Below, one piece after another: positions 1 through 64,000 of a DNA stretch of 64,000 nucleotides. Numbering within the stretch: position 1 is the stretch's first letter; each line of letters begins with the position of its first letter. Origin of the DNA: Candidatus Gastranaerophilales bacterium (lineage in GTDB: Bacteria; Cyanobacteriota; Vampirovibrionia; Gastranaerophilales; Gastranaerophilaceae). The position numbers and the translations under genes are program-made. The stretch is taken from the NCBI GenBank assembly GCA_944325895.1, contig CALVCA010000002.1:1-64000 (forward strand), read 5' to 3'. The notes under the pieces were generated by a model, which saw only the letters and a list, made by a program, of their open reading frames with translations, made no database searches and was not told the origin of the DNA.

Positions 1-21
1 CAGGATCAAACTCTCCATTGT
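1..21 (-). rRNA. rrs: 16S rRNA, 5' end only (partial)
   Basis: Read on the minus strand, the first bases end in AGAGTTTGATCCTG, the universal start of bacterial 16S rRNA (27F primer site). By alignment to E. coli 16S numbering, the mature 5' end falls near base 21. The rest of the rRNA operon lies to the left of the window. Confidence 0.93.
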
Positions 22-376
22 CAGAAAGTTTATGTCCATCGTTTATATGCGGCTAGCATATAAACTGCTCGACTTTAATTTATCGCTAAGCTTATGCTTT
101 TGCGTGTTTAGAATCATTTTTGTTGAATTAACAAGTATTGTTCTCGCGTTCACAGTACTAAAAGTAATCTGCTCACGCGGGTTTTCAGCTATTCTGTTTT
201 CAATGTTCTGTCAAATCTTTGCCGCCATTTCTTAGGTAGTTTAGATAAATTATTTTGCAGACTACAAGCTAAGTGCTTGGGGCTAGCGGGGACAGGCAGA
301 TGTGCAAATCATTTAATGCCTTCCTTATACCAAATACAGATTACAGGTCTGTATTCTCGACCGCTCACTTGCGGTA
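22..376 (-). other. rRNA leader (transcribed spacer)
   Basis: This stretch lies between the predicted transcription start and mature 16S. On the minus strand it holds a boxA-like ACATTGAAAACAGAATA (about 190-207) of the type seen in rRNA leaders, and a second TTGACA (209-214) with a poor -10, possibly a weak P2. A short hairpin CCGC/GCGG sits at 361-374. No protein-coding gene is credible here. Confidence 0.6.
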
Positions 377-382
377 ATTATT

Positions 383-410
383 ATCATATTACTTCAATTT
401 TTTTTGTCAA
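383..410 (-). promoter_or_regulatory. Promoter of the rRNA operon
   Basis: On the minus strand there is a perfect -35 TTGACA (405-410), a 16-nt spacer and a -10 TATGAT (383-388). It points at the 16S gene and predicts a start near 376, giving a leader of about 355 nt. It is one of the best sigma-70-type promoters in the window, as expected for rRNA. Confidence 0.8.
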
Positions 411-744
411 GTAGTTTTTTAAATTTATTTTTAAATCTCTTAAAACTTCTTAACTTAGCTATTTATTTTAAAAAGTTCATCGTGCACCAGGCACATAAAA
501 CATATTATGGCAAATATTTTTAAAAATCAAGACATGGGTTTAAACTTTTTTAAAAGTTTTTATTTATTTTAAAAATTTTAAGCTATAATTGGCTTTTAGA
601 CATTTACAAATGTTAATAATCACTTATAATCATGCTGACGCACATATTTTAATTATGTTCCCATGCTTAATATATATTAACAAATTTGTTATTTAAAACA
701 TCATGATTTAATATATTATATATATTAAAATGAGGAGAATTGAC
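411..744. other. Intergenic AT-rich region, no gene seen
   Basis: This very AT-rich spacer separates the divergent rRNA promoter and the small exported-protein gene at 745. It must hold that gene's promoter; TA-rich -10-like stretches occur around 708-728, but no convincing -35 partner is visible. No repeat or RNA gene was recognised. Confidence 0.4.
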
Positions 745-1137
745 ATGATTAAGACCTTAAAACATACCGCAATTTCATTAGCTGTACTATTGGCATGCTC
801 ATCAGCAGTTTTGGCTGATGGAAATGCTTTTACTCCGTTAAACTTTGACGATGCAAGTTACGGAAACACATCAACTGTTACACCGGCACAAGCTGTCAAC
901 CCGCAAGAAGTCCCGGGAAATTCTAAAATGCAAAACGCTATTTTGGAACTTGACAATGCTCAGGTTGATGTCAGAAATGAATTATTAAATTACAAAGCTA
1001 AATATTCTGACATTGACGCTCAATACAAATTAATCAAAGCTGAAAGAAAGGCTCTTGATCAACAAATTCGAGCTATTGAAAAACGTATTAAACAAATTGA
1101 CAAAGCTAAAGAAAAAATCAGAAAAAACATGTTATAA
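745..1137 (+). CDS. Small exported coiled-coil protein
   Basis: This is a 130-residue protein of unknown function. Residues 1-24 form a signal sequence (MIKTLKHT, then a hydrophobic stretch) that could be cut after VLA by signal peptidase I; an LLAC sequence around residue 17 could instead be a lipobox. The mature part begins with a Pro/Asn-rich linker and ends in a highly charged helix (about residues 55-130) with heptad character, so it is probably an envelope coiled coil. The start at 745 is preferred over an in-frame ATG at 730 because the Shine-Dalgarno AGGAG (733-737) lies between them. The gene is monocistronic and followed at once by a perfect palindromic terminator. No family was recognised. 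Confidence 0.75.
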   Translation: MIKTLKHTAISLAVLLACSSAVLADGNAFTPLNFDDASYGNTSTVTPAQAVNPQEVPGNSKMQNAILELDNAQVDVRNELLNYKAKYSDIDAQYKLIKAERKALDQQIRAIEKRIKQIDKAKEKIRKNML

Positions 1138-1138
1138 C

Positions 1139-1170
1139 AACAAAAGCCGGTTTTAAAACCGGCTTTTGTT
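1139..1170. terminator. Bidirectional intrinsic terminator
   Basis: A perfect inverted repeat, AAAAGCCGGTTTT / AAAACCGGCTTTT, lies between the convergent genes ending at 1137 (+) and 1169 (-). It has A- and T-runs on the proper sides for both strands, so it can end both transcripts. Confidence 0.85.
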
Positions 1171-1462
1171 ATCTTTTACACATTTTTAGTGCCATTAGAT
1201 AATCCTTAAATTCTTGGATAACAGTCTTACCAGACCCCAATCTCTCACCAAAAAAGAAACTTTTTTTATGCGGTCCACGTACACTCATAAACCGCACATC
1301 ACCGTTTTTAATAATACTTGAAATTTCATTAATTCCTTTTTGAGCCATACGTGAGCCTTCAGGATAAACAATATGTTTGACAACTCCTTTTGCATTGGTG
1401 TCCACATATTTTGTGACTTTTGTACCTGTTGAGGTTACCATCTTGCCGACTAATTTAAACAT
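1169..1462 (-). CDS. Orphan small protein, paralogue of its neighbour
   Basis: This 97-residue basic protein has no recognised family. It sits 16 nt downstream of the 127-residue gene at 1479-1862 and is probably co-transcribed with it. The two look like diverged paralogues: both contain a YPxGxxM motif (YPEGSRM here, YPKGTFM there) and end with a (K/E)F-x-DY helix (EFKDYLMAL here, EFGDYINIL there). There is no signal peptide or membrane segment. It ends at the bidirectional terminator. Function unknown; probably specific to this lineage. Confidence 0.65.
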   Translation of the reverse strand: MFKLVGKMVTSTGTKVTKYVDTNAKGVVKHIVYPEGSRMAQKGINEISSIIKNGDVRFMSVRGPHKKSFFFGERLGSGKTVIQEFKDYLMALKMCKR

Positions 1463-1478
1463 AATTTAACTCCTTTCA

Positions 1479-1862
1479 TTATTTACCGTAAAATTTATTC
1501 AGTTTTTGCAATATATTTATATAATCGCCAAATTCTTTCGGGGTAAAAGATAAAGCACCTTGTTTACCAGCGATTACAATAAGACCATTTTCCCCTCCCA
1601 TAAATGTACCTTTTGGATAGGAAACAACAGAAGGTTTGCCAAGTAATTTACTCAATCTGTTTCCAGAACCGAAAACTATACTCTTTGTGCCATCTGCTAA
1701 TTTCGTAAACTGAGTTCCTGTCATATAATTAGTCTTAACCCCTGCTACATCAAGCACCGGTGCCTTTTTTAAATATTTTGCACCCTTTCTGCATACATTT
1801 TGCACCGCTTTTGATGATGCCAAACCGTTTGATACCGCTCCTGCAATTTTTCCGATGTTCAT
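1479..1862 (-). CDS. Orphan small protein, first gene of a two-gene operon
   Basis: This 127-residue basic protein of unknown function has an Ala/Gly-rich N-terminus (MNIGKIAGAVSNGLASSK) that could form an amphipathic helix, and a C-terminal half shared with the 97-residue protein downstream. The start follows an AAGGAG-type ribosome site. About 63 nt upstream of the ATG lies a structured leader element (1926-1990) that recurs upstream of another small orphan gene at 63596-63886, so these genes probably share regulation. No enzyme motif is visible. Confidence 0.65.
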   Translation of the reverse strand: MNIGKIAGAVSNGLASSKAVQNVCRKGAKYLKKAPVLDVAGVKTNYMTGTQFTKLADGTKSIVFGSGNRLSKLLGKPSVVSYPKGTFMGGENGLIVIAGKQGALSFTPKEFGDYINILQKLNKFYGK

Positions 1863-1925
1863 AAAAAACTCCTTCCTTTTTAATTTTCCCTTACCCTTTT
1901 ATAAAAGAAAAAACACGAAAAATAT

Positions 1926-1990
1926 TGCTACACGCATACTTCGGACATAACATAACATAACATACAGCAGTATACCTGGGTTTCAGCCTT
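1926..1990 (-). promoter_or_regulatory. Conserved leader element, copy A (structured RNA or promoter)
   Basis: On the minus strand the element runs GGCTGAAACCCAGG, TATACT, GCTG, four tandem TATGT units, CCGAAG, TATGCGTGTAGCA. A second copy (63945-64000) shares the same order of blocks. An outer helix TGCT/AGCA here corresponds to TGCC/GGCA there, a compensatory change, and an inner GTAT/ATGC helix is also present in both. The number of pentamers differs (four here, two there). TATACT could alternatively be a -10 box. It ends 63 nt before the ATG at 1862. No known riboswitch family was recognised. Confidence 0.6.
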
Positions 1991-2060
1991 TTTAAAATTC
2001 TTTTTTACATTTCGTTACATTTGATGTATAAGTCAATTTTTTAGAATTCAAAACATTTTA

Positions 2061-2181
2061 TACACACCCGGGTAATTTATTTTTTATAAATTTATTTGTT
2101 TAATATAATTAAATCTTTTTCATACTTCCAGCTATTCTTAATTCCAACGAGCCTTTTGGCTCTTTTTTTTTAGCTTAAAAA
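2061..2181 (+). repeat. Terminator-ended intergenic repeat, copy 1 (possible small RNA)
   Basis: The core from CGGGTAATTTATTTTTTATA (2069) to TAGCTTAAAAA is nearly identical to 19453-19565: the 80 bases before the terminator match without a gap and with three mismatches. It ends with a terminator, GAGCC-TTTT-GGCTC plus nine T (2149-2171), functional on the plus strand. A TATAAT lies at 2104-2109 in this copy only; it would give a transcript of about 55 nt. It contains no credible reading frame. It could be a duplicated small RNA gene or a mobile terminator cassette. Confidence 0.7.
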
Positions 2182-2241
2182 TTCATAATTTAAAATTAAA
2201 ACTGCCAAACAGGTTCATGCCGAAATTGTTCGCCTATGTAA

Positions 2242-4197
2242 TTATTCATCAATATAAATTCTCAAATAATTCCAATAGCTTCTGAAAACCTTTTTAACAT
2301 AATTTTTTGTTTCAGGATATGGAATTTGTTCAACAAACTCATCAGTGTCAGAATAGCTTAAATTTTTCTTCCAATTGCCAATTGAACCGATACCGCCATT
2401 ATAAGCCGCAACCGCTGAAATATCCAAATTATTTAACATGTCCTTTATCTCAGCATAATAAGAATTTCCTATTTGAATATTCAATTCCGGCTTAAATAAA
2501 TCATCATTATTAATTAAGCCAAAACCGTTACGTTCGCTGATTTCTTTAGCCGTAGCCGGCATAAGCTGCATCAATCCCCTTGCACCAACCGAACTTTGTG
2601 CTTTTGGATTAAAATAACTTTCTTCTCTCATTAACGCAAGCATCAAAACCGTATCATTAGATCCTGCGTATTTTTTTATTTCATCATAAAAATCAATGGG
2701 ATATACCAGCCGCCATCTCAAATCAGTTCTGTCGGGCTTGGGATTGAGTTTTTCCATTGCATCTCTTGCCACCAGCATCGAATGCGAATAATCACCTTTT
2801 TGATAATATATCCAGCTCTTTATAAATTCATCTTCGGTAATTTCATTTAAAACTTCGTAATCTTTTAGTTCAACCAATTTCAATATAATATCGCTTTTTT
2901 CTTCATATGGATATTCAACCGGCTTTTCTTTTATATAAGCATTTAATATCGCACCGTTAATGTGTTTCATTGCCAAATAAGACCTATATGCGTAATATGT
3001 GTCAGGGAAATTTGCTATGGTATTTCTGTAATAATTCATATACGCATTATAATCATTATTTTTTTCCGCTACTTTACCAAGCCAAAAATTAACCATGGCT
3101 ATTGAAGAAGAATTCGGGAATTTATTTAAATAATCTTTACCAATTTTTTCAGCATTATCGTAATCTTTTGCTATTATCCTATCAAAAAATATATTTGCCA
3201 AAGCCTCTGCAGCATATTGACCTTTTGGATAATTTAAATACAATTGTTTATAGCAGCCTGTTTGATATGCAGCCAAAGCCGCCTCACATTTTAGACTCCA
3301 AATATAATCCTTACCTTTTACGGCAGAAATATTAAATATATAATCAATGGCTTCTTTTTTATTTTGTGACATGCTCAAATAAATATTTACAACATCATAA
3401 ATTTCGGAAATATCTGAATATGCCGCAAAATTTTTCAAGCCGTAAGTCGCTATATACTTTGCACGTTCATAGTTTTTCATAGCATAAGAATTTTTTACAT
3501 CCAATGTCCAACTGTCTTTTAACTCGGTTTTTGCAAGCAATTCTTTTGTTTTATCATAATTTCCAAATAAATAAAGTGTTTTTGCCATTAATAAATAATC
3601 ATCTTTTAAGATTTCTTTATTTAAACTTAACCAATTATTTACGGCATTCAATGCATGACGTCCCTGCGGAGCTTTTTCAAGATAATGCCTGAATGCCATT
3701 TCCGCATCCTCTTGTTTTGAAATCGGAAATATCTTTTCAGATTTATATTTATTTAATATAATTAATCCCAAATAATATTCAGAAGCAATGGCATAATCAG
3801 TTTCAGGAGAATTTTTGATTATTTGTTCAAAATACTTTTTTGCCTGCTGAGGATTTTCTTCCGTCAACATCTGTGCCGCTAAATATTTTGCTCTTATACT
3901 AAGTTTATTTTTTGTATAATTATTAAATAAAAGCTGATATTGTTTCATTTCTGATTTTTTGTCGCCAAGCTGTTTTGCACATTGCGATTGATGATATATA
4001 GCAAAAGGTTTTAACTTTGACAAAAAACTGACTTTTGAAAATAAATAATAAGAATTTTGATAGTTTTCATGAGCATAATCATCCATTGCATGTCTATATA
4101 TATTCATAGTTTTTGCCTCAGGCTGATAGACACCTGCAAATAAAAAACCTGCCAAAAAACATATCCCGATTATTAATAAAAACTTCTTATTTAACAT
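2242..4197 (-). CDS. slt: Soluble lytic murein transglycosylase (Slt70-like)
   Basis: This 651-residue peptidoglycan lytic transglycosylase cleaves the MurNAc-GlcNAc bond with 1,6-anhydro product formation. Residues 5-22 are a hydrophobic signal or anchor. Residues 30-490 are a long array of TPR-like helical repeats (many A..Y..G/A..Y patterns). The catalytic SLT domain starts near 518: REESYFNP holds the catalytic Glu (about 525-526), followed by GLMQLMPATA (541-550) and AAYNGG (597-602), all hallmarks of family-1 transglycosylases. It would act in the periplasm. The gene lies 39 bp downstream of the 779-residue membrane-protein gene on the same strand, probably in one transcript. Confidence 0.92.
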   Translation of the reverse strand: MLNKKFLLIIGICFLAGFLFAGVYQPEAKTMNIYRHAMDDYAHENYQNSYYLFSKVSFLSKLKPFAIYHQSQCAKQLGDKKSEMKQYQLLFNNYTKNKLSIRAKYLAAQMLTEENPQQAKKYFEQIIKNSPETDYAIASEYYLGLIILNKYKSEKIFPISKQEDAEMAFRHYLEKAPQGRHALNAVNNWLSLNKEILKDDYLLMAKTLYLFGNYDKTKELLAKTELKDSWTLDVKNSYAMKNYERAKYIATYGLKNFAAYSDISEIYDVVNIYLSMSQNKKEAIDYIFNISAVKGKDYIWSLKCEAALAAYQTGCYKQLYLNYPKGQYAAEALANIFFDRIIAKDYDNAEKIGKDYLNKFPNSSSIAMVNFWLGKVAEKNNDYNAYMNYYRNTIANFPDTYYAYRSYLAMKHINGAILNAYIKEKPVEYPYEEKSDIILKLVELKDYEVLNEITEDEFIKSWIYYQKGDYSHSMLVARDAMEKLNPKPDRTDLRWRLVYPIDFYDEIKKYAGSNDTVLMLALMREESYFNPKAQSSVGARGLMQLMPATAKEISERNGFGLINNDDLFKPELNIQIGNSYYAEIKDMLNNLDISAVAAYNGGIGSIGNWKKNLSYSDTDEFVEQIPYPETKNYVKKVFRSYWNYLRIYIDE

Positions 4198-4236
4198 TAC
4201 AACTACAGTTTAACAAAAAACAAACCGCTTTGCAAA

Positions 4237-6576
4237 TTATCCTTTTATTATACTGTTAAATACTTTGCTGGTATTAGTAAAATTAATTGATGAACCGCTT
4301 ATAAGTTTTGTTTCATCAGATTCTTTTTTAGAAACATTATAAGTTTCTATCGGTCGTTTACCCGTTAATTTACGCATAAAGCTGTAATAACCTTTCAAAA
4401 ATCCGGTAGCCTTATTTTGTTTATTTTCAATAGCCTCTAATTCTTCCCTTGAATGTGTTCCGACCGGCATACCAACAGACTTTCTCGTTAAAATTTCACC
4501 CAAAGTTGTATCTGTTAATGTTACCCAGCTCATGCCGGCTAACGATCCGTTATATTGACTTCTGAATGTCGAATTAAATAAATCTATCAACAATGTCTGA
4601 TAAAATAATCTTGAAACTTCTTGAACAAAACGTTCTTTAAACTTGGTTTCCGCACCTTCTTCATCATTTCCGTTAGATTTTAACATAACCATATTATAAT
4701 TATCAGTCATTAAAAACCACATTGTTGCAGCAGCAGAAGCTGTTTTTGCCAAATTTGACAATTCTGCATTTGAAACATTTGACATGGTCGTTACATTAAA
4801 TGCCTTTAATATATTATCTTCTACATAGGATTCAAATTCTTTGCCGCTAAGACCTTTATTAAGAGCTTTCTTACCTATGCTTTCGATAGTTTTTGCCAAA
4901 ACTTCAACATCCTTTTTCTTTAAATCTTGTGCTAATTCTTCCGCTGTTTTTGGAGCTAAAGGCGGCTTTTTAATAAATAATTTTACAAATTTATCAGCTA
5001 ATCTGTACGGCAAAGTTACAGCATTAAATACAAACTTAAACGGAGCTATCACAAAATTAACCGCAGGTTTTACATATTTTTTGTTTTTTGAACCTAAATG
5101 TATTAATCCGTTTTCATCAACTAAAGTATCTGCTATTTTGCTGTACTTATCAGCAAGCATATCATATTTATGTTCTCTTAAAACTTTTATTATTTTATCA
5201 AATTCATCTGTTGAAATAGCATAATCCGGTATCACCGTTAATTTTTTATATAAATTTTCAAAAGGTTCCCGAACTATTTTAAACATTTTTTCAACGGACG
5301 GAGAAAGTTTCCTCAATCCTTTAATTCCAAAACCTGAAGCTATTACTATCAAAGAGCCTTTCATTAAAGTATCAAATGACAACAAAGGTTTTTGCTGAGT
5401 TTTTTCAGATTTTTTAACATTTTCTGAACTTGCTTTAAATGATGGTTTAATATTTTTTTCCGGAGCATTATTTTTTTCATTTTCTTTTCTTGCTTCTTCG
5501 GGAGTAATACGCTTGATATGCTTACCGTTTGATACACGTGAAAATGCTTCGGTAAATAATACGGTTAAACCTGTCATCAACATTATGCCGATTTTTGAAT
5601 TATTAATATATTTATTCAAAGCCCCCAAAGTTATCAAAGTTAAATAACCGCTTGTTAAAATACGAGTGACTTCTTGCCTGAACCTGGTTTTCTTTTCTTT
5701 ATCAGCTTTTTTGGAATCATTATCCATCATTCTTGAAAGATTATATGCATCATTTGCCAAAAATATAGCCGGCGGCAAACCTGAAACAAGCCTGTTTAAA
5801 GCCCTTTCATGTTTTGTATCATAGGCACCGTATCTTTCCGTATCAAACATTTTTACAGATTTTTGAAACATTTCCGATGTGACTTCTGATTCAGTAAGTT
5901 TTCCGCTTGCCAGTTTATTTAATAAATTTTGTTTAGTTTCTGCCAAACCTATTAATGAATTAACTTTTGCATCAATTTTTGATCTCTGTCTTAGACCCTT
6001 TAAAAATTTTGAAGAATATAGTTTGTCAGAAAAATTCTTAAGCGGTTTTATTTTTCCTAAAAACGCAACCGTTCCGTTTAATAAATCACCCGGCAAAATT
6101 GTAAATGGATATTTTAAACCATCCCAAATCAACTGAGGAACAGTTTTTTTGAATAATGTAACACTTTCGCCGTCTTCACTAACCTTAACCATCTTAGATG
6201 CAAGTTTGGAAGTTTTTAAATGCTCCAGCAAATTCGTTCCAATATTACCGATATATTTTTGAGTAAATTCATTAAACTCTTTAATGTTATAAGTACCGAC
6301 TTTTTTATAAGCCGGAGCTGCCCTTAAAATCAAACCTGCAGCACCTAATCCGCCCAAAAGCACCAGCGTCGGATTAATAGGTTTGCGTTTTTGTTGAGTA
6401 TTTTCACCGGTAAAAGAAAGACCTTTAAAAGATAAATCATCTGAATTATTTTTTAAAGGTCTCTCAAAATATCGATTATTCGTCATGGGATAAGAACTTA
6501 AAGGAAGTGTCTTTTTAAACAACATCTCTTTCTGTTGTCGTTTGCCTTTATACACTTGAACCTTATCTATGTTCAT
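4237..6576 (-). CDS. Large membrane protein with internal duplication, unknown function
   Basis: This 779-residue protein of no recognised family has a tandem SF motif near the N-terminus (LSFKG-LSFTG, residues 48-57) followed by a hydrophobic segment (68-86). The pattern recurs in the second half (PSFKA 378-382, hydrophobic 404-423). Segments 272-362 and 621-712 align (FLANDAYN.../FLMTDNYN..., RFRQEVTRI/RFVQEVSRL), so the protein is an ancient two-fold duplication. Further hydrophobic stretches suggest membrane association. The start has a clear GGAGG site 4 nt upstream (TGGAGGACGATG). It is the first gene of a unit with slt, which hints at an envelope role. Probably lineage-specific. Confidence 0.75.
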   Translation of the reverse strand: MNIDKVQVYKGKRQQKEMLFKKTLPLSSYPMTNNRYFERPLKNNSDDLSFKGLSFTGENTQQKRKPINPTLVLLGGLGAAGLILRAAPAYKKVGTYNIKEFNEFTQKYIGNIGTNLLEHLKTSKLASKMVKVSEDGESVTLFKKTVPQLIWDGLKYPFTILPGDLLNGTVAFLGKIKPLKNFSDKLYSSKFLKGLRQRSKIDAKVNSLIGLAETKQNLLNKLASGKLTESEVTSEMFQKSVKMFDTERYGAYDTKHERALNRLVSGLPPAIFLANDAYNLSRMMDNDSKKADKEKKTRFRQEVTRILTSGYLTLITLGALNKYINNSKIGIMLMTGLTVLFTEAFSRVSNGKHIKRITPEEARKENEKNNAPEKNIKPSFKASSENVKKSEKTQQKPLLSFDTLMKGSLIVIASGFGIKGLRKLSPSVEKMFKIVREPFENLYKKLTVIPDYAISTDEFDKIIKVLREHKYDMLADKYSKIADTLVDENGLIHLGSKNKKYVKPAVNFVIAPFKFVFNAVTLPYRLADKFVKLFIKKPPLAPKTAEELAQDLKKKDVEVLAKTIESIGKKALNKGLSGKEFESYVEDNILKAFNVTTMSNVSNAELSNLAKTASAAATMWFLMTDNYNMVMLKSNGNDEEGAETKFKERFVQEVSRLFYQTLLIDLFNSTFRSQYNGSLAGMSWVTLTDTTLGEILTRKSVGMPVGTHSREELEAIENKQNKATGFLKGYYSFMRKLTGKRPIETYNVSKKESDETKLISGSSINFTNTSKVFNSIIKG

Positions 6577-6673
6577 CGTCCTCCACCCATTAAAGTTATT
6601 CTCACTCTAATAAAACATGAAATCAAGAATTTTTGTTAGTTTATTAACTTTTTTTTACAAATAACCAAAAAAT

Positions 6674-7474
6674 TTACAATTCTTTTAATATTTCCAAAAT
6701 TAATGATTTAAACCGGGATTTAGCCTTATCAGTAGTTTCTATAACTTCAGAATGTGAGAGTTTTAAATCAGAAACGCCGCTTGCGGCATTTGAAATACAG
6801 CTTATACCAAGTATTTTTAATCCGCAATAATTTGCGACAATTGCTTCAGGTACCGTAGACATACCAACTGCATCAGCCCCTAAAATTCTTGCCATATTAA
6901 TTTCGGCAGGGGTTTCATAACTTGGACCCGATGTCGCAAAATACACTCCTTTTTGTATATCAATACACAATTTTTCGGCACATTTTTGAGCCAGCTTTAT
7001 CAAATCTTTTTTGTATATCTCGCTCATATCAGGGAAACGCTCACCTAAAGTTTCGTCATTTGGACCAATTAAAGGATTTGTTCCCATAAAATTTATATGA
7101 TCGGTAATTATCATTAAATCAGCCGGCCTGAAACTTTCATTTACAGCTCCTGCTGCATTTGTTAAAATAAGAATTTTAACACCAAGTTTTTTCATAACCT
7201 TTACAGGATATGTAATCTCCGCCATAGAATGACCTTCGTAAAAATGATTTCTGCCCTGCATCATTACAACTTTTTTGCCGGCTATCTGAGCAAAAACCAA
7301 ACGTCCTTTATGACCTTTCACATTAGACTTTATAAAATTCGGGATATCAGAATACGGTAATGCAAAGTCACAGTAATCATCCGCAAATTCTCCCAAACCG
7401 GACCCTAATATTATACCTATTTCAGGTACAAAATTATCAGTATTGGTTTTGATATAGTTAATTGTATCTTCCAT
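6674..7474 (-). CDS. punA: Purine nucleoside phosphorylase
   Basis: This 266-residue enzyme cleaves purine (deoxy)nucleosides with phosphate to a base and (deoxy)ribose-1-phosphate, for purine salvage. It has the trimeric PNP signature: GSGLGEF near residue 23 (phosphate loop), GHKGR, GRNHFYEGH near 80, the NAAGAVN loop, and MSTVPEAIVA with the base-site N in CISNAASG near the C-terminus. The length is normal for the class. The start lies 17 nt after the rpoZ stop, so the two are probably co-transcribed. With Upp (8445) and the nucleoside transporter NupC (33924) it indicates active nucleoside salvage. A methylthioadenosine phosphorylase is less likely. Confidence 0.93.
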   Translation of the reverse strand: MEDTINYIKTNTDNFVPEIGIILGSGLGEFADDYCDFALPYSDIPNFIKSNVKGHKGRLVFAQIAGKKVVMMQGRNHFYEGHSMAEITYPVKVMKKLGVKILILTNAAGAVNESFRPADLMIITDHINFMGTNPLIGPNDETLGERFPDMSEIYKKDLIKLAQKCAEKLCIDIQKGVYFATSGPSYETPAEINMARILGADAVGMSTVPEAIVANYCGLKILGISCISNAASGVSDLKLSHSEVIETTDKAKSRFKSLILEILKEL

Positions 7475-7491
7475 AAATATCCCTATGGAAA

Positions 7492-7731
7492 TTAACCTAC
7501 TAAACGATTATCATCAGCTTCGGAGGCTTTTACCATAATAGCATGTTCAACGGGATTTTCTTTTTTATAACCGCTATCATAATTTTCTTCATATCCAAAA
7601 TCTTCACGAGCTTTTTTAGCTTGATTTTCATCAACAATTTTTTTAGCAAGCTCAGCAATTTCATAAACTAACTGATATCTGTTTTCTGTATTTTCATTTA
7701 AATCCCATGCTACTTTAATTATTTGTTCCAT
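7492..7731 (-). CDS. rpoZ: DNA-directed RNA polymerase omega subunit
   Basis: This 79-residue protein resembles RpoZ, which helps assemble and stabilise RNA polymerase beta prime. It has the omega pattern ENRYQLVYEIAELAKKI (about 15-31) and a later ENPVEHAI block matching the KPV..AI helix of omega. The start at 7731 (MEQIIKVAW) is chosen over an upstream ATG at 7812 because it follows a GTGAGG ribosome site at normal spacing and omega proteins are short. A promoter with TTGCCA (7783-7788) and ATTATA-type -10 sequences lies upstream on this strand. The family is short and divergent, so the call is moderate. Confidence 0.75.
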   Translation of the reverse strand: MEQIIKVAWDLNENTENRYQLVYEIAELAKKIVDENQAKKAREDFGYEENYDSGYKKENPVEHAIMVKASEADDNRLVG

Positions 7732-7825
7732 TATAAAAACCTCACATTTCTCAATTATAATATTATAATACAAAAAATTTTTTGGCAAGAGGGTAAAATA
7801 GCTATTTTCCATGTATAATAAACAT

Positions 7826-8467
7826 ATGAAAGAAAACTTAAGATTATATGCGTGGGTAGAATTTTTTATATGGTTTATTGTTTTAGTGTTATGTATATTA
7901 GGTTTTCGGCTTTATAAATACGAACAATTTAAGGAGTTACCGAGTTATCAAATATTCATGCCCGATGTTGACGGAATGATTGTAGGCTCACCTGTCAAAT
8001 ACATGGGAGTACAAATTGGTTATATAAAAAATATAAAAATTTTAACTAATAATGTATATGTAAGATTTGTAATAACTAATGATGAAATCAAGCTGCCCAA
8101 AGGTGTAATAGCGACCGTTGAATTTAACGGACTCGGCGGATCAAAAAGTTTAGAACTTTATCCGCCTGATAAAAATGAAAACAGCGAACGCTTAATAGTC
8201 ATAAACAGTCCCAAAAGATTACACGATTCTATAGGTCTATTAAATGATATGTTTGATAAAATAGGCTCCATTACAGGTAAATTATCCCATTTTGCAAACC
8301 AAATGGGTGTTATAGATAATTCTACAAAAAGCATTAAAGTTAAACCTGAAGACATAGAAAAAGGTATTAGACAAACTGATGATTTTGTGGATAATATGAT
8401 ACAAAACAGAGATGAATTTCAACATAAATTAAAGGAGTGGAAACATGAAGAAGGTAAGAATAATTGA
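7826..8467 (+). CDS. MCE/MlaD-domain envelope protein
   Basis: This 213-residue protein has an N-terminal membrane anchor (about residues 8-30, WVEFFIWFIVLVLCILGF) and one MCE domain (about 38-120: VDGMIVGSPVKYMGVQIGYI, then GLGGSKSLELYPP). MCE proteins form hexameric rings carrying phospholipids or other hydrophobic molecules between membranes. The C-terminal tail is charged and helical. There is no MlaE/MlaF partner in the window. No Shine-Dalgarno is seen. A TATAAT (7814-7819) ends 6 nt before the ATG, so the mRNA may be leaderless; an in-frame ATG at 7811 overlaps that box and is rejected. The 3' end overlaps upp by 23 bp, implying coupling. Confidence 0.85.
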   Translation: MKENLRLYAWVEFFIWFIVLVLCILGFRLYKYEQFKELPSYQIFMPDVDGMIVGSPVKYMGVQIGYIKNIKILTNNVYVRFVITNDEIKLPKGVIATVEFNGLGGSKSLELYPPDKNENSERLIVINSPKRLHDSIGLLNDMFDKIGSITGKLSHFANQMGVIDNSTKSIKVKPEDIEKGIRQTDDFVDNMIQNRDEFQHKLKEWKHEEGKNN

Positions 8468-9089
8468 CAATCCGGTAATACTTTTAAATTTATGCACAAT
8501 GCGTGACAAAAATACTGATAGCCAAGGAGTGAGAATAGCCACAAGAAAAATAACACGATGTCTTTTATATGAAGCTGCAAAAAACCTTCCGCTTGTTGAA
8601 ACGGAAATAACAACACCGTTAACAACATTTACCACAAGAACCGTAGACCCTGATATAAATTTAATAATTTCACCGATATTACGTGCCGGACTTATATTTA
8701 CGGATGAGGCAATAGATATACTTCCTCAGGCCTGTATAAGACACATCGGAATGTATAGAGATGAAAAGACATTGAAACCTGTATGGTATTATAATAAAGT
8801 TCCTATGGAAGCACCAAATCCTGAAAAATTTTACATATATATAACAGATCCCATGCTTGCGACAGGAAACTCGCTCATTGAAGCCATAAAACTTTATGCA
8901 GATAAAGGTATACCTATTGATAACATTAAAGTAATATGCATTATTGCTGCTCCGCAAGGCATTGAAAATATCCACAAGCATTATCCTGATATTGAAATCA
9001 TTACAGCAGCGGTTGATAAAGGCTTAAACGAAAAAGGTTATATAATACCGGGCATGGGCGATGCCGGCGACAGAATATTTAATACCTAA
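8445..9089 (+). CDS. upp: Uracil phosphoribosyltransferase
   Basis: This 214-residue salvage enzyme makes UMP from uracil and PRPP. It shows the Upp signatures: IDNPVILLNLCTMRD at the N-terminus, SPILRAGL (near 77), the PRPP loop region YITDPMLATGNS (about 130-141) and the C-terminal uracil-binding GYIIPGMGDAGDR. The length is standard. It starts inside the MCE gene with its own AAAGGAG site, so translation is probably coupled. About 125 bp of featureless spacer separates its stop from the convergent efflux operon. Confidence 0.95.
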   Translation: MKKVRIIDNPVILLNLCTMRDKNTDSQGVRIATRKITRCLLYEAAKNLPLVETEITTPLTTFTTRTVDPDINLIISPILRAGLIFTDEAIDILPQACIRHIGMYRDEKTLKPVWYYNKVPMEAPNPEKFYIYITDPMLATGNSLIEAIKLYADKGIPIDNIKVICIIAAPQGIENIHKHYPDIEIITAAVDKGLNEKGYIIPGMGDAGDRIFNT

Positions 9090-9216
9090 ATCCACGGACG
9101 TATTTTATATTTATTATAGCTGTCGGAAAAGTCAGCGGCAATCCCGATAATTCCGAGGAAATGTAAATGTGCTTTGAACAAATCCTATTCTAAGACATCT
9201 TTTTTCATGATTAACA

Positions 9217-10629
9217 TTATTCTTCAAATTCAATAACATCTTCGTCTGAAATAATATTTTTACCTACAGCCTTTTCCAAACCTGCTTTTGCGGAATTATA
9301 CTCATATAAAGCTTGATAATAAGTCAATTGAGCCTGCTCATACAATATTTGAGAATCTTTCAATTCGGTAGGACTTGCCTCACCGACACGATATCTGCCA
9401 TAAGAGAGCTCATAGTTTTCTTTTGCCTGTTTTACCTGCAAAAGAGCAACCGGCATTTGATTTTTCTTTTCTTCAAGTGTCAAAAAAGCGTTTTGGATTT
9501 CCAAATAAATTTGGTTTTGAGTATTTTGAGCATTTGCAAGCTCTTTATCATACAAATACCTGGCTTCTTTAATTTGGTTTCTTATTAACATGCCGTTAAT
9601 AGTCGGAAAATTCAAATAACCGCCAACATTATAACCATGATTTGAAGTCCATTCTTTACCGCCTAATTGAAATTGTCCCTCAACGGATAATGTAGGATAA
9701 AAAGATTTTTTAACTAATTTTACATTTTGATTTGCAGTTTCAACCTTAATTTCAGCAAGCCTCAGCTCCGGCCGTGCTTCACGTGCAATATCAACTACAC
9801 CGTTGAAAGTCAAATTCAACGGTTGATACTGTAATTTTCCCATAACATTATATTTTTCTATAAACGGAACACCCATAACATTATTAAGCCTTGCAATTGC
9901 CAAATTAACAGCATTATCCGCCTGAATAAGCTTCAACTTAGCATTACTCAAATTTGCCTCAGCAATTGTAACGTCAACTTTCGGGTTCATACCTATTTCA
10001 TAAAAAGCCTTTGCCTGATCGTAGAACAGTTGAAATTTATCAACAGTATCCTGTGCAACACGCCGATTTTCATATGCAAATAAAAGTGCAAAATAAGCAT
10101 CTTTGGTTTGATAAATAACATCGTTAATAACAGAAACCAAAGTTGCCTTAAAACCTTCGTAATCTAATTTTTTAATGGTTGCTTGATTTTGCGTAACACC
10201 AAAGTCATACAACATTTGCTGCAAAGTAACCTGACCTAATATATAGTAGTTAAAAGTCAAATTTTGCCCCAAAGCATCAGACAATTGAAGTTGTCTTATT
10301 CTTGTATAACCTGTTTGCCAACCAATCTGCGGGAAATAATTTGACCAAACCTGCTTTATTCTTGAATCTGATGCCAATATATCTTGAAAAGCAGAACTTA
10401 TTTGAGGATTATTACCCAAAGCAAGTTCAATACAATTTTCTAAAGTTAAATCGATATTTTTTTCTACAGAACCTGAAATAATATAATCCGAAGTACCTTC
10501 ATGTTTTGGTAAAACTTCCTGTGAATGCGGAAATTCCCTGGCAGAAACCTTATTACCTATATCTTCCGCAAAAGCAGGTATTACCAACATATATAAAATT
10601 ATATTTATTAATAAAAATCTTTTAATCAT
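9217..10629 (-). CDS. TolC-family outer-membrane efflux protein
   Basis: This 470-residue outer-membrane channel would complete the RND efflux system encoded upstream. It has a signal peptide (residues 1-21, cleavage near AFA-ED) and two internally repeated OEP domains rich in long amphipathic helices, for example LNLTLENCIELALGNNP-type starts and LEEKKNQ...ELSYGRYRVGEAS in the second repeat (about 390-430). The start overlaps the stop of the RND gene by 4 bp (ATGA type), so the genes are one operon. The substrate cannot be told from sequence. Confidence 0.92.
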   Translation of the reverse strand: MIKRFLLINIILYMLVIPAFAEDIGNKVSAREFPHSQEVLPKHEGTSDYIISGSVEKNIDLTLENCIELALGNNPQISSAFQDILASDSRIKQVWSNYFPQIGWQTGYTRIRQLQLSDALGQNLTFNYYILGQVTLQQMLYDFGVTQNQATIKKLDYEGFKATLVSVINDVIYQTKDAYFALLFAYENRRVAQDTVDKFQLFYDQAKAFYEIGMNPKVDVTIAEANLSNAKLKLIQADNAVNLAIARLNNVMGVPFIEKYNVMGKLQYQPLNLTFNGVVDIAREARPELRLAEIKVETANQNVKLVKKSFYPTLSVEGQFQLGGKEWTSNHGYNVGGYLNFPTINGMLIRNQIKEARYLYDKELANAQNTQNQIYLEIQNAFLTLEEKKNQMPVALLQVKQAKENYELSYGRYRVGEASPTELKDSQILYEQAQLTYYQALYEYNSAKAGLEKAVGKNIISDEDVIEFEE

Positions 10630-13600
10630 TGCTTATCCTTAAATCTTTTTGCAATATTTAACTTCATTTCTTCTATCATGACATAGAACGCAGGCACTAA
10701 AAATGTACCTATAAATGCTACAGCCATCATACCGCCAAATACAGTCATACCCACGGAATGTCGGCTTGCAGCACCTGCACCTTTTGCAAATACAAGAGGT
10801 AATAATCCTAATATAAATGCAATATTTGTCATCATAACAGCTCTGAAACGCAATTTCGCAGCCTGCATAGCAGCTTCACGTATAGGCATTCCGCTTTGAT
10901 GTGCATCTTTTGCAAACTCAATAATCAAAATAGCCTGTTTTGTACTCAAACCTAATAACATAACCAAACCGATTTGAGCATACAAATCAAGAGAATAACC
11001 TGCAATATATTGAAAGAATAATGCACCTACCAATGCTATAGGTGATACTAACAATACCGCTACAGGAAGCATCCAGCTTTCATAAAGCCCTACAAGGAAC
11101 AAATAAACAAATACTATTGACATTGCTAAAATAGGTCCGATTTGCCCTTGCGATTCCTGTTCCTGCAAAGAACTTCCCGACCAGGCATAACCCATATCCT
11201 TTGGCAAAACTTCATTTGATATCTGCTCCATTAAATTCATTGCCTGACCTGATGAAACACCTGCTCTTGCTGAACCGTTTATTGTGATTGCAGGATACAT
11301 GTTAAACCTAGTACGGCTGTAAGGACCGACAATATTCTCTATCTTTAAAACAGATGATATCGGAACCATTTTCCCGCTGGAATTTTTAATAAAAATTTTG
11401 TCAATATCGCTTGGTCTTGCTCTGAAATCAGAATCAGCCTGCATATATACACGATAAACACGACCGTATTTATTAAAGTCATTTATATAAGATTTACCAA
11501 AATATGCTGATAATGCACTGTATATTTCCGAAATCTGTACTCCTTGAGCCATTGCCTTTGCAACATCGACATTAAGCAATAATTGAGGCATATTAGATGT
11601 AAATGAAGTATAAACCATGGTAAAATCAGGATGTTGATTAGCTTTTGCCATTAATTTTACAGCTTCATCGTATAATTCCTGAGCATCACGGTTACCTTTA
11701 TCCAAAAGCTGATATTCAAAGCCGCCGAACATACCTAAACCGGAAATAGCCGGAGGTGAAAAAGATGCTATCGTTGCAGAAGGATAAGTTGAAAACTCGT
11801 TTCTCATTATATTCAATATACCTTCTGCTGATTCAGCTTTTGACTTACGCTGTGACCATGGCTTTAATTGTGCAACAATCAAAGCAGTATTTTCACCGTT
11901 AAAACCTACCATTGTAATAGTTGTTTTAACTCCTTTTATCTGCAAAATTCGTTCTTCAACTTCAGTTGCGACCATATCTGTTCTAGAAGCGGAAGATCCG
12001 TCAGGAAGTTGTATTTGAGTAAAAATCGCACCTCTGTCTTCGTCAGGCAAAAATCCTGTCGGTATCAATTTAAACATAAATAATACAAATATTACGATAC
12101 CGAGTAAAACTATCAACGTAAATTTAGCTGAATTAACAAAAACTTTAGCACCTTCAAGGTATTTATCACGTATTCCGTTAAACCAATCATCAAATTTTTG
12201 TATAAAAACAAAATCAGCCTTTTCATCACCCGATTTTAAAATCATAGAACAAAGTGCCGGTGAAAGAGTCAATGCAACAAGTGTTGATAAACCGATAGAA
12301 GTTGCAATACAAAGAGCAAATTGTCTAAACATTTGTCCTGTAATACCGGCCATGAATGAAACCGGAACAAATACAGCCATCAAAACGAGCGATGTAGCCA
12401 AAACCGCACCGAATACCTCTTTCATTGTTATTTCGGTTGCTGTTTTTTGATCTTTACCTTCCTGAATATGCCTTTGAGTATTTTCCAAAACAACAATTGC
12501 ATCGTCAACAACAAGTCCGACCGCTAAAACTAAACCAAATAAAATCAACAGGTTTATAGAAAATCCGAACAGACTCATGAAAATAAAAACACCGATTAAA
12601 GAAACCGGAATTGCACAGAAAGGAATGAAAGCAGCTCTTGCACTGCCTAAAAACATATAAGTAACTATTCCTACAAGTATTATCGCCAGGGCAATCGCAT
12701 TAATAACCTCATGAATTGATTCTCTGACGAACTCCGTTTCATCGTGCTGAACTTCATATTCAATCCCCTGCGGGAAACCTTTGCTTAATTCTTTCATTTT
12801 AGCCTGAATTTTATTTGATAAATCAATTGCGTTTGCTTCAGGCAATTGAGTAATAGAAATAACGGCTGAATTTTTACCGCCTATTCTAGAGAAGAAAGAA
12901 TAGCTTTCAGCACCCAATTCAACTTTTGCCACATCTTTAAGTTTAACTTGAGAGCCGTCTGGTTTTGATCTGATTACAATATCTTCAAACTCTTTAGGAT
13001 CTTCCAACCTGCCTCTAGTACGCATGGTAAGTTTAACCATCTGCTTATCCTTCATTGGCTCAACACCCAAATCACCTGCCGGGGTTTGAGTATTTTGAGC
13101 TTGAACAGCTGCAGCAACTTCACTAGTTGAAACACCTAAACTTGCCATTTTATTGGCGTCCAGCCATATCCTCATAGAATATTCAGACGAACCGAATACC
13201 TGAACCTTACCTACACCTTTTATACGTGCAAGTTCATCTTTTATATATATAGAAGCATAGTTTGCTATATACAAATTATCATAAGTACCGGTCGGAGAGT
13301 TAACTGAAATCATCAAAATACCCGGGCCGCCTGTTGACTTTCTGACAGTCAAGCCGTAACGTCTAACTTCTTCCGGCAAACGTGGAGTAACAAGCTGCAA
13401 TTGGTTTTGAACGTTAACTACCGCCATATCAGGATCTGAACCTATTTCAAAATATAAAGTTAACTGATACGATCCGTTTTGAGAAGTTGAAGACATGTAT
13501 ATCATATCTTCAACACCGTTCAATTGAGCTTCAACCGGTGCAGCAATAGTAGACTCGACAACATCCGAGCTTGCACCTGCATAAGTTGCAGTTACAATAA

Positions 13601-13739
13601 CCTGCGGAGGTGTAATAGACGGATATTCTTCCAACGGTAATGTATTCAACATCAAAATTCCGGCAAGCATAATTGCCAAAGAAATTACTATAGCTAATTT
13701 TGGACGTTTTATGAATAAATTACCTGAATTATTTGCCAT
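10626..13739 (-). CDS. RND multidrug efflux transporter (AcrB/MexB, HAE1 family)
   Basis: This 1037-residue inner-membrane proton antiporter has the typical AcrB length and layout: TM1 near residue 12-30, a large periplasmic domain, TM2-6, TM7, a second periplasmic domain, then TM8-12. Family motifs seen include FIKRPKLAIVISLAIM at the N-terminus, LPLEEYPSITPP, VVESTIAAPVEAQLNGVE, LAVGLVVDDAIVVLEN in TM4 with the paired Asp of the proton relay, and GLSTKQAILIIEFAKD. It is the middle gene of the MFP-RND-OMP operon and overlaps the MFP gene by 11 bp. HAE1 pumps export hydrophobic and amphiphilic compounds such as bile acids and drugs; the actual substrate is unknown. Confidence 0.96.
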   Translation of the reverse strand: MANNSGNLFIKRPKLAIVISLAIMLAGILMLNTLPLEEYPSITPPQVIVTATYAGASSDVVESTIAAPVEAQLNGVEDMIYMSSTSQNGSYQLTLYFEIGSDPDMAVVNVQNQLQLVTPRLPEEVRRYGLTVRKSTGGPGILMISVNSPTGTYDNLYIANYASIYIKDELARIKGVGKVQVFGSSEYSMRIWLDANKMASLGVSTSEVAAAVQAQNTQTPAGDLGVEPMKDKQMVKLTMRTRGRLEDPKEFEDIVIRSKPDGSQVKLKDVAKVELGAESYSFFSRIGGKNSAVISITQLPEANAIDLSNKIQAKMKELSKGFPQGIEYEVQHDETEFVRESIHEVINAIALAIILVGIVTYMFLGSARAAFIPFCAIPVSLIGVFIFMSLFGFSINLLILFGLVLAVGLVVDDAIVVLENTQRHIQEGKDQKTATEITMKEVFGAVLATSLVLMAVFVPVSFMAGITGQMFRQFALCIATSIGLSTLVALTLSPALCSMILKSGDEKADFVFIQKFDDWFNGIRDKYLEGAKVFVNSAKFTLIVLLGIVIFVLFMFKLIPTGFLPDEDRGAIFTQIQLPDGSSASRTDMVATEVEERILQIKGVKTTITMVGFNGENTALIVAQLKPWSQRKSKAESAEGILNIMRNEFSTYPSATIASFSPPAISGLGMFGGFEYQLLDKGNRDAQELYDEAVKLMAKANQHPDFTMVYTSFTSNMPQLLLNVDVAKAMAQGVQISEIYSALSAYFGKSYINDFNKYGRVYRVYMQADSDFRARPSDIDKIFIKNSSGKMVPISSVLKIENIVGPYSRTRFNMYPAITINGSARAGVSSGQAMNLMEQISNEVLPKDMGYAWSGSSLQEQESQGQIGPILAMSIVFVYLFLVGLYESWMLPVAVLLVSPIALVGALFFQYIAGYSLDLYAQIGLVMLLGLSTKQAILIIEFAKDAHQSGMPIREAAMQAAKLRFRAVMMTNIAFILGLLPLVFAKGAGAASRHSVGMTVFGGMMAVAFIGTFLVPAFYVMIEEMKLNIAKRFKDKQ

Positions 13740-14889
13740 TTTTCACCTGATTAATTTTTTCCATTTCTTCTTTTGAAACGATTGTTACGGGATGCCCCGG
13801 TGTAACCTTTTGCAACCCGTTTGTTATAATCATATCACCAGGCTTCAAACCATCGGTTACAACCCAGTAATCACCTGTTTGTTCACCTGTTTTTATATAA
13901 ACAAGCTGCGGGATATTTTTATCGTCTAGCTTATAGACATATTTACCGGCCTGATTTTCTAAAACAGCCGTTTGATGAACAACAGGAACTTTTACCTTGT
14001 TGTTAGAGAAAAGTTTCACCGTCACAAATTCACCATGCAGCAATTGGTTATTTGGGTTTTTAAAAGTAGCTCTAAGTGTAACCGTGCCCGTTGACTGATC
14101 AATTTTATTATCCTGAAAATCCTGAACACCGTTAAATTCATATTTTTCACCATTATTGAAATATAATTCAACTTTTCTGTTTTTGTTATTGGACAAATCG
14201 GCATTTGACAATGAATTAAAATCATTTGAATCCATAGGGAAAGTAACATATATAGGATCCGTACTGTTTATTGTAGTAAGAGGTCCTGAATTAGGGGAAA
14301 CATAGTTTCCAACAGTAACCGTAATTATACCGACTTTTCCGTTTACGGGAGATTTAACTCTTGTGTAACTGTAATTTCTTTGACTGTCTGCATATGCAGC
14401 TTGAGCAGAAGCAAGTTGAGCTCTTAAAGCATCACGTTGAGATAGCATTTGATCGTAAGAAGCTTTTGCTATATAATCTTTTTTCACCAATTCTTCAGAA
14501 CGAGCAAGTTGTTTTTCTGCATAAATCAACTGAGCCCTTGTATTTTCAACATTTGCCTTTGCTACATTCATTGTATTTTTAAATTCAGTAGGTTCAATCA
14601 AAAATAAAACTTGCCCCTGTTTTACATAATCCCCTTCTTTAAAATAGCTTTTTTGTAAATAACCTGCAATACGAGCAAGTACATTTACCTGATATTTAGA
14701 AGCCACACGTCCCGGAGCCTCAAATTTTCTTATAATTTCCTTTTCGCCGATAGATTCAACCTGAACACTCGGAGCAGGTTTGTTTTTCAATGCTCTATTT
14801 GATATAAACTGACTTATTATGCCGCTGAAATATCTTAACAAAATAGCTGCAATTATAACTGTCAGTACAATTATAATATTTTTTTTCAT
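13729..14889 (-). CDS. RND efflux membrane-fusion protein (AcrA-like)
   Basis: This 386-residue periplasmic adaptor links the RND pump to the TolC channel. It has an N-terminal TM or signal (about 4-20), a lipoyl-like half motif around residues 60-90 (GYLQKSYFKEGDYVKQGQVLFLIEP), an alpha-helical hairpin, the second lipoyl half (SYTRVKSPVNGKVG), then beta-barrel and membrane-proximal domains. The start at 14889 follows GGGGAGAGAC; an upstream in-frame ATG at 14946 lacks a ribosome site. A GTTGT-N4-ACAAC inverted repeat (14911-14924) in the leader could bind a regulator, but no regulator gene is adjacent. Confidence 0.93.
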   Translation of the reverse strand: MKKNIIIVLTVIIAAILLRYFSGIISQFISNRALKNKPAPSVQVESIGEKEIIRKFEAPGRVASKYQVNVLARIAGYLQKSYFKEGDYVKQGQVLFLIEPTEFKNTMNVAKANVENTRAQLIYAEKQLARSEELVKKDYIAKASYDQMLSQRDALRAQLASAQAAYADSQRNYSYTRVKSPVNGKVGIITVTVGNYVSPNSGPLTTINSTDPIYVTFPMDSNDFNSLSNADLSNNKNRKVELYFNNGEKYEFNGVQDFQDNKIDQSTGTVTLRATFKNPNNQLLHGEFVTVKLFSNNKVKVPVVHQTAVLENQAGKYVYKLDDKNIPQLVYIKTGEQTGDYWVVTDGLKPGDMIITNGLQKVTPGHPVTIVSKEEMEKINQVKNGK

Positions 14890-14968
14890 GTCTCTCCCCT
14901 GAAAATTTATGTTGTTTTTACAACAAAATTTTAACAAAAAAAGCAAAATTTGGCAAGAAATTTTTATT

Positions 14969-15544
14969 TTACAATAAAAATTTTGTTTTTATAAAAGAAA
15001 TCATATCTTGAAGTGCTTTTGCTCTATGAGAAATTTTATTTTTTTCGTCTTCAGACATATCAGCCATTGTTAAATCCGTATTTTCCACTATAAATACAGG
15101 ATCATACCCGAACCCGTTTTTACCGGACTGAGTTTCGGCAATTTTTCCAAAGCATTCGCCTTTTGAAACATGCAAAATATTCCCGTCAGTATCTAAAAGC
15201 GTCATTACACAGACGAATTTTGCATCTCTATTTTTAAACGATTTTAATTCTTGTAAAATTTTATCAATTTTTTCCTGCTGAGTACCTGCATAACGTGCGG
15301 AGTAAAGCCCGGGAGCACCGTTTAAAGCTTCAACACATAACCCGGAATCGTCAGCCAGTGACATCATTTGAGAAACCCTGTTTGCTTCTTTTGCTTTTTT
15401 ATAAGAATTCTCTTCAAAAGTACAGCCATCCTCTACAGGACTAAAACCATCAGGAGGCAAAATAAACTCTATACCGCTTCCTTTTGATATTTCATTTATT
15501 TCTTTTAATTTATTAACATTTCCTGTTGCAAAAACAATTTTCAT
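14969..15544 (-). CDS. rdgB: XTP/dITP diphosphatase (Ham1/RdgB)
   Basis: This 191-residue house-cleaning pyrophosphatase hydrolyses non-canonical purine nucleotides (dITP, XTP) to keep them out of DNA. It shows the Ham1 signatures FATGNVNKLKE (6-16), EDGCTFEENSYKKA, LADDSGLCVEALNGAPGLYSAR (about 65-85), GFGYDPVF and the C-terminal SHRAKAL. The start ATG overlaps the stop of uppS by 1 bp, so the two are co-transcribed and translationally coupled. It is the last gene before the efflux operon, with about 80 bp between. Confidence 0.95.
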   Translation of the reverse strand: MKIVFATGNVNKLKEINEISKGSGIEFILPPDGFSPVEDGCTFEENSYKKAKEANRVSQMMSLADDSGLCVEALNGAPGLYSARYAGTQQEKIDKILQELKSFKNRDAKFVCVMTLLDTDGNILHVSKGECFGKIAETQSGKNGFGYDPVFIVENTDLTMADMSEDEKNKISHRAKALQDMISFIKTKFLL

Positions 15545-16266
15545 TATTTACCGTACCGTCTTTGTCTGTGACCGAATTCAAAAATGGCTTTTGAAAGCAA
15601 TTCCTCATCAAATTCCGGCCAAAATTCTTTCATTACAATAAATTCCGAATACGCAATCTGCCATAAAAGATAGTTTGAAACCCTCATCTCACCGCCTGTT
15701 CTGATTAACAAATCAGGATCAGGAATATTTTTTGTATAAAGTTCTTTGGAAATCAAATCTTCAGTAATATCTTCCGATTTTACACCTTTTTCAATTATAT
15801 GTTTTACAGCATTGACAATTTCATCACGGGAGCCGTAATTAAAAGCAATCTGCAATTTGACACCCGTATTATCTTTTGTATAGTCCATTGCATCATACAA
15901 AATTTTCTGTAATTTAGGGTTCAATTTTGTCAAATCACCGATAAAATTAATGACAACTCCGTTTTCATGAAGTTCTTTTAACTCATTTTTAATGGTATTT
16001 GCTAGAAGTTCCATTAAAAAAGCTACTTCTTCGGGTTTTCTGTTCCAATTTTCCGTTGAAAAAGCGTATACTGTCAAATATTTTACCCCGAATTTATGGC
16101 ATGCTTTTAGAGCTGCTTTCAATGCGTCAACACCTTTTTTGTGTCCCATTGCGGACGGAAGATTTCGTTCTTTTGCCCAGCGGCGGTTTCCATCCATAAT
16201 TATTGCTATATGTTTTAATCCTGTATTTTTAACTATATCTTCCGTTTTTTCAATTTCAGTTATCAT
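15544..16266 (-). CDS. uppS: Undecaprenyl diphosphate synthase (isoprenyl transferase)
   Basis: This 240-residue cis-prenyltransferase makes the C55 lipid carrier for peptidoglycan and other surface glycans. Signatures: HIAIIMDGNRRWAKE (19-33, with catalytic Asp and Asn-Arg-Arg-Trp), GHKKGVDALK, YLTVYAFSTENWNR, and the C-terminal block DLLIRTGGEMRVSNYLLWQIAYSE. The length is standard. It has an AGGA ribosome site and is the first gene of a two-gene unit with rdgB. A bidirectional terminator lies immediately upstream, isolating it from the neighbouring gene. Confidence 0.96.
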   Translation of the reverse strand: MITEIEKTEDIVKNTGLKHIAIIMDGNRRWAKERNLPSAMGHKKGVDALKAALKACHKFGVKYLTVYAFSTENWNRKPEEVAFLMELLANTIKNELKELHENGVVINFIGDLTKLNPKLQKILYDAMDYTKDNTGVKLQIAFNYGSRDEIVNAVKHIIEKGVKSEDITEDLISKELYTKNIPDPDLLIRTGGEMRVSNYLLWQIAYSEFIVMKEFWPEFDEELLSKAIFEFGHRQRRYGK

Positions 16267-16293
16267 AATTCCTCGCAGAAAAATTATATCATA

Positions 16294-16322
16294 AAAAAAC
16301 TCCCTTTATAGGGAGTTTTTTT
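16294..16322. terminator. Bidirectional intrinsic terminator
   Basis: AAAAAACTCCC-TTTATA-GGGAGTTTTTT forms an 11-bp A/T-flanked stem. On the minus strand it ends the gene at 16337-17047, and it lies just upstream of uppS. Confidence 0.85.
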
Positions 16323-16336
16323 ATGATATACATAAT

Positions 16337-17047
16337 CTACTTAACGTTTTCTACACCGTGGTCTTTAACAAAATGACTATGCCATTTGGAAGAATTATTT
16401 GATACAGCTTTTGCTTTTTTGTCAAAACCTTTTGCCATTTCAGAAAATGCTTCTGTTTTTGCTTTTTTAGCTTCGCCACTCAATACAGTATTTTTACTTG
16501 TACCTAAATCAAAAACCGTACCGAATTTAGATTGTTTATTTCTATGAAAAACATTTTTTAAACTACTCATTGCTTGTTTTGCTTTATCTGAAATTTTAGT
16601 GCCAACGTTAGAAGTTTTCTTAAACACATTAACAAAGAAATCTTTCACTACTTGAAATGCCTTTTTTAATCCGCTTGCAATGTTTGAAAAAACTTTACCG
16701 GAAAACTCTTTAACTTTACCGAATAATCCCGACGCAGAATTTTTAACCGCTTGAGCTTTATCAGCTAATTTTGAATTTTTAACTTTATCAACAGCTTTGC
16801 CAGCATTTTTGCCGATATTTTTACGGAATACAACACCTGCTGCCAATACAGCTGCAGCTCCAACACCGACTGCTACTTTTTTCAACAGTGAATTATCATG
16901 TTTAACAACTCCACCGTTTGCTTTTGCTATCTTTTTCAAATCAGATTTACTAACTAAAGCGGGCTGACCATCCTTAGCTTGTACATAATATTTGTTTCTA
17001 GCTACTTTATGTACATTAAAATTCGGTATTGAAACTGTAAGTGACAT
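16337..17047 (-). CDS. Orphan membrane-anchored helical protein
   Basis: This 236-residue, very basic protein has no recognised family. Residues 1-12 read MSLTVSIPNFNV, similar in style to the N-termini of other lineage-specific proteins here. One Ala/Val-rich membrane segment lies at 57-74, followed by a long Lys/Ala/Ser-rich helical region (about 80-190) with amphipathic repeats of the KVK-(D/E)-F type. Composition suggests a membrane-tethered, DNA- or RNA-like polyanion-binding or apolipoprotein-like rod, but this is only inference. It is monocistronic, with its own terminator downstream and the nrdJ terminator upstream. Confidence 0.65.
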   Translation of the reverse strand: MSLTVSIPNFNVHKVARNKYYVQAKDGQPALVSKSDLKKIAKANGGVVKHDNSLLKKVAVGVGAAAVLAAGVVFRKNIGKNAGKAVDKVKNSKLADKAQAVKNSASGLFGKVKEFSGKVFSNIASGLKKAFQVVKDFFVNVFKKTSNVGTKISDKAKQAMSSLKNVFHRNKQSKFGTVFDLGTSKNTVLSGEAKKAKTEAFSEMAKGFDKKAKAVSNNSSKWHSHFVKDHGVENVK

Positions 17048-17143
17048 ATTAAAATCCTTTCATTTTTACACTACTCACATTAACATTAATGCTCGTAAAA
17101 AAATTTTTTGTTATATGAGGTCAAAAGTTGTTACATATATTTA

Positions 17144-17170
17144 CAAAAAAAGGGCATTAATGCCCCTTTT
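17144..17170 (-). terminator. Intrinsic terminator of nrdJ
   Basis: The perfect palindrome GGGCATTAATGCCC (17152-17165) is followed on the minus strand by a run of seven T. It directly abuts the nrdJ stop codon. Confidence 0.85.
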
Positions 17171-19159
17171 TTATGAACAACCTGAATAGCCGCATTTTAA
17201 ACAGATAAAACAACCTTCTGCCATTTGAATTTCGTTACCGCATTCGGGACATTTAACCGTTTTAATTTCGCCGGTCGGTTCTTCTAAAACAGTTTCTGCA
17301 GCTTCTTCCGCCTTCTCTTCGGATTTTTTCTTATCATCCAAATTCATAGGTTGGAATTGACGTGAATTATTTCTGTATACGGTAATACCTTTAAGATTAT
17401 TTTTATATGCAAGAATATATGCTTCTTCAATATCTTTTCTTGTAGCATGTTCTTCAAAGTTAACGGTTTTAGAAACAGCATTATCAGTATGTAATTGGAA
17501 CGCTGCCTGCATTTTAACATGCCAGTAAGGTGAAACATCATGAGCAGTTACAAAAATATGTTTAACCTCATCTGATATACCGTCAACATGTGCTATAGAA
17601 CCGTTTTTAGCGATTTTTTGCATTAATTCTTCCGAATAAAGTCCGTGAGAAACCATGTAATCTTTAAAAATCGGATTAACTTCAAGCATTTCGGTACCGT
17701 CCATAATCAATCTTGAGAAAACAAGACCAAATAATGGTTCAACACCGCCTGATGCTCCTGCAATCATAGAGATAGTCCCCGTAGGAGCAATACATGTTGT
17801 TGTTGCATTTCTAATACCGTATTGTTTTATTTGTTCATCCAAATCTTTCCATTGCTCATCGGAAATTTTTCCGGCAGATTTGCCTTTATATTTATTATAT
17901 AAATAATAATCGCTGTCATAGACACTGCCTTTAAAATTATTAAATCTGCCTCTTTCTTTAGACAATTCAATAGATTCGCATTTAGATTCGTAATCAATAA
18001 ATTCCATAACTTGAGCGGCAAGCTTTGTACCTTCTTCCGATGCATAAGATATGCCCATTTTCATAAGCATATCAGCCCAGCCCATAACACCCAAACCGAT
18101 TTTTCTGTTATTTTGAACCATTTCCGAAATCTGCGGCAATGGATAATTATTAACAGCAATAACATTGTCTAAAAATCTTATTGCAGTTCTTGTTGTTTTA
18201 GCCAATAAATCCCAATCAACTTCAAAACCTGCAGAAGTTTCTTTAACCATTCTGCCCAAATTAATGGAACCTAAATTACATGCTTCATAAGCCAGTAAAG
18301 GAACTTCACCGCACGGGTTTGTGGATTCAATTTCGCCGATTAAAGGTGTAGGGTTATCGGCATTCATTTTATCAATAAAAATAATACCGGGTTCACCGTT
18401 ACGCCAAGCTCCGTCGACAATCATATCAAAAACTTTTTTAGCACTCAATTTTCCTGCCACCTGATTATTTTGAGGATTAATCAATTCGTAATCAGTTCCG
18501 TTTATATAAGCATCCATAAATTTATCGGTAATCGCAACGGAGATATTGAAATTGTTTAATTTATTATTGTCTGATTTACATTCGATAAAATCTAAAATAT
18601 CAGGATGATCAACTCTTAAAATACCCATATTGGCACCACGGCGTGTACCACCCTGTTTAACGGCTTCAGTTGCTGCATTAAAGACTTCCATAAATGAAAC
18701 CGGTCCTGATGAAACACCCATAGTAGATCTGACAACACTGTTTTTAGGTCTTAATCTTGAAAATGAAAAACCTGTTCCTCCGCCTGATTTATGGATTAAA
18801 GCAGTATTCTTAACTGTTTCAAAAATACCTTCCAAAGAATCTTCAACAGGCAATACAAAACAAGCTGCCAATTGACCGAGCTCTCTGCCGGCATTCATCA
18901 GAGTAGGTGAATTAGGCATAAAATATAAATTTGTAATAGCATCGTAAAATCTTTCTGTAAGCTTATCAACATCAGACTGAGAAGCTCCGAATTTTAAATC
19001 ACCGGCTGCAATAGAACTTGCAACTCGTTTAAACATATCTGCCGGCTTTTCAATGCAATTACCGTTTTTATCTCTTTTTAAATATCTTTTTTCAAGAACT
19101 TTAATAGCATTTTCTGATAAACATACATCTTTTATGCATGTAGAAACATTTTCTGACAC
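17171..19159 (-). CDS. nrdJ: Class II (adenosylcobalamin-dependent) ribonucleotide reductase
   Basis: This 662-residue enzyme reduces ribonucleotides to deoxyribonucleotides using coenzyme B12 to make the thiyl radical, so no NrdB partner is needed. Signatures: NSPTLMNAG (about 81-89), GQLAACFVLP with the first redox Cys, SGGGTGFSFSRLRP, KQGGTRRGANM, NPCGEVPLLAYEACNLGS with active-site Cys and Glu, and TTCIAPTGTISMIAGASGGVEP. The C-terminus ends in a zinc-ribbon-like CPECG...CLKCGYSGC (about 640-661), which regenerates the disulfide in this subfamily. No ATP cone is seen. There is no cobalamin riboswitch upstream, but a set of CATGCC inverted repeats lies within 100 bp. Confidence 0.95.
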   Translation of the reverse strand: MSENVSTCIKDVCLSENAIKVLEKRYLKRDKNGNCIEKPADMFKRVASSIAAGDLKFGASQSDVDKLTERFYDAITNLYFMPNSPTLMNAGRELGQLAACFVLPVEDSLEGIFETVKNTALIHKSGGGTGFSFSRLRPKNSVVRSTMGVSSGPVSFMEVFNAATEAVKQGGTRRGANMGILRVDHPDILDFIECKSDNNKLNNFNISVAITDKFMDAYINGTDYELINPQNNQVAGKLSAKKVFDMIVDGAWRNGEPGIIFIDKMNADNPTPLIGEIESTNPCGEVPLLAYEACNLGSINLGRMVKETSAGFEVDWDLLAKTTRTAIRFLDNVIAVNNYPLPQISEMVQNNRKIGLGVMGWADMLMKMGISYASEEGTKLAAQVMEFIDYESKCESIELSKERGRFNNFKGSVYDSDYYLYNKYKGKSAGKISDEQWKDLDEQIKQYGIRNATTTCIAPTGTISMIAGASGGVEPLFGLVFSRLIMDGTEMLEVNPIFKDYMVSHGLYSEELMQKIAKNGSIAHVDGISDEVKHIFVTAHDVSPYWHVKMQAAFQLHTDNAVSKTVNFEEHATRKDIEEAYILAYKNNLKGITVYRNNSRQFQPMNLDDKKKSEEKAEEAAETVLEEPTGEIKTVKCPECGNEIQMAEGCFICLKCGYSGCS

Positions 19160-19188
19160 ATTAACCTCCGTTTAGTTTTAATATCCCG

Positions 19189-19260
19189 ACATGCCAAAAC
19201 GGCATGATTGTTCTACAATTTTACATCAGTTTTAAACAGCATGCAACTACATGCCAAAAC
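19189..19260 (-). promoter_or_regulatory. Repeated CATGCC operator-like sites upstream of nrdJ
   Basis: The 12-mer ACATGCCAAAAC occurs twice exactly 60 bp apart (19189-19200 and 19249-19260). The first is part of a perfect inverted repeat, CATGCC-AAAAC-GGCATG (19190-19206), and a GCATGC palindrome lies between them at about 19239-19244. They sit 30-100 bp before the nrdJ start. They do not look like the NrdR box. A binding site for an unknown regulator is inferred. Confidence 0.5.
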
Positions 19261-19333
19261 TGTAACACAACGTAATTTTTATAAGAATAACATGATTTGT
19301 TTAGCATTTTTTAACAAAAACTTTTCACAAAAA

Positions 19334-19359
19334 CACATCCTGAAAAAATTCAGGATGTA
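19334..19359 (-). terminator. Hairpin, possible minus-strand terminator
   Basis: ATCCTGAA-AAAA-TTCAGGAT forms a perfect 8-bp stem. On the minus strand it is followed by GTGTTTTTG, on the plus strand by ATTAAAAAC, so it fits a minus-strand terminator better. No gene was found on that strand between here and 19786. The stem resembles the CATCCTGA repeats at 26900-27060 and could be repeat-derived instead. Confidence 0.45.
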
Positions 19360-19445
19360 TTAAAAACTAAACTGGCAATGCTAAAACAGCTAAATTAATA
19401 TAAATCAAAAAATGAAATCTCTTTTTCAAAATTACTTTAATTTAT

Positions 19446-19565
19446 ATACACACGGGTAATTTATTTTTTATAAATTTATTTGTTTAATAATAGTAAATCT
19501 TTTTCATACTTCCAGCTATTCTTAATTCCAACGAGCCTTTTGGCTCTTTTTTTTAGCTTAAAAAA
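19446..19565 (+). repeat. Terminator-ended intergenic repeat, copy 2 (possible small RNA)
   Basis: This is the second copy of the element at 2061-2181, in the same orientation relative to the plus strand. The 80 bases before the terminator differ at only three positions, all clustered where copy 1 has TATAAT. The terminator GAGCC-TTTT-GGCTC with eight T lies at 19533-19554. The flanks of the two copies are unrelated. It lies in the ~600-bp gap between nrdJ and pxpA. Confidence 0.7.
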
Positions 19566-19578
19566 ATTTTGGCTGACA

Positions 19579-19599
19579 TTAGTACGTAAACAGTACTAA
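19579..19599. promoter_or_regulatory. Perfect inverted repeat TTAGTAC-N7-GTACTAA
   Basis: A 7-bp perfect inverted repeat lies in the spacer upstream of pxpA, too far from that start (about 190 bp) to be assigned with confidence. The symmetry and spacing look like a dimeric regulator site. The remaining spacer from 19600 to 19760 is AT-rich without other recognisable features. Confidence 0.4.
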
Positions 19600-19789
19600 A
19601 ATCAGATTTCTTATAGACAATACTTCTCATAATTTTGATCTTGCGGTATTATTATTTTCCGGCTTGAACATGATAAATTCACTATTCCATAAAAAACTTC
19701 TTACAAGTAACAATAAAATGTAAATTAATATTTTATAAAGATATGATATTCTTTCATTTATGTTGTATAATTGTTTCAAAGAGGAAATG

Positions 19790-20593
19790 ATGATGCAATC
19801 TGAAAAAATAAAGAATATAGATTTTAACTGCGATTTGGCACAGAGTTTCGGAGTTTACAAAAACAGTTCCGAATACAGGCTTTTAGACTATGTCAGTTCT
19901 GTAAATATCTCCTGCGGATTTCATGCAGGTGACCCTATGAGCATAAAAGAAGCTTTATTAGCAGCTAAAGACAGAGATATTGTTATAGGTGCTCATATAG
20001 GCTTTGATGATATTCAAGGATTTGGATACAGACCGATGGAGCTTTCTGATGATGAACTTGAAGCACTTGTTATATATCAAGTAGGAGCTATGCAATCGTT
20101 TGCAAAATCTTTCAAGCTTGAAATAGAATATGTAAGACCGCATGGTGCTATGTATGTTATGGCGGCACAGGATTTTCATTTTGCAACGGTAATAGCTCAA
20201 GCTATAAAAAAATGCTCTGATTGGCTTATATACTACGGTGCATCAGGCGATATTACCGCAAAAACGGGTGATTACGTAAATATCCCCGTAGCTCATGAAA
20301 TCTGCCTTGAAAAATCTTATAATATTGACGGTACTATTGATTTTTCGGCAAAAGATATTGAAAATACAAATGTTTCAATAGGAAGATTAAAAGAATTACT
20401 CAACAACTCCCAAGTTATGAATAATGAATGCGGAAAAACAGTTGTTAAAGCAGATACAATACATTTTACCAACAGAATTTCAAATGCTTTAGATTTAATA
20501 ACACAAGCTAACGAAATAATAAAGCCTGTTCCGGTAAATTACAAAAATGCCTGTGAATCAGGCTGGGTTAGGAACTATTATGAAACGGTTTAA
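19790..20593 (+). CDS. pxpA: LamB/YcsF family protein (5-oxoprolinase subunit A-like)
   Basis: This protein of about 267 residues matches PxpA, which with PxpB and PxpC cleaves 5-oxoproline with ATP to glutamate. Seen: DFNCDLAQSFGVY near the N-terminus (family: DLNCDLGE.FG), NISCGFHAGDP, a GAHIGFDDIQGFGYRPM block (family GAHPG..D..GFGRR) and EYVRPHGAMYV (family VKPHGALYN). Several family residues are changed and no pxpB or pxpC is adjacent, so a different role is possible. Starts at 19787, 19790 and 19793 are all in frame; GAGG at 19781-19784 supports 19790 or 19793. A TATAAT lies at 19766-19771. The 3' end overlaps yvcK by 14 bp, implying coupling. Confidence 0.85.
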   Translation: MMQSEKIKNIDFNCDLAQSFGVYKNSSEYRLLDYVSSVNISCGFHAGDPMSIKEALLAAKDRDIVIGAHIGFDDIQGFGYRPMELSDDELEALVIYQVGAMQSFAKSFKLEIEYVRPHGAMYVMAAQDFHFATVIAQAIKKCSDWLIYYGASGDITAKTGDYVNIPVAHEICLEKSYNIDGTIDFSAKDIENTNVSIGRLKELLNNSQVMNNECGKTVVKADTIHFTNRISNALDLITQANEIIKPVPVNYKNACESGWVRNYYETV

Positions 20594-21929
20594 AATAAAT
20601 TCAGGGATATTAAAAGATGCAGGCTGGCTTGTACCAGGATTACAAGTAAAACGCTGGTTTGCATTAATTTTATTAGGTACAGTCTTAATAACAATAGGTA
20701 TCTTAATATTAATTGATATAAAGCCTATTTTTTACACAATGGAGTTTATTCGAAAAATAGCAAACACTGTTTCTACGGAATGGCTTGCTTTTGCTATATG
20801 TATGTTTGGTGCCGCAATATTTTTTAAAGGCTGGCAAAAAACAAATTTATCAATTTTAGACATAGATAAAGATGATAATTTTCTTTTAGAAAATTTATAC
20901 AGAAGAAGAAAACTTAACCGTGGCCCTAAAATTGTTGCAGTGGGCGGCGGAACAGGACTTTCCATGTTATTAAAAGGGATTAAACATATAACCAATAATA
21001 TAACTGCCGTTGTTACTGTAGGCGATGACGGAGGAAGTTCGGGCAGACTACGTGAAGAAATGGGTATTCTACCCCCTGGGGATATAAGAAACTGCATTGC
21101 AGCTTTAGCTGATGATGAAGATTTGGTGACTAAACTCTTCCAATATCGTTTCAAAACCGGTGAAGGCTTAGAAGGTCACAGTTTTGGAAATTTATTTTTA
21201 ACTGCTCTTTGCTCTATTACAGGAGATATGGTACGTGCAGTAAAAGAATCTTCAAATGTATTATCAATCAGAGGACGTGTTTTACCTGCAACACTTGATG
21301 ATATGAAGCTCGTGGCAGAAATGGAAGACGGACGAATTATAAAAGGTGAATCAAATATTCCGGAAGCACACGGAAGAATAAAACGATTATATACAGACCC
21401 TCGTCATTGTAAGGCTTTAGAAGATGTTATTTCTGCAATAAAAACTGCCGATTTAATTATATTAGGACCAGGAAGTCTTTATACAAGCGTCATTCCAAAT
21501 CTACTGGTTAATGAAATATCAGAAGCCATCGCAAATTCAAACGCTAAAAAAATCTATGTATGCAATATAATGACCCAACCCGGAGAAACAGACGGGTATT
21601 CTGTATCAGACCATGTAAAAGCCTTAATACAACATGCTAATAACAAAAAAATCGTTGATGCTGTCTTGGTTAACGATTATTTGCCTAAAAATCTTGCACA
21701 TAAATACGAAATAGCAGGATCTTTCCCTGTAAAATTGGATTATGAAAATATAAAAAAACTAGGGATTTGCCTATTTACCAAAAAACTTATTGAAGACAGC
21801 AAAGAAGGGCTTGTAAGACACAGTTCTCACAGAGTTGCTAGAGCTGTTTATTACTGGTACAGAAAAGTTTTAAAAGATGGTAATTCGTCTTTTAAAGTAA
21901 AATATTCGGGAGAAAAAGCCGTATGTTAA
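20580..21929 (+). CDS. yvcK: YvcK/CofD-like gluconeogenesis factor with membrane anchor
   Basis: This 449-residue protein belongs to the YvcK family, which binds UDP-sugars and links carbon source use to cell-wall synthesis and cell shape. Two N-terminal membrane segments (about 25-47 and 64-85) precede the cytosolic domain, unlike the soluble Firmicutes proteins. Signatures: VAVGGGTGLSMLLKGIK (about 122-138), VTVGDDGGSSGRLREEMGI, PPGDIRNCIAALAD, GHSFGNL, and ILGPGSLYTSVIPNLLV. The start at 20580 has an AGGA site; an in-frame upstream start at 20547 would extend further into pxpA. It overlaps panB by 7 bp. Confidence 0.93.
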   Translation: MKRFKINSGILKDAGWLVPGLQVKRWFALILLGTVLITIGILILIDIKPIFYTMEFIRKIANTVSTEWLAFAICMFGAAIFFKGWQKTNLSILDIDKDDNFLLENLYRRRKLNRGPKIVAVGGGTGLSMLLKGIKHITNNITAVVTVGDDGGSSGRLREEMGILPPGDIRNCIAALADDEDLVTKLFQYRFKTGEGLEGHSFGNLFLTALCSITGDMVRAVKESSNVLSIRGRVLPATLDDMKLVAEMEDGRIIKGESNIPEAHGRIKRLYTDPRHCKALEDVISAIKTADLIILGPGSLYTSVIPNLLVNEISEAIANSNAKKIYVCNIMTQPGETDGYSVSDHVKALIQHANNKKIVDAVLVNDYLPKNLAHKYEIAGSFPVKLDYENIKKLGICLFTKKLIEDSKEGLVRHSSHRVARAVYYWYRKVLKDGNSSFKVKYSGEKAVC

Positions 21930-22768
21930 AAAAAGTTACTGTTAATACATTACAAAAAATGAAAGATAACGGCGAAAAATTTTCAATGCTGACGGCATAT
22001 GACTATCCAACAGCAAAATATCTTGATGAAGCAGGGATTGATGTCCTGTTAGTAGGTGACAGCCTGGCTATGGTTATTTTGGGATATGACAATACAGGTA
22101 AAATCGGTATTGAAGAAATGTCTGTATTTACAAAAGCCGTTGTACGTGGTGCTAACCGTGCATTTATCGTTGCTGATATGCCTTTTGGAAGCTACCATTC
22201 GGGAATTGATAATGCTATGGCTAATATTTGCCATTTGGCTAAATGCGGAGCAAATGCCGTTAAAATAGAAGGCGGCAATGACTATATCTATTCAATTGTA
22301 GAAAGAAGTGTCGGTTTAGGTGTTCCTGTTATGGGGCATTTAGGCTTTACACCGCAGTTTTTGAACACAATCGGCGGGTACAATATTCAAGGCAAAACCG
22401 TTGAAGCAACTTTGGAAATTTTAAAACAGGCAAAACATTTAGAAGAAGCCGGTGCTTTTGCAGTAGTTTTGGAAATGGTACCTGAAGAAAGTGCCGCATA
22501 TATTACACAAAACCTCAAAATTCCGACTGTTTCATGCGGTGCCGGAAGATTTTGTGATGCTCAGGTAATTGTTTCTGATGATATGTTAGGTAAATTTTCC
22601 GAATTTAAACCAAAATTTGTTCGCAAATATGCAGATTTAAAATCAGTTATTTTGAATTCTGCCAAACAATATGATTTCGATGTTAAAAACGGAAATTTCC
22701 CGTCGGAAGATGAAATTTACAAATTAAACGATAGTGAACGAATGCAATTATTAAGCTATCAAAATTAA
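21923..22768 (+). CDS. panB: 3-methyl-2-oxobutanoate hydroxymethyltransferase
   Basis: This 281-residue enzyme, ketopantoate hydroxymethyltransferase, makes the first committed step to pantothenate and coenzyme A. Signatures: SMLTAYDYPTAKYLDEAGID with the following LLVGDSLAMVILGYDNT, VVRGANRAFIVADMPFGSYH (catalytic and metal residues), KCGANAVKIEGG, GHLGFTPQ, and IPTVSCGAGRFCDAQVIV (family GIGAG...DGQVLV). The PanB pattern is complete. It overlaps yvcK, and together with panC downstream gives a pan unit lacking panD and panE in this window. Confidence 0.95.
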   Translation: MLKKVTVNTLQKMKDNGEKFSMLTAYDYPTAKYLDEAGIDVLLVGDSLAMVILGYDNTGKIGIEEMSVFTKAVVRGANRAFIVADMPFGSYHSGIDNAMANICHLAKCGANAVKIEGGNDYIYSIVERSVGLGVPVMGHLGFTPQFLNTIGGYNIQGKTVEATLEILKQAKHLEEAGAFAVVLEMVPEESAAYITQNLKIPTVSCGAGRFCDAQVIVSDDMLGKFSEFKPKFVRKYADLKSVILNSAKQYDFDVKNGNFPSEDEIYKLNDSERMQLLSYQN

Positions 22769-22813
22769 AAAGCAAAAATTTTTTTCTTTATGTTTTATAT
22801 GGAAAGGTAAATT

Positions 22814-23188
22814 ATGGATAATATAAGTTTTACATCTTACATAAAACCGACAAAATATTTTGAAAGCGGTGTTAAATATACAAAAATGCTTGCTCAAAAA
22901 AAAGACATTGCCGCTGTTGAAAAATTTTGTAATGCTGTTGACGCTATAAAAAATGACGGAAAGAAAGATATTTTTGATATCTCAGTAGAAAAAGGTTTTT
23001 CTAACTTTATAAAAAATATTAAACGTGAAAAAATTTTTATGAACGGGAATTTAATGTCAGACAAAGTTTTGCCATATAAAAATGACGGTCAACATTGCTA
23101 TAACAGTATAATATCTTTTGCTAAAGAATATTTAAATGCTGATGTAGAAAAATTAGGAACCATCCATAAATTAGACGACATTATATAG
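22814..23188 (+). CDS. Orphan small protein between panB and panC
   Basis: This 124-residue protein of unknown function starts MDNISFTSYIKPTKYF; ISFTS at residues 4-8 fits the recurrent N-terminal SF motif of this genome. There is no signal peptide or membrane segment, and the body is a mix of charged helices with one Cys near residue 37. It has a GGAAAGG-type ribosome site, sits 45 bp after panB and 9 bp before panC on the same strand, so it is surely co-transcribed. It has no resemblance to aspartate decarboxylase PanD (no GSIT/GSCA cleavage site). Confidence 0.7.
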   Translation: MDNISFTSYIKPTKYFESGVKYTKMLAQKKDIAAVEKFCNAVDAIKNDGKKDIFDISVEKGFSNFIKNIKREKIFMNGNLMSDKVLPYKNDGQHCYNSIISFAKEYLNADVEKLGTIHKLDDII

Positions 23189-23197
23189 AGAGAGCAT

Positions 23198-24052
23198 ATG
23201 ATTTTACACAAAATTACCGAAGTACGTGAAAAAATAAAAGAATGGAAAAAAGAAGGCTTAACAATAGGTTTGATACCTACAATGGGGGCATTACATGCCG
23301 GACACAAGAGCTTAATTGACAAATCAGTTGAAAAATGTGACAGAACAGTTGTATCAGTTTTTGTTAATCCTATACAATTCTGCCCCGGAGAAGATTTGGA
23401 CAAATACCCGAGAACTCTTGACAAAGATAATGAATTATGCGAACAATCAAATGTTGATATCGTTTTTGCACCTACACCTAAAGAAATGTACGGTGAAGGA
23501 CATATATTATCAAACGATTTCTTGACTTATGTTATTCCGCCGTATTTTTATGTCAACAAACTCTGCGGCAAATCCCGTGTAGGGCATTTTGACGGTGTTT
23601 GTACCGTAGTAAACAAATTATTTAATATTGTACAGCCTGATTTTGCATTTTTTGGGGAAAAAGATGCACAACAATTGATTATCATAAAAAAAATGGTTAA
23701 AGATTTGAATATACCAATAGAAATTATTCCCTGTCCTATTGTCAGAGAGCCATCCGGACTGGCTTTAAGCTCAAGGAATAAATATTTGAAAGAAGAACAA
23801 AAAGAATATGCCGTCGCTTTAAGTAAAATTTTATTCAATATAAAATCATGCTACAAAAAAGGGATTACAGATACTAATGCTCTTTTAGAAACAGCATATA
23901 CATATCTAACACCAAATCATAATTTAGAATATTTAGAATTTTGTGATGAAAACACTTTAGAAGGAAAATCGACAGCAGATGACAACACTAGAGTGTTTAT
24001 TGCAGTAAAAATAGGTGATGTACGATTAATTGATAATATTCTTTTAAAATAA
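23198..24052 (+). CDS. panC: Pantothenate synthetase
   Basis: This 284-residue enzyme joins pantoate and beta-alanine with ATP to make pantothenate. Signatures: LIPTMGALHAGHKSLI (27-42, with the HIGH-like HAGH), VVSVFVNPIQFCPGEDLDKYPRT, GHFDGVCTVVNKLFNIVQPDFAFFGEKDAQQ, and REPSGLALSSRN (the KMSKS-like SSRN loop). A slightly longer loop follows GEGHILSNDF compared with typical PanC. The last gene of the pxpA-yvcK-panB-orphan-panC unit, it ends 1 bp from the stop of convergent gyrB with no terminator between them. Confidence 0.95.
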   Translation: MILHKITEVREKIKEWKKEGLTIGLIPTMGALHAGHKSLIDKSVEKCDRTVVSVFVNPIQFCPGEDLDKYPRTLDKDNELCEQSNVDIVFAPTPKEMYGEGHILSNDFLTYVIPPYFYVNKLCGKSRVGHFDGVCTVVNKLFNIVQPDFAFFGEKDAQQLIIIKKMVKDLNIPIEIIPCPIVREPSGLALSSRNKYLKEEQKEYAVALSKILFNIKSCYKKGITDTNALLETAYTYLTPNHNLEYLEFCDENTLEGKSTADDNTRVFIAVKIGDVRLIDNILLK

Positions 24053-24053
24053 C

Positions 24054-26582
<2,529 letters not shown>

Positions 26583-26670
26583 CTAGTTATATCAACAATA
26601 TTAACACAAACACAAAGAAATTGCCAATTTGTTACTATTATTTATAATTTTTTAATACAAATCAAAAAAC

Positions 26671-26699
26671 TTGACAAAATTTGAAAAATAATATTTAAT
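26671..26699 (+). promoter_or_regulatory. Promoter of the pseudopilin locus
   Basis: TTGACA (26671-26676), a 17-nt spacer and TTTAAT (26694-26699) form a good promoter. It is followed by an AAAGGAG ribosome site (26708-26714) and an ATG at 26722. The same combination, CTTGACAAAAT...TTTAAT with a 17-nt spacer, occurs again at 27917-27945. Confidence 0.7.
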
Positions 26700-26721
26700 T
26701 AAGAAAAAAAGGAGTTAAGAG

Positions 26722-26781
26722 ATGAAAACTATTGAAAAATCAGCGGGTAAGATAGTCGCCCCCCCCCTGCAGAATGCTTAG
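26722..26781 (+). pseudogene. Short frame interrupted at a 9-C tract; probable original 5' end of the pseudopilin gene
   Basis: With a strong promoter and ribosome site, the ATG at 26722 opens only 19 codons (MKTIEKSAGKIVAPPLQNA) before TAG. It contains a run of nine C (26759-26767), exceptional in this AT-rich sequence. The pseudopilin frame that starts at TTG 27021 is open without any stop back to 26751, and it lies in the phase reached by adding one C (or removing two). So one more C would fuse this start to the pseudopilin gene. Either the assembly has a homopolymer error, the gene is broken, or expression is switched by slippage. Confidence 0.65.
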
Positions 26782-26899
26782 TTAGTACCTTTCGGGCTGT
26801 TTTTGGAGGACTGTTCCACTCTACACACCATTTTGGAAGAAAAAATTATTTTAATAAAATTACCAGGGCATTATGCCAAAATAATTTATTCCACACAAC

Positions 26900-27080
26900 C
26901 CGTCATCCTGAGCAAAGGTGCTACGCACGTAGACACATTAGGTTTTGTATAGCATTTAACAGTTGCAAGATCCTGAAACAAGTTCAGGATGACAGTACTA
27001 CGTACGTAGACACATTAGGTTTGCCTTCTACACGTCATCCTGAGGCTTTAGCCGAAGGATCTACGCACGTAAGTACATTT
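26900..27080 (+). repeat. Three REP-like repeat units ahead of the pseudopilin leader
   Basis: Three related units lie in tandem. Each has a GTCATCCTGAG or inverted CAGGATGAC core and a following TACG(C/T)ACGTAGACACATTAGGTTT tail (26922-26943, 26999-27022, and a diverged form from 27061). The middle unit is palindromic (ATCCTGAA...TTCAGGAT, 26970-26990). They resemble the short CGTCATCCTGAG... repeats seen in many bacterial genomes that translate as RHPE-type peptides. Here they are in frame with the pseudopilin and supply its N-terminal extension (TRHPEALAEGS). Confidence 0.65.
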
Positions 27081-27833
27081 GACAATAATCGTCGTGCCGC
27101 ATTCACGTTAGCTGAGGTTCTTATCACCCTCGGGATTATTGGTATTGTTGCGGCAATGACTATTCCGACTTTGATTAGTAATTATAATAAACGACAAACA
27201 GTTTCAAAGTTAAAACAAGCATATTCTATTTTATCTCAAACTTTGACAATGGCTCAGGTAAAAGAAGGTGATCCGACAACCTGGGATGTTGCAGGAATTT
27301 ACGGAACTCCTACAAATGATCCTAACTTCAGCCATAGAAATGCAATAACAAAATTTGCAACAAAATATTTTATTCCATATTTAAAAGTATCAAAAGATTT
27401 TGGGTATATACAGGAAGCCTCTATCAATTATGACGGTCCATACAGTCCGGTAACCAATAATTATTCAACCGGCAGAGGTACTTACAAATATAGAATTTTA
27501 TTACCGAATAATATTTTTATAAGTATAGGCATAGGCACATCCGGTTGTGTTGGTGGTACTAATCCTGATGGTTCTTGTGTTTCAACTGAATTCAGAAATA
27601 TTACTTTTCATGTCGACATAAACGGATTTAATAAACCCAATACCTTTGGAAAAGATGTTTTTTCTATGAGTTTTAATTTAAATAAACGTACACTCGAATT
27701 TACACATTACGACAGCTACGGATATGACAGGGATGACTATAGACGTATTTGTGCACAAAGCACTTCTGACAGTGTATGCGGATATTTAATTTATTTGGAC
27801 GGCTGGCAGATTAAGGATGATTATCCGTGGTGA
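27021..27833 (+). CDS. Type IV pilin-like protein (pseudopilin), 5' end uncertain
   Basis: This protein of up to 270 residues has a class-III prepilin leader: RRAA followed by FTLAEVLITLGIIGIVAAMTIP (F at residue 28), with the conserved Glu5 (FTLAE). Prepilin peptidase would cut before the Phe. The mature part has a hydrophobic N-terminal helix, a Cys-containing globular domain and a DGWQIKDDYP C-terminus typical of this lineage's pseudopilins. The nominal TTG start at 27021 has no ribosome site; the real start is probably ATG 26722, now out of frame by one base at a C9 tract. If so, the leader would be more than 100 residues long. Function may be secretion, adhesion or uptake. Confidence 0.8.
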   Translation: MPSTRHPEALAEGSTHVSTFDNNRRAAFTLAEVLITLGIIGIVAAMTIPTLISNYNKRQTVSKLKQAYSILSQTLTMAQVKEGDPTTWDVAGIYGTPTNDPNFSHRNAITKFATKYFIPYLKVSKDFGYIQEASINYDGPYSPVTNNYSTGRGTYKYRILLPNNIFISIGIGTSGCVGGTNPDGSCVSTEFRNITFHVDINGFNKPNTFGKDVFSMSFNLNKRTLEFTHYDSYGYDRDDYRRICAQSTSDSVCGYLIYLDGWQIKDDYPW

Positions 27834-27916
27834 TTCAAAAAATATATAACTTATGCTAAAAATAACAATTTTTTCAAATAACATCTTAACTTATTTTTAC
27901 AAATGTACATAAACAC

Positions 27917-28000
27917 TTGACAAAATACAAAAAATGAAATTTAATATAAATATGATGGATGGCATAACCGGAGGTTATTTTTAAATTCCTCCGGTTTTTG
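27917..28000 (+). promoter_or_regulatory. Promoter followed by terminator hairpin (possible attenuator)
   Basis: TTGACA (27917-27922), a 17-nt spacer and TTTAAT (27940-27945) predict a start near 27952. There an ATG opens a 10-codon frame (MMDGITGGYF, stop 27982-27984). It runs into a perfect hairpin ACCGGAGG/CCTCCGGT (27967-27974 and 27988-27995) ending in five T. This could simply be the pseudopilin gene's terminator, a tiny RNA, or an attenuator in the leader of the symporter gene at 28111. Confidence 0.55.
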
Positions 28001-28110
28001 CCGTAATTATAGCGGCGGTAAATATCTATAAAAAATGAAAAATTTAAATTTCTTAATTTAAATTTTTTCTTTTATATGTTTATACTATAATATTAACAGA
28101 GGAAATTTCT

Positions 28111-29436
28111 TTGAAACATTCGAAATTAACAGCCTTAATATTTATAGCCTTAATTTTAGGTGTTTTGGTTGGTCATTTTACCCCTGATTTCGCGGTAAAA
28201 ATGCGTCCTTTTGCCATTATTTTCTTAAGAATGGTAAAAATGATTATTGCACCGTTATTATTTGCGACGCTGGTCGTTGGCATTGCAGGTCATGGTGATA
28301 TAAAAAGCCTCGGTAAAATAGGTTTAAAAACAATTATTTATTTTGAAGTTGTCACAACGCTTGCACTTGTCATAGGGCTTACAATGGCAAATATTTTTAA
28401 GCCGGGAATGGGTTTTGTGCCTGATTCTATAACAAATAATCCGGGTTTAATGAAACAAGCCGGTCTTATGGCAGCAACTAACTCACATACGTCTATATCA
28501 GAAATGGTAATGAATATATTTCCGACCAGCATTGTTCAGGCAATGTCTGAAGGAAACTTATTACAAATAGTTGTATTCTCAATATTTTTTGCATTGGCAA
28601 TATGTACTGTAGGTAAAGCAGCAAAACCCGTTATGGATTTACTAAATTCCGTTTCACAGATAATGTTTAAATTTACGGAATATGTAATGTATTTTGCACC
28701 TTTAGGCATTTTTGGAGCAATCGCCGCAACTGTCGGAGAAAACGGGCTTTCTATTTTAAAAAATTATGCAAAAGTAATATTCTCTTTATACACTGCATTA
28801 GCATTATTTGTTTTGATTGTACTTTTTATAGCATGCAAATATGCTAAAATATCTTTTAGAAACCTTATTAAGGCAATTCAAGAACCTGCTATTTTAGCAT
28901 TTACAACAGCAAGCTCCGAAGCTGCTTTTCCAAAAGCTATTGAAATTATGGAAAAATTCGGAGTACCTAAAAACATTGTCGGATTTGTAATGCCTACAGG
29001 CTACACCTTCAACCTTGACGGAAGTACCTTGTATTTGGCAATGGCAGTATTATTTTCGTCTCAAATTGTCGGAATACATCTCGATTTAAATCAACAAATA
29101 ATTTTAATGCTTGCTTTGATGCTTACAAGCAAAGGTGTTGCAGGAGTTCCAAGAGTTTCGTTAATAGTTCTTGCAGGTACTCTAGCCAGCTTAAATATTC
29201 CGATTTTAGGTGTTGCAATTCTGTTAGGAATTGATCAAATACTTGATATGGGAAGGACTACCGTAAATTTAATCGGCAACTGTGTAGCCACAGTTGTTAT
29301 AGCAAAATGGGAAAATACTTTTGATTATAATAAAATGAAAACATTTATGGACGAATCCGATAAAGATAAATTAGAATGGGATTTTTCCAGCATAAAAAAT
29401 ATTTATGAAAAAGTTACGAATAGAGGAATAGAATGA
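28111..29436 (+). CDS. Dicarboxylate/amino acid:cation symporter (DAACS family)
   Basis: This 441-residue secondary transporter of the GltP/DctA/excitatory-amino-acid-transporter fold takes up glutamate, aspartate or C4-dicarboxylates with Na+ or H+. Membrane helices span most of the chain. Signatures: LRMVKMIIAPLLFATLVVGI near residue 40, an AFTTASSEAAFP hairpin (HP1, about 265-276), the NMDGT-like FNLDGSTLY (TM7), the HP2 loop SKGVAGVPR and the DxxxDMGRTTVNLIGNC block in TM8. The start is TTG with an AGAGGAAA site. Its stop overlaps the ileS start by 4 bp. The exact substrate cannot be assigned. Confidence 0.93.
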   Translation: MKHSKLTALIFIALILGVLVGHFTPDFAVKMRPFAIIFLRMVKMIIAPLLFATLVVGIAGHGDIKSLGKIGLKTIIYFEVVTTLALVIGLTMANIFKPGMGFVPDSITNNPGLMKQAGLMAATNSHTSISEMVMNIFPTSIVQAMSEGNLLQIVVFSIFFALAICTVGKAAKPVMDLLNSVSQIMFKFTEYVMYFAPLGIFGAIAATVGENGLSILKNYAKVIFSLYTALALFVLIVLFIACKYAKISFRNLIKAIQEPAILAFTTASSEAAFPKAIEIMEKFGVPKNIVGFVMPTGYTFNLDGSTLYLAMAVLFSSQIVGIHLDLNQQIILMLALMLTSKGVAGVPRVSLIVLAGTLASLNIPILGVAILLGIDQILDMGRTTVNLIGNCVATVVIAKWENTFDYNKMKTFMDESDKDKLEWDFSSIKNIYEKVTNRGIE

Positions 29437-32234
29437 GCGAACAAACAAAAACTGATTACAAAAACACACTTAATTTACCGCAAACGACTTTAGAAATGCG
29501 GGCAAATGCAACAGTAAAAGAACTTCAAACCCAAAAATTTTGGGAAGAAAACAATATTTATCAAAAAAATATTGAACAACGCAGCAAAATTAACAGTTTT
29601 GTACTACATGACGGTCCGCCCTATTTGAGTTCCGAAAAAATCCATGTCGGAACTGCACTCAATAAAATTCTAAAAGATATTTTGATTAAATATAAATCTC
29701 AATCAGGATATTATGCACCATATGTCCCGGGATATGACGGTCATGGATTGCCTATTGAAAATGCAGTTGTTAAAAATATTAAAGGCGGAAGAAGTGCACT
29801 ATCTCCTTTGGAATTAAGAGAAAAATGCAGAGATTTTGCACATAAAAATTTAAAAGGTCAAGAAAATGAATTTAAACGCCTGGGTGTTTGGGGTGATTGG
29901 GAACACCCTTATTTAACAATAGATCCCGATTTTGAAGCAGAACAGGTTAGAGTTTTCGGCGAAATGTACAAAAAAGGCTACATTGAAAAAGGATTGAAAC
30001 CTGTTTACTGGTGTGCGTCTTGTGAAACAGCACTAGCCGAAGCAGAAGTTGAATATGCAGATCATACATCGACTTCTATCTATGTAAGATTTAAATTTGA
30101 CGATGAATCAACTGAAAAAATAAGAAAAAATATTATTAATAAAAATGACAAAGACATATATGCAGTGATTTGGACAACAACTCCCTGGACAATACCGTCC
30201 AATATGGCTATTTCAATGCATCCAAAATTTGAATATACATTCTTTGAATATAACGACGATATATATGTTGCAGCTCAAGGATTGTTAGAAGCCTTTTTAG
30301 CTGATGTCGGATGGGAAGATATTAATGTAATCGGTTCATGTACAGGTGCTGATTTGGAACTTTTGAATACAATCCATCCGCTATATAACAGGAAATCGCC
30401 AATAATTTTAGGCGAACACGTAACATTAGAAGCCGGTACAGGTGCAGTTCACACAGCTCCCGGGCACGGTCTTGAAGACTACGAAGTAGGTTTAAAATAT
30501 GGTATTGAAGTTTATTCGCCGTTGGATTCAAAAGGTATTTGGACAGAAGAAGCAGGCGATTTAGCAGGAATTTCTTATTCAAAAGGTAATTCAATAGTAA
30601 TTGAAAAACTCCAAAATTGCGGAGCATTACTTGCACAACAAGATATTCAACACAGTTACCCGCACTGCTGGAGATGTAAAAAACCCGTTATTTACCGTGC
30701 AACACCTCAATGGTTTGTAAAAGTAGAAAAATTCAGACAACAAACTTTAGATGCTATAAAAAATGTTAAATGGATTCCCGCAAGCGGTGAAGCAAGAATT
30801 TCAAATATGGTTGCAAGCCGCTCTGATTGGTGTATTTCAAGACAAAGAGCCTGGGGTGTTCCTATTCCGGTATTTTATTGTAAAGAATGCAATGAAGTAA
30901 TAGTAACCGATGAAACCATAGAAAATGTTGCTAAAATATTTGAAAAAGAAAGCTCTGATGCCTGGGTAAAATATTCAGCAGAAGAACTTCTGCCTCAAGG
31001 TTTTAAATGTCCAAAATGCGGTAAAACTCATTGTTTTACAAAAGAAAATGACATCATGGATGTTTGGTTTGATTCGGGTATAACCTGGCGTGCAGTTGTT
31101 GAAAAACGTTTCAACGAATTAGGACACACACCTGTTGATATGTATTTAGAAGGTTCTGATCAACACAGGGGCTGGTTCCAATCTTCTCTTTTAACATCCA
31201 TAGCAACTCAAGGAAAAGCTCCGTATAAATCCGTTCTTACACACGGTTTTGTATTTGGAGAAGACGGTAGAAAAATGTCTAAATCTTTAGGCAATTACAT
31301 AAGACCGGACGATATAATAAAAACATATGGTGCCGACATTTTAAGATTATGGGCGGCATCGGTCGACTACAGAAACGATACAAAAATCGGCGACAACATA
31401 ATTAAACAGCTTGTAGAAATATTCAAAAAAACAAGAAACACTGCAAGATTTTTGCTTGGAAATCTGTTTGATTTTGACCCGGCAGTTGATTATGTTGAAT
31501 ATGACGAATTAAAAGCTTTGGATAAATTTGCATTGTATAAACTTAATCAGCTTATTGAACAAGTAACGGAAGCTTTTGAACATTATGAATTTTATAAATA
31601 TTTCCAAAGCCTTCAAAACTTTGCAGCTGTTGATTTAAGTTCTTTTTATCTAGATATTGTAAAAGACAGATTATACACAGCAGGAAAAAAATCTGTTTCA
31701 AGACGTGCATGCCAAACAGTTTTGTATGAAATATCACAAGCACTTGTACGTCTGCTTGTTCCGGTAATGCCGCATCAGGCAGAAGATATTTGGCAAAATG
31801 TTCCTGATTTACAAAAAAACGGATTAGAAAGCATTTTACTTTCAAATTGGCCTAAAACAAATGAAAAATGGAATAATCCACAATTAGAAGAAGATTTTTC
31901 AAAAATTTTAAAGGTTCGTGAAGTTGTCACCCGTGCAATAGAACCTTTAAGAGCTGATAAAAAAGTAGGCAGCTCTCTTGAGGTTGCAGTTTGCATAAAA
32001 ACAGCTGACAATACTGTTTTAAAAGCAAATGAAGATGAACTGGCTAATATATTCATAACTTCTCAAGCTTATGTAACAGATACAAAACCTTCTGATATTT
32101 TAAATGAATATACGGAAGACGATTACACCGTATGGGTTATAAAAGCTGAAGGTGAAAAATGCGAACGCTGCTGGAAATACAGAAAGCTTGATGAAAACGG
32201 AATTTGTGCAGACTGTAAAGCAGCTATAAAATAA
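29433..32234 (+). CDS. ileS: Isoleucyl-tRNA synthetase
   Basis: This 933-residue class I synthetase charges tRNA-Ile. Signatures: the HIGH-like HVGTALNKILKD (about 71-82) preceded by LHDGPPYLSS (family has A-N-G), PGYDGHGLPIE, the CP1 editing-domain TPWTIPSNMA and GTGAVHTAPGHG, LEGSDQHRGWFQSSLL, and GRKMSKSLGNYI. The C-terminal zinc ribbon CERCWKYR...CADC marks the bacterial IleS1 type. HVGT in place of HIGH/HxGN is a mild variation. It is coupled to the symporter gene upstream and ends at a bidirectional hairpin. Confidence 0.97.
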   Translation: MSEQTKTDYKNTLNLPQTTLEMRANATVKELQTQKFWEENNIYQKNIEQRSKINSFVLHDGPPYLSSEKIHVGTALNKILKDILIKYKSQSGYYAPYVPGYDGHGLPIENAVVKNIKGGRSALSPLELREKCRDFAHKNLKGQENEFKRLGVWGDWEHPYLTIDPDFEAEQVRVFGEMYKKGYIEKGLKPVYWCASCETALAEAEVEYADHTSTSIYVRFKFDDESTEKIRKNIINKNDKDIYAVIWTTTPWTIPSNMAISMHPKFEYTFFEYNDDIYVAAQGLLEAFLADVGWEDINVIGSCTGADLELLNTIHPLYNRKSPIILGEHVTLEAGTGAVHTAPGHGLEDYEVGLKYGIEVYSPLDSKGIWTEEAGDLAGISYSKGNSIVIEKLQNCGALLAQQDIQHSYPHCWRCKKPVIYRATPQWFVKVEKFRQQTLDAIKNVKWIPASGEARISNMVASRSDWCISRQRAWGVPIPVFYCKECNEVIVTDETIENVAKIFEKESSDAWVKYSAEELLPQGFKCPKCGKTHCFTKENDIMDVWFDSGITWRAVVEKRFNELGHTPVDMYLEGSDQHRGWFQSSLLTSIATQGKAPYKSVLTHGFVFGEDGRKMSKSLGNYIRPDDIIKTYGADILRLWAASVDYRNDTKIGDNIIKQLVEIFKKTRNTARFLLGNLFDFDPAVDYVEYDELKALDKFALYKLNQLIEQVTEAFEHYEFYKYFQSLQNFAAVDLSSFYLDIVKDRLYTAGKKSVSRRACQTVLYEISQALVRLLVPVMPHQAEDIWQNVPDLQKNGLESILLSNWPKTNEKWNNPQLEEDFSKILKVREVVTRAIEPLRADKKVGSSLEVAVCIKTADNTVLKANEDELANIFITSQAYVTDTKPSDILNEYTEDDYTVWVIKAEGEKCERCWKYRKLDENGICADCKAAIK

Positions 32235-32258
32235 GGAGTCTAAAGACTCCTTATTTTT
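32233..32258. terminator. Bidirectional terminator between ileS and the restriction gene
   Basis: AAGGAGTC-TAAA-GACTCCTT followed by ATTTTTA. The stem begins at the ileS stop and contains the stop codon of the convergent restriction endonuclease gene (32240-32242). Confidence 0.75.
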
Positions 32259-32965
32259 AATTTAAATTGCAGCATATTAGCAGTTTTTCGACCACCATCA
32301 CCGCCTTTCCGCTGCATTGTAACTTTGCCTATGTATAATGAACCTTTTGGGCTGATTACAACATCTCCTTCGCTATAATATTGCAAAAACTCATCAATGT
32401 TTTTTAACGTCCAATTTATACTGTTTTCTATTTTGTTGATAACAAGAACCCATCCCGCAGAAAATTCTCCGCGTCCTTTTATAATATCAGTCAACACTAA
32501 GGTTTTATTTTGCTTAAACCAATTAACTACATTCTCCTGCTCTTCAAAACTCATTTCATCTAAAAACATTCTTCTTGCATCTCTTGTAAACTTTTTATAT
32601 GGTGCTAATTCGCCTGTAAAATACTGTAATATTTTAAACGTATCTGAAGGGATATTCCATAATTTCTGATAGTTAACCAGCCATCTTTTATCAACTTGAT
32701 TAAAACCTGTTTTAATAGACACAAGCTTAATTTGAATATTTTCCGTATGAATTGCTTGCTTAAACTTTATTTGTACATTAACATCAGTTTTATACCCGTG
32801 AAGAATTTTTGCTTTTACAGATTGTATTTCGGATATATTATATTCCATAATCATTAACCATTGCTGTGCATCAATATCCTCTTTCCAATTATTAAATTTA
32901 GCCACAACAAATTTTTCATTTTCAAAACCGCTTTTAGCTGTTTCAGAACCTTTTAAACTATTCAT
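32240..32965 (-). CDS. Type II restriction endonuclease, HinP1I-like (predicted site GCGC)
   Basis: This 241-residue protein closely follows my recollection of R.HinP1I (247 residues, cuts G^CGC) along its whole length: GSETAKSGFENEK at the start, AQQWLMIM, SVKAKILHGYKTDVNVQI, VSIKTGFNQVDKRWL, ILQYFTGELAPYKK, RRMFLDEM, LTDIIKGRGEFSAGWVLV and MQRKGGDGGR-TANMLQFK at the end. The catalytic D...QxK variant of HinP1I appears as D61 and Q78-I-K80. The ATG overlaps the methyltransferase stop by 4 bp (ATGA), as expected for a coupled R-M pair. The gene looks intact. Specificity is inferred from homology recalled, not tested. Confidence 0.88.
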   Translation of the reverse strand: MNSLKGSETAKSGFENEKFVVAKFNNWKEDIDAQQWLMIMEYNISEIQSVKAKILHGYKTDVNVQIKFKQAIHTENIQIKLVSIKTGFNQVDKRWLVNYQKLWNIPSDTFKILQYFTGELAPYKKFTRDARRMFLDEMSFEEQENVVNWFKQNKTLVLTDIIKGRGEFSAGWVLVINKIENSINWTLKNIDEFLQYYSEGDVVISPKGSLYIGKVTMQRKGGDGGRKTANMLQFKLKIRSL

Positions 32966-33927
32966 AAAACCTCAATTAAACTCTTACAAATCATTTCTAT
33001 AACGTTCACGGTCATGGCATTACCAGCCTGAGATAATAACCTGTTGGATGGGAGCTTTTTAACTGCATACTCCTTTGGAAAACCTTGCAATAATAAAGCC
33101 TCCATTCCGCTTAATTTATGCAATTTACCATTTTTAGTATACAAAATTCCATGACGCCCTGTTCGTAATGTTGGACATTTTGTCTTATATATCCTTAAAT
33201 CACTTTGACGTGTATCTAAAATTATATAATCTGTTTTTAGAAGTTCATTTATATTATGCTTTCCTTTATTGTATTTATTCTGTAAATATTTCTGAAATGT
33301 AGGATTATCTAAAGGTAACACATTACTTTTTTCATCAATTAAAAAATTTTTCAATGATTTTATTTTAATAGGTTTCGGGAAAACAAATTCTTTGTGCGGT
33401 ATATCTTTTTTTATACCAACAAAATAAACACGTTCACGCATTTGCGGCACACCGAAATCAGAACTGTCAAGCACAGAGCAATAAACATCATAATCCAAAT
33501 TTTCCAAAGATTTAATTATAGATTTTAAAGTATTTCCATTTTCATGGTTTACCAAACCCTTTACATTTTCAAGAATAAAACAAGATACGTTTTTTTCTTT
33601 TAAAATTCTATAAATCCCGTATATAATTTGCCCTCTTGAATCACTAAATCCTGCTCTTTTTCCAACAATACTAAATGTTTGACAGGGAAATCCGGCTATC
33701 AAAATATCAAAATCAGGCAACTCATCAATATTTATACTCATCAAATCCCCTAAATTTTTCTCATTATTACCAAAAAAAAGTTTATAAGTATTATCCGCCG
33801 CCTGATCAATTTCACTATAAGCAACACATTTTAGACCATTATGACTTAAGCCTATTCTGCCACCGCCAATGCCGGCACAAAAATCCATAAAAGTTTTAAG
33901 CTTTTTTGTATTCTTCGCAATGTTCAA
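32962..33927 (-). CDS. DNA (cytosine-5) methyltransferase of the R-M pair
   Basis: This ~321-residue enzyme methylates cytosine C5 to protect the host from the partner nuclease. Motifs in order: I FMDFCAGIGGGRIGL (13-27), IV GFPCQTFS (79-86, catalytic Cys 82), VI ENVKGL, VIII QMRERVYFVGIKK, a variable target-recognition region, IX LRTGRHG-type segment, X GNAMTVNVIEM. The best start is TTG at 33927: it follows GGGGA at 7-nt spacing and overlaps the nupC stop as TTGA. A longer reading from 33963 or 33978 would lie inside nupC. Its predicted target is the same as that of the HinP1I-like endonuclease (GCGC). Confidence 0.92.
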   Translation of the reverse strand: MNIAKNTKKLKTFMDFCAGIGGGRIGLSHNGLKCVAYSEIDQAADNTYKLFFGNNEKNLGDLMSINIDELPDFDILIAGFPCQTFSIVGKRAGFSDSRGQIIYGIYRILKEKNVSCFILENVKGLVNHENGNTLKSIIKSLENLDYDVYCSVLDSSDFGVPQMRERVYFVGIKKDIPHKEFVFPKPIKIKSLKNFLIDEKSNVLPLDNPTFQKYLQNKYNKGKHNINELLKTDYIILDTRQSDLRIYKTKCPTLRTGRHGILYTKNGKLHKLSGMEALLLQGFPKEYAVKKLPSNRLLSQAGNAMTVNVIEMICKSLIEVL

Positions 33928-35195
33928 AACAAAATCCCCGCAATTGCAGCTGACATATAACATGTTAATGTCCCGCATATCAAAGCTCTAAGCCCGAGCC
34001 GTGCAAGATTTTTACGCTGATTTGGTGCCAATTCGCCAATTCCGCCTAATTGTATTGCAATTGAGCCAAAATTACCGAAACTGCACAATGCAAAACTTGC
34101 TATCAAAAAACTCTTATCTGACAAATTCTGCATCATATGAGTTAAATCTACATATGCCACCATTTCGTTTAATACAAGTTTAGTTCCCATTAAACTTCCG
34201 ACAGACGTTGCTTCACCGATAGGAACACCCATTAAAAATGCAAATATCGCAAAAATTTTGCCCAAAATCATCTTCAATGATAAATGAGCTAAATCCATAC
34301 CTATAAATGTATTTATATGCAAATATTTTACAACAAGCCCGCCAAAACCGCCTAGAAACCAATCTATTAATGCCACGAGGGCTACAAGAGCCAATATCAT
34401 TGCCGTAACATTAATTGCTACCTTCATTCCTTCAGAAGCACCAGCAGAAATTGCATCAAACACATTTGCATGAGTCCGTTTTCTTTTACTGTATTTAAAT
34501 TCAAAATTCTGACCTGTTTCGGTCGTATTAACTTCAGGATAAACTATCTTGGATATTACAAGAGCACCCGGAGCCGCCATAACAGATGAAGCAAGTAAAT
34601 ATTCCGCAGGAATACCCATACCAATATATATAGGCATTATTGCTCCGGAAATACATGCCATACTGCCTGTCATAGATGCTAAAAGTTCCGATCTGGTTAA
34701 TTTTGCCAAATAAGGTCTTATCATTATTTGGGCTACAATTTGTCCAACAAAAGCACTCGCAACATTTGATAATGCTTCTGCACCCGATACGGACATGATT
34801 TTATTCATCCCTTTGCCCAATATCGCTACTAATCTTTGCATTATACCGTAATAATATAATATATTTACCAAAATCATCATGAATATTATTGAACTTATAA
34901 GCTGTAATGCAAAAATCTGTCCGCCATTAACAAACTCCCACTTTGTATCCATCAATCCACCGAATACAAATTGTCCGCCTTCTTTTGCAAATTCAAGTAT
35001 TTTTTGTATGAATAAACCAATTGCCATAAAAAGTTTTTGACCAAGAGGGACTTTAAATACAAACACAGCGAGCAATATCTGTAATAAAAATCCTGCTCCG
35101 ACAGTCTTATAATTTATAGCTTTACGATTATTTGACATCAAAAAGGCTATAACAAATATAAATATTATCCCGAAAATTCCAAAAAATCTTTCCAT
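33924..35195 (-). CDS. nupC: Concentrative nucleoside transporter (NupC/CNT family)
   Basis: This 423-residue Na+- or H+-coupled nucleoside importer has about ten membrane segments. Signatures: GAEALSNVASAFVGQ (family G.(E/D)....N.F.G), SELLASMTGSMACISGAIMPIYIGMGIPAEYLLASSVMAAPGAL split across two helices, GASEGMKVAINVTAMILA, and FALCSFGNFGSIAIQLGGIGELAPNQR at the C-terminus. With PNP and Upp it fits nucleoside salvage. Its stop overlaps the methyltransferase start, so the R-M genes probably ride on its transcript. A strong terminator lies just upstream. Confidence 0.94.
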   Translation of the reverse strand: MERFFGIFGIIFIFVIAFLMSNNRKAINYKTVGAGFLLQILLAVFVFKVPLGQKLFMAIGLFIQKILEFAKEGGQFVFGGLMDTKWEFVNGGQIFALQLISSIIFMMILVNILYYYGIMQRLVAILGKGMNKIMSVSGAEALSNVASAFVGQIVAQIMIRPYLAKLTRSELLASMTGSMACISGAIMPIYIGMGIPAEYLLASSVMAAPGALVISKIVYPEVNTTETGQNFEFKYSKRKRTHANVFDAISAGASEGMKVAINVTAMILALVALVALIDWFLGGFGGLVVKYLHINTFIGMDLAHLSLKMILGKIFAIFAFLMGVPIGEATSVGSLMGTKLVLNEMVAYVDLTHMMQNLSDKSFLIASFALCSFGNFGSIAIQLGGIGELAPNQRKNLARLGLRALICGTLTCYMSAAIAGILF

Positions 35196-35219
35196 CTTAA
35201 CCCTTCTTTATAAATATTA

Positions 35220-35254
35220 TACAAAAAACAAGGTGTAAGTTATACACCTTGTTT
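35220..35254 (-). terminator. Intrinsic terminator of the GT5-like gene
   Basis: AAACAAGGTGTA (35226-35237) and TACACCTTGTTT (35243-35254) form a perfect 12-bp stem with a 5-nt loop. On the minus strand it is followed by TTTTTTGT. It lies 20 bp after the stop of the 909-residue gene. Confidence 0.88.
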
Positions 35255-35274
35255 AAAAATGTGATAAAAGTTAA

Positions 35275-38004
35275 CTATAAAGCTTGATACTGCAAAACTT
35301 CGGGTTTTAATACATGTAAATCAACCATAACCTTAGCATACTGCAATGCAGCACTATTCTCCTGCAGCCAGCTGTTATCATTTTTGTATGAATTTTCAAT
35401 CATTTGAGCGAACCTGGGTTTATCATTAAATATATTATAGGCTCTGTCAATTGCATCAGCAAATGCTTTTTTATTAAAATTCAATACTTCTTCATAATTA
35501 TTACCTAAATTAGGTTTAAATTCAGAGAATATAGCGTTAACATTATCAGTTAATCCTTCAGTCAAGCCGCCTGATTTATTAGGAATAGGAATAGCACCGC
35601 TTGTTGCTGCAGATTCTATATGAGCTAAACCTCTCGGTTCAAACCAGCTCGGCATAGCAACAAAATCAGACATTAATTTAACCCCGTCAAACCTGCCCGG
35701 TTCCGAAAATAATCCGGCAAAAACCATTCTGTTTGCAGATTCTTGACCGTATTTACGTGCCACTTCACGTTTTACATTAAGAAAACCGTCGATAAGTTGT
35801 CTTGAGCCTACACCTTGAACATAAAATACCGGAAGATTTTTTTCGCCATGATGTCTTGATAAGAATTCATCTACAGCTCCGGCAAATATATCCAATCCTT
35901 TTTGATTAGTAATACGACCGGAATTTGAGATAACCATAGTATCTTTTGTAACATTTGATAAATCAGTCATTTCCAAAAGTTCAATCTTCATTGGATTACC
36001 CTTGCCGGCTTTTGCTATATTCAAATCAGCCTTGACTTTATCCAAATAAACTTCTTTATTATGGTTATGCCAATCTATTACAGACATTGAATCATCATAT
36101 ACCTTTATTGAATTTTTTTCCAAACCGAGTGCATGTTCAATATTTTTTGCTTTTGTATCAGTCAAAATATTATTAACACGGTCACAACCGTTTGGAACAG
36201 GTCTGTATGCAAAATTCTCTGCTGTTACTAAATCAGGATTAATATTATTATTTTTAGCAAGAATTTTTAAATACTCTAAATCTCCAAATTCAAAATTTCT
36301 GGCACGCATTTTAAATATATCGTGGTTAGCATGTCCGTAATTACCGAAAGAAGCAATTTCTTGCCCGTAGCCTCTTGATACGGGAATTAACACATCAGAA
36401 TAAACCGCTGCCATAGTCTGCGGATTAAGATTATTGTCATGGAATAAACCGTTAAGCTCATCTGATGGCAAATTAGAGCCTTTTGGCATATATGCATTTC
36501 TTGTAATCATTGCTGAATGTTCGCCGAATAATATATTTAATAATTTCGGCTGGCTGTGATAAGATGAGCCGGCAAGTTCTGCATTATGCAATATTGTCAT
36601 TACGGGTGTATTATATAATTTATCAGCGACTTTCGGATCCATACCGAAATATTTTCTTGCATTTGTCAACAGTTTCATCATCGCACTGATACCGCCCGTT
36701 TGCCAATCGTTACCGATTATTAAATCAGCGGACAAATCTTCACTGGAAGTTTCAGCACCTTTTACAAGCCCTTCATAAAAATATTTATCAAAATACATAA
36801 ACCGTTCTGTTTCACCGGCTTCATGCGTCAAATTATTATAAATATTTTTTGCCGCATTATCAACAACCGGTCCATCCATTATAAATTTATCGTTTTTATA
36901 AAATACCGTATCATAATTTACAACAGCTTTAGGTTTTTTAATTATTTCAAAACCTTCGTCTGAGTTTTCAGGATTTTTCAATACTTTAACTTCATTATAA
37001 TCAATTTTTAAATTATCCGAGATTTGCAGAACTTCACCTTTTTCAACGGCACGGGCAACTTTTTCCTGCGTATCTTTCGTCAGCCATGGCTGCAGCAAAT
37101 TAAAATCAATTTCTTGTTCTAAATTACGTGCCATATACATATCAACAGTTTCAATAGATTTACCTTTATCCGTATAAATAGGCAACTGCAAAGAATTAAC
37201 TTTTTCCAATGTAGCTAATTTAGAATTTTTAGCAGAAGAACTTAAATAATCGTAAAGTCCGTCAGCACGTTTTGCAATAGAATAATATGCATTTTCTTCA
37301 ACCTGACCTAAATATAGCGGGGTATCAACAACAAATCTTACTTTTTGCTTATTATTAATCATACCGGCAAGATTTGCCAACAATTCTTTCGGCACAATCG
37401 ACATGCCGCCGGTGCTTGTAAAACCTCTGAATTCTGCGGTTGGAATTCTTACTGTAGAAGCATCTTTAGGTAAAATTCCTGATCTGTCAACAAAACCGAA
37501 TATTCTTTTTGTTGACTCGCTTCTTAACGCATTTTCCAATTCCAAAGTATGTTTTCCATAGCCGTGCATAACAGAAGCCAGTTGTAATTGTTTACCGTTA
37601 ACAATAACAGGCTGCAATAAAATATCAGTCATTTGAGAAGCTTTTACGCCATAACGAGGCAACTCTCTAAACACATCTTCTTTTACACCGGCTATTTGAC
37701 CGTCTTGCCATTTACCGAGATCTTTAATTTTCTTGTCAGCATTTTCTAAACCGCTTTGCATCAAATTTTTAATTTCTTTATTTTCTTTTACAGCGGATTT
37801 TAATTGCTTGGAGAGTTTACCGTGTTTAAATGCAACAACACCTGTCACGCCTAGTGATGCCAAAGCAACAACCGCACTAACATATGCGAGCTTTTTATTT
37901 GCTGCAGGTTTATTTGCCACAGATTGCTCATTAGTTTTAACTTGAATATTAGTCTGTTGAGGTAATAAATTAGTTGATTTAAAAGAAATTTTTTGTACCG
38001 ACAC
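35275..38004 (-). CDS. Membrane-anchored glycogen/starch synthase-like (GT5) protein
   Basis: This 909-residue protein starts MSVQKISFKSTNLL (SF motif 6-10) and has one membrane helix at 39-58. The C-terminal two thirds resemble ADP-glucose-type glycogen synthase: LIIGNDWQTGG (family HaHDWhta), VMTILHNAEL (family vfTIHNl.yqG), FGEHSAM...GLFHDNNL, VYSDVLIPVSRGYGQEI (family a.ad.vtTVSptYA.Ei), ISNSGRITNQKGLDIFAGAV (family vsRl..QKG.dl), and SWFEPRGLAHIESAATSGAIPIPNKSGGL split by me here as the acceptor/EPCGL-like block. GlgA is normally about 480 residues, so this is a much enlarged, tethered relative. Catalytic competence and substrate are uncertain. It has its own good promoter. Confidence 0.75.
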   Translation of the reverse strand: MSVQKISFKSTNLLPQQTNIQVKTNEQSVANKPAANKKLAYVSAVVALASLGVTGVVAFKHGKLSKQLKSAVKENKEIKNLMQSGLENADKKIKDLGKWQDGQIAGVKEDVFRELPRYGVKASQMTDILLQPVIVNGKQLQLASVMHGYGKHTLELENALRSESTKRIFGFVDRSGILPKDASTVRIPTAEFRGFTSTGGMSIVPKELLANLAGMINNKQKVRFVVDTPLYLGQVEENAYYSIAKRADGLYDYLSSSAKNSKLATLEKVNSLQLPIYTDKGKSIETVDMYMARNLEQEIDFNLLQPWLTKDTQEKVARAVEKGEVLQISDNLKIDYNEVKVLKNPENSDEGFEIIKKPKAVVNYDTVFYKNDKFIMDGPVVDNAAKNIYNNLTHEAGETERFMYFDKYFYEGLVKGAETSSEDLSADLIIGNDWQTGGISAMMKLLTNARKYFGMDPKVADKLYNTPVMTILHNAELAGSSYHSQPKLLNILFGEHSAMITRNAYMPKGSNLPSDELNGLFHDNNLNPQTMAAVYSDVLIPVSRGYGQEIASFGNYGHANHDIFKMRARNFEFGDLEYLKILAKNNNINPDLVTAENFAYRPVPNGCDRVNNILTDTKAKNIEHALGLEKNSIKVYDDSMSVIDWHNHNKEVYLDKVKADLNIAKAGKGNPMKIELLEMTDLSNVTKDTMVISNSGRITNQKGLDIFAGAVDEFLSRHHGEKNLPVFYVQGVGSRQLIDGFLNVKREVARKYGQESANRMVFAGLFSEPGRFDGVKLMSDFVAMPSWFEPRGLAHIESAATSGAIPIPNKSGGLTEGLTDNVNAIFSEFKPNLGNNYEEVLNFNKKAFADAIDRAYNIFNDKPRFAQMIENSYKNDNSWLQENSAALQYAKVMVDLHVLKPEVLQYQAL

Positions 38005-38110
38005 TTGGAGAACTCCTCTTTTTATCCTATTTAAACATAAAAAACCTAAATAAAATATTTGCTACTTAAACCTAAAAATTTAAACATTTTGTTACATTAG
38101 ATGCAAACAA

Positions 38111-38139
38111 TATATAGCATACATTTTTTTAACTGTCAA
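38111..38139 (-). promoter_or_regulatory. Promoter of the GT5-like gene
   Basis: On the minus strand there is TTGACA (38134-38139), a 17-nt spacer and TATATA (38111-38116), giving a start near 38104 and a leader of about 100 nt before the ATG at 38004. A GTAACAAAATGT sequence in the leader also occurs, with one change, upstream of the gene at 1862. Confidence 0.75.
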
Positions 38140-38297
38140 TGGATAATTAACAACTGATTTTAACCGAAAACTCTTTATAAAACAGCAAGAATTAATTTTT
38201 TTATAAGTTCAAGCTGTTCGGATTTTGCACGGAACGGTTGGGGATATAATCTAGGTTTATTATTACCGATGCATTATCGTGGAATTCATTCATTGCA

Positions 38298-38345
38298 GGC
38301 GAGTTGGTATAATCGTGCCCAGCGCAATCACTTATACCCAACCTA
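38298..38345. repeat. REP-like palindrome
   Basis: GTTGGTATAA (from 38305) pairs with TTATACCCAAC (to 38343) apart from one bulged base, with flanking GCAGG/CCTACAG and a GC-rich loop containing GCGC. The composition is less AT-rich than its surroundings. It resembles the TGTAGGTTGGGT-type palindromic repeats common in cyanobacteria. The rest of the spacer 38140-38297 shows no gene. Confidence 0.5.
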
Positions 38346-38349
38346 CAGG

Positions 38350-38781
38350 TTATTTTCTAAAAATTTTTAAAAGCTTTTTTAAGAAATTTGCGGATTTTTT
38401 ACTTATCAAATCAGAAACAAGATTATCTTCTGCCGTATTTTCTATAACTTTAAGTTTCACAAGTTTTCCGTAAAGTTTTCCTACAGATTTTTCCGCAGAT
38501 TGAAATATGCTTGTGGAGAGTTTATCCTGAGGAATATTTTTCTCTGTAATCAAGCAATCAATTGCATGATAATTCATGTTTGCAACTTTTTTTGACGAAA
38601 CATTAAAATACACGTCATGTCCCGGTAAATATTTATTATCTTTACATTTAGTTGTGCGAATATCACATTTGGCAACATCAGAGAGAGTATTTAATTCTTT
38701 TTCATTATTTAACTTGCCTTTTAAAAGGTCATTGGCCTCCCAGCCCCTGAATGCTGTCTGTTTAATATTTGATACTTTCAT
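38350..38781 (-). CDS. Orphan protein co-transcribed behind tRNA-Ser
   Basis: This 143-residue protein of unknown function starts MKVSNIKQTAFRGWEAND; TAFRG (9-13) matches the recurrent N-terminal motif. It is rich in Lys with two Cys (near 36 and 42) and ends in a basic helix (KKLLKIFRK). There is no signal peptide or membrane segment. The start at 38781 has an AGAGG site and lies 18 bp after the tRNA gene on the same strand, so it is probably read from the tRNA promoter. A longer frame running back through the tRNA is an artefact. A DNA/RNA- or membrane-surface-binding role is conceivable only from its charge. Confidence 0.7.
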   Translation of the reverse strand: MKVSNIKQTAFRGWEANDLLKGKLNNEKELNTLSDVAKCDIRTTKCKDNKYLPGHDVYFNVSSKKVANMNYHAIDCLITEKNIPQDKLSTSIFQSAEKSVGKLYGKLVKLKVIENTAEDNLVSDLISKKSANFLKKLLKIFRK

Positions 38782-38799
38782 TGTATAACCTCTAAAAAA

Positions 38800-38886
38800 C
38801 AGAGGGGATGGGATTCGAACCCACGGTGGAACAAGTCCCACACAACCTTTCCAAGATTGCACCTTAAACCTCTCGGACACCCCTCT
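38800..38886 (-). tRNA. tRNA-Ser (anticodon GGA)
   Basis: This 87-nt tRNA has acceptor arms AGAGGGG/CCCCTCT, anticodon stem CAATC/GGTTG with loop TTGGAAA (anticodon GGA, reads UCC/UCU), the long variable arm GTGGGACTTGTTCCAC typical of tRNA-Ser, and the T-loop GGTTCGAATCC. The CCA end is not encoded. A TAAAAT lies four bases before its 5' end. Confidence 0.95.
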
Positions 38887-38907
38887 ATTGATTTTACTGG
38901 GTTTCAG

Positions 38908-38974
38908 TTTTTCATGTTCAATTTGTGCTCACATTTTAATTCATCAAGTATATTTAATTTTTCATGTTCAATTT
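38908..38974. repeat. 17-bp direct repeat in the tRNA-Ser/aroA intergenic region
   Basis: TTTTTCATGTTCAATTT occurs at 38908-38924 and again at 38958-38974, spaced by exactly 50 bp. On the minus strand each contains TTGAAC; the first lies 19 nt from a TAAAAT before the tRNA and may be its -35. They could be regulator sites for the divergent tRNA-Ser and aroA promoters. Confidence 0.5.
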
Positions 38975-39002
38975 CGTTATAAATATATTAGCACAAACAT
39001 AA

Positions 39003-39031
39003 TTGACATGATAAAAAAAATTTGATAATCT
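39003..39031 (+). promoter_or_regulatory. Promoter of aroA
   Basis: TTGACA (39003-39008), a 17-nt spacer and TAATCT (39026-39031). The predicted start is only about 4 nt before the aroA ATG at 39042, and no Shine-Dalgarno fits, so the mRNA is nearly leaderless. Confidence 0.65.
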
Positions 39032-39041
39032 CACTAATAAT

Positions 39042-40313
39042 ATGGATAAAAAAATTTCAAAAATATATTCGGGTTTGAACGGTGAAATTACAATTCCTTC
39101 GGACAAGTCAATTTCACATAGAGCTATAATTTTTTCTTGTCTTGCCGAAGGCACTTCTGTTATTAAAAACTTTTCAAACGGCAAAGACCCGCTCACCTCT
39201 CTTGACATTTGCAAAAAACTCGGGGCTAATATCGAATTTAGGGATAACCTTTATATAACTTCAACCGGAAAATTAACTCCGTCTGAAAATACACTTTATT
39301 GCGGCAATTCAGGTACAACAATGCGTTTAATGACGGGGATTCTTGCGGGACAAAATTTTAATTCTATTCTAACAGGTGATGAAAGTCTTTCAGCAAGACC
39401 CATGAAACGAATTATTACACCTCTTTCATTAATGGGAGCAAAAATCATATCAAATAACGAAAAAGCCCCGTTAAAAATTTACGGTCAAAACTTGAACGGC
39501 ATTGACTACAAATCTCCTATAGCATCAGCACAGGTTAAATCTTCCGTTCTGCTTGCCGGACTTTTTGCTCAAAATAAAACAACTTTTACGGAACCGCATA
39601 TTTCCCGCAACCATACAGAACTTATGCTTAAATACATGGGAGCAGATATCGCAACCTCAGGACTTTCGACATCTATTTTTAAATCCGAACTTATCCCGCA
39701 GACATTTGAAATTCCCGGAGATATTTCAAGTGCCGCATATTATATAACTGCAGCACTTCTTATTCCGAAAAGTAAAATTATACTAAAAAATGTCGGATTA
39801 AATCCGACAAGAACAGGCATACTGGACGTTGTACAAAAAATGGGCGGAAACATTATAATCCTTGACAAACGAAACATTTCAGGCGAAGATGTCGGAGATA
39901 TACAAATATCATACTCAAATTTAAATGGCTGTACAATCGAAGGTGAAATAATTCCACGACTCATTGATGAAATTCCTGCAATAGCAGTGCTTGCGACACA
40001 AGCCGAAGGCACTACGATTATAAAAGATGCACAGGATTTAAGAAATAAAGAATCAGACAGAATTAAAGCCATTGCAAATGAATTGAAAAAACTCCAAGCT
40101 GATATTCAAGAAACACCTGACGGTTTAATTATACACGGGAAAAAAGAGCTTGAAGGCGGAATTGAAGTCGATAGTCATAATGACCACCGAATTGCAATGA
40201 GCTTATATGTAGCAGGACTCATTTGCAAAAAAGAAATAAACATAAAAAATTTTGAATGGGTTAATATTTCACTGCCTGAATTTGAAAACCTGTTTGACAG
40301 TCTTATTCTTTAA
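39042..40313 (+). CDS. aroA: 3-phosphoshikimate 1-carboxyvinyltransferase (EPSP synthase)
   Basis: This 423-residue enzyme joins shikimate-3-phosphate and PEP in aromatic amino acid synthesis, the target of glyphosate. Signatures: PSDKSISHRAIIFSCLAEG (about 19-37, binding Lys/Ser/Arg), LYCGNSGTTMRLMTGILAG (about 85-103; the LCGNSGT-type PEP loop), GDESLSARPMKRII, IASAQVKSSVLLAGL, and RNKESDRIKAIANEL near the C-terminus with DSHNDHRIAMS. All active-site motifs are present. The gene is apparently monocistronic and overlaps the convergent ABC permease gene by 11 bp at its 3' end. Confidence 0.96.
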   Translation: MDKKISKIYSGLNGEITIPSDKSISHRAIIFSCLAEGTSVIKNFSNGKDPLTSLDICKKLGANIEFRDNLYITSTGKLTPSENTLYCGNSGTTMRLMTGILAGQNFNSILTGDESLSARPMKRIITPLSLMGAKIISNNEKAPLKIYGQNLNGIDYKSPIASAQVKSSVLLAGLFAQNKTTFTEPHISRNHTELMLKYMGADIATSGLSTSIFKSELIPQTFEIPGDISSAAYYITAALLIPKSKIILKNVGLNPTRTGILDVVQKMGGNIIILDKRNISGEDVGDIQISYSNLNGCTIEGEIIPRLIDEIPAIAVLATQAEGTTIIKDAQDLRNKESDRIKAIANELKKLQADIQETPDGLIIHGKKELEGGIEVDSHNDHRIAMSLYVAGLICKKEINIKNFEWVNISLPEFENLFDSLIL

Positions 40314-41127
40314 CGCTTCCGCTGAGCAAATCGTTTATAAAATATTTTTTACCGGCAAAAAATATAACAATAACCGGTATGGTACATACAACAGAACATG
40401 CCAAAAGCTCACCCCATAAAGTCACTTCTCTAAAACTTCCTTTAAAAACTGCAAGTTCCACCGGTAAAGTTCTCATACCTTCCGAATTTGTAACAATTAA
40501 CGGCCACATAAAACTGTTCCATGACGTTACAAACGTAAATATTGCAAGTGTTGCAACAGCAGGCAAAGCCAAAGGTAATGCAATTTTAAAAAATGTCTGA
40601 AAAAAATTACATCCGTCAATTTTAGCGGATTCTTCCAAATCCTTTGGCAGCCCCAAAAAATACTGCCGCATTAAAAATACTCCGAACCCGCCAAACATGC
40701 CCGGTAATATCAAGGCCTGATATGTGTCTATCAAATGCATCTCTCGCATCAAAAAGAAAAGCGGAATAATATTAACCTGCGGCGGCACCAGCATGGTTGT
40801 TAAAATTATCAAAAACAACAAATCCCGATATTTAAACTTTAATCTTGCAAAAGCATATCCTGCCATAGATGCTGTTATAACCTGTCCTATCGTTGTTATA
40901 AGAGCTACAACAAGGCTGTTCATAAAGTATTTACTCAATGGGATTTCTCCGAACACTTTCACATAATTTTCAAAAGTTAAAGGAGTATGAAAAATTCTGT
41001 CCGCTTGCATAAAAATCTGATTATTATGCACCAAAGACAAATTCACCATTGCAAAAAAAGGATACAACATACTTATTGCAATAACTATCAGCACTAAATA
41101 ACCCAAAATCCTTTTCAGATTCTTCAT
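40303..41127 (-). CDS. Sugar ABC transporter permease (MalG/UgpE family)
   Basis: This 274-residue inner-membrane permease of the CUT1 carbohydrate class has six membrane helices. It shows the BPD signature with the EAA loop, EESAKIDGCNFFQTFFKIALPLALPA (about 185-210, contacts the ATPase), and a C-terminus of the AGKKYFINDLLSGSVKE type usual in CUT1 MalG-like subunits (family Q+YfvkGlt.GAvKG). No MalF-type permease, binding protein or ATPase is nearby, so its partners must be encoded elsewhere. The last 11 bp overlap the end of aroA. About 24 bp separates it from plsY upstream. Confidence 0.92.
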   Translation of the reverse strand: MKNLKRILGYLVLIVIAISMLYPFFAMVNLSLVHNNQIFMQADRIFHTPLTFENYVKVFGEIPLSKYFMNSLVVALITTIGQVITASMAGYAFARLKFKYRDLLFLIILTTMLVPPQVNIIPLFFLMREMHLIDTYQALILPGMFGGFGVFLMRQYFLGLPKDLEESAKIDGCNFFQTFFKIALPLALPAVATLAIFTFVTSWNSFMWPLIVTNSEGMRTLPVELAVFKGSFREVTLWGELLACSVVCTIPVIVIFFAGKKYFINDLLSGSVKE

Positions 41128-41151
41128 ATAAAAAATTATATAACAAAAATA

Positions 41152-41748
41152 CTATCTGACTTTGTTTTCTTCGCCTTTAACAAGACGTATGATATTTTCT
41201 CTGTGTAAATATACTATATATAAAGCCCCTAATGCACAGTAACAAATATATGCTGCAGGTTCTTTAAAGAACCACATTAAAAACGGCGATATTAAAAGTG
41301 CAATAATTGAACCTAATGAAACATATTTTGACACATAAGTTATTACCGCCCAAATTGCGGCAATAATTAAACCTACCTGCCAATTAAGAGCCAAAATAGT
41401 CCCGACACCTGAAGCTACCGATTTTCCGCCTGTAAATTTAAGGAAAATTGATTTACTATGTCCTACAATAACCGCAACCGCTGCCAATACAGGCAATAAC
41501 CCTATACCCGTAAATGATACTGCAAACATTTTTGCCAAAACGACAGGCAATGCACCTTTTATTGCATCCAAAATCATTACAATAAAAAACCATTTTTTAC
41601 CCATTACCCTTTTGACATTAGTTGCTCCGGTCGAGCCTGAGCCGACTTTTCGTATATCCTGTCCCGTAAATAATTTTACAATGATATACCCTGTCGGAAT
41701 TGACCCGATTAAATATGCAACTATAACTACTAATAATACCTCTATCAT
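41152..41748 (-). CDS. plsY: Acyl-phosphate:glycerol-3-phosphate acyltransferase
   Basis: This 198-residue integral membrane enzyme makes lysophosphatidate for phospholipid synthesis. Signatures: LIGSIPTGYII near the N-terminus, the motif VGSGSTGATNVKRVMGKK (about 36-53; family GSGN.GATN..R), HSKSIFLKFTGGKSVASGVG (about 105-124; family GH..p.fl.FkGGKgvat..G) and a final short loop with LHRENI. The start at 41748 comes 2 nt after the pseudopilin stop (TAG-TG-ATG), so translation is coupled; an upstream in-frame ATG inside that gene is less likely. Confidence 0.95.
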   Translation of the reverse strand: MIEVLLVVIVAYLIGSIPTGYIIVKLFTGQDIRKVGSGSTGATNVKRVMGKKWFFIVMILDAIKGALPVVLAKMFAVSFTGIGLLPVLAAVAVIVGHSKSIFLKFTGGKSVASGVGTILALNWQVGLIIAAIWAVITYVSKYVSLGSIIALLISPFLMWFFKEPAAYICYCALGALYIVYLHRENIIRLVKGEENKVR

Positions 41749-41750
41749 CA

Positions 41751-42443
41751 CTAATAATCCATCTTCCAATTATTGTTCATTATCTTTGTAAAGCAGCCCA
41801 CACCATAGCCAGTAGAATTTCCACCACATCTGTCACCATAATCATCAAGGTCACTTTCAGCTACTGCTGCAGCCAAATCATAAGCCTCTCTAATATCACC
41901 ATTATCATATATATCAAAAGTAAACAAGTCACGCCCCTCTATGTTTGGCGGCTCAAGTCCGTTTACATCAACAATAACATCGCTGTATGAATGACTAAAT
42001 GTGCCGTCATCATTATACGCTTTTACATCCATTGGATCTATACAAATACTGGCATTAGTACTTAAATAGGCACAAACATCACTATCACCTATTACCGGAG
42101 CTGAGCTGTCAGACTTATCCAAAGACCGGTAAGATGAAGCAAAACAATTTGGATCAGAGCTGTTAGAATCACCGTCACCGCAAAAATACGACACATTAAA
42201 ATATTTAGTCAAAAACGCTTTCGGATCATCAACCAAAAAAGATTCTGTCAAATCATCTACTGATTCATCAGTCATAAGCTGTGATACAGCTTTTGAAACT
42301 TCGTTATAAACTCTTTCCAATTGTGCTACAAAAACTTTTTCCTGATAATTATTAATAAGCCCCGGCAGCGTTAAAGCTGATATAACTCCGATAATAGCAA
42401 GAGTTACAAGTATTTCAGTAAGAGTAAAACCTTTTTTAAACAT
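41751..42443 (-). CDS. Type IV pilin-like protein (pseudopilin)
   Basis: This 230-residue protein has a compact leader MFKKG followed by FTLTEILVTLAIIGVISALTLP (Glu5 conserved); prepilin peptidase would cut after Gly5. The mature domain is acidic with several Cys (about residues 86, 97, 122, 132 and near 205, 215), suggesting disulfides, and ends NNNWKMDY, like the DGWQIKDDYP end of the other pseudopilin here. It is an intact counterpart showing the normal short leader. It is coupled to plsY downstream. No pilus assembly genes are in the window. Confidence 0.9.
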   Translation of the reverse strand: MFKKGFTLTEILVTLAIIGVISALTLPGLINNYQEKVFVAQLERVYNEVSKAVSQLMTDESVDDLTESFLVDDPKAFLTKYFNVSYFCGDGDSNSSDPNCFASSYRSLDKSDSSAPVIGDSDVCAYLSTNASICIDPMDVKAYNDDGTFSHSYSDVIVDVNGLEPPNIEGRDLFTFDIYDNGDIREAYDLAAAVAESDLDDYGDRCGGNSTGYGVGCFTKIMNNNWKMDY

Positions 42444-42499
42444 ATAAAAATCCTTTCTTTACAAATTGTACCCCAACAAATCATTTAAGGCAAGAAAAC

Positions 42500-43249
42500 T
42501 TAATACAACGTTACGGAAAGATTTTTACTACTCTGTCTTTGGAGCGACAAAACATTTTCATCCACAACTTTTTTAATCTCTTTTTTCCTTACAAGCATTG
42601 GTATAATTTCATTTAAATATGAAGAATCTTCATAATTGCCGTGAATTAAATCAATATTGTTTGCGTATTTATAATTCAGACTTCTGGCACCTATTTGCTG
42701 AAATCCCAAAGATTTATAAAATTCAAAAGCATGAGAATTTTCAGGCACAACAGAACGGATAAACACCTGCTTAAATTTCTTCAAATTCAAAAAATATTCA
42801 GTCACCAAAGCTCTACCTATACCTTTAACTGAATTCGCCCAGGTAACAAGCCAATCAAGCTCGGTTTCATTTTTGCCATGGTTTTTGCGGGATGAATAAT
42901 GAATGTCGTCTTTATTAATATCAATTTTGGGAAGATTTCCTATTAAAAGTCCTGCAGGCTTATCTTCACAAACCGCTAAATAAGAAACACTGTTTTTATA
43001 AATTTTATCATCTTTAATTTTTTGTTTTATCAACAAATCTTTTAAATCCAAAAAAGCTTCACGCATTACAACTTTTTTAGAAATTTCTGCATCTGAAACA
43101 GCTGTTTTTTTATTGACAACATTAACAAAACTGTCAACAAAACTGTAATCTTTCGGCTCAAGTTTTAAAATATCCAATTTGACCGGTGTGTTATTACTTG
43201 AAACCGTATAACGAGAAATAAACCTGGCCTTAAATGAAACATCCTGCAT
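42500..43249 (-). CDS. GNAT-family acetyltransferase-like protein
   Basis: This 249-residue protein has VSFKA at residues 4-8, then a GNAT-like domain: SYLAVCEDKPAGLLIGNLP (about 99-117; beta strands of the fold), ELDWLVTWANSVKGIGRALVTEYF (about 140-163; the acetyl-CoA loop G-I-G-R-A) and VVPENSHAFEFYKSLGFQQIG (about 183-203), the standard C-terminal GNAT motif. The substrate is unknown. The start at 43249 is preferred over ATG 43264: a TATGAT (43256-43261) lies 6 nt upstream, no ribosome site exists for either, and TTGTTT with a 17-nt spacer precedes it inside the neighbouring terminator. Confidence 0.8.
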   Translation of the reverse strand: MQDVSFKARFISRYTVSSNNTPVKLDILKLEPKDYSFVDSFVNVVNKKTAVSDAEISKKVVMREAFLDLKDLLIKQKIKDDKIYKNSVSYLAVCEDKPAGLLIGNLPKIDINKDDIHYSSRKNHGKNETELDWLVTWANSVKGIGRALVTEYFLNLKKFKQVFIRSVVPENSHAFEFYKSLGFQQIGARSLNYKYANNIDLIHGNYEDSSYLNEIIPMLVRKKEIKKVVDENVLSLQRQSSKNLSVTLY

Positions 43250-43261
43250 AATAAAATCATA

Positions 43262-43294
43262 CAAAAAAAGCGGGTTTTAAACAACCCGCTTTTA
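43262..43294 (-). terminator. Intrinsic terminator of the GGGtGRT operon
   Basis: AGCGGGTT-N6-AACCCGCT with seven T on the minus strand follows the stop at 43299. The promoter proposed for the GNAT gene overlaps this hairpin. Confidence 0.82.
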
Positions 43295-43298
43295 TTTA

Positions 43299-44300
43299 TT
43301 AAGCCATAGCTTTTTCAACTGCAACCGCAACAGCAACTGTTGCACCTACCATCGGGTTATTACCCATACCGATAACACCCATCATTTCAACGTGAGCAGG
43401 AACAGAAGATGAACCTGCAAATTGAGCATCACCATGCATTCTGCCCATAGTATCAGTCATACCGTAAGAAGCAGGGCCGGCAGCTACGTTATCCGGGTGA
43501 AGCGTACGTCCTGTACCACCGCCGGATGCAACAGAGAAATACTTTCTGCCGTTTTCCCAGCACCATTTCTTATAAGTACCTGCAACAGGGTGTTGGAAAC
43601 GTGTCGGGTTAGTTGAGTTCCCTGTAATTGAAACATCAACACCTTCTTTTATCATAATTGCAACACCTTCCGATACATCATCGGCACCATAGCACTTAAC
43701 TTTTGCTCTTTCGCCTTCCGAGAACGGAGTTTCTTTTACAACTTTTAATTCGCCTGTTTTGTAATTATAATCGGTTTCAACATAGGTAAATCCGTTAATT
43801 CTTGAAATGATATAAGCTGCGTCTTTACCCAAACCGTTCAAAATAACTCTTAAAGGTTCTTTTCTAACTTTATTGGCATTTTTTGCAATACCTATAGCAC
43901 CTTCAGCAGCGGCAAAAGATTCATGACCTGCTAAGAAACAAAAACATTTTGTTTCTTCTCTTAAAAGCATAGCTGCTAAATTACCATGCCCGATACCAAC
44001 TTGTCTTCTGTCACCTACAGAACCCGGAACCGCAAATGCCTGCAAGCCTAATCCGATTGCTTCTGCAGCATCAGCAGCATTTTTGATACCTTTTTTAATA
44101 GCAATAGCACATCCGAGTGTATATGCCCAGGATGCGTTATCAAATGCGATAGGTTGAATACCTTTTACTATCGCATCAACATCAATGCCTTTTGAAAGGC
44201 ATAAATCACGTGCTTCTTCCAAAGATTTAAACCCGTATTCAGGCAAAACTTTTTTCAAAGTAGCTTCGCGTCTGTCTTGTCCTTCAAATTTTACTGTCAT
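43299..44300 (-). CDS. GGGtGRT-family protein
   Basis: This 333-residue protein contains the naming motif GGGTGRT (in SVASGGGTGRTLHPDN, about 265-280), plus GIGHGNLAAMLLREETKCFCFLAGHESFAAAEGAIGIA split across two helices, and a final GVIGMGNNPMVGATVAVAVAVE. The family is conserved in many gut anaerobes and is encoded next to an NifU-like scaffold protein, exactly as here (24 bp apart). The biochemical role is not established; a link to iron-sulfur cluster assembly is inferred from the pairing. Confidence 0.85.
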   Translation of the reverse strand: MTVKFEGQDRREATLKKVLPEYGFKSLEEARDLCLSKGIDVDAIVKGIQPIAFDNASWAYTLGCAIAIKKGIKNAADAAEAIGLGLQAFAVPGSVGDRRQVGIGHGNLAAMLLREETKCFCFLAGHESFAAAEGAIGIAKNANKVRKEPLRVILNGLGKDAAYIISRINGFTYVETDYNYKTGELKVVKETPFSEGERAKVKCYGADDVSEGVAIMIKEGVDVSITGNSTNPTRFQHPVAGTYKKWCWENGRKYFSVASGGGTGRTLHPDNVAAGPASYGMTDTMGRMHGDAQFAGSSSVPAHVEMMGVIGMGNNPMVGATVAVAVAVEKAMA

Positions 44301-44324
44301 ATATTTTTCCCTTATATTTTTTTA

Positions 44325-45026
44325 CTACTCTACTCTTGGATCGATATATTTTACGGCATCAGCAAATCTGCCATATGTACCGATATTCTTTTCATAAGCT
44401 TCTTTCGGATCAACACCTTTTTTAATGGCATCCATAACTTTGCCGAGGTTTACAAATTGATATCCGATAACTTCATTATGTTTGTCCAAACCTAATTTCA
44501 AAATATAACCTTCAGTTAATGAAAGGTATCTTACACCTTTTTGTTTTGTAGAGTGAATTGTACCTACCATTGAACAAAGGCCTTTGCCTAAGTCTTCAAG
44601 ACCTGCTCCAACAGGAAGTCCGTTTTCCGAGAATGCGGATTGTGTTCTTCCGTATACAATTTGCAAGAATAACTCTCTCATTGCAACATTAATTGCGTCA
44701 CAAACAAGGTCTGTATTTAAAGCTTCAAGAATAGTTTTTCCGGGTAATATTTCACCTGCCATAGCAGCAGAATGAGTCATGCCTGAACAACCGATAGTTT
44801 CAACAAGAGCTTCTTGTATAACACCTTCTTTAACATTTAATGTTAATTTGCAAGTTCCCTGTTGAGGTGCACAACATCCGCAGCCATGTGTAAGCCCTGA
44901 AATGTCTTTAATCTCTTTACATTTAGTCCATTCCCCCTCTTGAGGAATAGGAGCCGGTACACCTTTTACTCCACGGCATACGCAGCATTGATTTTCAATT
45001 TCATGTGTAATTTCTACTTTGCCCAT
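44325..45026 (-). CDS. Iron-sulfur cluster assembly scaffold-like protein (NifU/SufU-related)
   Basis: This 233-residue protein has clustered Cys at the N-terminus (NQCCVCRG, about 12-19; HGCGCCAPQQGTC, about 47-59) and a NifU-N-like core: VETIGCSGMTHSAAMAGEIL (about 75-94), with a later CDAINVAMRELFLQIVYGRT. The partner gene encodes the GGGtGRT protein downstream. Scaffold proteins of this fold build transient Fe-S clusters; the extra Cys clusters suggest a specialised or electron-carrying variant. It has a GGAGG ribosome site and starts the two-gene operon. Confidence 0.85.
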   Translation of the reverse strand: MGKVEITHEIENQCCVCRGVKGVPAPIPQEGEWTKCKEIKDISGLTHGCGCCAPQQGTCKLTLNVKEGVIQEALVETIGCSGMTHSAAMAGEILPGKTILEALNTDLVCDAINVAMRELFLQIVYGRTQSAFSENGLPVGAGLEDLGKGLCSMVGTIHSTKQKGVRYLSLTEGYILKLGLDKHNEVIGYQFVNLGKVMDAIKKGVDPKEAYEKNIGTYGRFADAVKYIDPRVE

Positions 45027-45121
45027 TTGGCCTCCTTATTTTAAAACATAAAATATTTATATCAAAATTATACTATAAAGATAATTTTATGTAATAGGTT
45101 TTGGACAAAAAATCACACTTA

Positions 45122-45961
45122 TTAATTTAATCTGTTGCCTTCAGGATTATATTTTTCTACTGTGCCGTCAGCTTTTTGAATTCTAATTACAGATTCGCCG
45201 AACATACTAAAATCTTTACAAACTTTTGTATCGTCATAAAGCACTACTTCAAATGATCCGCCGTCACGAAAAGTATAAATAGCATAGCTGAACGGGAAAA
45301 ACTCTTTAAGCTGTTCTTCATTCATGTTTTGAGAGCCTAAAATTTTTGCCAGCTGAGAACCTGAATATAAACGTCTTCCATTATCAGTACAATAATCATA
45401 AATATAATCATCCGTTTCGACAAATTCACCGTTTTCATCTAACTTATATTTTGTTAAAACTTCTTCATCAGTTTCAGGATCATAGTTATAAACCTGTTTT
45501 AAACCGCTTTTTGTATCAAAATATGTTGTTTTTGAGCTTAAATCTTCTACATTATAATTTACAACAGTTTGAACACCGTTATTACTAGAACTTTGCATAA
45601 CTTTATCTTTATAAGGCATAAATTTAAAATAGCCATCAGTATAAGTTCCATCCTTATCCTTTACAAAAGAAGTTTCCATTTCGGAAATAGTGTTTTCAAG
45701 ATAATCTTGGCTTTCTAATGTCGATGTGCTGACATAATCCTCCATACGTTTTTGAATTTTCTTTTCTGCCTTATCCCATGGCATACCATACAAATCCTTA
45801 AACGCATCGGCCATAGAAGAATCATAAAAATCATCTTGCGAAACTGTTTTATCTTTTGCGTAAAAAATAGACTCATTTTTATTCTTATCAACTTTTTTAG
45901 CTTTATTACATTGTTGTTGAATTGAATTATATTCACTTGAAATTTTATTAATCTTAACCAA
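45122..45961 (-). CDS. Orphan acidic repeat protein
   Basis: This protein of about 279 residues has no recognised family. It starts at TTG 45961, which sits 8 nt after a perfect AAGGAGG (45970-45976); a longer frame to ATG 46057 has no ribosome site. The first 110 residues are charged and helical. From about 120 it carries repeated short beta-type units (GTYTDGYFKFMPY, TTYFDTKSGLKQVYNYD, YKLDENGEFVETDDY, DGTVEKYNPEGN) reminiscent of YD/MORN-like hairpins. No signal peptide is seen. It is divergent from the nucleotidyltransferase gene, with about 140 bp between. Confidence 0.65.
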   Translation of the reverse strand: MVKINKISSEYNSIQQQCNKAKKVDKNKNESIFYAKDKTVSQDDFYDSSMADAFKDLYGMPWDKAEKKIQKRMEDYVSTSTLESQDYLENTISEMETSFVKDKDGTYTDGYFKFMPYKDKVMQSSSNNGVQTVVNYNVEDLSSKTTYFDTKSGLKQVYNYDPETDEEVLTKYKLDENGEFVETDDYIYDYCTDNGRRLYSGSQLAKILGSQNMNEEQLKEFFPFSYAIYTFRDGGSFEVVLYDDTKVCKDFSMFGESVIRIQKADGTVEKYNPEGNRLN

Positions 45962-46086
45962 AATAATATCCTCCTTATAGTTTTTATAAAAAATTTTTAA
46001 ATAAAACAATTTCAGAACATGAGGAAAATTAATATTATTTTTTACATTTTGTAACAAAACCGGAAAAACATTATTTAAATTTTTAG

Positions 46087-46092
46087 TATAAT
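46087..46092 (+). promoter_or_regulatory. -10 box 6 nt before the nucleotidyltransferase ATG
   Basis: A perfect TATAAT ends 6 nt before ATG 46099, placing the predicted transcription start at the start codon. The -35 region is poor. No Shine-Dalgarno is present, as expected for a leaderless mRNA. Confidence 0.5.
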
Positions 46093-46098
46093 GTATAT

Positions 46099-46929
46099 AT
46101 GAATATTTTAAAACAAATCATAAACGAGTTTAAAACTGATGAAAACATTAAATCAATTGCTTTAGGCGGTTCATCCGCAAGCGGTTATGATGATGAAGTT
46201 TCGGATTATGATTTATATTTTTACACTACGGGTTCTGTTAACATTGATAAACGCAGGCAAATTGCTCAAAAATTTGCCGAAAAATTTGAAATTGATAATA
46301 ACTTTTTTGAAAACGGAGATGAATGGATTTTAAAAGATACCAAAAAAGGTATTGATATAATGTTCCGCCCGTGTGACCGGATTGAAGAACAAATTAAAAA
46401 AATTTGGGAAGAATTCAACGCATCTGTCGGATATTCAACCTGTCTGATTTACAATATTAAAAATTCAAAAATTTTATACGACACAAACGATTGGTATAAA
46501 AACTTGCAAAAAAAAGTAAGCGGTGACTATCCTGAGCAACTTGCCCAAAATATAATTAAAAAAAATCTTCCGCTTTTAAAAGGCAAAATGGCAGCCACTT
46601 TTGCGGATCAAATTCTGCTTGCAGTAAAAAGAAACGATATCGTAAGTGTAAACCACCGTATAACAGCTTTTTTATCAAGTTATTTTGATGTAATATTTGC
46701 AATAAATAAACAGCTTCATCCCGGAGAAAAAAGACTAATCAAATTTGCTAAAGAAAATTGCAAAATTTTACCGGAAAATTTTGAACAAAATATTATAAAT
46801 CTAATAACTTCACCTTTAAACGAAAAAGAAAAATATCTAAACGAAATAGGAGGTCATAATGACGGAAAACACAACAACTTTATCTCAAAACTCAGGTTTG
46901 AGAACGGAATTTACGGGTATCAATTTTGA
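46099..46929 (+). CDS. Nucleotidyltransferase-domain protein
   Basis: This 276-residue protein has a pol-beta-type nucleotidyltransferase motif, LGGSSASGYDDEVSDYDLYFY (22-42; GGS...D.D), and a third candidate acidic residue in GIDIMF (about 88-93). The C-terminal half is helical, resembling DUF4037-type enzymes that modify small molecules or proteins. The substrate is unknown. It may be translated from a leaderless message. Its 3' end overlaps the glucose-6-phosphate isomerase gene by 71 bp, an unusually long overlap that ties the two together. Confidence 0.82.
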   Translation: MNILKQIINEFKTDENIKSIALGGSSASGYDDEVSDYDLYFYTTGSVNIDKRRQIAQKFAEKFEIDNNFFENGDEWILKDTKKGIDIMFRPCDRIEEQIKKIWEEFNASVGYSTCLIYNIKNSKILYDTNDWYKNLQKKVSGDYPEQLAQNIIKKNLPLLKGKMAATFADQILLAVKRNDIVSVNHRITAFLSSYFDVIFAINKQLHPGEKRLIKFAKENCKILPENFEQNIINLITSPLNEKEKYLNEIGGHNDGKHNNFISKLRFENGIYGYQF

Positions 46930-48169
46930 AAAATATTCATCAAAAGTATCCGAATTTGTAAATGAATTTGCATCAAGAGCAAACAAAAAAGGACAATTTT
47001 TAAATTGGGTAAATTTACCTCAAGAACAACTTAAAAGAGTTGACGAAATCTACGCTTTAGCTGATAAATTAAAAAATCAAACAGGAGCGGAAAGATTAAG
47101 TGTTTTAGGAATTGGCGGGTCAAAACATACCGTTGAACACATGCTAAGTATTAACGGACTAAATGTAAATCAGGATAAAATCCTTTTCTATTCAGACGTT
47201 GATTCCGCAAGTTTGGAAAGATATTTATACAGATTAGGAGATATTACAAAATCAAATTATCTTGTAGCCTCAAAATCAGGTTCTACTTTTGAAACAAAAG
47301 ACGGATTTTTAAGAATACAGGCAATGCTTGAAAACGAATATAAAGCAAAAGGTTATTCAAATTATGAAGAACTTGCCGCAAAACACTTTATTGCAGTAAC
47401 AGACGGTAATGCTGAAAAAAGCGAACTTAGAAGAACTTCTAACGATAAAGGCTGGCTGGGCGATCTTTATATACACGACGATGTAGGCGGAAGATTTTCA
47501 GCATTTGATGACCACGCTTTGTTCACACTTGCTTATGCAGGTATGACAAAATCCGATATGATCCAAATGCTTGAAGCAGCACAAGATGTTTCCACACTTT
47601 CTTTAACGGCAGATCTTAGCAAAAACGATGCGTTAAAAGAAGGTATCTTTTGGGCTGATGCTACTTTAAACGGAATTTCAACATCTGTTCACCAATATAT
47701 GGGTTCAATTTTTGAAAATACCGTATACTGGCATGCTCAAATGCAAAATGAATCAGTAAAAAATACTCTAAAACAGGTTGCAAAAGTTCCTGATGCAATG
47801 CACCATAGTGCAGAAGCCCATTTCAACCCGGCAAATAAATTTGCATTTGCACTAACAACGCCGATTGACAACGGTATATGTAGAGAAAATGCCGAAAGCT
47901 ACATTGAAGCCCTAAAAAAATCCTATGAAAGCATGGGAGCATTTTTCAATGAATCAGTAGAAACAAAAGGAATGGGTTTAACACCGAAAGCTGCAGGAGC
48001 ATTGACTCAATTAAGAGCTTACGCAACGGTTTATCAAGAAATTGTTGAAAAAATAATGCAGAATAAATCTTTCCCTGAAGTTCTTGACAGCGTTCTTCAA
48101 CCGCACGTTGAATACTACAAAAAGAACTTAAAAGGCGGAGTAGTTGTTCCCGGAAGAATTTCCGAATAA
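46859..48169 (+). CDS. pgi: Glucose-6-phosphate isomerase
   Basis: This 436-residue protein of the PGI family interconverts glucose-6-phosphate and fructose-6-phosphate. Signatures: LGIGGSKHTVEHML (about 83-96), VASKSGSTFETKDGF (sugar-phosphate SIS loop), HDDVGGRFSAFDDHALFTLAYAG (family VGGRFS..S..GL.p.a), and the HHSAEAHFNP region near 322 (catalytic Glu/His). It is shorter than E. coli Pgi (549) and close to bacterial short-type enzymes. It starts within the upstream gene at a strong AGGAGG site and ends at a perfect terminator. Confidence 0.9.
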   Translation: MTENTTTLSQNSGLRTEFTGINFEKYSSKVSEFVNEFASRANKKGQFLNWVNLPQEQLKRVDEIYALADKLKNQTGAERLSVLGIGGSKHTVEHMLSINGLNVNQDKILFYSDVDSASLERYLYRLGDITKSNYLVASKSGSTFETKDGFLRIQAMLENEYKAKGYSNYEELAAKHFIAVTDGNAEKSELRRTSNDKGWLGDLYIHDDVGGRFSAFDDHALFTLAYAGMTKSDMIQMLEAAQDVSTLSLTADLSKNDALKEGIFWADATLNGISTSVHQYMGSIFENTVYWHAQMQNESVKNTLKQVAKVPDAMHHSAEAHFNPANKFAFALTTPIDNGICRENAESYIEALKKSYESMGAFFNESVETKGMGLTPKAAGALTQLRAYATVYQEIVEKIMQNKSFPEVLDSVLQPHVEYYKKNLKGGVVVPGRISE

Positions 48170-48176
48170 AAATCTT

Positions 48177-48206
48177 AAAGATGCCGGCTATGCCGGCATC
48201 TTTTTT
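48177..48206 (+). terminator. Intrinsic terminator of pgi
   Basis: AAAGATGCCGGC-TAT-GCCGGCATCTTTTTT, a GC-rich perfect stem with a T-run, 7 bp after the pgi stop. Confidence 0.9.
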
Positions 48207-48240
48207 AGCAAAAATATTTTTTACACGCTTTACATATTAT

Positions 48241-49605
48241 ATGAAAATATCACCCAATTTTTACACCTGCTCCAAACCCGTAATACAAAAATCATATTAT
48301 GCTTCCCCTAATTTTAAAGGCTATTACGGTGATACACAGCCTGTTAAAAAATTATACTGGATTACAAGTCATAATAACATTCCGCAGCATGATTTTTGGA
48401 CAGATAACCACATATATGAATACGGCTATAAAAAATGGATAAATGCCTACCCTAATGAAGTCTTAAAAAGAACACCCGCCGAAACTATAAATTCTATTAT
48501 GACATTATGCGGGAAAAGTCGAATACCCGATTATATTTCCACACCAAATATCCGAGGAGATAACTGGGGAAGATACGCAAATTATATAGAAATTAATCCA
48601 CGACTGATTGCCAAATACGAAAACGGAAAAATATCAGACGGATTATTAAATACAATGAAATTAATGACAATTATTCCGCCGTCATCGAAAAATGCAGCTA
48701 ACTGCATTATACTATCTCAACTATATCCGTCATTTCATGGGGACGGCACAACAAATGACGAAACTCTCTACCATGTAAACTTACATCAAGGGATCAGCAA
48801 AAATCTTACTGCTCGAGGATTGGATTATAAGATGGGAGATGACGAACAGGTAAAAGCTTTTAATGATTTAGCACATCTTTTAGGATTTAAAACAGGAATA
48901 AGGATGCCTATTTCCGAAGGTCAAATAAATATAAAAGGGCACAGATTTTCTTGGGATAAAGATGAAAAATCTTATATTGACGCATGCATTTGGGCTATTG
49001 AGTTAGGATTTGATGCCATATATTTTGATAGTGCAAAGCATATTGTTGATATGAACGGTTATTGCGGAATAGGAAAAGTACCCAATAAAGCTCAAATGGC
49101 ATACATTTTATATAAAATCAGAGAACAAACCGGACGTCATGATATAGCATTTATAGGCGAAAAATGCAGTGATAATCCTGTTTATGCACAAATGGGCTTT
49201 ACTGCGGGAACAGATTGGGGATATGCCGATGATATTGAACATGTTAAACACGAAGCCCGTAAACAAATAAACTCTTATAATTATGCCGCAGGTCCCGAGG
49301 TTTCAAATGATAACGATTTAGGTAAAAACAGTCTTGAAAAAAGGCTTAACAGAGTTAATTCATGCCTATTCGGGTATGATAATCCCAAAAATAAATTACC
49401 GGCATTTATGCAGATAAATGATATTTTGCCTTTAGCCAGTTATATTAACACCCATCAAGTTATGGAACATGCTGTCGAAGTAAAAGGATCTGATGCTTGG
49501 ACGGAATGTGAACGGCATCTTGACGGAATTTTTAGGATTGATAATACTGCAAGAGAATATACACAAAGAATTTATCAAATCTTCAGTCATTCTTTATACA
49601 ATTAA
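48241..49605 (+). CDS. GH13-like (alpha-amylase fold) protein
   Basis: This 454-residue protein starts MKISPNFYTC and has PNFKG at 23-27, in line with the recurrent N-terminal motif. The body looks like an alpha-amylase TIM barrel: FNDLAHLLGFKTGIRMPIS (family ..LV..aH..Gi.V..D), LGFDAIYFDSAKHI (family vDGfR.Da..hi, candidate nucleophile Asp) and DIAFIGEKC (family ....iGE.w, candidate Glu). The third conserved Asp is not obvious (the TNTHQVMEH-like NTHQ could be the NHD equivalent). It may act on alpha-glucans, fitting the GT5-like gene and pgi, but activity is uncertain. An in-frame ATG at 48181 lies inside the pgi terminator and is rejected. Confidence 0.7.
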   Translation: MKISPNFYTCSKPVIQKSYYASPNFKGYYGDTQPVKKLYWITSHNNIPQHDFWTDNHIYEYGYKKWINAYPNEVLKRTPAETINSIMTLCGKSRIPDYISTPNIRGDNWGRYANYIEINPRLIAKYENGKISDGLLNTMKLMTIIPPSSKNAANCIILSQLYPSFHGDGTTNDETLYHVNLHQGISKNLTARGLDYKMGDDEQVKAFNDLAHLLGFKTGIRMPISEGQINIKGHRFSWDKDEKSYIDACIWAIELGFDAIYFDSAKHIVDMNGYCGIGKVPNKAQMAYILYKIREQTGRHDIAFIGEKCSDNPVYAQMGFTAGTDWGYADDIEHVKHEARKQINSYNYAAGPEVSNDNDLGKNSLEKRLNRVNSCLFGYDNPKNKLPAFMQINDILPLASYINTHQVMEHAVEVKGSDAWTECERHLDGIFRIDNTAREYTQRIYQIFSHSLYN

Positions 49606-49611
49606 AAAAAC

Positions 49612-49640
49612 TTGACAGGCATATTTTAAAAATATAATAT
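49612..49640 (+). promoter_or_regulatory. Promoter of the LysR-family gene
   Basis: TTGACA (49612-49617) with TATAAT (49633-49638, spacer 15) or TAATAT (49635-49640, spacer 17). The predicted start falls 0-3 nt before ATG 49648, and no Shine-Dalgarno exists, so the message is probably leaderless. Confidence 0.65.
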
Positions 49641-49647
49641 AAACATA

Positions 49648-50535
49648 ATGGAAATCAGGGTATTAAGATATTTTTTAACAGTTGCAAGAGAAGGCAGTAT
49701 TACAGGTGCAGCCAATTCACTGCACTTAACACAACCAACACTTTCAAGACAACTGCAGGAGCTGGAAAAAGAACTCGGCCAAAAACTGTTTGTAAGAGGA
49801 AAAACCAAAATAACGCTCACAACAGAAGGTATGATGCTCCGTAAAAGGGCTGAAGAAATTGTAGAAATGGTTGAAAAAACCGAAGCAGAATTTAAGTCAA
49901 TCAATGAAATTATAAGCGGGGATATATACATAGGGTGCGGCGAAACCGAATCCATGAAATATATTGCAGAAGTTATGAAAGATGTAAGACTTGAATATCC
50001 TAATATAAAATTCCATATCTACAGCGGTAATGCTGAAGATGTCACTGAAAGACTGGACAAAGGTCTTTTAGATTTTGGTATGTTAATTCAACCTATAGAT
50101 TTATCTAAATATGATTATATAACAATGCCGCAAAAAGATATTTGGGGTGCACTTTTATTAAAAACAGACCGTTTAGCACAAAAAAAAGTACTTACATTAA
50201 ATGATATTGTAAAGGAACCTCTTATTGCGTCTAGACAGATGTCAAAAAAATATTCAGCAGACAGCGGATTTTTAGATTGGTTCGGCAAAGACTTTGACAG
50301 GTTAAATATTGTTGCAACATATAATTTAGTTTATAACGCTGCAATAATGGTAGAAAAAGGATTAGGCATTGCAATAACGCTTGATAAACTAGTAAATAAC
50401 AATCCTAAAATATGTTTTAGACCGCTAAGTCCGAAATTAGAATCAAGGCTTGACATTGTTTGGAAGAAGCATCAAATGTTTTCACCCGCAGCAAAACAAT
50501 TTTTAGACAGGTTGCATTATAAATTTAATGCTTGA
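49648..50535 (+). CDS. LysR-family transcriptional regulator
   Basis: This 295-residue regulator has an N-terminal winged helix-turn-helix (MEIRVLRYFLTVAREGSITGAANSLHLTQPTLSRQL region, residues 1-37 onward) and a periplasmic-binding-like effector domain from about 90. LysR proteins usually control a divergent neighbour; here the nearest genes are pointing towards it (DUF3737, EamA exporter, flavoprotein at 50517-52845), which are the likeliest targets besides itself. The 3' end overlaps the convergent DUF3737 gene by 19 bp. The effector is unknown. Confidence 0.94.
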   Translation: MEIRVLRYFLTVAREGSITGAANSLHLTQPTLSRQLQELEKELGQKLFVRGKTKITLTTEGMMLRKRAEEIVEMVEKTEAEFKSINEIISGDIYIGCGETESMKYIAEVMKDVRLEYPNIKFHIYSGNAEDVTERLDKGLLDFGMLIQPIDLSKYDYITMPQKDIWGALLLKTDRLAQKKVLTLNDIVKEPLIASRQMSKKYSADSGFLDWFGKDFDRLNIVATYNLVYNAAIMVEKGLGIAITLDKLVNNNPKICFRPLSPKLESRLDIVWKKHQMFSPAAKQFLDRLHYKFNA

Positions 50536-51377
50536 TTACGAATTTTGACTTCACCCGAACAATCCATAACAGCATCTTTTCTTATAATTTCCCCGACACT
50601 ATCGGCTGTAACAGTTCCGGATCTCGGATTTTTAACCGAAAGTATATGACCTTTAATATCAGCTTCTACATCAGAATATTCAAATGCCAAATCCGTATTT
50701 TCCATTGTACAATTTATCAATTTTAAATTTTTACAATAACATAAAGGTTGAGTACCGGTTATATGACAATTAATCAAAGTTAAACCATCAGAAAACCAAC
50801 CCAAATATTCACCTTTCACTAATGAATTTTCGACAGTGATATTTTTGCTGTGCCAAAAAGCATCTTTTGTATCCAATTTGGAATTCAAAATACGTAAATT
50901 TTTCATATATTGAAAAGAATATTTTCCGGTCATTTCAAGATTTTGGATTTCTACATTTTTTGTTCCGAATAAAAAATACATTGAGTCAATAATTGAATTT
51001 GTTATATGCAAATTTTTACATTTCCAGCCAAACTCAGGAGAAACTATTTTGCAATTATTAACAACAATATTTGAACACTCCCTCAAACATTTAATACCAT
51101 AAATTTGACAATCAAAGATTTCACCGTTTTGGGCATACCAAATGGGTGCTCGAGTTTTATCGTCCATAGTTGAGGATAACAATTTAAAATGTTTTGCATG
51201 CCACATAGGATATCGCAATGAAAAAGTACTACCTTCTACAATAAAATTTCTGCACTCTTTTAAAACAGATTCTCCATCTGCCGGTCCTTGAAATTTACAA
51301 TTAATTACGCTTGCATTATTTAAATTATACAAAGAACGTTCTTCATCAAATGTTTGATTTATAATTTGATTTTTCAT
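50517..51377 (-). CDS. DUF3737 family protein (beta-helix)
   Basis: This 286-residue protein matches the DUF3737 family, seen from KNQIINQTFDEERSLYNL at the start, the SLRYPMWHAKHFKL block, CLRECSNIVVNNCKIVSPEFGWKC-like repeats and GHILSVKNPRSGTVTADSVGEII at the end (longer stretches abbreviated). Short repeats of the N-C/S-(x)-I/L type predict a right-handed beta-helix. Its function is unknown. The start at 51377 follows GGAGG at 5-nt spacing, inside the end of the EamA gene, so the two are coupled. Confidence 0.88.
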   Translation of the reverse strand: MKNQIINQTFDEERSLYNLNNASVINCKFQGPADGESVLKECRNFIVEGSTFSLRYPMWHAKHFKLLSSTMDDKTRAPIWYAQNGEIFDCQIYGIKCLRECSNIVVNNCKIVSPEFGWKCKNLHITNSIIDSMYFLFGTKNVEIQNLEMTGKYSFQYMKNLRILNSKLDTKDAFWHSKNITVENSLVKGEYLGWFSDGLTLINCHITGTQPLCYCKNLKLINCTMENTDLAFEYSDVEADIKGHILSVKNPRSGTVTADSVGEIIRKDAVMDCSGEVKIRNQALNL

Positions 51378-52284
51378 GACTGCCTCCAATTAATGAAATT
51401 TGTGAAAAAACTATCGCAAAAAGCATAATCAAACACCCCAATATTTCACGAAATCCTAAGCTTTCTCCTAAAAATACGACTCCGCCCAAAACTGCAAATA
51501 CCGATTCACTGCTCAATATCAAAGTAGCCAAAACAGGTTTTGTTGCTTTATGACCGAAAATTTGTAATGTATAAGCAATTCCAGTTACAATTACACCAAT
51601 AAATAAAATCGGTTTCCAACCGGCCGCAATTGATTGAATTGAAGGATTTTCCAACAACATAAACGGTAAAGATAAAACCCCTGCAACAACAAATTGCAAT
51701 GCCGAAAGTTTAAATGTATCCGATTTTTTAGAATAATAACTTAAAATTATTATATGTAAAGCAAAGAAAAAAGCACTTATCAAAAGAAATATATCATATA
51801 ATTCAAATTGAAAAGTATTTTTAGCACATAAAAGATATAATCCTATAAAAGCAATACCTATACTGATTTTTACACAAAGCTGCAATTTATGTTTTAAAAA
51901 CATCGCAATAACCGGCACAAAAAGAATATACAAAGAAGTAATAAACCCTGCTTTACCGGCTTGTGCATAAATCATACAATATTGATTAATTGAAAATGCT
52001 ATAAATAAAACAATACCTGCAAACAATCCTCCTTTTAATAATTCAATTTGTCTGTACTTTTGAGTTTTATAAAATTTTTTTGAAAAATATATAATAGGTA
52101 AAAGACAAGCACTTCCTATAAAACATCTTAAAGTATTAAAAGTAAAAGGTCCAACATATACCATACCGAATTTTTGGGCAACAAAAGACAGTCCTGATAT
52201 GAATGCCGCCAATAATAAAGCTATATTACAGTATATATACAATTTTTTTCTTATAGGATTTCCCATAATAAAAGTATTTACCAT
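51346..52284 (-). CDS. EamA/DMT-family transporter
   Basis: This 312-residue inner-membrane protein has ten predicted helices in two EamA repeats (family layout: about 12-140 and 155-300). Family features: AAFISGLSFVAQKFG in TM1, FNTLRCFIGSACLLP in TM2, a mid-protein FLKHKLQLCVKISIGIAFIGLYLL boundary and ALVGG-like FAVLGGVVFLGESLGFREILG near the end. DMT proteins usually export metabolites or amino acids. Codons at both 52284 and an internal ATG could start it; no ribosome site is clear. It precedes DUF3737 with a 32-bp overlap. Confidence 0.9.
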   Translation of the reverse strand: MVNTFIMGNPIRKKLYIYCNIALLLAAFISGLSFVAQKFGMVYVGPFTFNTLRCFIGSACLLPIIYFSKKFYKTQKYRQIELLKGGLFAGIVLFIAFSINQYCMIYAQAGKAGFITSLYILFVPVIAMFLKHKLQLCVKISIGIAFIGLYLLCAKNTFQFELYDIFLLISAFFFALHIIILSYYSKKSDTFKLSALQFVVAGVLSLPFMLLENPSIQSIAAGWKPILFIGVIVTGIAYTLQIFGHKATKPVLATLILSSESVFAVLGGVVFLGESLGFREILGCLIMLFAIVFSQISLIGGSHEKSNYKSNI

Positions 52285-52308
52285 TCTTATATAAATAGCA
52301 AATATTTA

Positions 52309-52845
52309 CTACAAATTTTTGCCTAGATTAAATGCTTGTTCCAATAATTTTTGATATTTTAAGACTTCTGACGGCTCATTAACATTGCCGCCGTCAAGAT
52401 ATCCACACAGTTTAACTCCATTAAGACAGGCAATCCACCCATTAATGCCGTTAAGTACGGTTTGAACTGCCCCTGTATCAGCAGAAGTTGTTATTACATA
52501 AACTTCTTTAAGCTTATAATCGGAAACAAACAAAGAATTTGCCCGATCTATAAGAGTTTTCATTTGACCGCACATTTCATAATAATAAATCGGAGTTGCC
52601 CAAATAATAACATCAGTATTTTTTATTTTTTCCGTTATAGCATTAGCATCATCATTTATAACGCAATGTCCTAATTTTTGGCAGGCTAAACAACCGGTAC
52701 AAAATCTTATATTTTTTTCTTTTAATGTAACAAATTCAACATTATGACCTGCTGCTTTAGCACCTTTTTCAGCTTCTTTAGCGAGAACTTCTGAATTACT
52801 TCCGTTTCTTAAACTGGTTGAAATAATTAAAACATTTTTTGACAT
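52309..52845 (-). CDS. Flavodoxin-fold NAD(P)H-dependent oxidoreductase
   Basis: This 178-residue protein of the FMN-reductase/iron-sulfur-flavoprotein group has the FMN-binding loop ISTSLRNGSNSE (7-18), then FCTGCLACQKLGHC (about 48-61), the Cys motif of this group, and ATPIYYYEMCGQMKTLIDR (family sPvYf...sa.lK.fiDR). It probably reduces quinones, metals or small aromatics. The start at 52845 has GGAGG at 7-nt spacing; a longer frame to 52908 does not. It lies 24 bp upstream of the EamA gene on the same strand. Confidence 0.9.
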   Translation of the reverse strand: MSKNVLIISTSLRNGSNSEVLAKEAEKGAKAAGHNVEFVTLKEKNIRFCTGCLACQKLGHCVINDDANAITEKIKNTDVIIWATPIYYYEMCGQMKTLIDRANSLFVSDYKLKEVYVITTSADTGAVQTVLNGINGWIACLNGVKLCGYLDGGNVNEPSEVLKYQKLLEQAFNLGKNL

Positions 52846-53050
52846 ATTATACCTCCATAAATTTATATTAATTAATTTTTCCAATAAACGCAAATACTTA
52901 AATTGCATAGTTAATTATACCGATTATGTATTTCATATTTTACGAATTGTAAATTATAAAATTTTTAAATTTATTACAATATGTAACTTTTTTATTTCAT
53001 GTTGAAATCACCCGCTTTTTTAATTTTTTTATATATTTGAGAGAGTATTT

Positions 53051-55765
53051 ATGAGCACGAATAATATTGGTAATTTAAATCAAAGAATAAACTTTTTGCA
53101 GATGACATCAACGCAAAAGAGCCGTCAGCTGCAAAATATTAACCAAAATATTCAACAGCTCCAACAATCTCAAATGTCAGAACAGGAAATTACCGCAACA
53201 TATGGAGGGGACAATAAATTCGATGCTCTTAATCAACACCAGCAAGAACTTGATGCAATGCATCAACAACAACTTGCCGAACTCGAAATGCAAAAAAACG
53301 AATTAGAAAATGATATTACCGCAACACAACAAGAAATTGAAAAAACTCAAGAGCAACTACAAGAAGCTGAAGCTCAAAAATATCTTGAGGAACAAGCACA
53401 AGAAATGCAAGCCAAACTTGAAGAAACAACTCAATCATCCGAAACTCGGGATAAAAAAATGCAGATTTACGATAATGCAAAACAACTGGCTTCAGCTCAA
53501 GGTTTTACTCTGCCGGAAGGAACGGATGTAGTTCAAGACGAAGACGGAAATTTCGTACTTAAAGCAACAGTGGGTGAAGGTGATTGGGCGGAAACAATTA
53601 CAGCAAAAAATGCTACCGAACTAAAAAAAGCGTATGACGAAGCAAACCAAACTCAGGTTGTTGTTCAAGACGGTGAAACCTTAAGATCAATGGCTGATAG
53701 ATACGGTGTAACGACTAAAGAATTAATTGAAGCCAACCCTGATTTAGTTCAACATTTTGATATTAAAGATGAATTCGGTGAAAATACAGGTAGAAAAGTT
53801 GCAGGTTTTACATCAGGTCAAGAAATAACCGTACCTAAAAAACTTGATCCGGCTTTAGTTGAAGGTAATTTATCCTCTGATGAAGCCAGGGCTATTACTG
53901 ATGCAAAGATCCAAACAAAAGCAAGCCAAACAAAGGCTGCAGACATGTCAGAAGCTGAATTTTTACAGCTTGTTCAAGAACATGCAGAAAATACAAAATT
54001 ACAAGAAGAAAATCAAAAATTAATAGAAGAAGGAAAACAGATTGCCGGCATTTTATATGAAGATATAGACGGAATCGGTTCCGGTGATCTTTTAGAAAAT
54101 CTAGAAGAAAAGGTCACAAAAGACAATGTTGCTGATGTCATTTTAGGTTACAGAGAATTTTCTCCTGATGAGTCATTATCAGAAGCTATAATGGATGAAA
54201 TCGGTTTAGGTGGTGAAAATACAGAAAAAGCTTTAAACGGAGTTTTCTCAAAACTTGTTGACAAAGCAAAAGAACAAGGTATTGACACTGCTCACTTTGA
54301 GGAACAATATAATGCAATATTAGGAAAAAATATAAATGAAAAAAAATGGAAGAGCGATAATTATTTAGTAAAAAATCATGATGAACTTAACGGGGTTTTT
54401 GAAGGTATGGCTGCGGCAATAAAAGGAACAAACATACCGGACTCTCAAAAAGCCGCAATTGAGGCGACTTCTTTTGAAGAACAAAAAAATGAAACATTGG
54501 CAAGATTAGATTCTGATTTATCTACCGCCAATAAAAATTTTGAAAAACAACTTGATAAAGACGGTTTTATAGCTAAAACTTACGATTCTCTTAACAGATT
54601 AGCAGGCAGTGAACATGATAAGACAGATATCGCAGCTAACTTGGAAGAATATCAAGAATATTTATCTGAATTAAATAAATGCCAAACAGAAGAAGAATTT
54701 AATGCAAAATTTAAAGAAATCTTCGGTGTGGAATATGATCCTGTATTAGTTGATAATTATATTAATAAACAAGACCAGTTCGCTATTGCGACTGCAAATC
54801 ATATACGTGAGCAAAGTTTCAACAATAATCAAGGTATTAATGATTTATTAAATGATACCTTAGGCTACAATGGCAGTAAAACTCTTGGCAGAGGTTATCA
54901 AAAACCTGAACAAAAATACGACTCAGCTTTAGATGCACTTGCAAAAGAACTCTGCAAAGTAGAAACAGAAGATGGAACTATATATGATATGGAAACAGCA
55001 TATGCGTATATTGAAAGCAAATTTACAGCAGCCGGGTTTGATATGAGTATAGACAATATACATGACGGCAATCCCGAAAAATATGAACTATTAAAAGATA
55101 TTGCAAATGAATACAAAGAATACTTACACCAACAAACTTTAGATTCATTGGACGGCAGGAGTTTGGAAGCCTTAAGAACTGAAATGGAAGGTTCATACAA
55201 TGCAGCATTTGGTATAACAAATGATATTTCAAGAGAAGTACAAAATTTTTGTACAGCACAGAATACTGCAACAGCTATCGGGAGAACAGGTCTTAAAACG
55301 GCTGCTGCAGTAACTTTAGCCGTTGCAACAGGAGGAACTGCTCTTCCTTTAATGGCAGCAGGAACAGCTGTATCAAGTTTTGGAATTGACTCTATTGACT
55401 CATTGACATCAGCAGACGGAGTTTCAAAAGAAGAATTACTCAAATATGGAAAAAATGCGATTATTGATGGTGTTACAACATATTTAGGCGGTTCGTTAGG
55501 TAAAGGACTGAGTGAGGCATCAACATTGACCAAATTAGCTGCAGCAACTCCGGGTAATATTGCAATTGGTGCAGGTGCAGAGTATTTAAAAACAGGTCAG
55601 GTAACAATACAAGGTGTTGTTTGTAACGGCATCTTCGGTGCATCAGGGACACTTCAAGCAATAAAAATGGGCGGAAAGATTATACAAGTACCACCCGGTT
55701 TCAAAAACTTTACAACAGCAACCAACAAAATTGCACAAGGTACAATCGCTTCTGCCAATAATTAA
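53051..55765 (+). CDS. Large coiled-coil protein with LysM domain and Gly/Ala-rich C-terminus
   Basis: This 904-residue protein has no signal peptide. Residues 10-130 are a Gln/Glu-rich coiled coil. A LysM domain lies at about 202-264 (VVQDGETLRSMADRYGVTTKE, then ANPDL and a TSGQEITVP end), which normally binds peptidoglycan or chitin-like GlcNAc chains. Residues 270-730 are mostly charged helices. The last 168 residues (from 737) are hydrophobic, Gly/Ala-rich and resemble the helical segment that precedes the toxin domain in polymorphic toxins, but only a short tail follows. It may be exported by a signal-less route or act on the cell surface after lysis. Function unknown. The ribosome site is weak (GAGAGAG). 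Confidence 0.75.
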   Translation: MSTNNIGNLNQRINFLQMTSTQKSRQLQNINQNIQQLQQSQMSEQEITATYGGDNKFDALNQHQQELDAMHQQQLAELEMQKNELENDITATQQEIEKTQEQLQEAEAQKYLEEQAQEMQAKLEETTQSSETRDKKMQIYDNAKQLASAQGFTLPEGTDVVQDEDGNFVLKATVGEGDWAETITAKNATELKKAYDEANQTQVVVQDGETLRSMADRYGVTTKELIEANPDLVQHFDIKDEFGENTGRKVAGFTSGQEITVPKKLDPALVEGNLSSDEARAITDAKIQTKASQTKAADMSEAEFLQLVQEHAENTKLQEENQKLIEEGKQIAGILYEDIDGIGSGDLLENLEEKVTKDNVADVILGYREFSPDESLSEAIMDEIGLGGENTEKALNGVFSKLVDKAKEQGIDTAHFEEQYNAILGKNINEKKWKSDNYLVKNHDELNGVFEGMAAAIKGTNIPDSQKAAIEATSFEEQKNETLARLDSDLSTANKNFEKQLDKDGFIAKTYDSLNRLAGSEHDKTDIAANLEEYQEYLSELNKCQTEEEFNAKFKEIFGVEYDPVLVDNYINKQDQFAIATANHIREQSFNNNQGINDLLNDTLGYNGSKTLGRGYQKPEQKYDSALDALAKELCKVETEDGTIYDMETAYAYIESKFTAAGFDMSIDNIHDGNPEKYELLKDIANEYKEYLHQQTLDSLDGRSLEALRTEMEGSYNAAFGITNDISREVQNFCTAQNTATAIGRTGLKTAAAVTLAVATGGTALPLMAAGTAVSSFGIDSIDSLTSADGVSKEELLKYGKNAIIDGVTTYLGGSLGKGLSEASTLTKLAAATPGNIAIGAGAEYLKTGQVTIQGVVCNGIFGASGTLQAIKMGGKIIQVPPGFKNFTTATNKIAQGTIASANN

Positions 55766-55803
55766 CATGTACTGACAAATATACAAAATTTTGCTAATTT
55801 AAA

Positions 55804-56670
55804 CTAGCGTTTTTGAAACACCATAACGTATTCGTGCTTAAATATATAAAACCCGCCGGCAAGTGCTCTGTAACGCCACAGATTGGCAGTTTTACCTTTA
55901 GCACGTTCATTACCCTGCATATCTTTTACAATAATAGCTTTTAATGCAAATCCTAATTTTTGCATTCTAGCCATACATTCAAAACCTAAGGGCTGAACTT
56001 CGGAATTTTTGTAGCTGTCACCGATAATTAATGCTGCAAATCTGCCTTTTTCCAACAAATCATAACCGTTTTGGGCAACTTTTTCAAACAAATTATAAAA
56101 TTCATCAGTTGAAGAACAATTTGATAAATCTTCTTTTTTATCAGAGAATTTTATAATATCATCATATGGCGGATGAAGAATTAAAAACTGTGCAAAATCT
56201 TCGCCCATTATATCCAATCTGGCCTTAACTTTTTCTTTGGCAAGATTTGATGCGGAATCTGCACATATAATATTTACATCCGTTACAAGCTGTTTCGGAG
56301 TAAATTTTTCAGACACTTTTTCCGCTAAATCCTCTTTTAATTCGACACCGATACAGCGTCTTTGCATATTAACGGCTTCTATACCTGATGTGCCTGAACC
56401 AAAAAATAAATCCAAAACCACATCATTTTTTTTCGTAAATCTTTCGTATAATTGCTGTGCAATTTGCGGGATATAATTCCCGTGATATTCATTAGTATGT
56501 CCGTGTTCTTTTAACCTTGAAGGGAACTCCCATAAAGTATCCGTTTTTACATGAGGATAATCTTTCCAGGCATTTAAATTTATATCACTGTATTTTGTTG
56601 TTTTAACCGGTTTTACAACCTGCAAATCAGTCTTTTTTACCGGATTTAATTTAGTGTTAGTTCTTGCCAA
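55804..56670 (-). CDS. Orphan DNA methyltransferase (N4-cytosine/N6-adenine type)
   Basis: This ~288-residue amino-methyltransferase has the AdoMet motif DLFFGSGTSGIEA (about 86-98), GVELKEDLA (acidic motif II), and a catalytic motif IV of HPPYDDI type (about 166-172; family D/N/S-PP-Y). Motif order I then IV puts it outside the beta class. No restriction gene is adjacent, so it may be a solitary regulatory or defence-protective methylase. The best start is TTG 56670, preceded by GGGGGA at 6-nt spacing; the longer ATG 56697 reading has no ribosome site. The target sequence is unknown. Confidence 0.85.
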   Translation of the reverse strand: MARTNTKLNPVKKTDLQVVKPVKTTKYSDINLNAWKDYPHVKTDTLWEFPSRLKEHGHTNEYHGNYIPQIAQQLYERFTKKNDVVLDLFFGSGTSGIEAVNMQRRCIGVELKEDLAEKVSEKFTPKQLVTDVNIICADSASNLAKEKVKARLDIMGEDFAQFLILHPPYDDIIKFSDKKEDLSNCSSTDEFYNLFEKVAQNGYDLLEKGRFAALIIGDSYKNSEVQPLGFECMARMQKLGFALKAIIVKDMQGNERAKGKTANLWRYRALAGGFYIFKHEYVMVFQKR

Positions 56671-56780
56671 ATCTCTTCCCCCATTAAATATACACATATT
56701 TTATAGAAATGTTTCAAATTTGTAATCAAACATTTAGATGAATTTGTTTTTGTAGTAAATTGAAATTGAATGGAGAAAGC

Positions 56781-57794
56781 ATGTTAGAAAACGGATTTAC
56801 ATTAAACACATTTTTTATGATAACCGGCTTTCTTCTTGCAATGTTTTCATGCGTTTCAAATGATATTATTCAAACCCTTGGGACCTTTCTAACAGCTAAC
56901 AAAAAAACTAATTCTTTATATATATGGATTTTTACCAGTATAATTTTAATACTTACAATAGGTATCGGCTGGTGGGTAAACGATGGAGATTTATCTTTCG
57001 GACGTTTGGATCGAATACCGGTGGCACATACTTTTACTATCATTCATGTTTTACCGCCGATTATTTTGTTAATTTTAACCCGCTATGGCATACCGGTTGC
57101 CACAGCGTTTTTAATATTAAGCCTTTTTTCTGTAAATGATGTTCACGTAATCGGTCTAATGCTTACAAAATCATTTATCGGTTACGGTGTTGCATTTGTT
57201 TGTGCACTTGTTATTTATAATATTATTGCAAGACCAATAGAACGATATTTCTATTACACACAAAAAAAACATTCAAAAGAAATTTCAAAATGGTGGATGG
57301 TTGCTAAATGGTGTTCAACAGCATTTTTATGGTCACAATGGATTATGCAGGATGCGGCAAACCTTTTTGTATATCTTCCTAGAAAAGCTTCCGCCGGAGA
57401 ATTAATATTTGTACTGATATCCTGCACAATATTTTTAGGTTATATTGCATATAACAGAGGCGGTGAGATACAAAACATAGTAAAAATGAAAACTAATGTA
57501 CAAGATCCCCGTTCCGCAACAATTATTGACCTGATTTATGCATCACTGCTTTTATACTTTATACAGCTCAATAATATTCCAATGTCAACTACATGGGTAT
57601 TTTTAGGTTTGTTAGCCGGACGTGAAATAGCATTATATCATAGATTACGTTTTGAATCGCCTAAAAAAATGTACAAACATATTTTTAAAGATTTAGCAAA
57701 AGTCACATTCGGAATGATTGTATCATTGCTTGTTGTTGTAATTCTGACAAAGTTTCATATAGTAAAAGACTTTTTCATAATGCATTTTATGTAG
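56781..57794 (+). CDS. PiT-like inorganic phosphate transporter relative
   Basis: This 337-residue membrane protein has about eight to ten hydrophobic helices. SNDIIQTLGTFLTA (about 27-40) resembles the PiT signature GANDVANAFGTSVG, and IPMSTTWVFLGLLAGRE (about 262-278) resembles its second half-repeat (P.STTH...G...G). This supports a distant relation to phosphate/sulfate permeases, but the Asn-Asp pairs are only partly kept. The start at 56781 has GGAG at 5-nt spacing. It ends 7 bp before mutL with mutL's ribosome site in between, so the two are co-transcribed. Confidence 0.65.
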   Translation: MLENGFTLNTFFMITGFLLAMFSCVSNDIIQTLGTFLTANKKTNSLYIWIFTSIILILTIGIGWWVNDGDLSFGRLDRIPVAHTFTIIHVLPPIILLILTRYGIPVATAFLILSLFSVNDVHVIGLMLTKSFIGYGVAFVCALVIYNIIARPIERYFYYTQKKHSKEISKWWMVAKWCSTAFLWSQWIMQDAANLFVYLPRKASAGELIFVLISCTIFLGYIAYNRGGEIQNIVKMKTNVQDPRSATIIDLIYASLLLYFIQLNNIPMSTTWVFLGLLAGREIALYHRLRFESPKKMYKHIFKDLAKVTFGMIVSLLVVVILTKFHIVKDFFIMHFM

Positions 57795-57801
57795 GTGTGA
57801 A

Positions 57802-59538
57802 ATGGCAAGAATACAACAGTTATCAAAACATTTAATCAATCAAATTGCAGCGGGCGAAGTAATTGAGCGACCTGCATCCGTTGTAAAGGAATTAACAGAA
57901 AACTCAATAGATGCAGGAGCATCCAAAATAAGTGTTGAAATCTCAAACGACTGCCGCAACATAAGAGTAGCGGATAACGGTTCCGGTATTCATCCTGACG
58001 ATATATTACTTGCCTTTTCAAAACACGCAACAAGTAAAATTCAAAGTGACGAAGACCTGTTCAATATTCACACACTGGGATTTAGAGGAGAAGCCCTGTC
58101 AAGTATAATCTCCATTTCTAAACTTACCTGTACGACAAGAACAAAAGATTTTGATACAGGCACAAAAGTAAAATGTGAAAATTCCGAGGTAAAACAAGTC
58201 GAAACCGGTTGTGCTGTCGGAACTATTATGGATATAAAAGACTTATTTTACAACATCCCGGCAAGATTAAAATTTTTACGCAACCCTAATACTGAATTTT
58301 CATATATTCAAGAAATCGTACAGGCTCTTGCTATAGTAAATACAAAAATATCATTTGAATTAAAAAGAAACGGCAAAATTGTCTTAAAAACAACAGGACA
58401 GGGGGATTTAGCTCAAACACTCAAAGAAATATATTCAAATGATGTAGTAAAAAATTTGAAACCCGTTTTAAAAACAGATGAACTTTCAAACCTAAAAATC
58501 AGCGGGATGGTAAGCAAACCTGATTATACAAGATCAAGCAAAAAAAATTATCATCTTTACATAAACTCAAGATCTGTAAAATGCAGTGTAATACAAAAAG
58601 CTGTCGATACCGTATACAAAACGCTTATTGCAAGCGGGAAATATCCTTTTGTCATACTTAATTTGGAAATACCGCCGCAGGATGTTGATGTAAACGTTCA
58701 CCCGACAAAAAAAGAAGTACGATACAAAAACCCGAATCAAATATTTAATTTTATAAGAACTGCCGTTGAAGGCGGTCTGACAAATTATACGGAACACAAA
58801 CCTGATAATACAGTTACAGTGAATAATATCGTAAAATTAGAAGCTTTAAATGAAGACGTAAAAATTAAAAACGACGACATGTATGTTTCTGATATTTTTA
58901 TACAAAATTTTCAACAGGAAATAATGCCCGTAAAAAAAACAGAAATTTCAAAACAGCAAACTATTATTGAAGAAGCCGCAATTCCTGAAGAAAATATCAT
59001 AGGGCAATATAAAAATACTTATATTTTAATAGAACAAGATAACGGTTTAGAAATAGTAGACCAGCATATTGCAGAAGAACGTTATATTTATGAAAAATTA
59101 AAATCCGAAAAACAAATTGCCTCTCAAATGTTGTTTGTATCTGACGTTATTGAAGTTTCATCAACTGATATGTCAACAATAAAAGAACATATGGATAAAT
59201 TTGAAAAATTCGGATTTGGAATAGAAATTTTAAACGATCATGAATTGATATTCAGAAAAGTTCCGATGATGATAGCAAAAGTTAATCCAAAAGAAATTCT
59301 TGCAGACATTTTGGAAAATATTGAAGGCGATATAGACAGATTAGAAGAAAAAATCTTAATAACAACAGCCTGCAAAGCTTCTGTCAAAGCAGGTCAAAAA
59401 TTGTCATTATGGCAAATGCAGGAGATAATAAAAAAATGGCGTACTACAAAAATGCCTTACACATGCCCGCACGGACGTCCGATTTCGCATACAATCCAGC
59501 ATAAAGAAATTGCTGCCTTCTTCCAAAGGCAAGGATAA
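57802..59538 (+). CDS. mutL: DNA mismatch repair protein MutL
   Basis: This 578-residue GHKL ATPase coordinates mismatch repair. N-terminal motifs: QIAAGEVIERPASVVKEL (motif I), NSIDAGASKI, VADNGSGI, HATSKI...TLGFRGEAL. The C-terminal domain keeps the endonuclease metal site in variant form: DQHIAEERYIYEKL (family DQHA-x2-E-x4-E), ACKASVKAG, and CPHGRP near the end, so this MutL probably nicks DNA itself and needs no MutH. The start has AGGTG upstream and it follows the membrane-protein gene closely. MutS is not in the window. Confidence 0.96.
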   Translation: MARIQQLSKHLINQIAAGEVIERPASVVKELTENSIDAGASKISVEISNDCRNIRVADNGSGIHPDDILLAFSKHATSKIQSDEDLFNIHTLGFRGEALSSIISISKLTCTTRTKDFDTGTKVKCENSEVKQVETGCAVGTIMDIKDLFYNIPARLKFLRNPNTEFSYIQEIVQALAIVNTKISFELKRNGKIVLKTTGQGDLAQTLKEIYSNDVVKNLKPVLKTDELSNLKISGMVSKPDYTRSSKKNYHLYINSRSVKCSVIQKAVDTVYKTLIASGKYPFVILNLEIPPQDVDVNVHPTKKEVRYKNPNQIFNFIRTAVEGGLTNYTEHKPDNTVTVNNIVKLEALNEDVKIKNDDMYVSDIFIQNFQQEIMPVKKTEISKQQTIIEEAAIPEENIIGQYKNTYILIEQDNGLEIVDQHIAEERYIYEKLKSEKQIASQMLFVSDVIEVSSTDMSTIKEHMDKFEKFGFGIEILNDHELIFRKVPMMIAKVNPKEILADILENIEGDIDRLEEKILITTACKASVKAGQKLSLWQMQEIIKKWRTTKMPYTCPHGRPISHTIQHKEIAAFFQRQG

Positions 59539-59584
59539 AAAACAAATATTTACGGCACAGACAACGGAATTTTTATATTTATAA

Positions 59585-60637
59585 TTAATTATTTACATTT
59601 GCAGAAAGACAATTTTTTTCATAATGCAAATGTTCAATCATCGAATTAACCCTATTCATCATATCTTCAAACATAGAAATCGGCAGACTTTGCTTTCCGT
59701 CAGAAAGTGCATTTTCAGGGTCATGATGGACTTCAATCATAATGCCGTCAGCACCTACTATTAATCCTGCTTTTGTCATTGGTTCAATCAAATATCTTTG
59801 ACCGGTGCCATGGCTCGGATCAGCAATTATAGGCAGGTGAGAATATTTTTTTATAACTGGAATTGATGCAATATCCATAACATTACGAGTAAAAGTACTG
59901 TCAAAACTTCTAATTCCCCGTTCACATAGAATGACCTGAGAATTACCGTTGTACATAATGTGTTCTGCAGCAAGCAAAAATTCTCTTATAGTACTTGCAA
60001 GTCCCCGCTTTAAAATAACAGGTTTATTACATTTCCCGACAGCCTGTAAAAGCTTAAAATTTTGCATATTACGAGCCCCGATTTGAATAACGTCAACATA
60101 ATTACAGACCAAGTCCAAATCAGCAGAATCCATAACCTCGGTTACTGTAAGCAAACCTGTTTCTTCGCTTGCATGTTTCAAATTTTTCAAAGCAACTTCT
60201 TCATACCCTTGAAAATCATAAGGAGAAGTTCTAGGCTTAAATGCCCCGCCACGTAAAAATTCACATCCGGCTTTTTTTGCGGCAAAAGCCACCTGTCTTA
60301 AGCCCTCATAATCTTTTTCAACTGAACACGGCCCGACAATCATAACCGGTTTATTTGCACCGCCTATCTTAACCCCGTTTGCGAATTCTATAACAGTATC
60401 TTCGGGCTTTCTGTCACGGGAAGCAAGTCTAAAAGGCTCACGTATTATTTTAACCTCTTTTACACCCTCTAATGCACTTATACGACCCGGAGTTATACTT
60501 GTTTTATCACCAAAAGCATCTATTACTGTATGAATTTCACCCTGATTAACAATAACTCTGAATTCATGTTCGGTTAATAAATCAACTACTCTTTTTATAT
60601 TTTCTTTAGAAGCCGACGGCTCCATTACTATAATCAT
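59585..60637 (-). CDS. aroF: 3-deoxy-7-phosphoheptulonate synthase (DAHP synthase, AroF/AroA-beta type)
   Basis: This 350-residue enzyme condenses PEP with erythrose-4-phosphate, the first step of the shikimate pathway. An N-terminal ferredoxin-like regulatory domain (1-75: EFRVIVNQGEIHTVI) precedes the TIM barrel with VGPCSVE (about 104-110), GGAFKPRTSPYDFQG, QIGARNMQNF, ILKRGL, and DPSHGTGQR with the metal-binding His. The type is that of Thermotoga/Bacillus-like AroA-beta, distinct from E. coli AroG. Together with aroA (39042) it shows aromatic synthesis. It is preceded by a terminator of ppdK. Confidence 0.95.
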   Translation of the reverse strand: MIIVMEPSASKENIKRVVDLLTEHEFRVIVNQGEIHTVIDAFGDKTSITPGRISALEGVKEVKIIREPFRLASRDRKPEDTVIEFANGVKIGGANKPVMIVGPCSVEKDYEGLRQVAFAAKKAGCEFLRGGAFKPRTSPYDFQGYEEVALKNLKHASEETGLLTVTEVMDSADLDLVCNYVDVIQIGARNMQNFKLLQAVGKCNKPVILKRGLASTIREFLLAAEHIMYNGNSQVILCERGIRSFDSTFTRNVMDIASIPVIKKYSHLPIIADPSHGTGQRYLIEPMTKAGLIVGADGIMIEVHHDPENALSDGKQSLPISMFEDMMNRVNSMIEHLHYEKNCLSANVNN

Positions 60638-60663
60638 AACCTTGCTCCTTATAGCAAATTATA

Positions 60664-60702
60664 ACACAAAAAAAGCGGTTCGTTTCCGAACCGCTTTTTT
60701 TT
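60664..60702 (-). terminator. Intrinsic terminator of ppdK
   Basis: AAAAGCGGTTCG-TTTC-CGAACCGCTTTT, a 12-bp perfect stem with T-runs on both strands, lies just after the ppdK stop. Confidence 0.9.
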
Positions 60703-60715
60703 AATGACTACAGAC

Positions 60716-63376
60716 TTAGCTGTGAACAGCTTGTTTTTGTTCAACGACAGCTTGAGCCGCAGCGAGTCTTGCTTGCGGAATTCTGAACGGAGAACAAGAA
60801 ACATAATCCAATCCGATACTGTGAGCAAATTTAACAGAATCAGGATCACCGCCGTGTTCACCGCAAATACCGCCAACCAATGACGGATTAATTTTCTTGC
60901 CTTTTTCCATTGACATTTCAATCAATTGACCTACACCTTTTGTATCAAGTGTTTCAAACGGATTTGCCGGCAAGATTTTTTGTTCAACGTAACGGTTAAG
61001 GAACTTACCTTCAGCATCGTCACGAGAATAACCGAATGTCATCTGAGTCAAGTCATTAGTACCGAATGAGAAGAATTCAGCGTATTCAGCAATTTCATCA
61101 GCTGTCAAAGCAGCACGAGGAATTTCAATCATCGTACCAAACTTATACTCAACTTCAACACCTTTTTCAGCCATAACATCTTTAGCTACACGAACCAAAA
61201 CTTCTTTTGCAACTTTAAGTTCGTTAACATGACCGATTAAAGGTACCATTACCCAAGGTTGAACGTTTAACCCTTCTTTTTTCAAATCACAACAAGCTTC
61301 AAATATTGCTCTAACTTGCATTTCATTGATTTCAGGATAAGTTAAACCTAAACGGCATCCACGCAAGCCCATCATCGGGTTAGCTTCTGAAAGGCTTTCA
61401 ACTACATGAAGCATTTCTTCTTTTTCTTTTGAATCTTTACCCAAAGCTTTTAATGTAGCCACTTCAGCAATCAAAGATTCTTTATCCGGCAAAAATTCAT
61501 GAAGCGGCGGATCAAGCAGTCTGACTGTCAAAGGTTTGTCGCCTAAAGCTTTAAACATTGCGTAAAAGTCAGAATATTGCATAGGAAGAAGATGATCTAA
61601 AGCTTCTTTTCTTGCCTCCGGAGTACCTGCAATAATCATTTTTTGTACCCAAGGTAATCTGTCAGGATCCATAAACATGTGTTCTGTTCTGCAAAGACCT
61701 ACACCTTCTGCACCGAATTTCAAAGCATTTTCAATGTCTTTCGGTGTATCAGCATTTGCTTCTACATGTAACTTTTTAATTTCATTTACCCAGGTAAAGA
61801 ATTTATTCCAGTTGTCATCAATTCTAGCTTCAACAAGCTTAACAGCACCTTCCATAACAAGACCTTTACCGCCGTCAAGGGAGATAATATCATCTTTATG
61901 GTAAACAGTACCGTCACTGCCGGTTAATGTTTCATTAGCCAAATCGATTTTCAAATCTTCGCAACCTGAAACGCAGGGTTTTCCCATACCTTTTGCAACA
62001 ACAGCTGCGTGAGAAGTTGCACCGCCTCTAAGTGTCAAAACACCTTGTGAAACAGCCATGCCGTGAATATCATCAGGACATGTTTCTACACGAACAAGAA
62101 TAACCTTTTCGCCTGCTGCACCACGTTCTGCTGCTTCTTCAGTATCAAATACTATTTTACCTACGGCAGCACCTGGAGATGCATTTACACCTGTACAAAT
62201 TTTGTGAGCTTCTTCCATTGCTTTTGTATCAAAACAAGGTAAAAGAATTTGGTTAACAGTATACGGATCAACCAATTGAATTGCTCTTTCTTTTGTAATA
62301 ATACCTTCTTCATACATATCAACTGCAATTTTTACAGCTGCTGCAGCAGTTCTTTTACCGTTACGTGTTTGAAGAATCCAAAGTTTTCCGCGTTCAATAG
62401 TAAATTCCATATCCTGAACATCTTTATAGCCAAGTTCAAGTTTTTTAGCAATATCAACATATTGTCTGTATAAATCAGGCATTTCATGTTCAAGTTCTGC
62501 AATAGGTTTCGGTGTTCTGATACCTGCTACAACGTCTTCACCTTGAGCGTTGGTCAAATACTCACCATAGAATTTATTTTCACCGGTTGCAGGGTTACGT
62601 GTGAATGAAACACCGGTAGCACAGTCATCGCCCATATTACCGAATACCATTGTTTGAACGTTAACAGCAGTACCGTAATTGTGATCGATTTTGTTCATGT
62701 TTCTATAAGCTACGGCACGAGGAATATTCCATGATCTGAATACTGCTTCAATAGCTTCTTCCAATTGAACATATGGATCTTGCGGGAATTCTTTGCCCGT
62801 AACTTCTTTAATAACATTTTTATAGATAGGAATTAAAGATTTCCAGCCTTCTGCTGAAATTTCTGTATCTTCTTTAACCCCTTCACGTTCTTTAAGTTTT
62901 TCAACTTCTGATTCAAAATATTTTTGTCTGTCCATTTCCCAAGCTACAGAACCGAACATAGTTAAGAAACGACGGTAGCTGTCATAGCAAAATCTCGGAT
63001 TGTTAGTCAATTTTACCATTGCTTCAACAGTTTGATCATTCAACCCTAAGTTCAAAATTGTTTCCATCATACCCGGCATAGAAAGTCTTGCACCTGATCT
63101 AACAGAAACCAACAAAGGATTTTCAGAATCGCCGAATTTTTTACCGGCTTGTTCTTCAACTTCTTTCAAATAATACTTAACTTCATCCATCAACCCTTCA
63201 GGCATCTTGTTTCCGTGGTTAATGTAATCCATACAAGTTTCGGTTGTAATGGTTAAACCCGGAGGAACAGGAAGTCCTAAATTGGTCATTTCAGCAAGGT
63301 TTGCACCTTTGCCGCCGAGAAGATTACGCATGCCTGCATTACCCTCTCTGAAAAGCCATACTCTTTTTTCTGTCAT
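60716..63376 (-). CDS. ppdK: Pyruvate, phosphate dikinase
   Basis: This 886-residue enzyme interconverts pyruvate, ATP and phosphate with PEP, AMP and diphosphate, allowing pyrophosphate-based glycolysis or PEP formation. Domains in order: N-terminal nucleotide-binding part (LLGGKGANLAEMTNLGLPVPPG about 20-41; SVRSGARLSMPGMMETILNLG), the central swivelling domain with the phospho-His GGATSHAAVVA (about 451-461), and the C-terminal PEP-utilising barrel (GLCRTEHMF, MMGLRGCRLG, FSFGTNDLTQMTFGYSRDD, GGICGEHGGDP). The length is right for PPDK rather than PEP synthase. A GAGAAAA ribosome site precedes the ATG. Confidence 0.97.
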   Translation of the reverse strand: MTEKRVWLFREGNAGMRNLLGGKGANLAEMTNLGLPVPPGLTITTETCMDYINHGNKMPEGLMDEVKYYLKEVEEQAGKKFGDSENPLLVSVRSGARLSMPGMMETILNLGLNDQTVEAMVKLTNNPRFCYDSYRRFLTMFGSVAWEMDRQKYFESEVEKLKEREGVKEDTEISAEGWKSLIPIYKNVIKEVTGKEFPQDPYVQLEEAIEAVFRSWNIPRAVAYRNMNKIDHNYGTAVNVQTMVFGNMGDDCATGVSFTRNPATGENKFYGEYLTNAQGEDVVAGIRTPKPIAELEHEMPDLYRQYVDIAKKLELGYKDVQDMEFTIERGKLWILQTRNGKRTAAAAVKIAVDMYEEGIITKERAIQLVDPYTVNQILLPCFDTKAMEEAHKICTGVNASPGAAVGKIVFDTEEAAERGAAGEKVILVRVETCPDDIHGMAVSQGVLTLRGGATSHAAVVAKGMGKPCVSGCEDLKIDLANETLTGSDGTVYHKDDIISLDGGKGLVMEGAVKLVEARIDDNWNKFFTWVNEIKKLHVEANADTPKDIENALKFGAEGVGLCRTEHMFMDPDRLPWVQKMIIAGTPEARKEALDHLLPMQYSDFYAMFKALGDKPLTVRLLDPPLHEFLPDKESLIAEVATLKALGKDSKEKEEMLHVVESLSEANPMMGLRGCRLGLTYPEINEMQVRAIFEACCDLKKEGLNVQPWVMVPLIGHVNELKVAKEVLVRVAKDVMAEKGVEVEYKFGTMIEIPRAALTADEIAEYAEFFSFGTNDLTQMTFGYSRDDAEGKFLNRYVEQKILPANPFETLDTKGVGQLIEMSMEKGKKINPSLVGGICGEHGGDPDSVKFAHSIGLDYVSCSPFRIPQARLAAAQAVVEQKQAVHS

Positions 63377-63463
63377 AATTTTTCTCCTGTTTATTTAAAA
63401 TAAATTAAACGACTATACGGTTATAATACCACAAAAAAATAAACATGCATAATAATTTTCAAT

Positions 63464-63491
63464 AAAAAAGCGGACTTTTGTCCGCATTTTT
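63464..63491 (-). terminator. Intrinsic terminator of the last small gene
   Basis: GCGGAC-TTTT-GTCCGC (63470-63485) with T-runs on both sides lies about 105 bp after the stop of the 96-residue gene on the minus strand. It also isolates ppdK from upstream transcription. Confidence 0.75.
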
Positions 63492-63595
63492 ATTCGTGTC
63501 ATTCAAAAATTAACCCGGTTCGGAAATAAAAACTGTTTTGTATATAGGTAATTTATAATTTGATACAAAAACTGCAAACATTTCCGGATTTATTT

Positions 63596-63886
63596 TTAAA
63601 CTTTTGTATTGAAGATATTGGCTTGCTTATTAAATTCATTCAATTCTTTTTGAGCTTTGACAGCACCTGAAATTCCTATCAATGATAGTAAAAAACTTAC
63701 TCCAGTCATAGCAAATAAAAGTTTGGGATGCTTAACTGCTAAGCTGTTTTTTGTAAAATGACAACATGCACCATTCAATGTAGAGGCTCCACCCAAGTAT
63801 CCCAATGCCATACTGCGTTTTCTCCTATCTTCTAAAGATTTTGGATAAAATGCACCAACATAATTGTTTACTGAACTAACTGCCAT
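63596..63886 (-). CDS. Orphan small membrane protein
   Basis: This 96-residue protein of unknown function has a hydrophilic N-terminus (MAVSSVNNYVGAFYPKSLED), a weakly hydrophobic Gly/Ala stretch with two adjacent Cys (GACCHF, about 39-44) and a clear membrane helix at about 57-75 (LLFAMTGVSFLLSLIGISG), ending in a charged tail. The ribosome site is AAAGGTAGG. Its leader carries copy B of the structured element also found before the gene at 1479-1862, ending 58 nt before the ATG. The two products are unrelated in sequence, so regulation rather than homology links them. Confidence 0.68.
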   Translation of the reverse strand: MAVSSVNNYVGAFYPKSLEDRRKRSMALGYLGGASTLNGACCHFTKNSLAVKHPKLLFAMTGVSFLLSLIGISGAVKAQKELNEFNKQANIFNTKV

Positions 63887-63944
63887 AATTTCCTACCTTT
63901 CTTTACTTTTATACATCTATATAAAAATCTAAAGGCAGATATTT

Positions 63945-64000
63945 TGCCACAGGCACACTTCGACCATACCATACCGGCATTATAGCTAGGTTTCAGCCCT
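63945..64000 (-). promoter_or_regulatory. Conserved leader element, copy B (cut by the window end)
   Basis: On the minus strand it reads GGCTGAAACCTAGC, TATAAT, GCCGG, two TATGG pentamers, TCGAAG, TGTGCCTGTGGCA. It matches copy A (1926-1990) in block order. The outer helix is TGCC (63976-63979) with GGCA (63945-63948), where copy A has TGCT/AGCA; the inner helix is GGTAT with GTGCC. The upstream part is outside the window. Confidence 0.6.

What the first reader, a model, noticed from the sequence alone, without database searches (positions are those of the whole stretch)
26722..27120. Poly-C tract separates a good start from a pseudopilin open in exactly the +1 frame
Seen: promoter TTGACA-N17-TTTAAT, AAAGGAG and ATG 26722, then nine C (26759-26767), then a stop after 19 codons. 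The pseudopilin frame is open back to 26751 with no stop for about 270 bp upstream of its nominal TTG start, and it sits in the phase reached by adding one C. Such C-runs are rare in AT-rich DNA. Known: slipped-strand mispairing at poly-C tracts switches surface genes in several bacteria. Inference: this is a phase-variable pilin-like gene, or a homopolymer assembly error hiding one long gene.
Basis: partly seen in the sequence, partly recalled or inferred. Interest (0 to 1): 0.82.

Follow-up and report, generated by a model that had tools for sequence, protein, structure and literature searches.

The report
Genome-wide poly-C/G switch on pilin genes
A run of nine C's just inside a pilin-like gene puts its start one base out of frame with the rest, and dozens of sister genes in this genome and its relatives are built the same way, so this looks like one switch in a large set of mostly-off, slippage-controlled surface-fibre genes in uncultured bacteria.

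Summary
It is not isolated and not an assembly slip. The genome (1.69 Mb) holds 36 C/G tracts of 9-11, and 31 analysable loci pair an SD-ATG leader and a tract with a downstream pilin. Eleven further genomes in two genera bring the total to 182 loci: one base short of in-frame in 141, in frame in 28, other phase in 13. The stretch from tract to pilin is open in 158 of 164 loci tested, and OFF pilins are under purifying selection (dN/dS 0.06-0.33), so they are expressed at times. The C-run always lies on the same replication strand, whichever way the gene points (159 of 164 neighbouring tracts agree). Best explanation: replication-slippage phase variation of a large, default-OFF pilin repertoire (0.72). 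Main rival: RNA-level recoding at a fixed tract. The kind is known (Bifidobacterium pili, Campylobacter poly-G); the scale, the shared one-short state and the replication-strand lock look new. Reads were not available, so switching itself is not shown.

The parts
26671..26699 (+). sigma-70-type promoter TTGACA-N17-TTTAAT, shared by most C-run paralogues
   Evidence: sequence; same promoter upstream of most C-run copies; 15 matches of promoter + SD pattern in the genome
26708..26714 (+). Shine-Dalgarno AAAGGAG
26722..26781 (+). leader ORF MKTIEKSAGKIVAPPLQNA* (19 codons), the OFF-state product
   Evidence: conserved leader in about 20 paralogues
26742..26758 (+). conserved flank AGCGGGTAAGATAGTCG of the tract; related flanks adjoin tracts in genes of either direction
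26759..26767 (+). C9 tract, the proposed slippage switch
26768..27101 (+). long open pre-leader in the pilin frame, a mosaic of a shared module (AECLVSTFRAVFGGLF..) and translated dispersed repeats (RHPE..)
   Evidence: open; dN about equal to dS in relatives, openness kept
27102..27830 (+). type IV pilin-like protein, proposed mature part FTLAEVLITLGIIGIVAAMTIPTL.. (243 aa); cleavage site inferred

Best explanation
This is one locus of a large phase-variable (contingency) pilin repertoire. The true start is ATG 26722. The C9 tract in codons 13-16 is a replication-slippage switch: at nine C's the leader is one base out of frame with the pilin and translation stops after 19 codons (OFF); a length change of +1 (or -2) joins leader, long pre-leader and pilin into one prepilin (ON). 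Shown: the architecture, its recurrence, both phases among homologous loci, the openness and constraint, and the strand lock. Inferred: that tract length changes during growth, that prepilin peptidase removes the long pre-leader before FTLAE, that the pilins reach the surface, and that a default-OFF state in dozens of genes makes each cell show only a few pilins.
For: 31 analysable tract-pilin loci in the own genome and 151 in eleven other genomes. Both phases occur with homologous leaders, e.g. G010 MTSLNNGGGRLL (G9, off) and MTSLNNGGGATLLSRQ (G10, on). In nine g1 relatives length sets phase: 9 off (91 of 92), 10 on (11 of 12), 7 on (5 of 5). Tract-to-pilin frame open in 158 of 164 loci, 12,671 codons without a stop against 0.096 stops per codon in the other frames; only 15 of 158 have an internal SD-start. 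Tract-less pilins mostly have ordinary short SD-ATG leaders. Mature pilins of off/off pairs have dN/dS 0.06-0.33, pre-leaders dN about dS. C-run orientation agrees in 159 of 164 neighbouring tracts whatever the coding direction, lies on the C-rich strand in 31 of 34 testable own-genome tracts, and flips at the GC-skew inversion at about 145 kb in G014:C1, which points to a DNA-replication process. Lengths of 7-13 and mixed phases occur across relatives and other genera. Precedent: B. breve UCC2003 pili (PMC9187656).
Against: Tract length is unusually uniform (91 of 111 loci in nine relatives are 9 and one-short), close orthologues usually share the same state, and MutS and MutL are present in the genus, so switching may be slow. 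Three own-genome copies with interrupted tracts are off and cannot slip easily, yet two keep long ORFs. No reads or same-species genomes were available to show length heterogeneity.
Confidence: 0.72

Rival explanations
1. RNA-level recoding: the tract is fixed at one base short and the pilin is made at a low constant level by transcriptional slippage on the homopolymer or by -1 ribosomal frameshifting at C_CCC_CCC or G_GGG_GGG.
For: One-short (k=1) is the rule in two genera although the modal length differs (9 in g1, 10 in g23); the other off phase is rare among relatives. States are shared by close orthologues. MutSL present. All-C and all-G heptamers allow a -1 slip in principle.
Against: The own-genome G-run family is mostly in the other phase (G10, k=2, six loci). 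No stable RNA structure follows the tract (122 loci, mean z -0.12). Cognate tRNA-Pro(GGG) and tRNA-Gly(CCC) exist. The mRNA carries C or G according to replication strand, not function. In-frame lengths exist.
Confidence: 0.18
2. Homopolymer error or collapse in the assembly hides one continuous gene (true C10).
For: C-runs of 9-10 can be miscalled; one contig starts inside a tract (C11:1-9).
Against: Same state in independent assemblies of many species; runs of 10-12 are called elsewhere; a C10 copy is equally one-short through its flank (C6:105095); interrupted copies that cannot be miscalled as homopolymers are also one-short.
Confidence: 0.03
3. Silent-donor system: most out-of-frame copies are non-expressed cassettes for gene conversion into a few in-frame pilins, with the oriented tract and flank as the start of recombination, as the pilE guanine-quartet element is in Neisseria.
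For: Many paralogues share near-identical N-terminal parts and mosaic pre-leaders. Tract flanks are alike in both gene orientations. Locked-off interrupted copies keep ORFs.
Against: The copies keep SD and start codon, and many a promoter, which donors do not need; a tract at one frame position in nearly every copy fits a frame switch better. No recombination event was demonstrated.
Confidence: 0.06

Closest known systems
Bifidobacterium breve UCC2003 sortase-dependent pilus loci bbr_0113 and bbr_1889 (PMC9187656)
   Same: Short first ORF, G-tract, then the pilin ORF in another frame without its own start; default OFF in the annotated genome; a one-base length change fuses the ORFs; a gut commensal pilus.
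   Different: Sortase pili, not type IV pilin-like proteins; one or two loci per genome instead of dozens; there slippage was measured by maximum-depth sequencing, here it is inferred.
Campylobacter poly-G/C contingency loci (PhasomeIt, PMC6321876)
   Same: G/C runs peaking at 9 (53%) and 10 (26%), mostly inside ORFs, 5-81 phase-variable genes per strain.
   Different: [quoted passage not shown] here C or G on the coding strand follows the replication strand. Here nearly all loci are one gene family, states are biased to off (23 of 158 on; chance 1/3, p 7e-8, loci not independent), and MutSL is present.
Neisseria pilin variation (pilE/pilS, guanine-quartet element)
   Same: Many pilin paralogues and a G-rich element near the pilin gene (from memory and from titles and abstracts).
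   Different: No single expression locus is known here, the tract lies inside the reading frame, and no conversion event was shown.

Membership tests
Homopolymer-tract phase-variable (contingency) locus | G/C run of at least 8 within or beside the reading frame, more often than chance | tested here: met
Homopolymer-tract phase-variable (contingency) locus | Run length decides between truncated and full-length product | tested here: met
   9 off, 10 and 7 on in g1; 10 off, 11 on in g23
Homopolymer-tract phase-variable (contingency) locus | Both ON and OFF alleles exist among homologous loci | tested here: met
   (e.g. G010 L303 C10 on, G015 L358 C9 off, 81% identical)
Homopolymer-tract phase-variable (contingency) locus | Length heterogeneity within one strain or population | not testable with these tools
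   no reads and one genome per species
Homopolymer-tract phase-variable (contingency) locus | Switching of the phenotype | not testable with these tools
   needs culture or single-cell work
Type IV pilin-like protein (prepilin N-terminus) | Prepilin N-terminal methylation/cleavage motif and hydrophobic helix | tested here: met
   Pfam PF07963 26.5 bits over 21.2; TIGR02532 19.2 over 16.3
GspG major pseudopilin (TIGR01710) | Score over the curated cut-off | tested here: not met
   26.3 bits against 88.85
Programmed -1 ribosomal frameshift | Slippery heptamer in the zero frame | tested here: met
   GCC-CCC-CCC contains C_CCC_CCC (sequence)
Programmed -1 ribosomal frameshift | Stimulatory downstream RNA structure | tested here: not met
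   mean z -0.12 over 122 loci, 7 below -2; pseudoknots not modelled
Programmed -1 ribosomal frameshift | The same frame relation in all members | tested here: not met
   k=1 141, k=0 28, k=2 13 of 182

The most novel reading that the evidence does not exclude
The tract with its flank is a replication-oriented DNA element that has spread to the start of dozens of pilin genes in either gene direction but always with the C-run on the lagging (C-rich) strand, and selection holds the set one base short of ON, giving a default-off, fork-direction-locked pilin repertoire that uses replication slippage, or a factor bound to the element, to express few pilins per cell.
Probability: 0.3. Interest if true: 0.82.

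Novelty: new variant of a known kind. Interest (0 to 1): 0.68.

Why it matters
If true, an uncultured lineage (probably gut Gastranaerophilales; my inference) carries dozens of slippage-switched pilins and keeps almost all one base short of ON. The lock of tract orientation to the replication strand, seen in genes read in both directions, would be a natural test of how leading- and lagging-strand synthesis set slippage rate. Standard ORF finding starts these pilins at false internal codons or misses the real start, so annotations across the family are affected.

Tried and rejected
Viral-contig scans gave nothing and one chance hit in a GC-rich, phage-like contig. A missing mismatch-repair system as the cause of instability was rejected: MutS and MutL are present. 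Starved CCC/GGG codons were rejected: cognate tRNAs are present. A downstream frameshift-stimulating structure was not found. Internal initiation in the pre-leader was rejected for most loci: 143 of 158 lack an SD-start.

Full report
One search shows TTGACA-N17-TTTAAT (26671-26699), AAAGGAG, ATG 26722, nine C at 26759-26767 and a leader that ends after 19 codons. The pilin frame runs from 26751 to 27830 without a stop, needs one more base to join the leader, and encodes a prepilin-type protein (PF07963 over its cut-off; below the GspG cut-off).

It is one of many. A search of the own genome gave 49 overlapping C9 windows, i.e. 36 tracts of 9-11. Run lengths are bimodal: few runs of 6-8, then 36 of 9-11. 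Most tracts sit within about 30 codons behind an SD-ATG and in front of a FTLAEVLITL pilin. There are two sets: C-run genes (leader MKTIEIKADKIVAPP) and G-run genes (such as MNKGLKQLFRTLLGGG). Of 56 pilin-type N-termini found in 1.54 Mb, those without a tract mostly have an ordinary short leader with an in-frame SD start, often ending in G before FTLAE; those with a tract lack such a start unless the tract happens to be in frame.

The arrangement is conserved. It occurs in nine other genomes of the genus and two of another genus of the family. In 158 of 164 loci the frame from tract to pilin is open, over 12,671 codons without a stop, against 0.096 stops per codon in the other two frames. The mature pilins of pairs that are both out of frame have dN/dS 0.06-0.33, while the pre-leaders have dN close to dS. 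So the pre-leader is kept open without being kept in sequence, and the pilins are under purifying selection although the assembled tract puts them out of frame. That is expected if the genes are translated through the tract at least some of the time.

Phase. With k the number of bases to add for fusion, the 158 loci give k=1 122, k=0 23, k=2 13, and a second g23 genome gives 19, 5, 0. In the nine g1 relatives length 9 is off in 91 of 92, length 10 on in 11 of 12, length 7 on in 5 of 5. In g23 the mode is 10 and 11 is on. In the own genome the C-run set is C9 (k=1) and the G-run set mostly G10 (k=2). On-states are fewer than one third overall (23 of 158, p 7e-8; loci are related, so the figure is only indicative). 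The default state is off in each set. Orthologues above 90% identity usually share a state, and MutS and MutL are present, so switching may be slower than in Campylobacter, which as I recall lacks MutSL.

Replication strand. On nearly every contig the C-runs of neighbouring tracts point the same way, 159 of 164 pairs, although C-run and G-run genes are read in opposite directions. In the own genome 31 of 34 testable tracts have the C-run on the C-rich strand, against 0.56-0.59 for runs of 4-5. In G014:C1 the direction flips between 126 and 153 kb, where GC skew changes sign at about 145 kb; the flip on G000:C4 also goes with a change of local skew; the three flips in G037 were not checked. The immediate flank on the C strand (TCG-C9-GA in g1 relatives) is alike in C-run and G-run genes. 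This favours a process acting on DNA during replication over one acting on mRNA. That the G-rich strand is the leading strand is the usual bacterial rule and was not tested separately.

Mechanism. The best-supported reading is phase variation by replication slippage, as measured for B. breve pilus genes of the same design (PMC9187656). Recoding on RNA is the main rival because of the uniform one-short state; it is weakened by the k=2 set, the lack of downstream structure, the in-frame alleles and the DNA-strand lock. Interrupted tracts in the own genome show three copies locked off and one locked on, which is what decay of contingency loci gives.

Novelty. The library holds no paper with both Gastranaerophilales and phase variation, but the lineage itself is my inference from protein character and genome size, not a tool result. 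The kind of switch is known; the number of switched pilins, the shared one-short default and the replication-strand lock are not described in what I could search.

Noticed in passing
L025:2486-3592 (G000:C7, tract C7:12202): A C9 tract lies at the 3' end of a gene resembling an N-acetyl sugar amidotransferase, in a cluster resembling nonulosonic acid (legionaminic/pseudaminic) synthesis; possibly another phase-variable surface gene. Names are by eye from the ORF sequences.
   Followed up: partly
G000 C4:6774, C4:19675, C10:27351 (L019, L020, L028): Three near-identical copies have a G9 tract in a short upstream ORF about 220 bp before a normal MTKRFG-FTLAEV pilin start; the tract may act on an upstream leader rather than the pilin frame.
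   Followed up: partly
window 26880-27085 and other pilin pre-leaders: Dispersed repeats (TCATTCTGAGCG.., CTACGCACGTAGACA..) are inserted in the pre-leaders and read through in frame as RHSERSEES/RHPE-type peptides, reminiscent of Rickettsia palindromic elements.
   Followed up: partly
L453, L461, L467, L469 (other genera of the family): Runs of 9-13 C/G also lie in non-pilin genes, among them an acyltransferase-like membrane protein and long repetitive proteins; C9 runs occur in 40 of 45 family genomes, some with hundreds of matches.
   Followed up: partly
window 32240-33978 (-): A cytosine DNA methyltransferase-like ORF (338 aa) followed by a 241-aa ORF, possibly a restriction-modification pair.
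   Followed up: no
L040:1642-1651 (G000:C41): A C10 tract that is not at a pilin start; no gene assigned.
   Followed up: no
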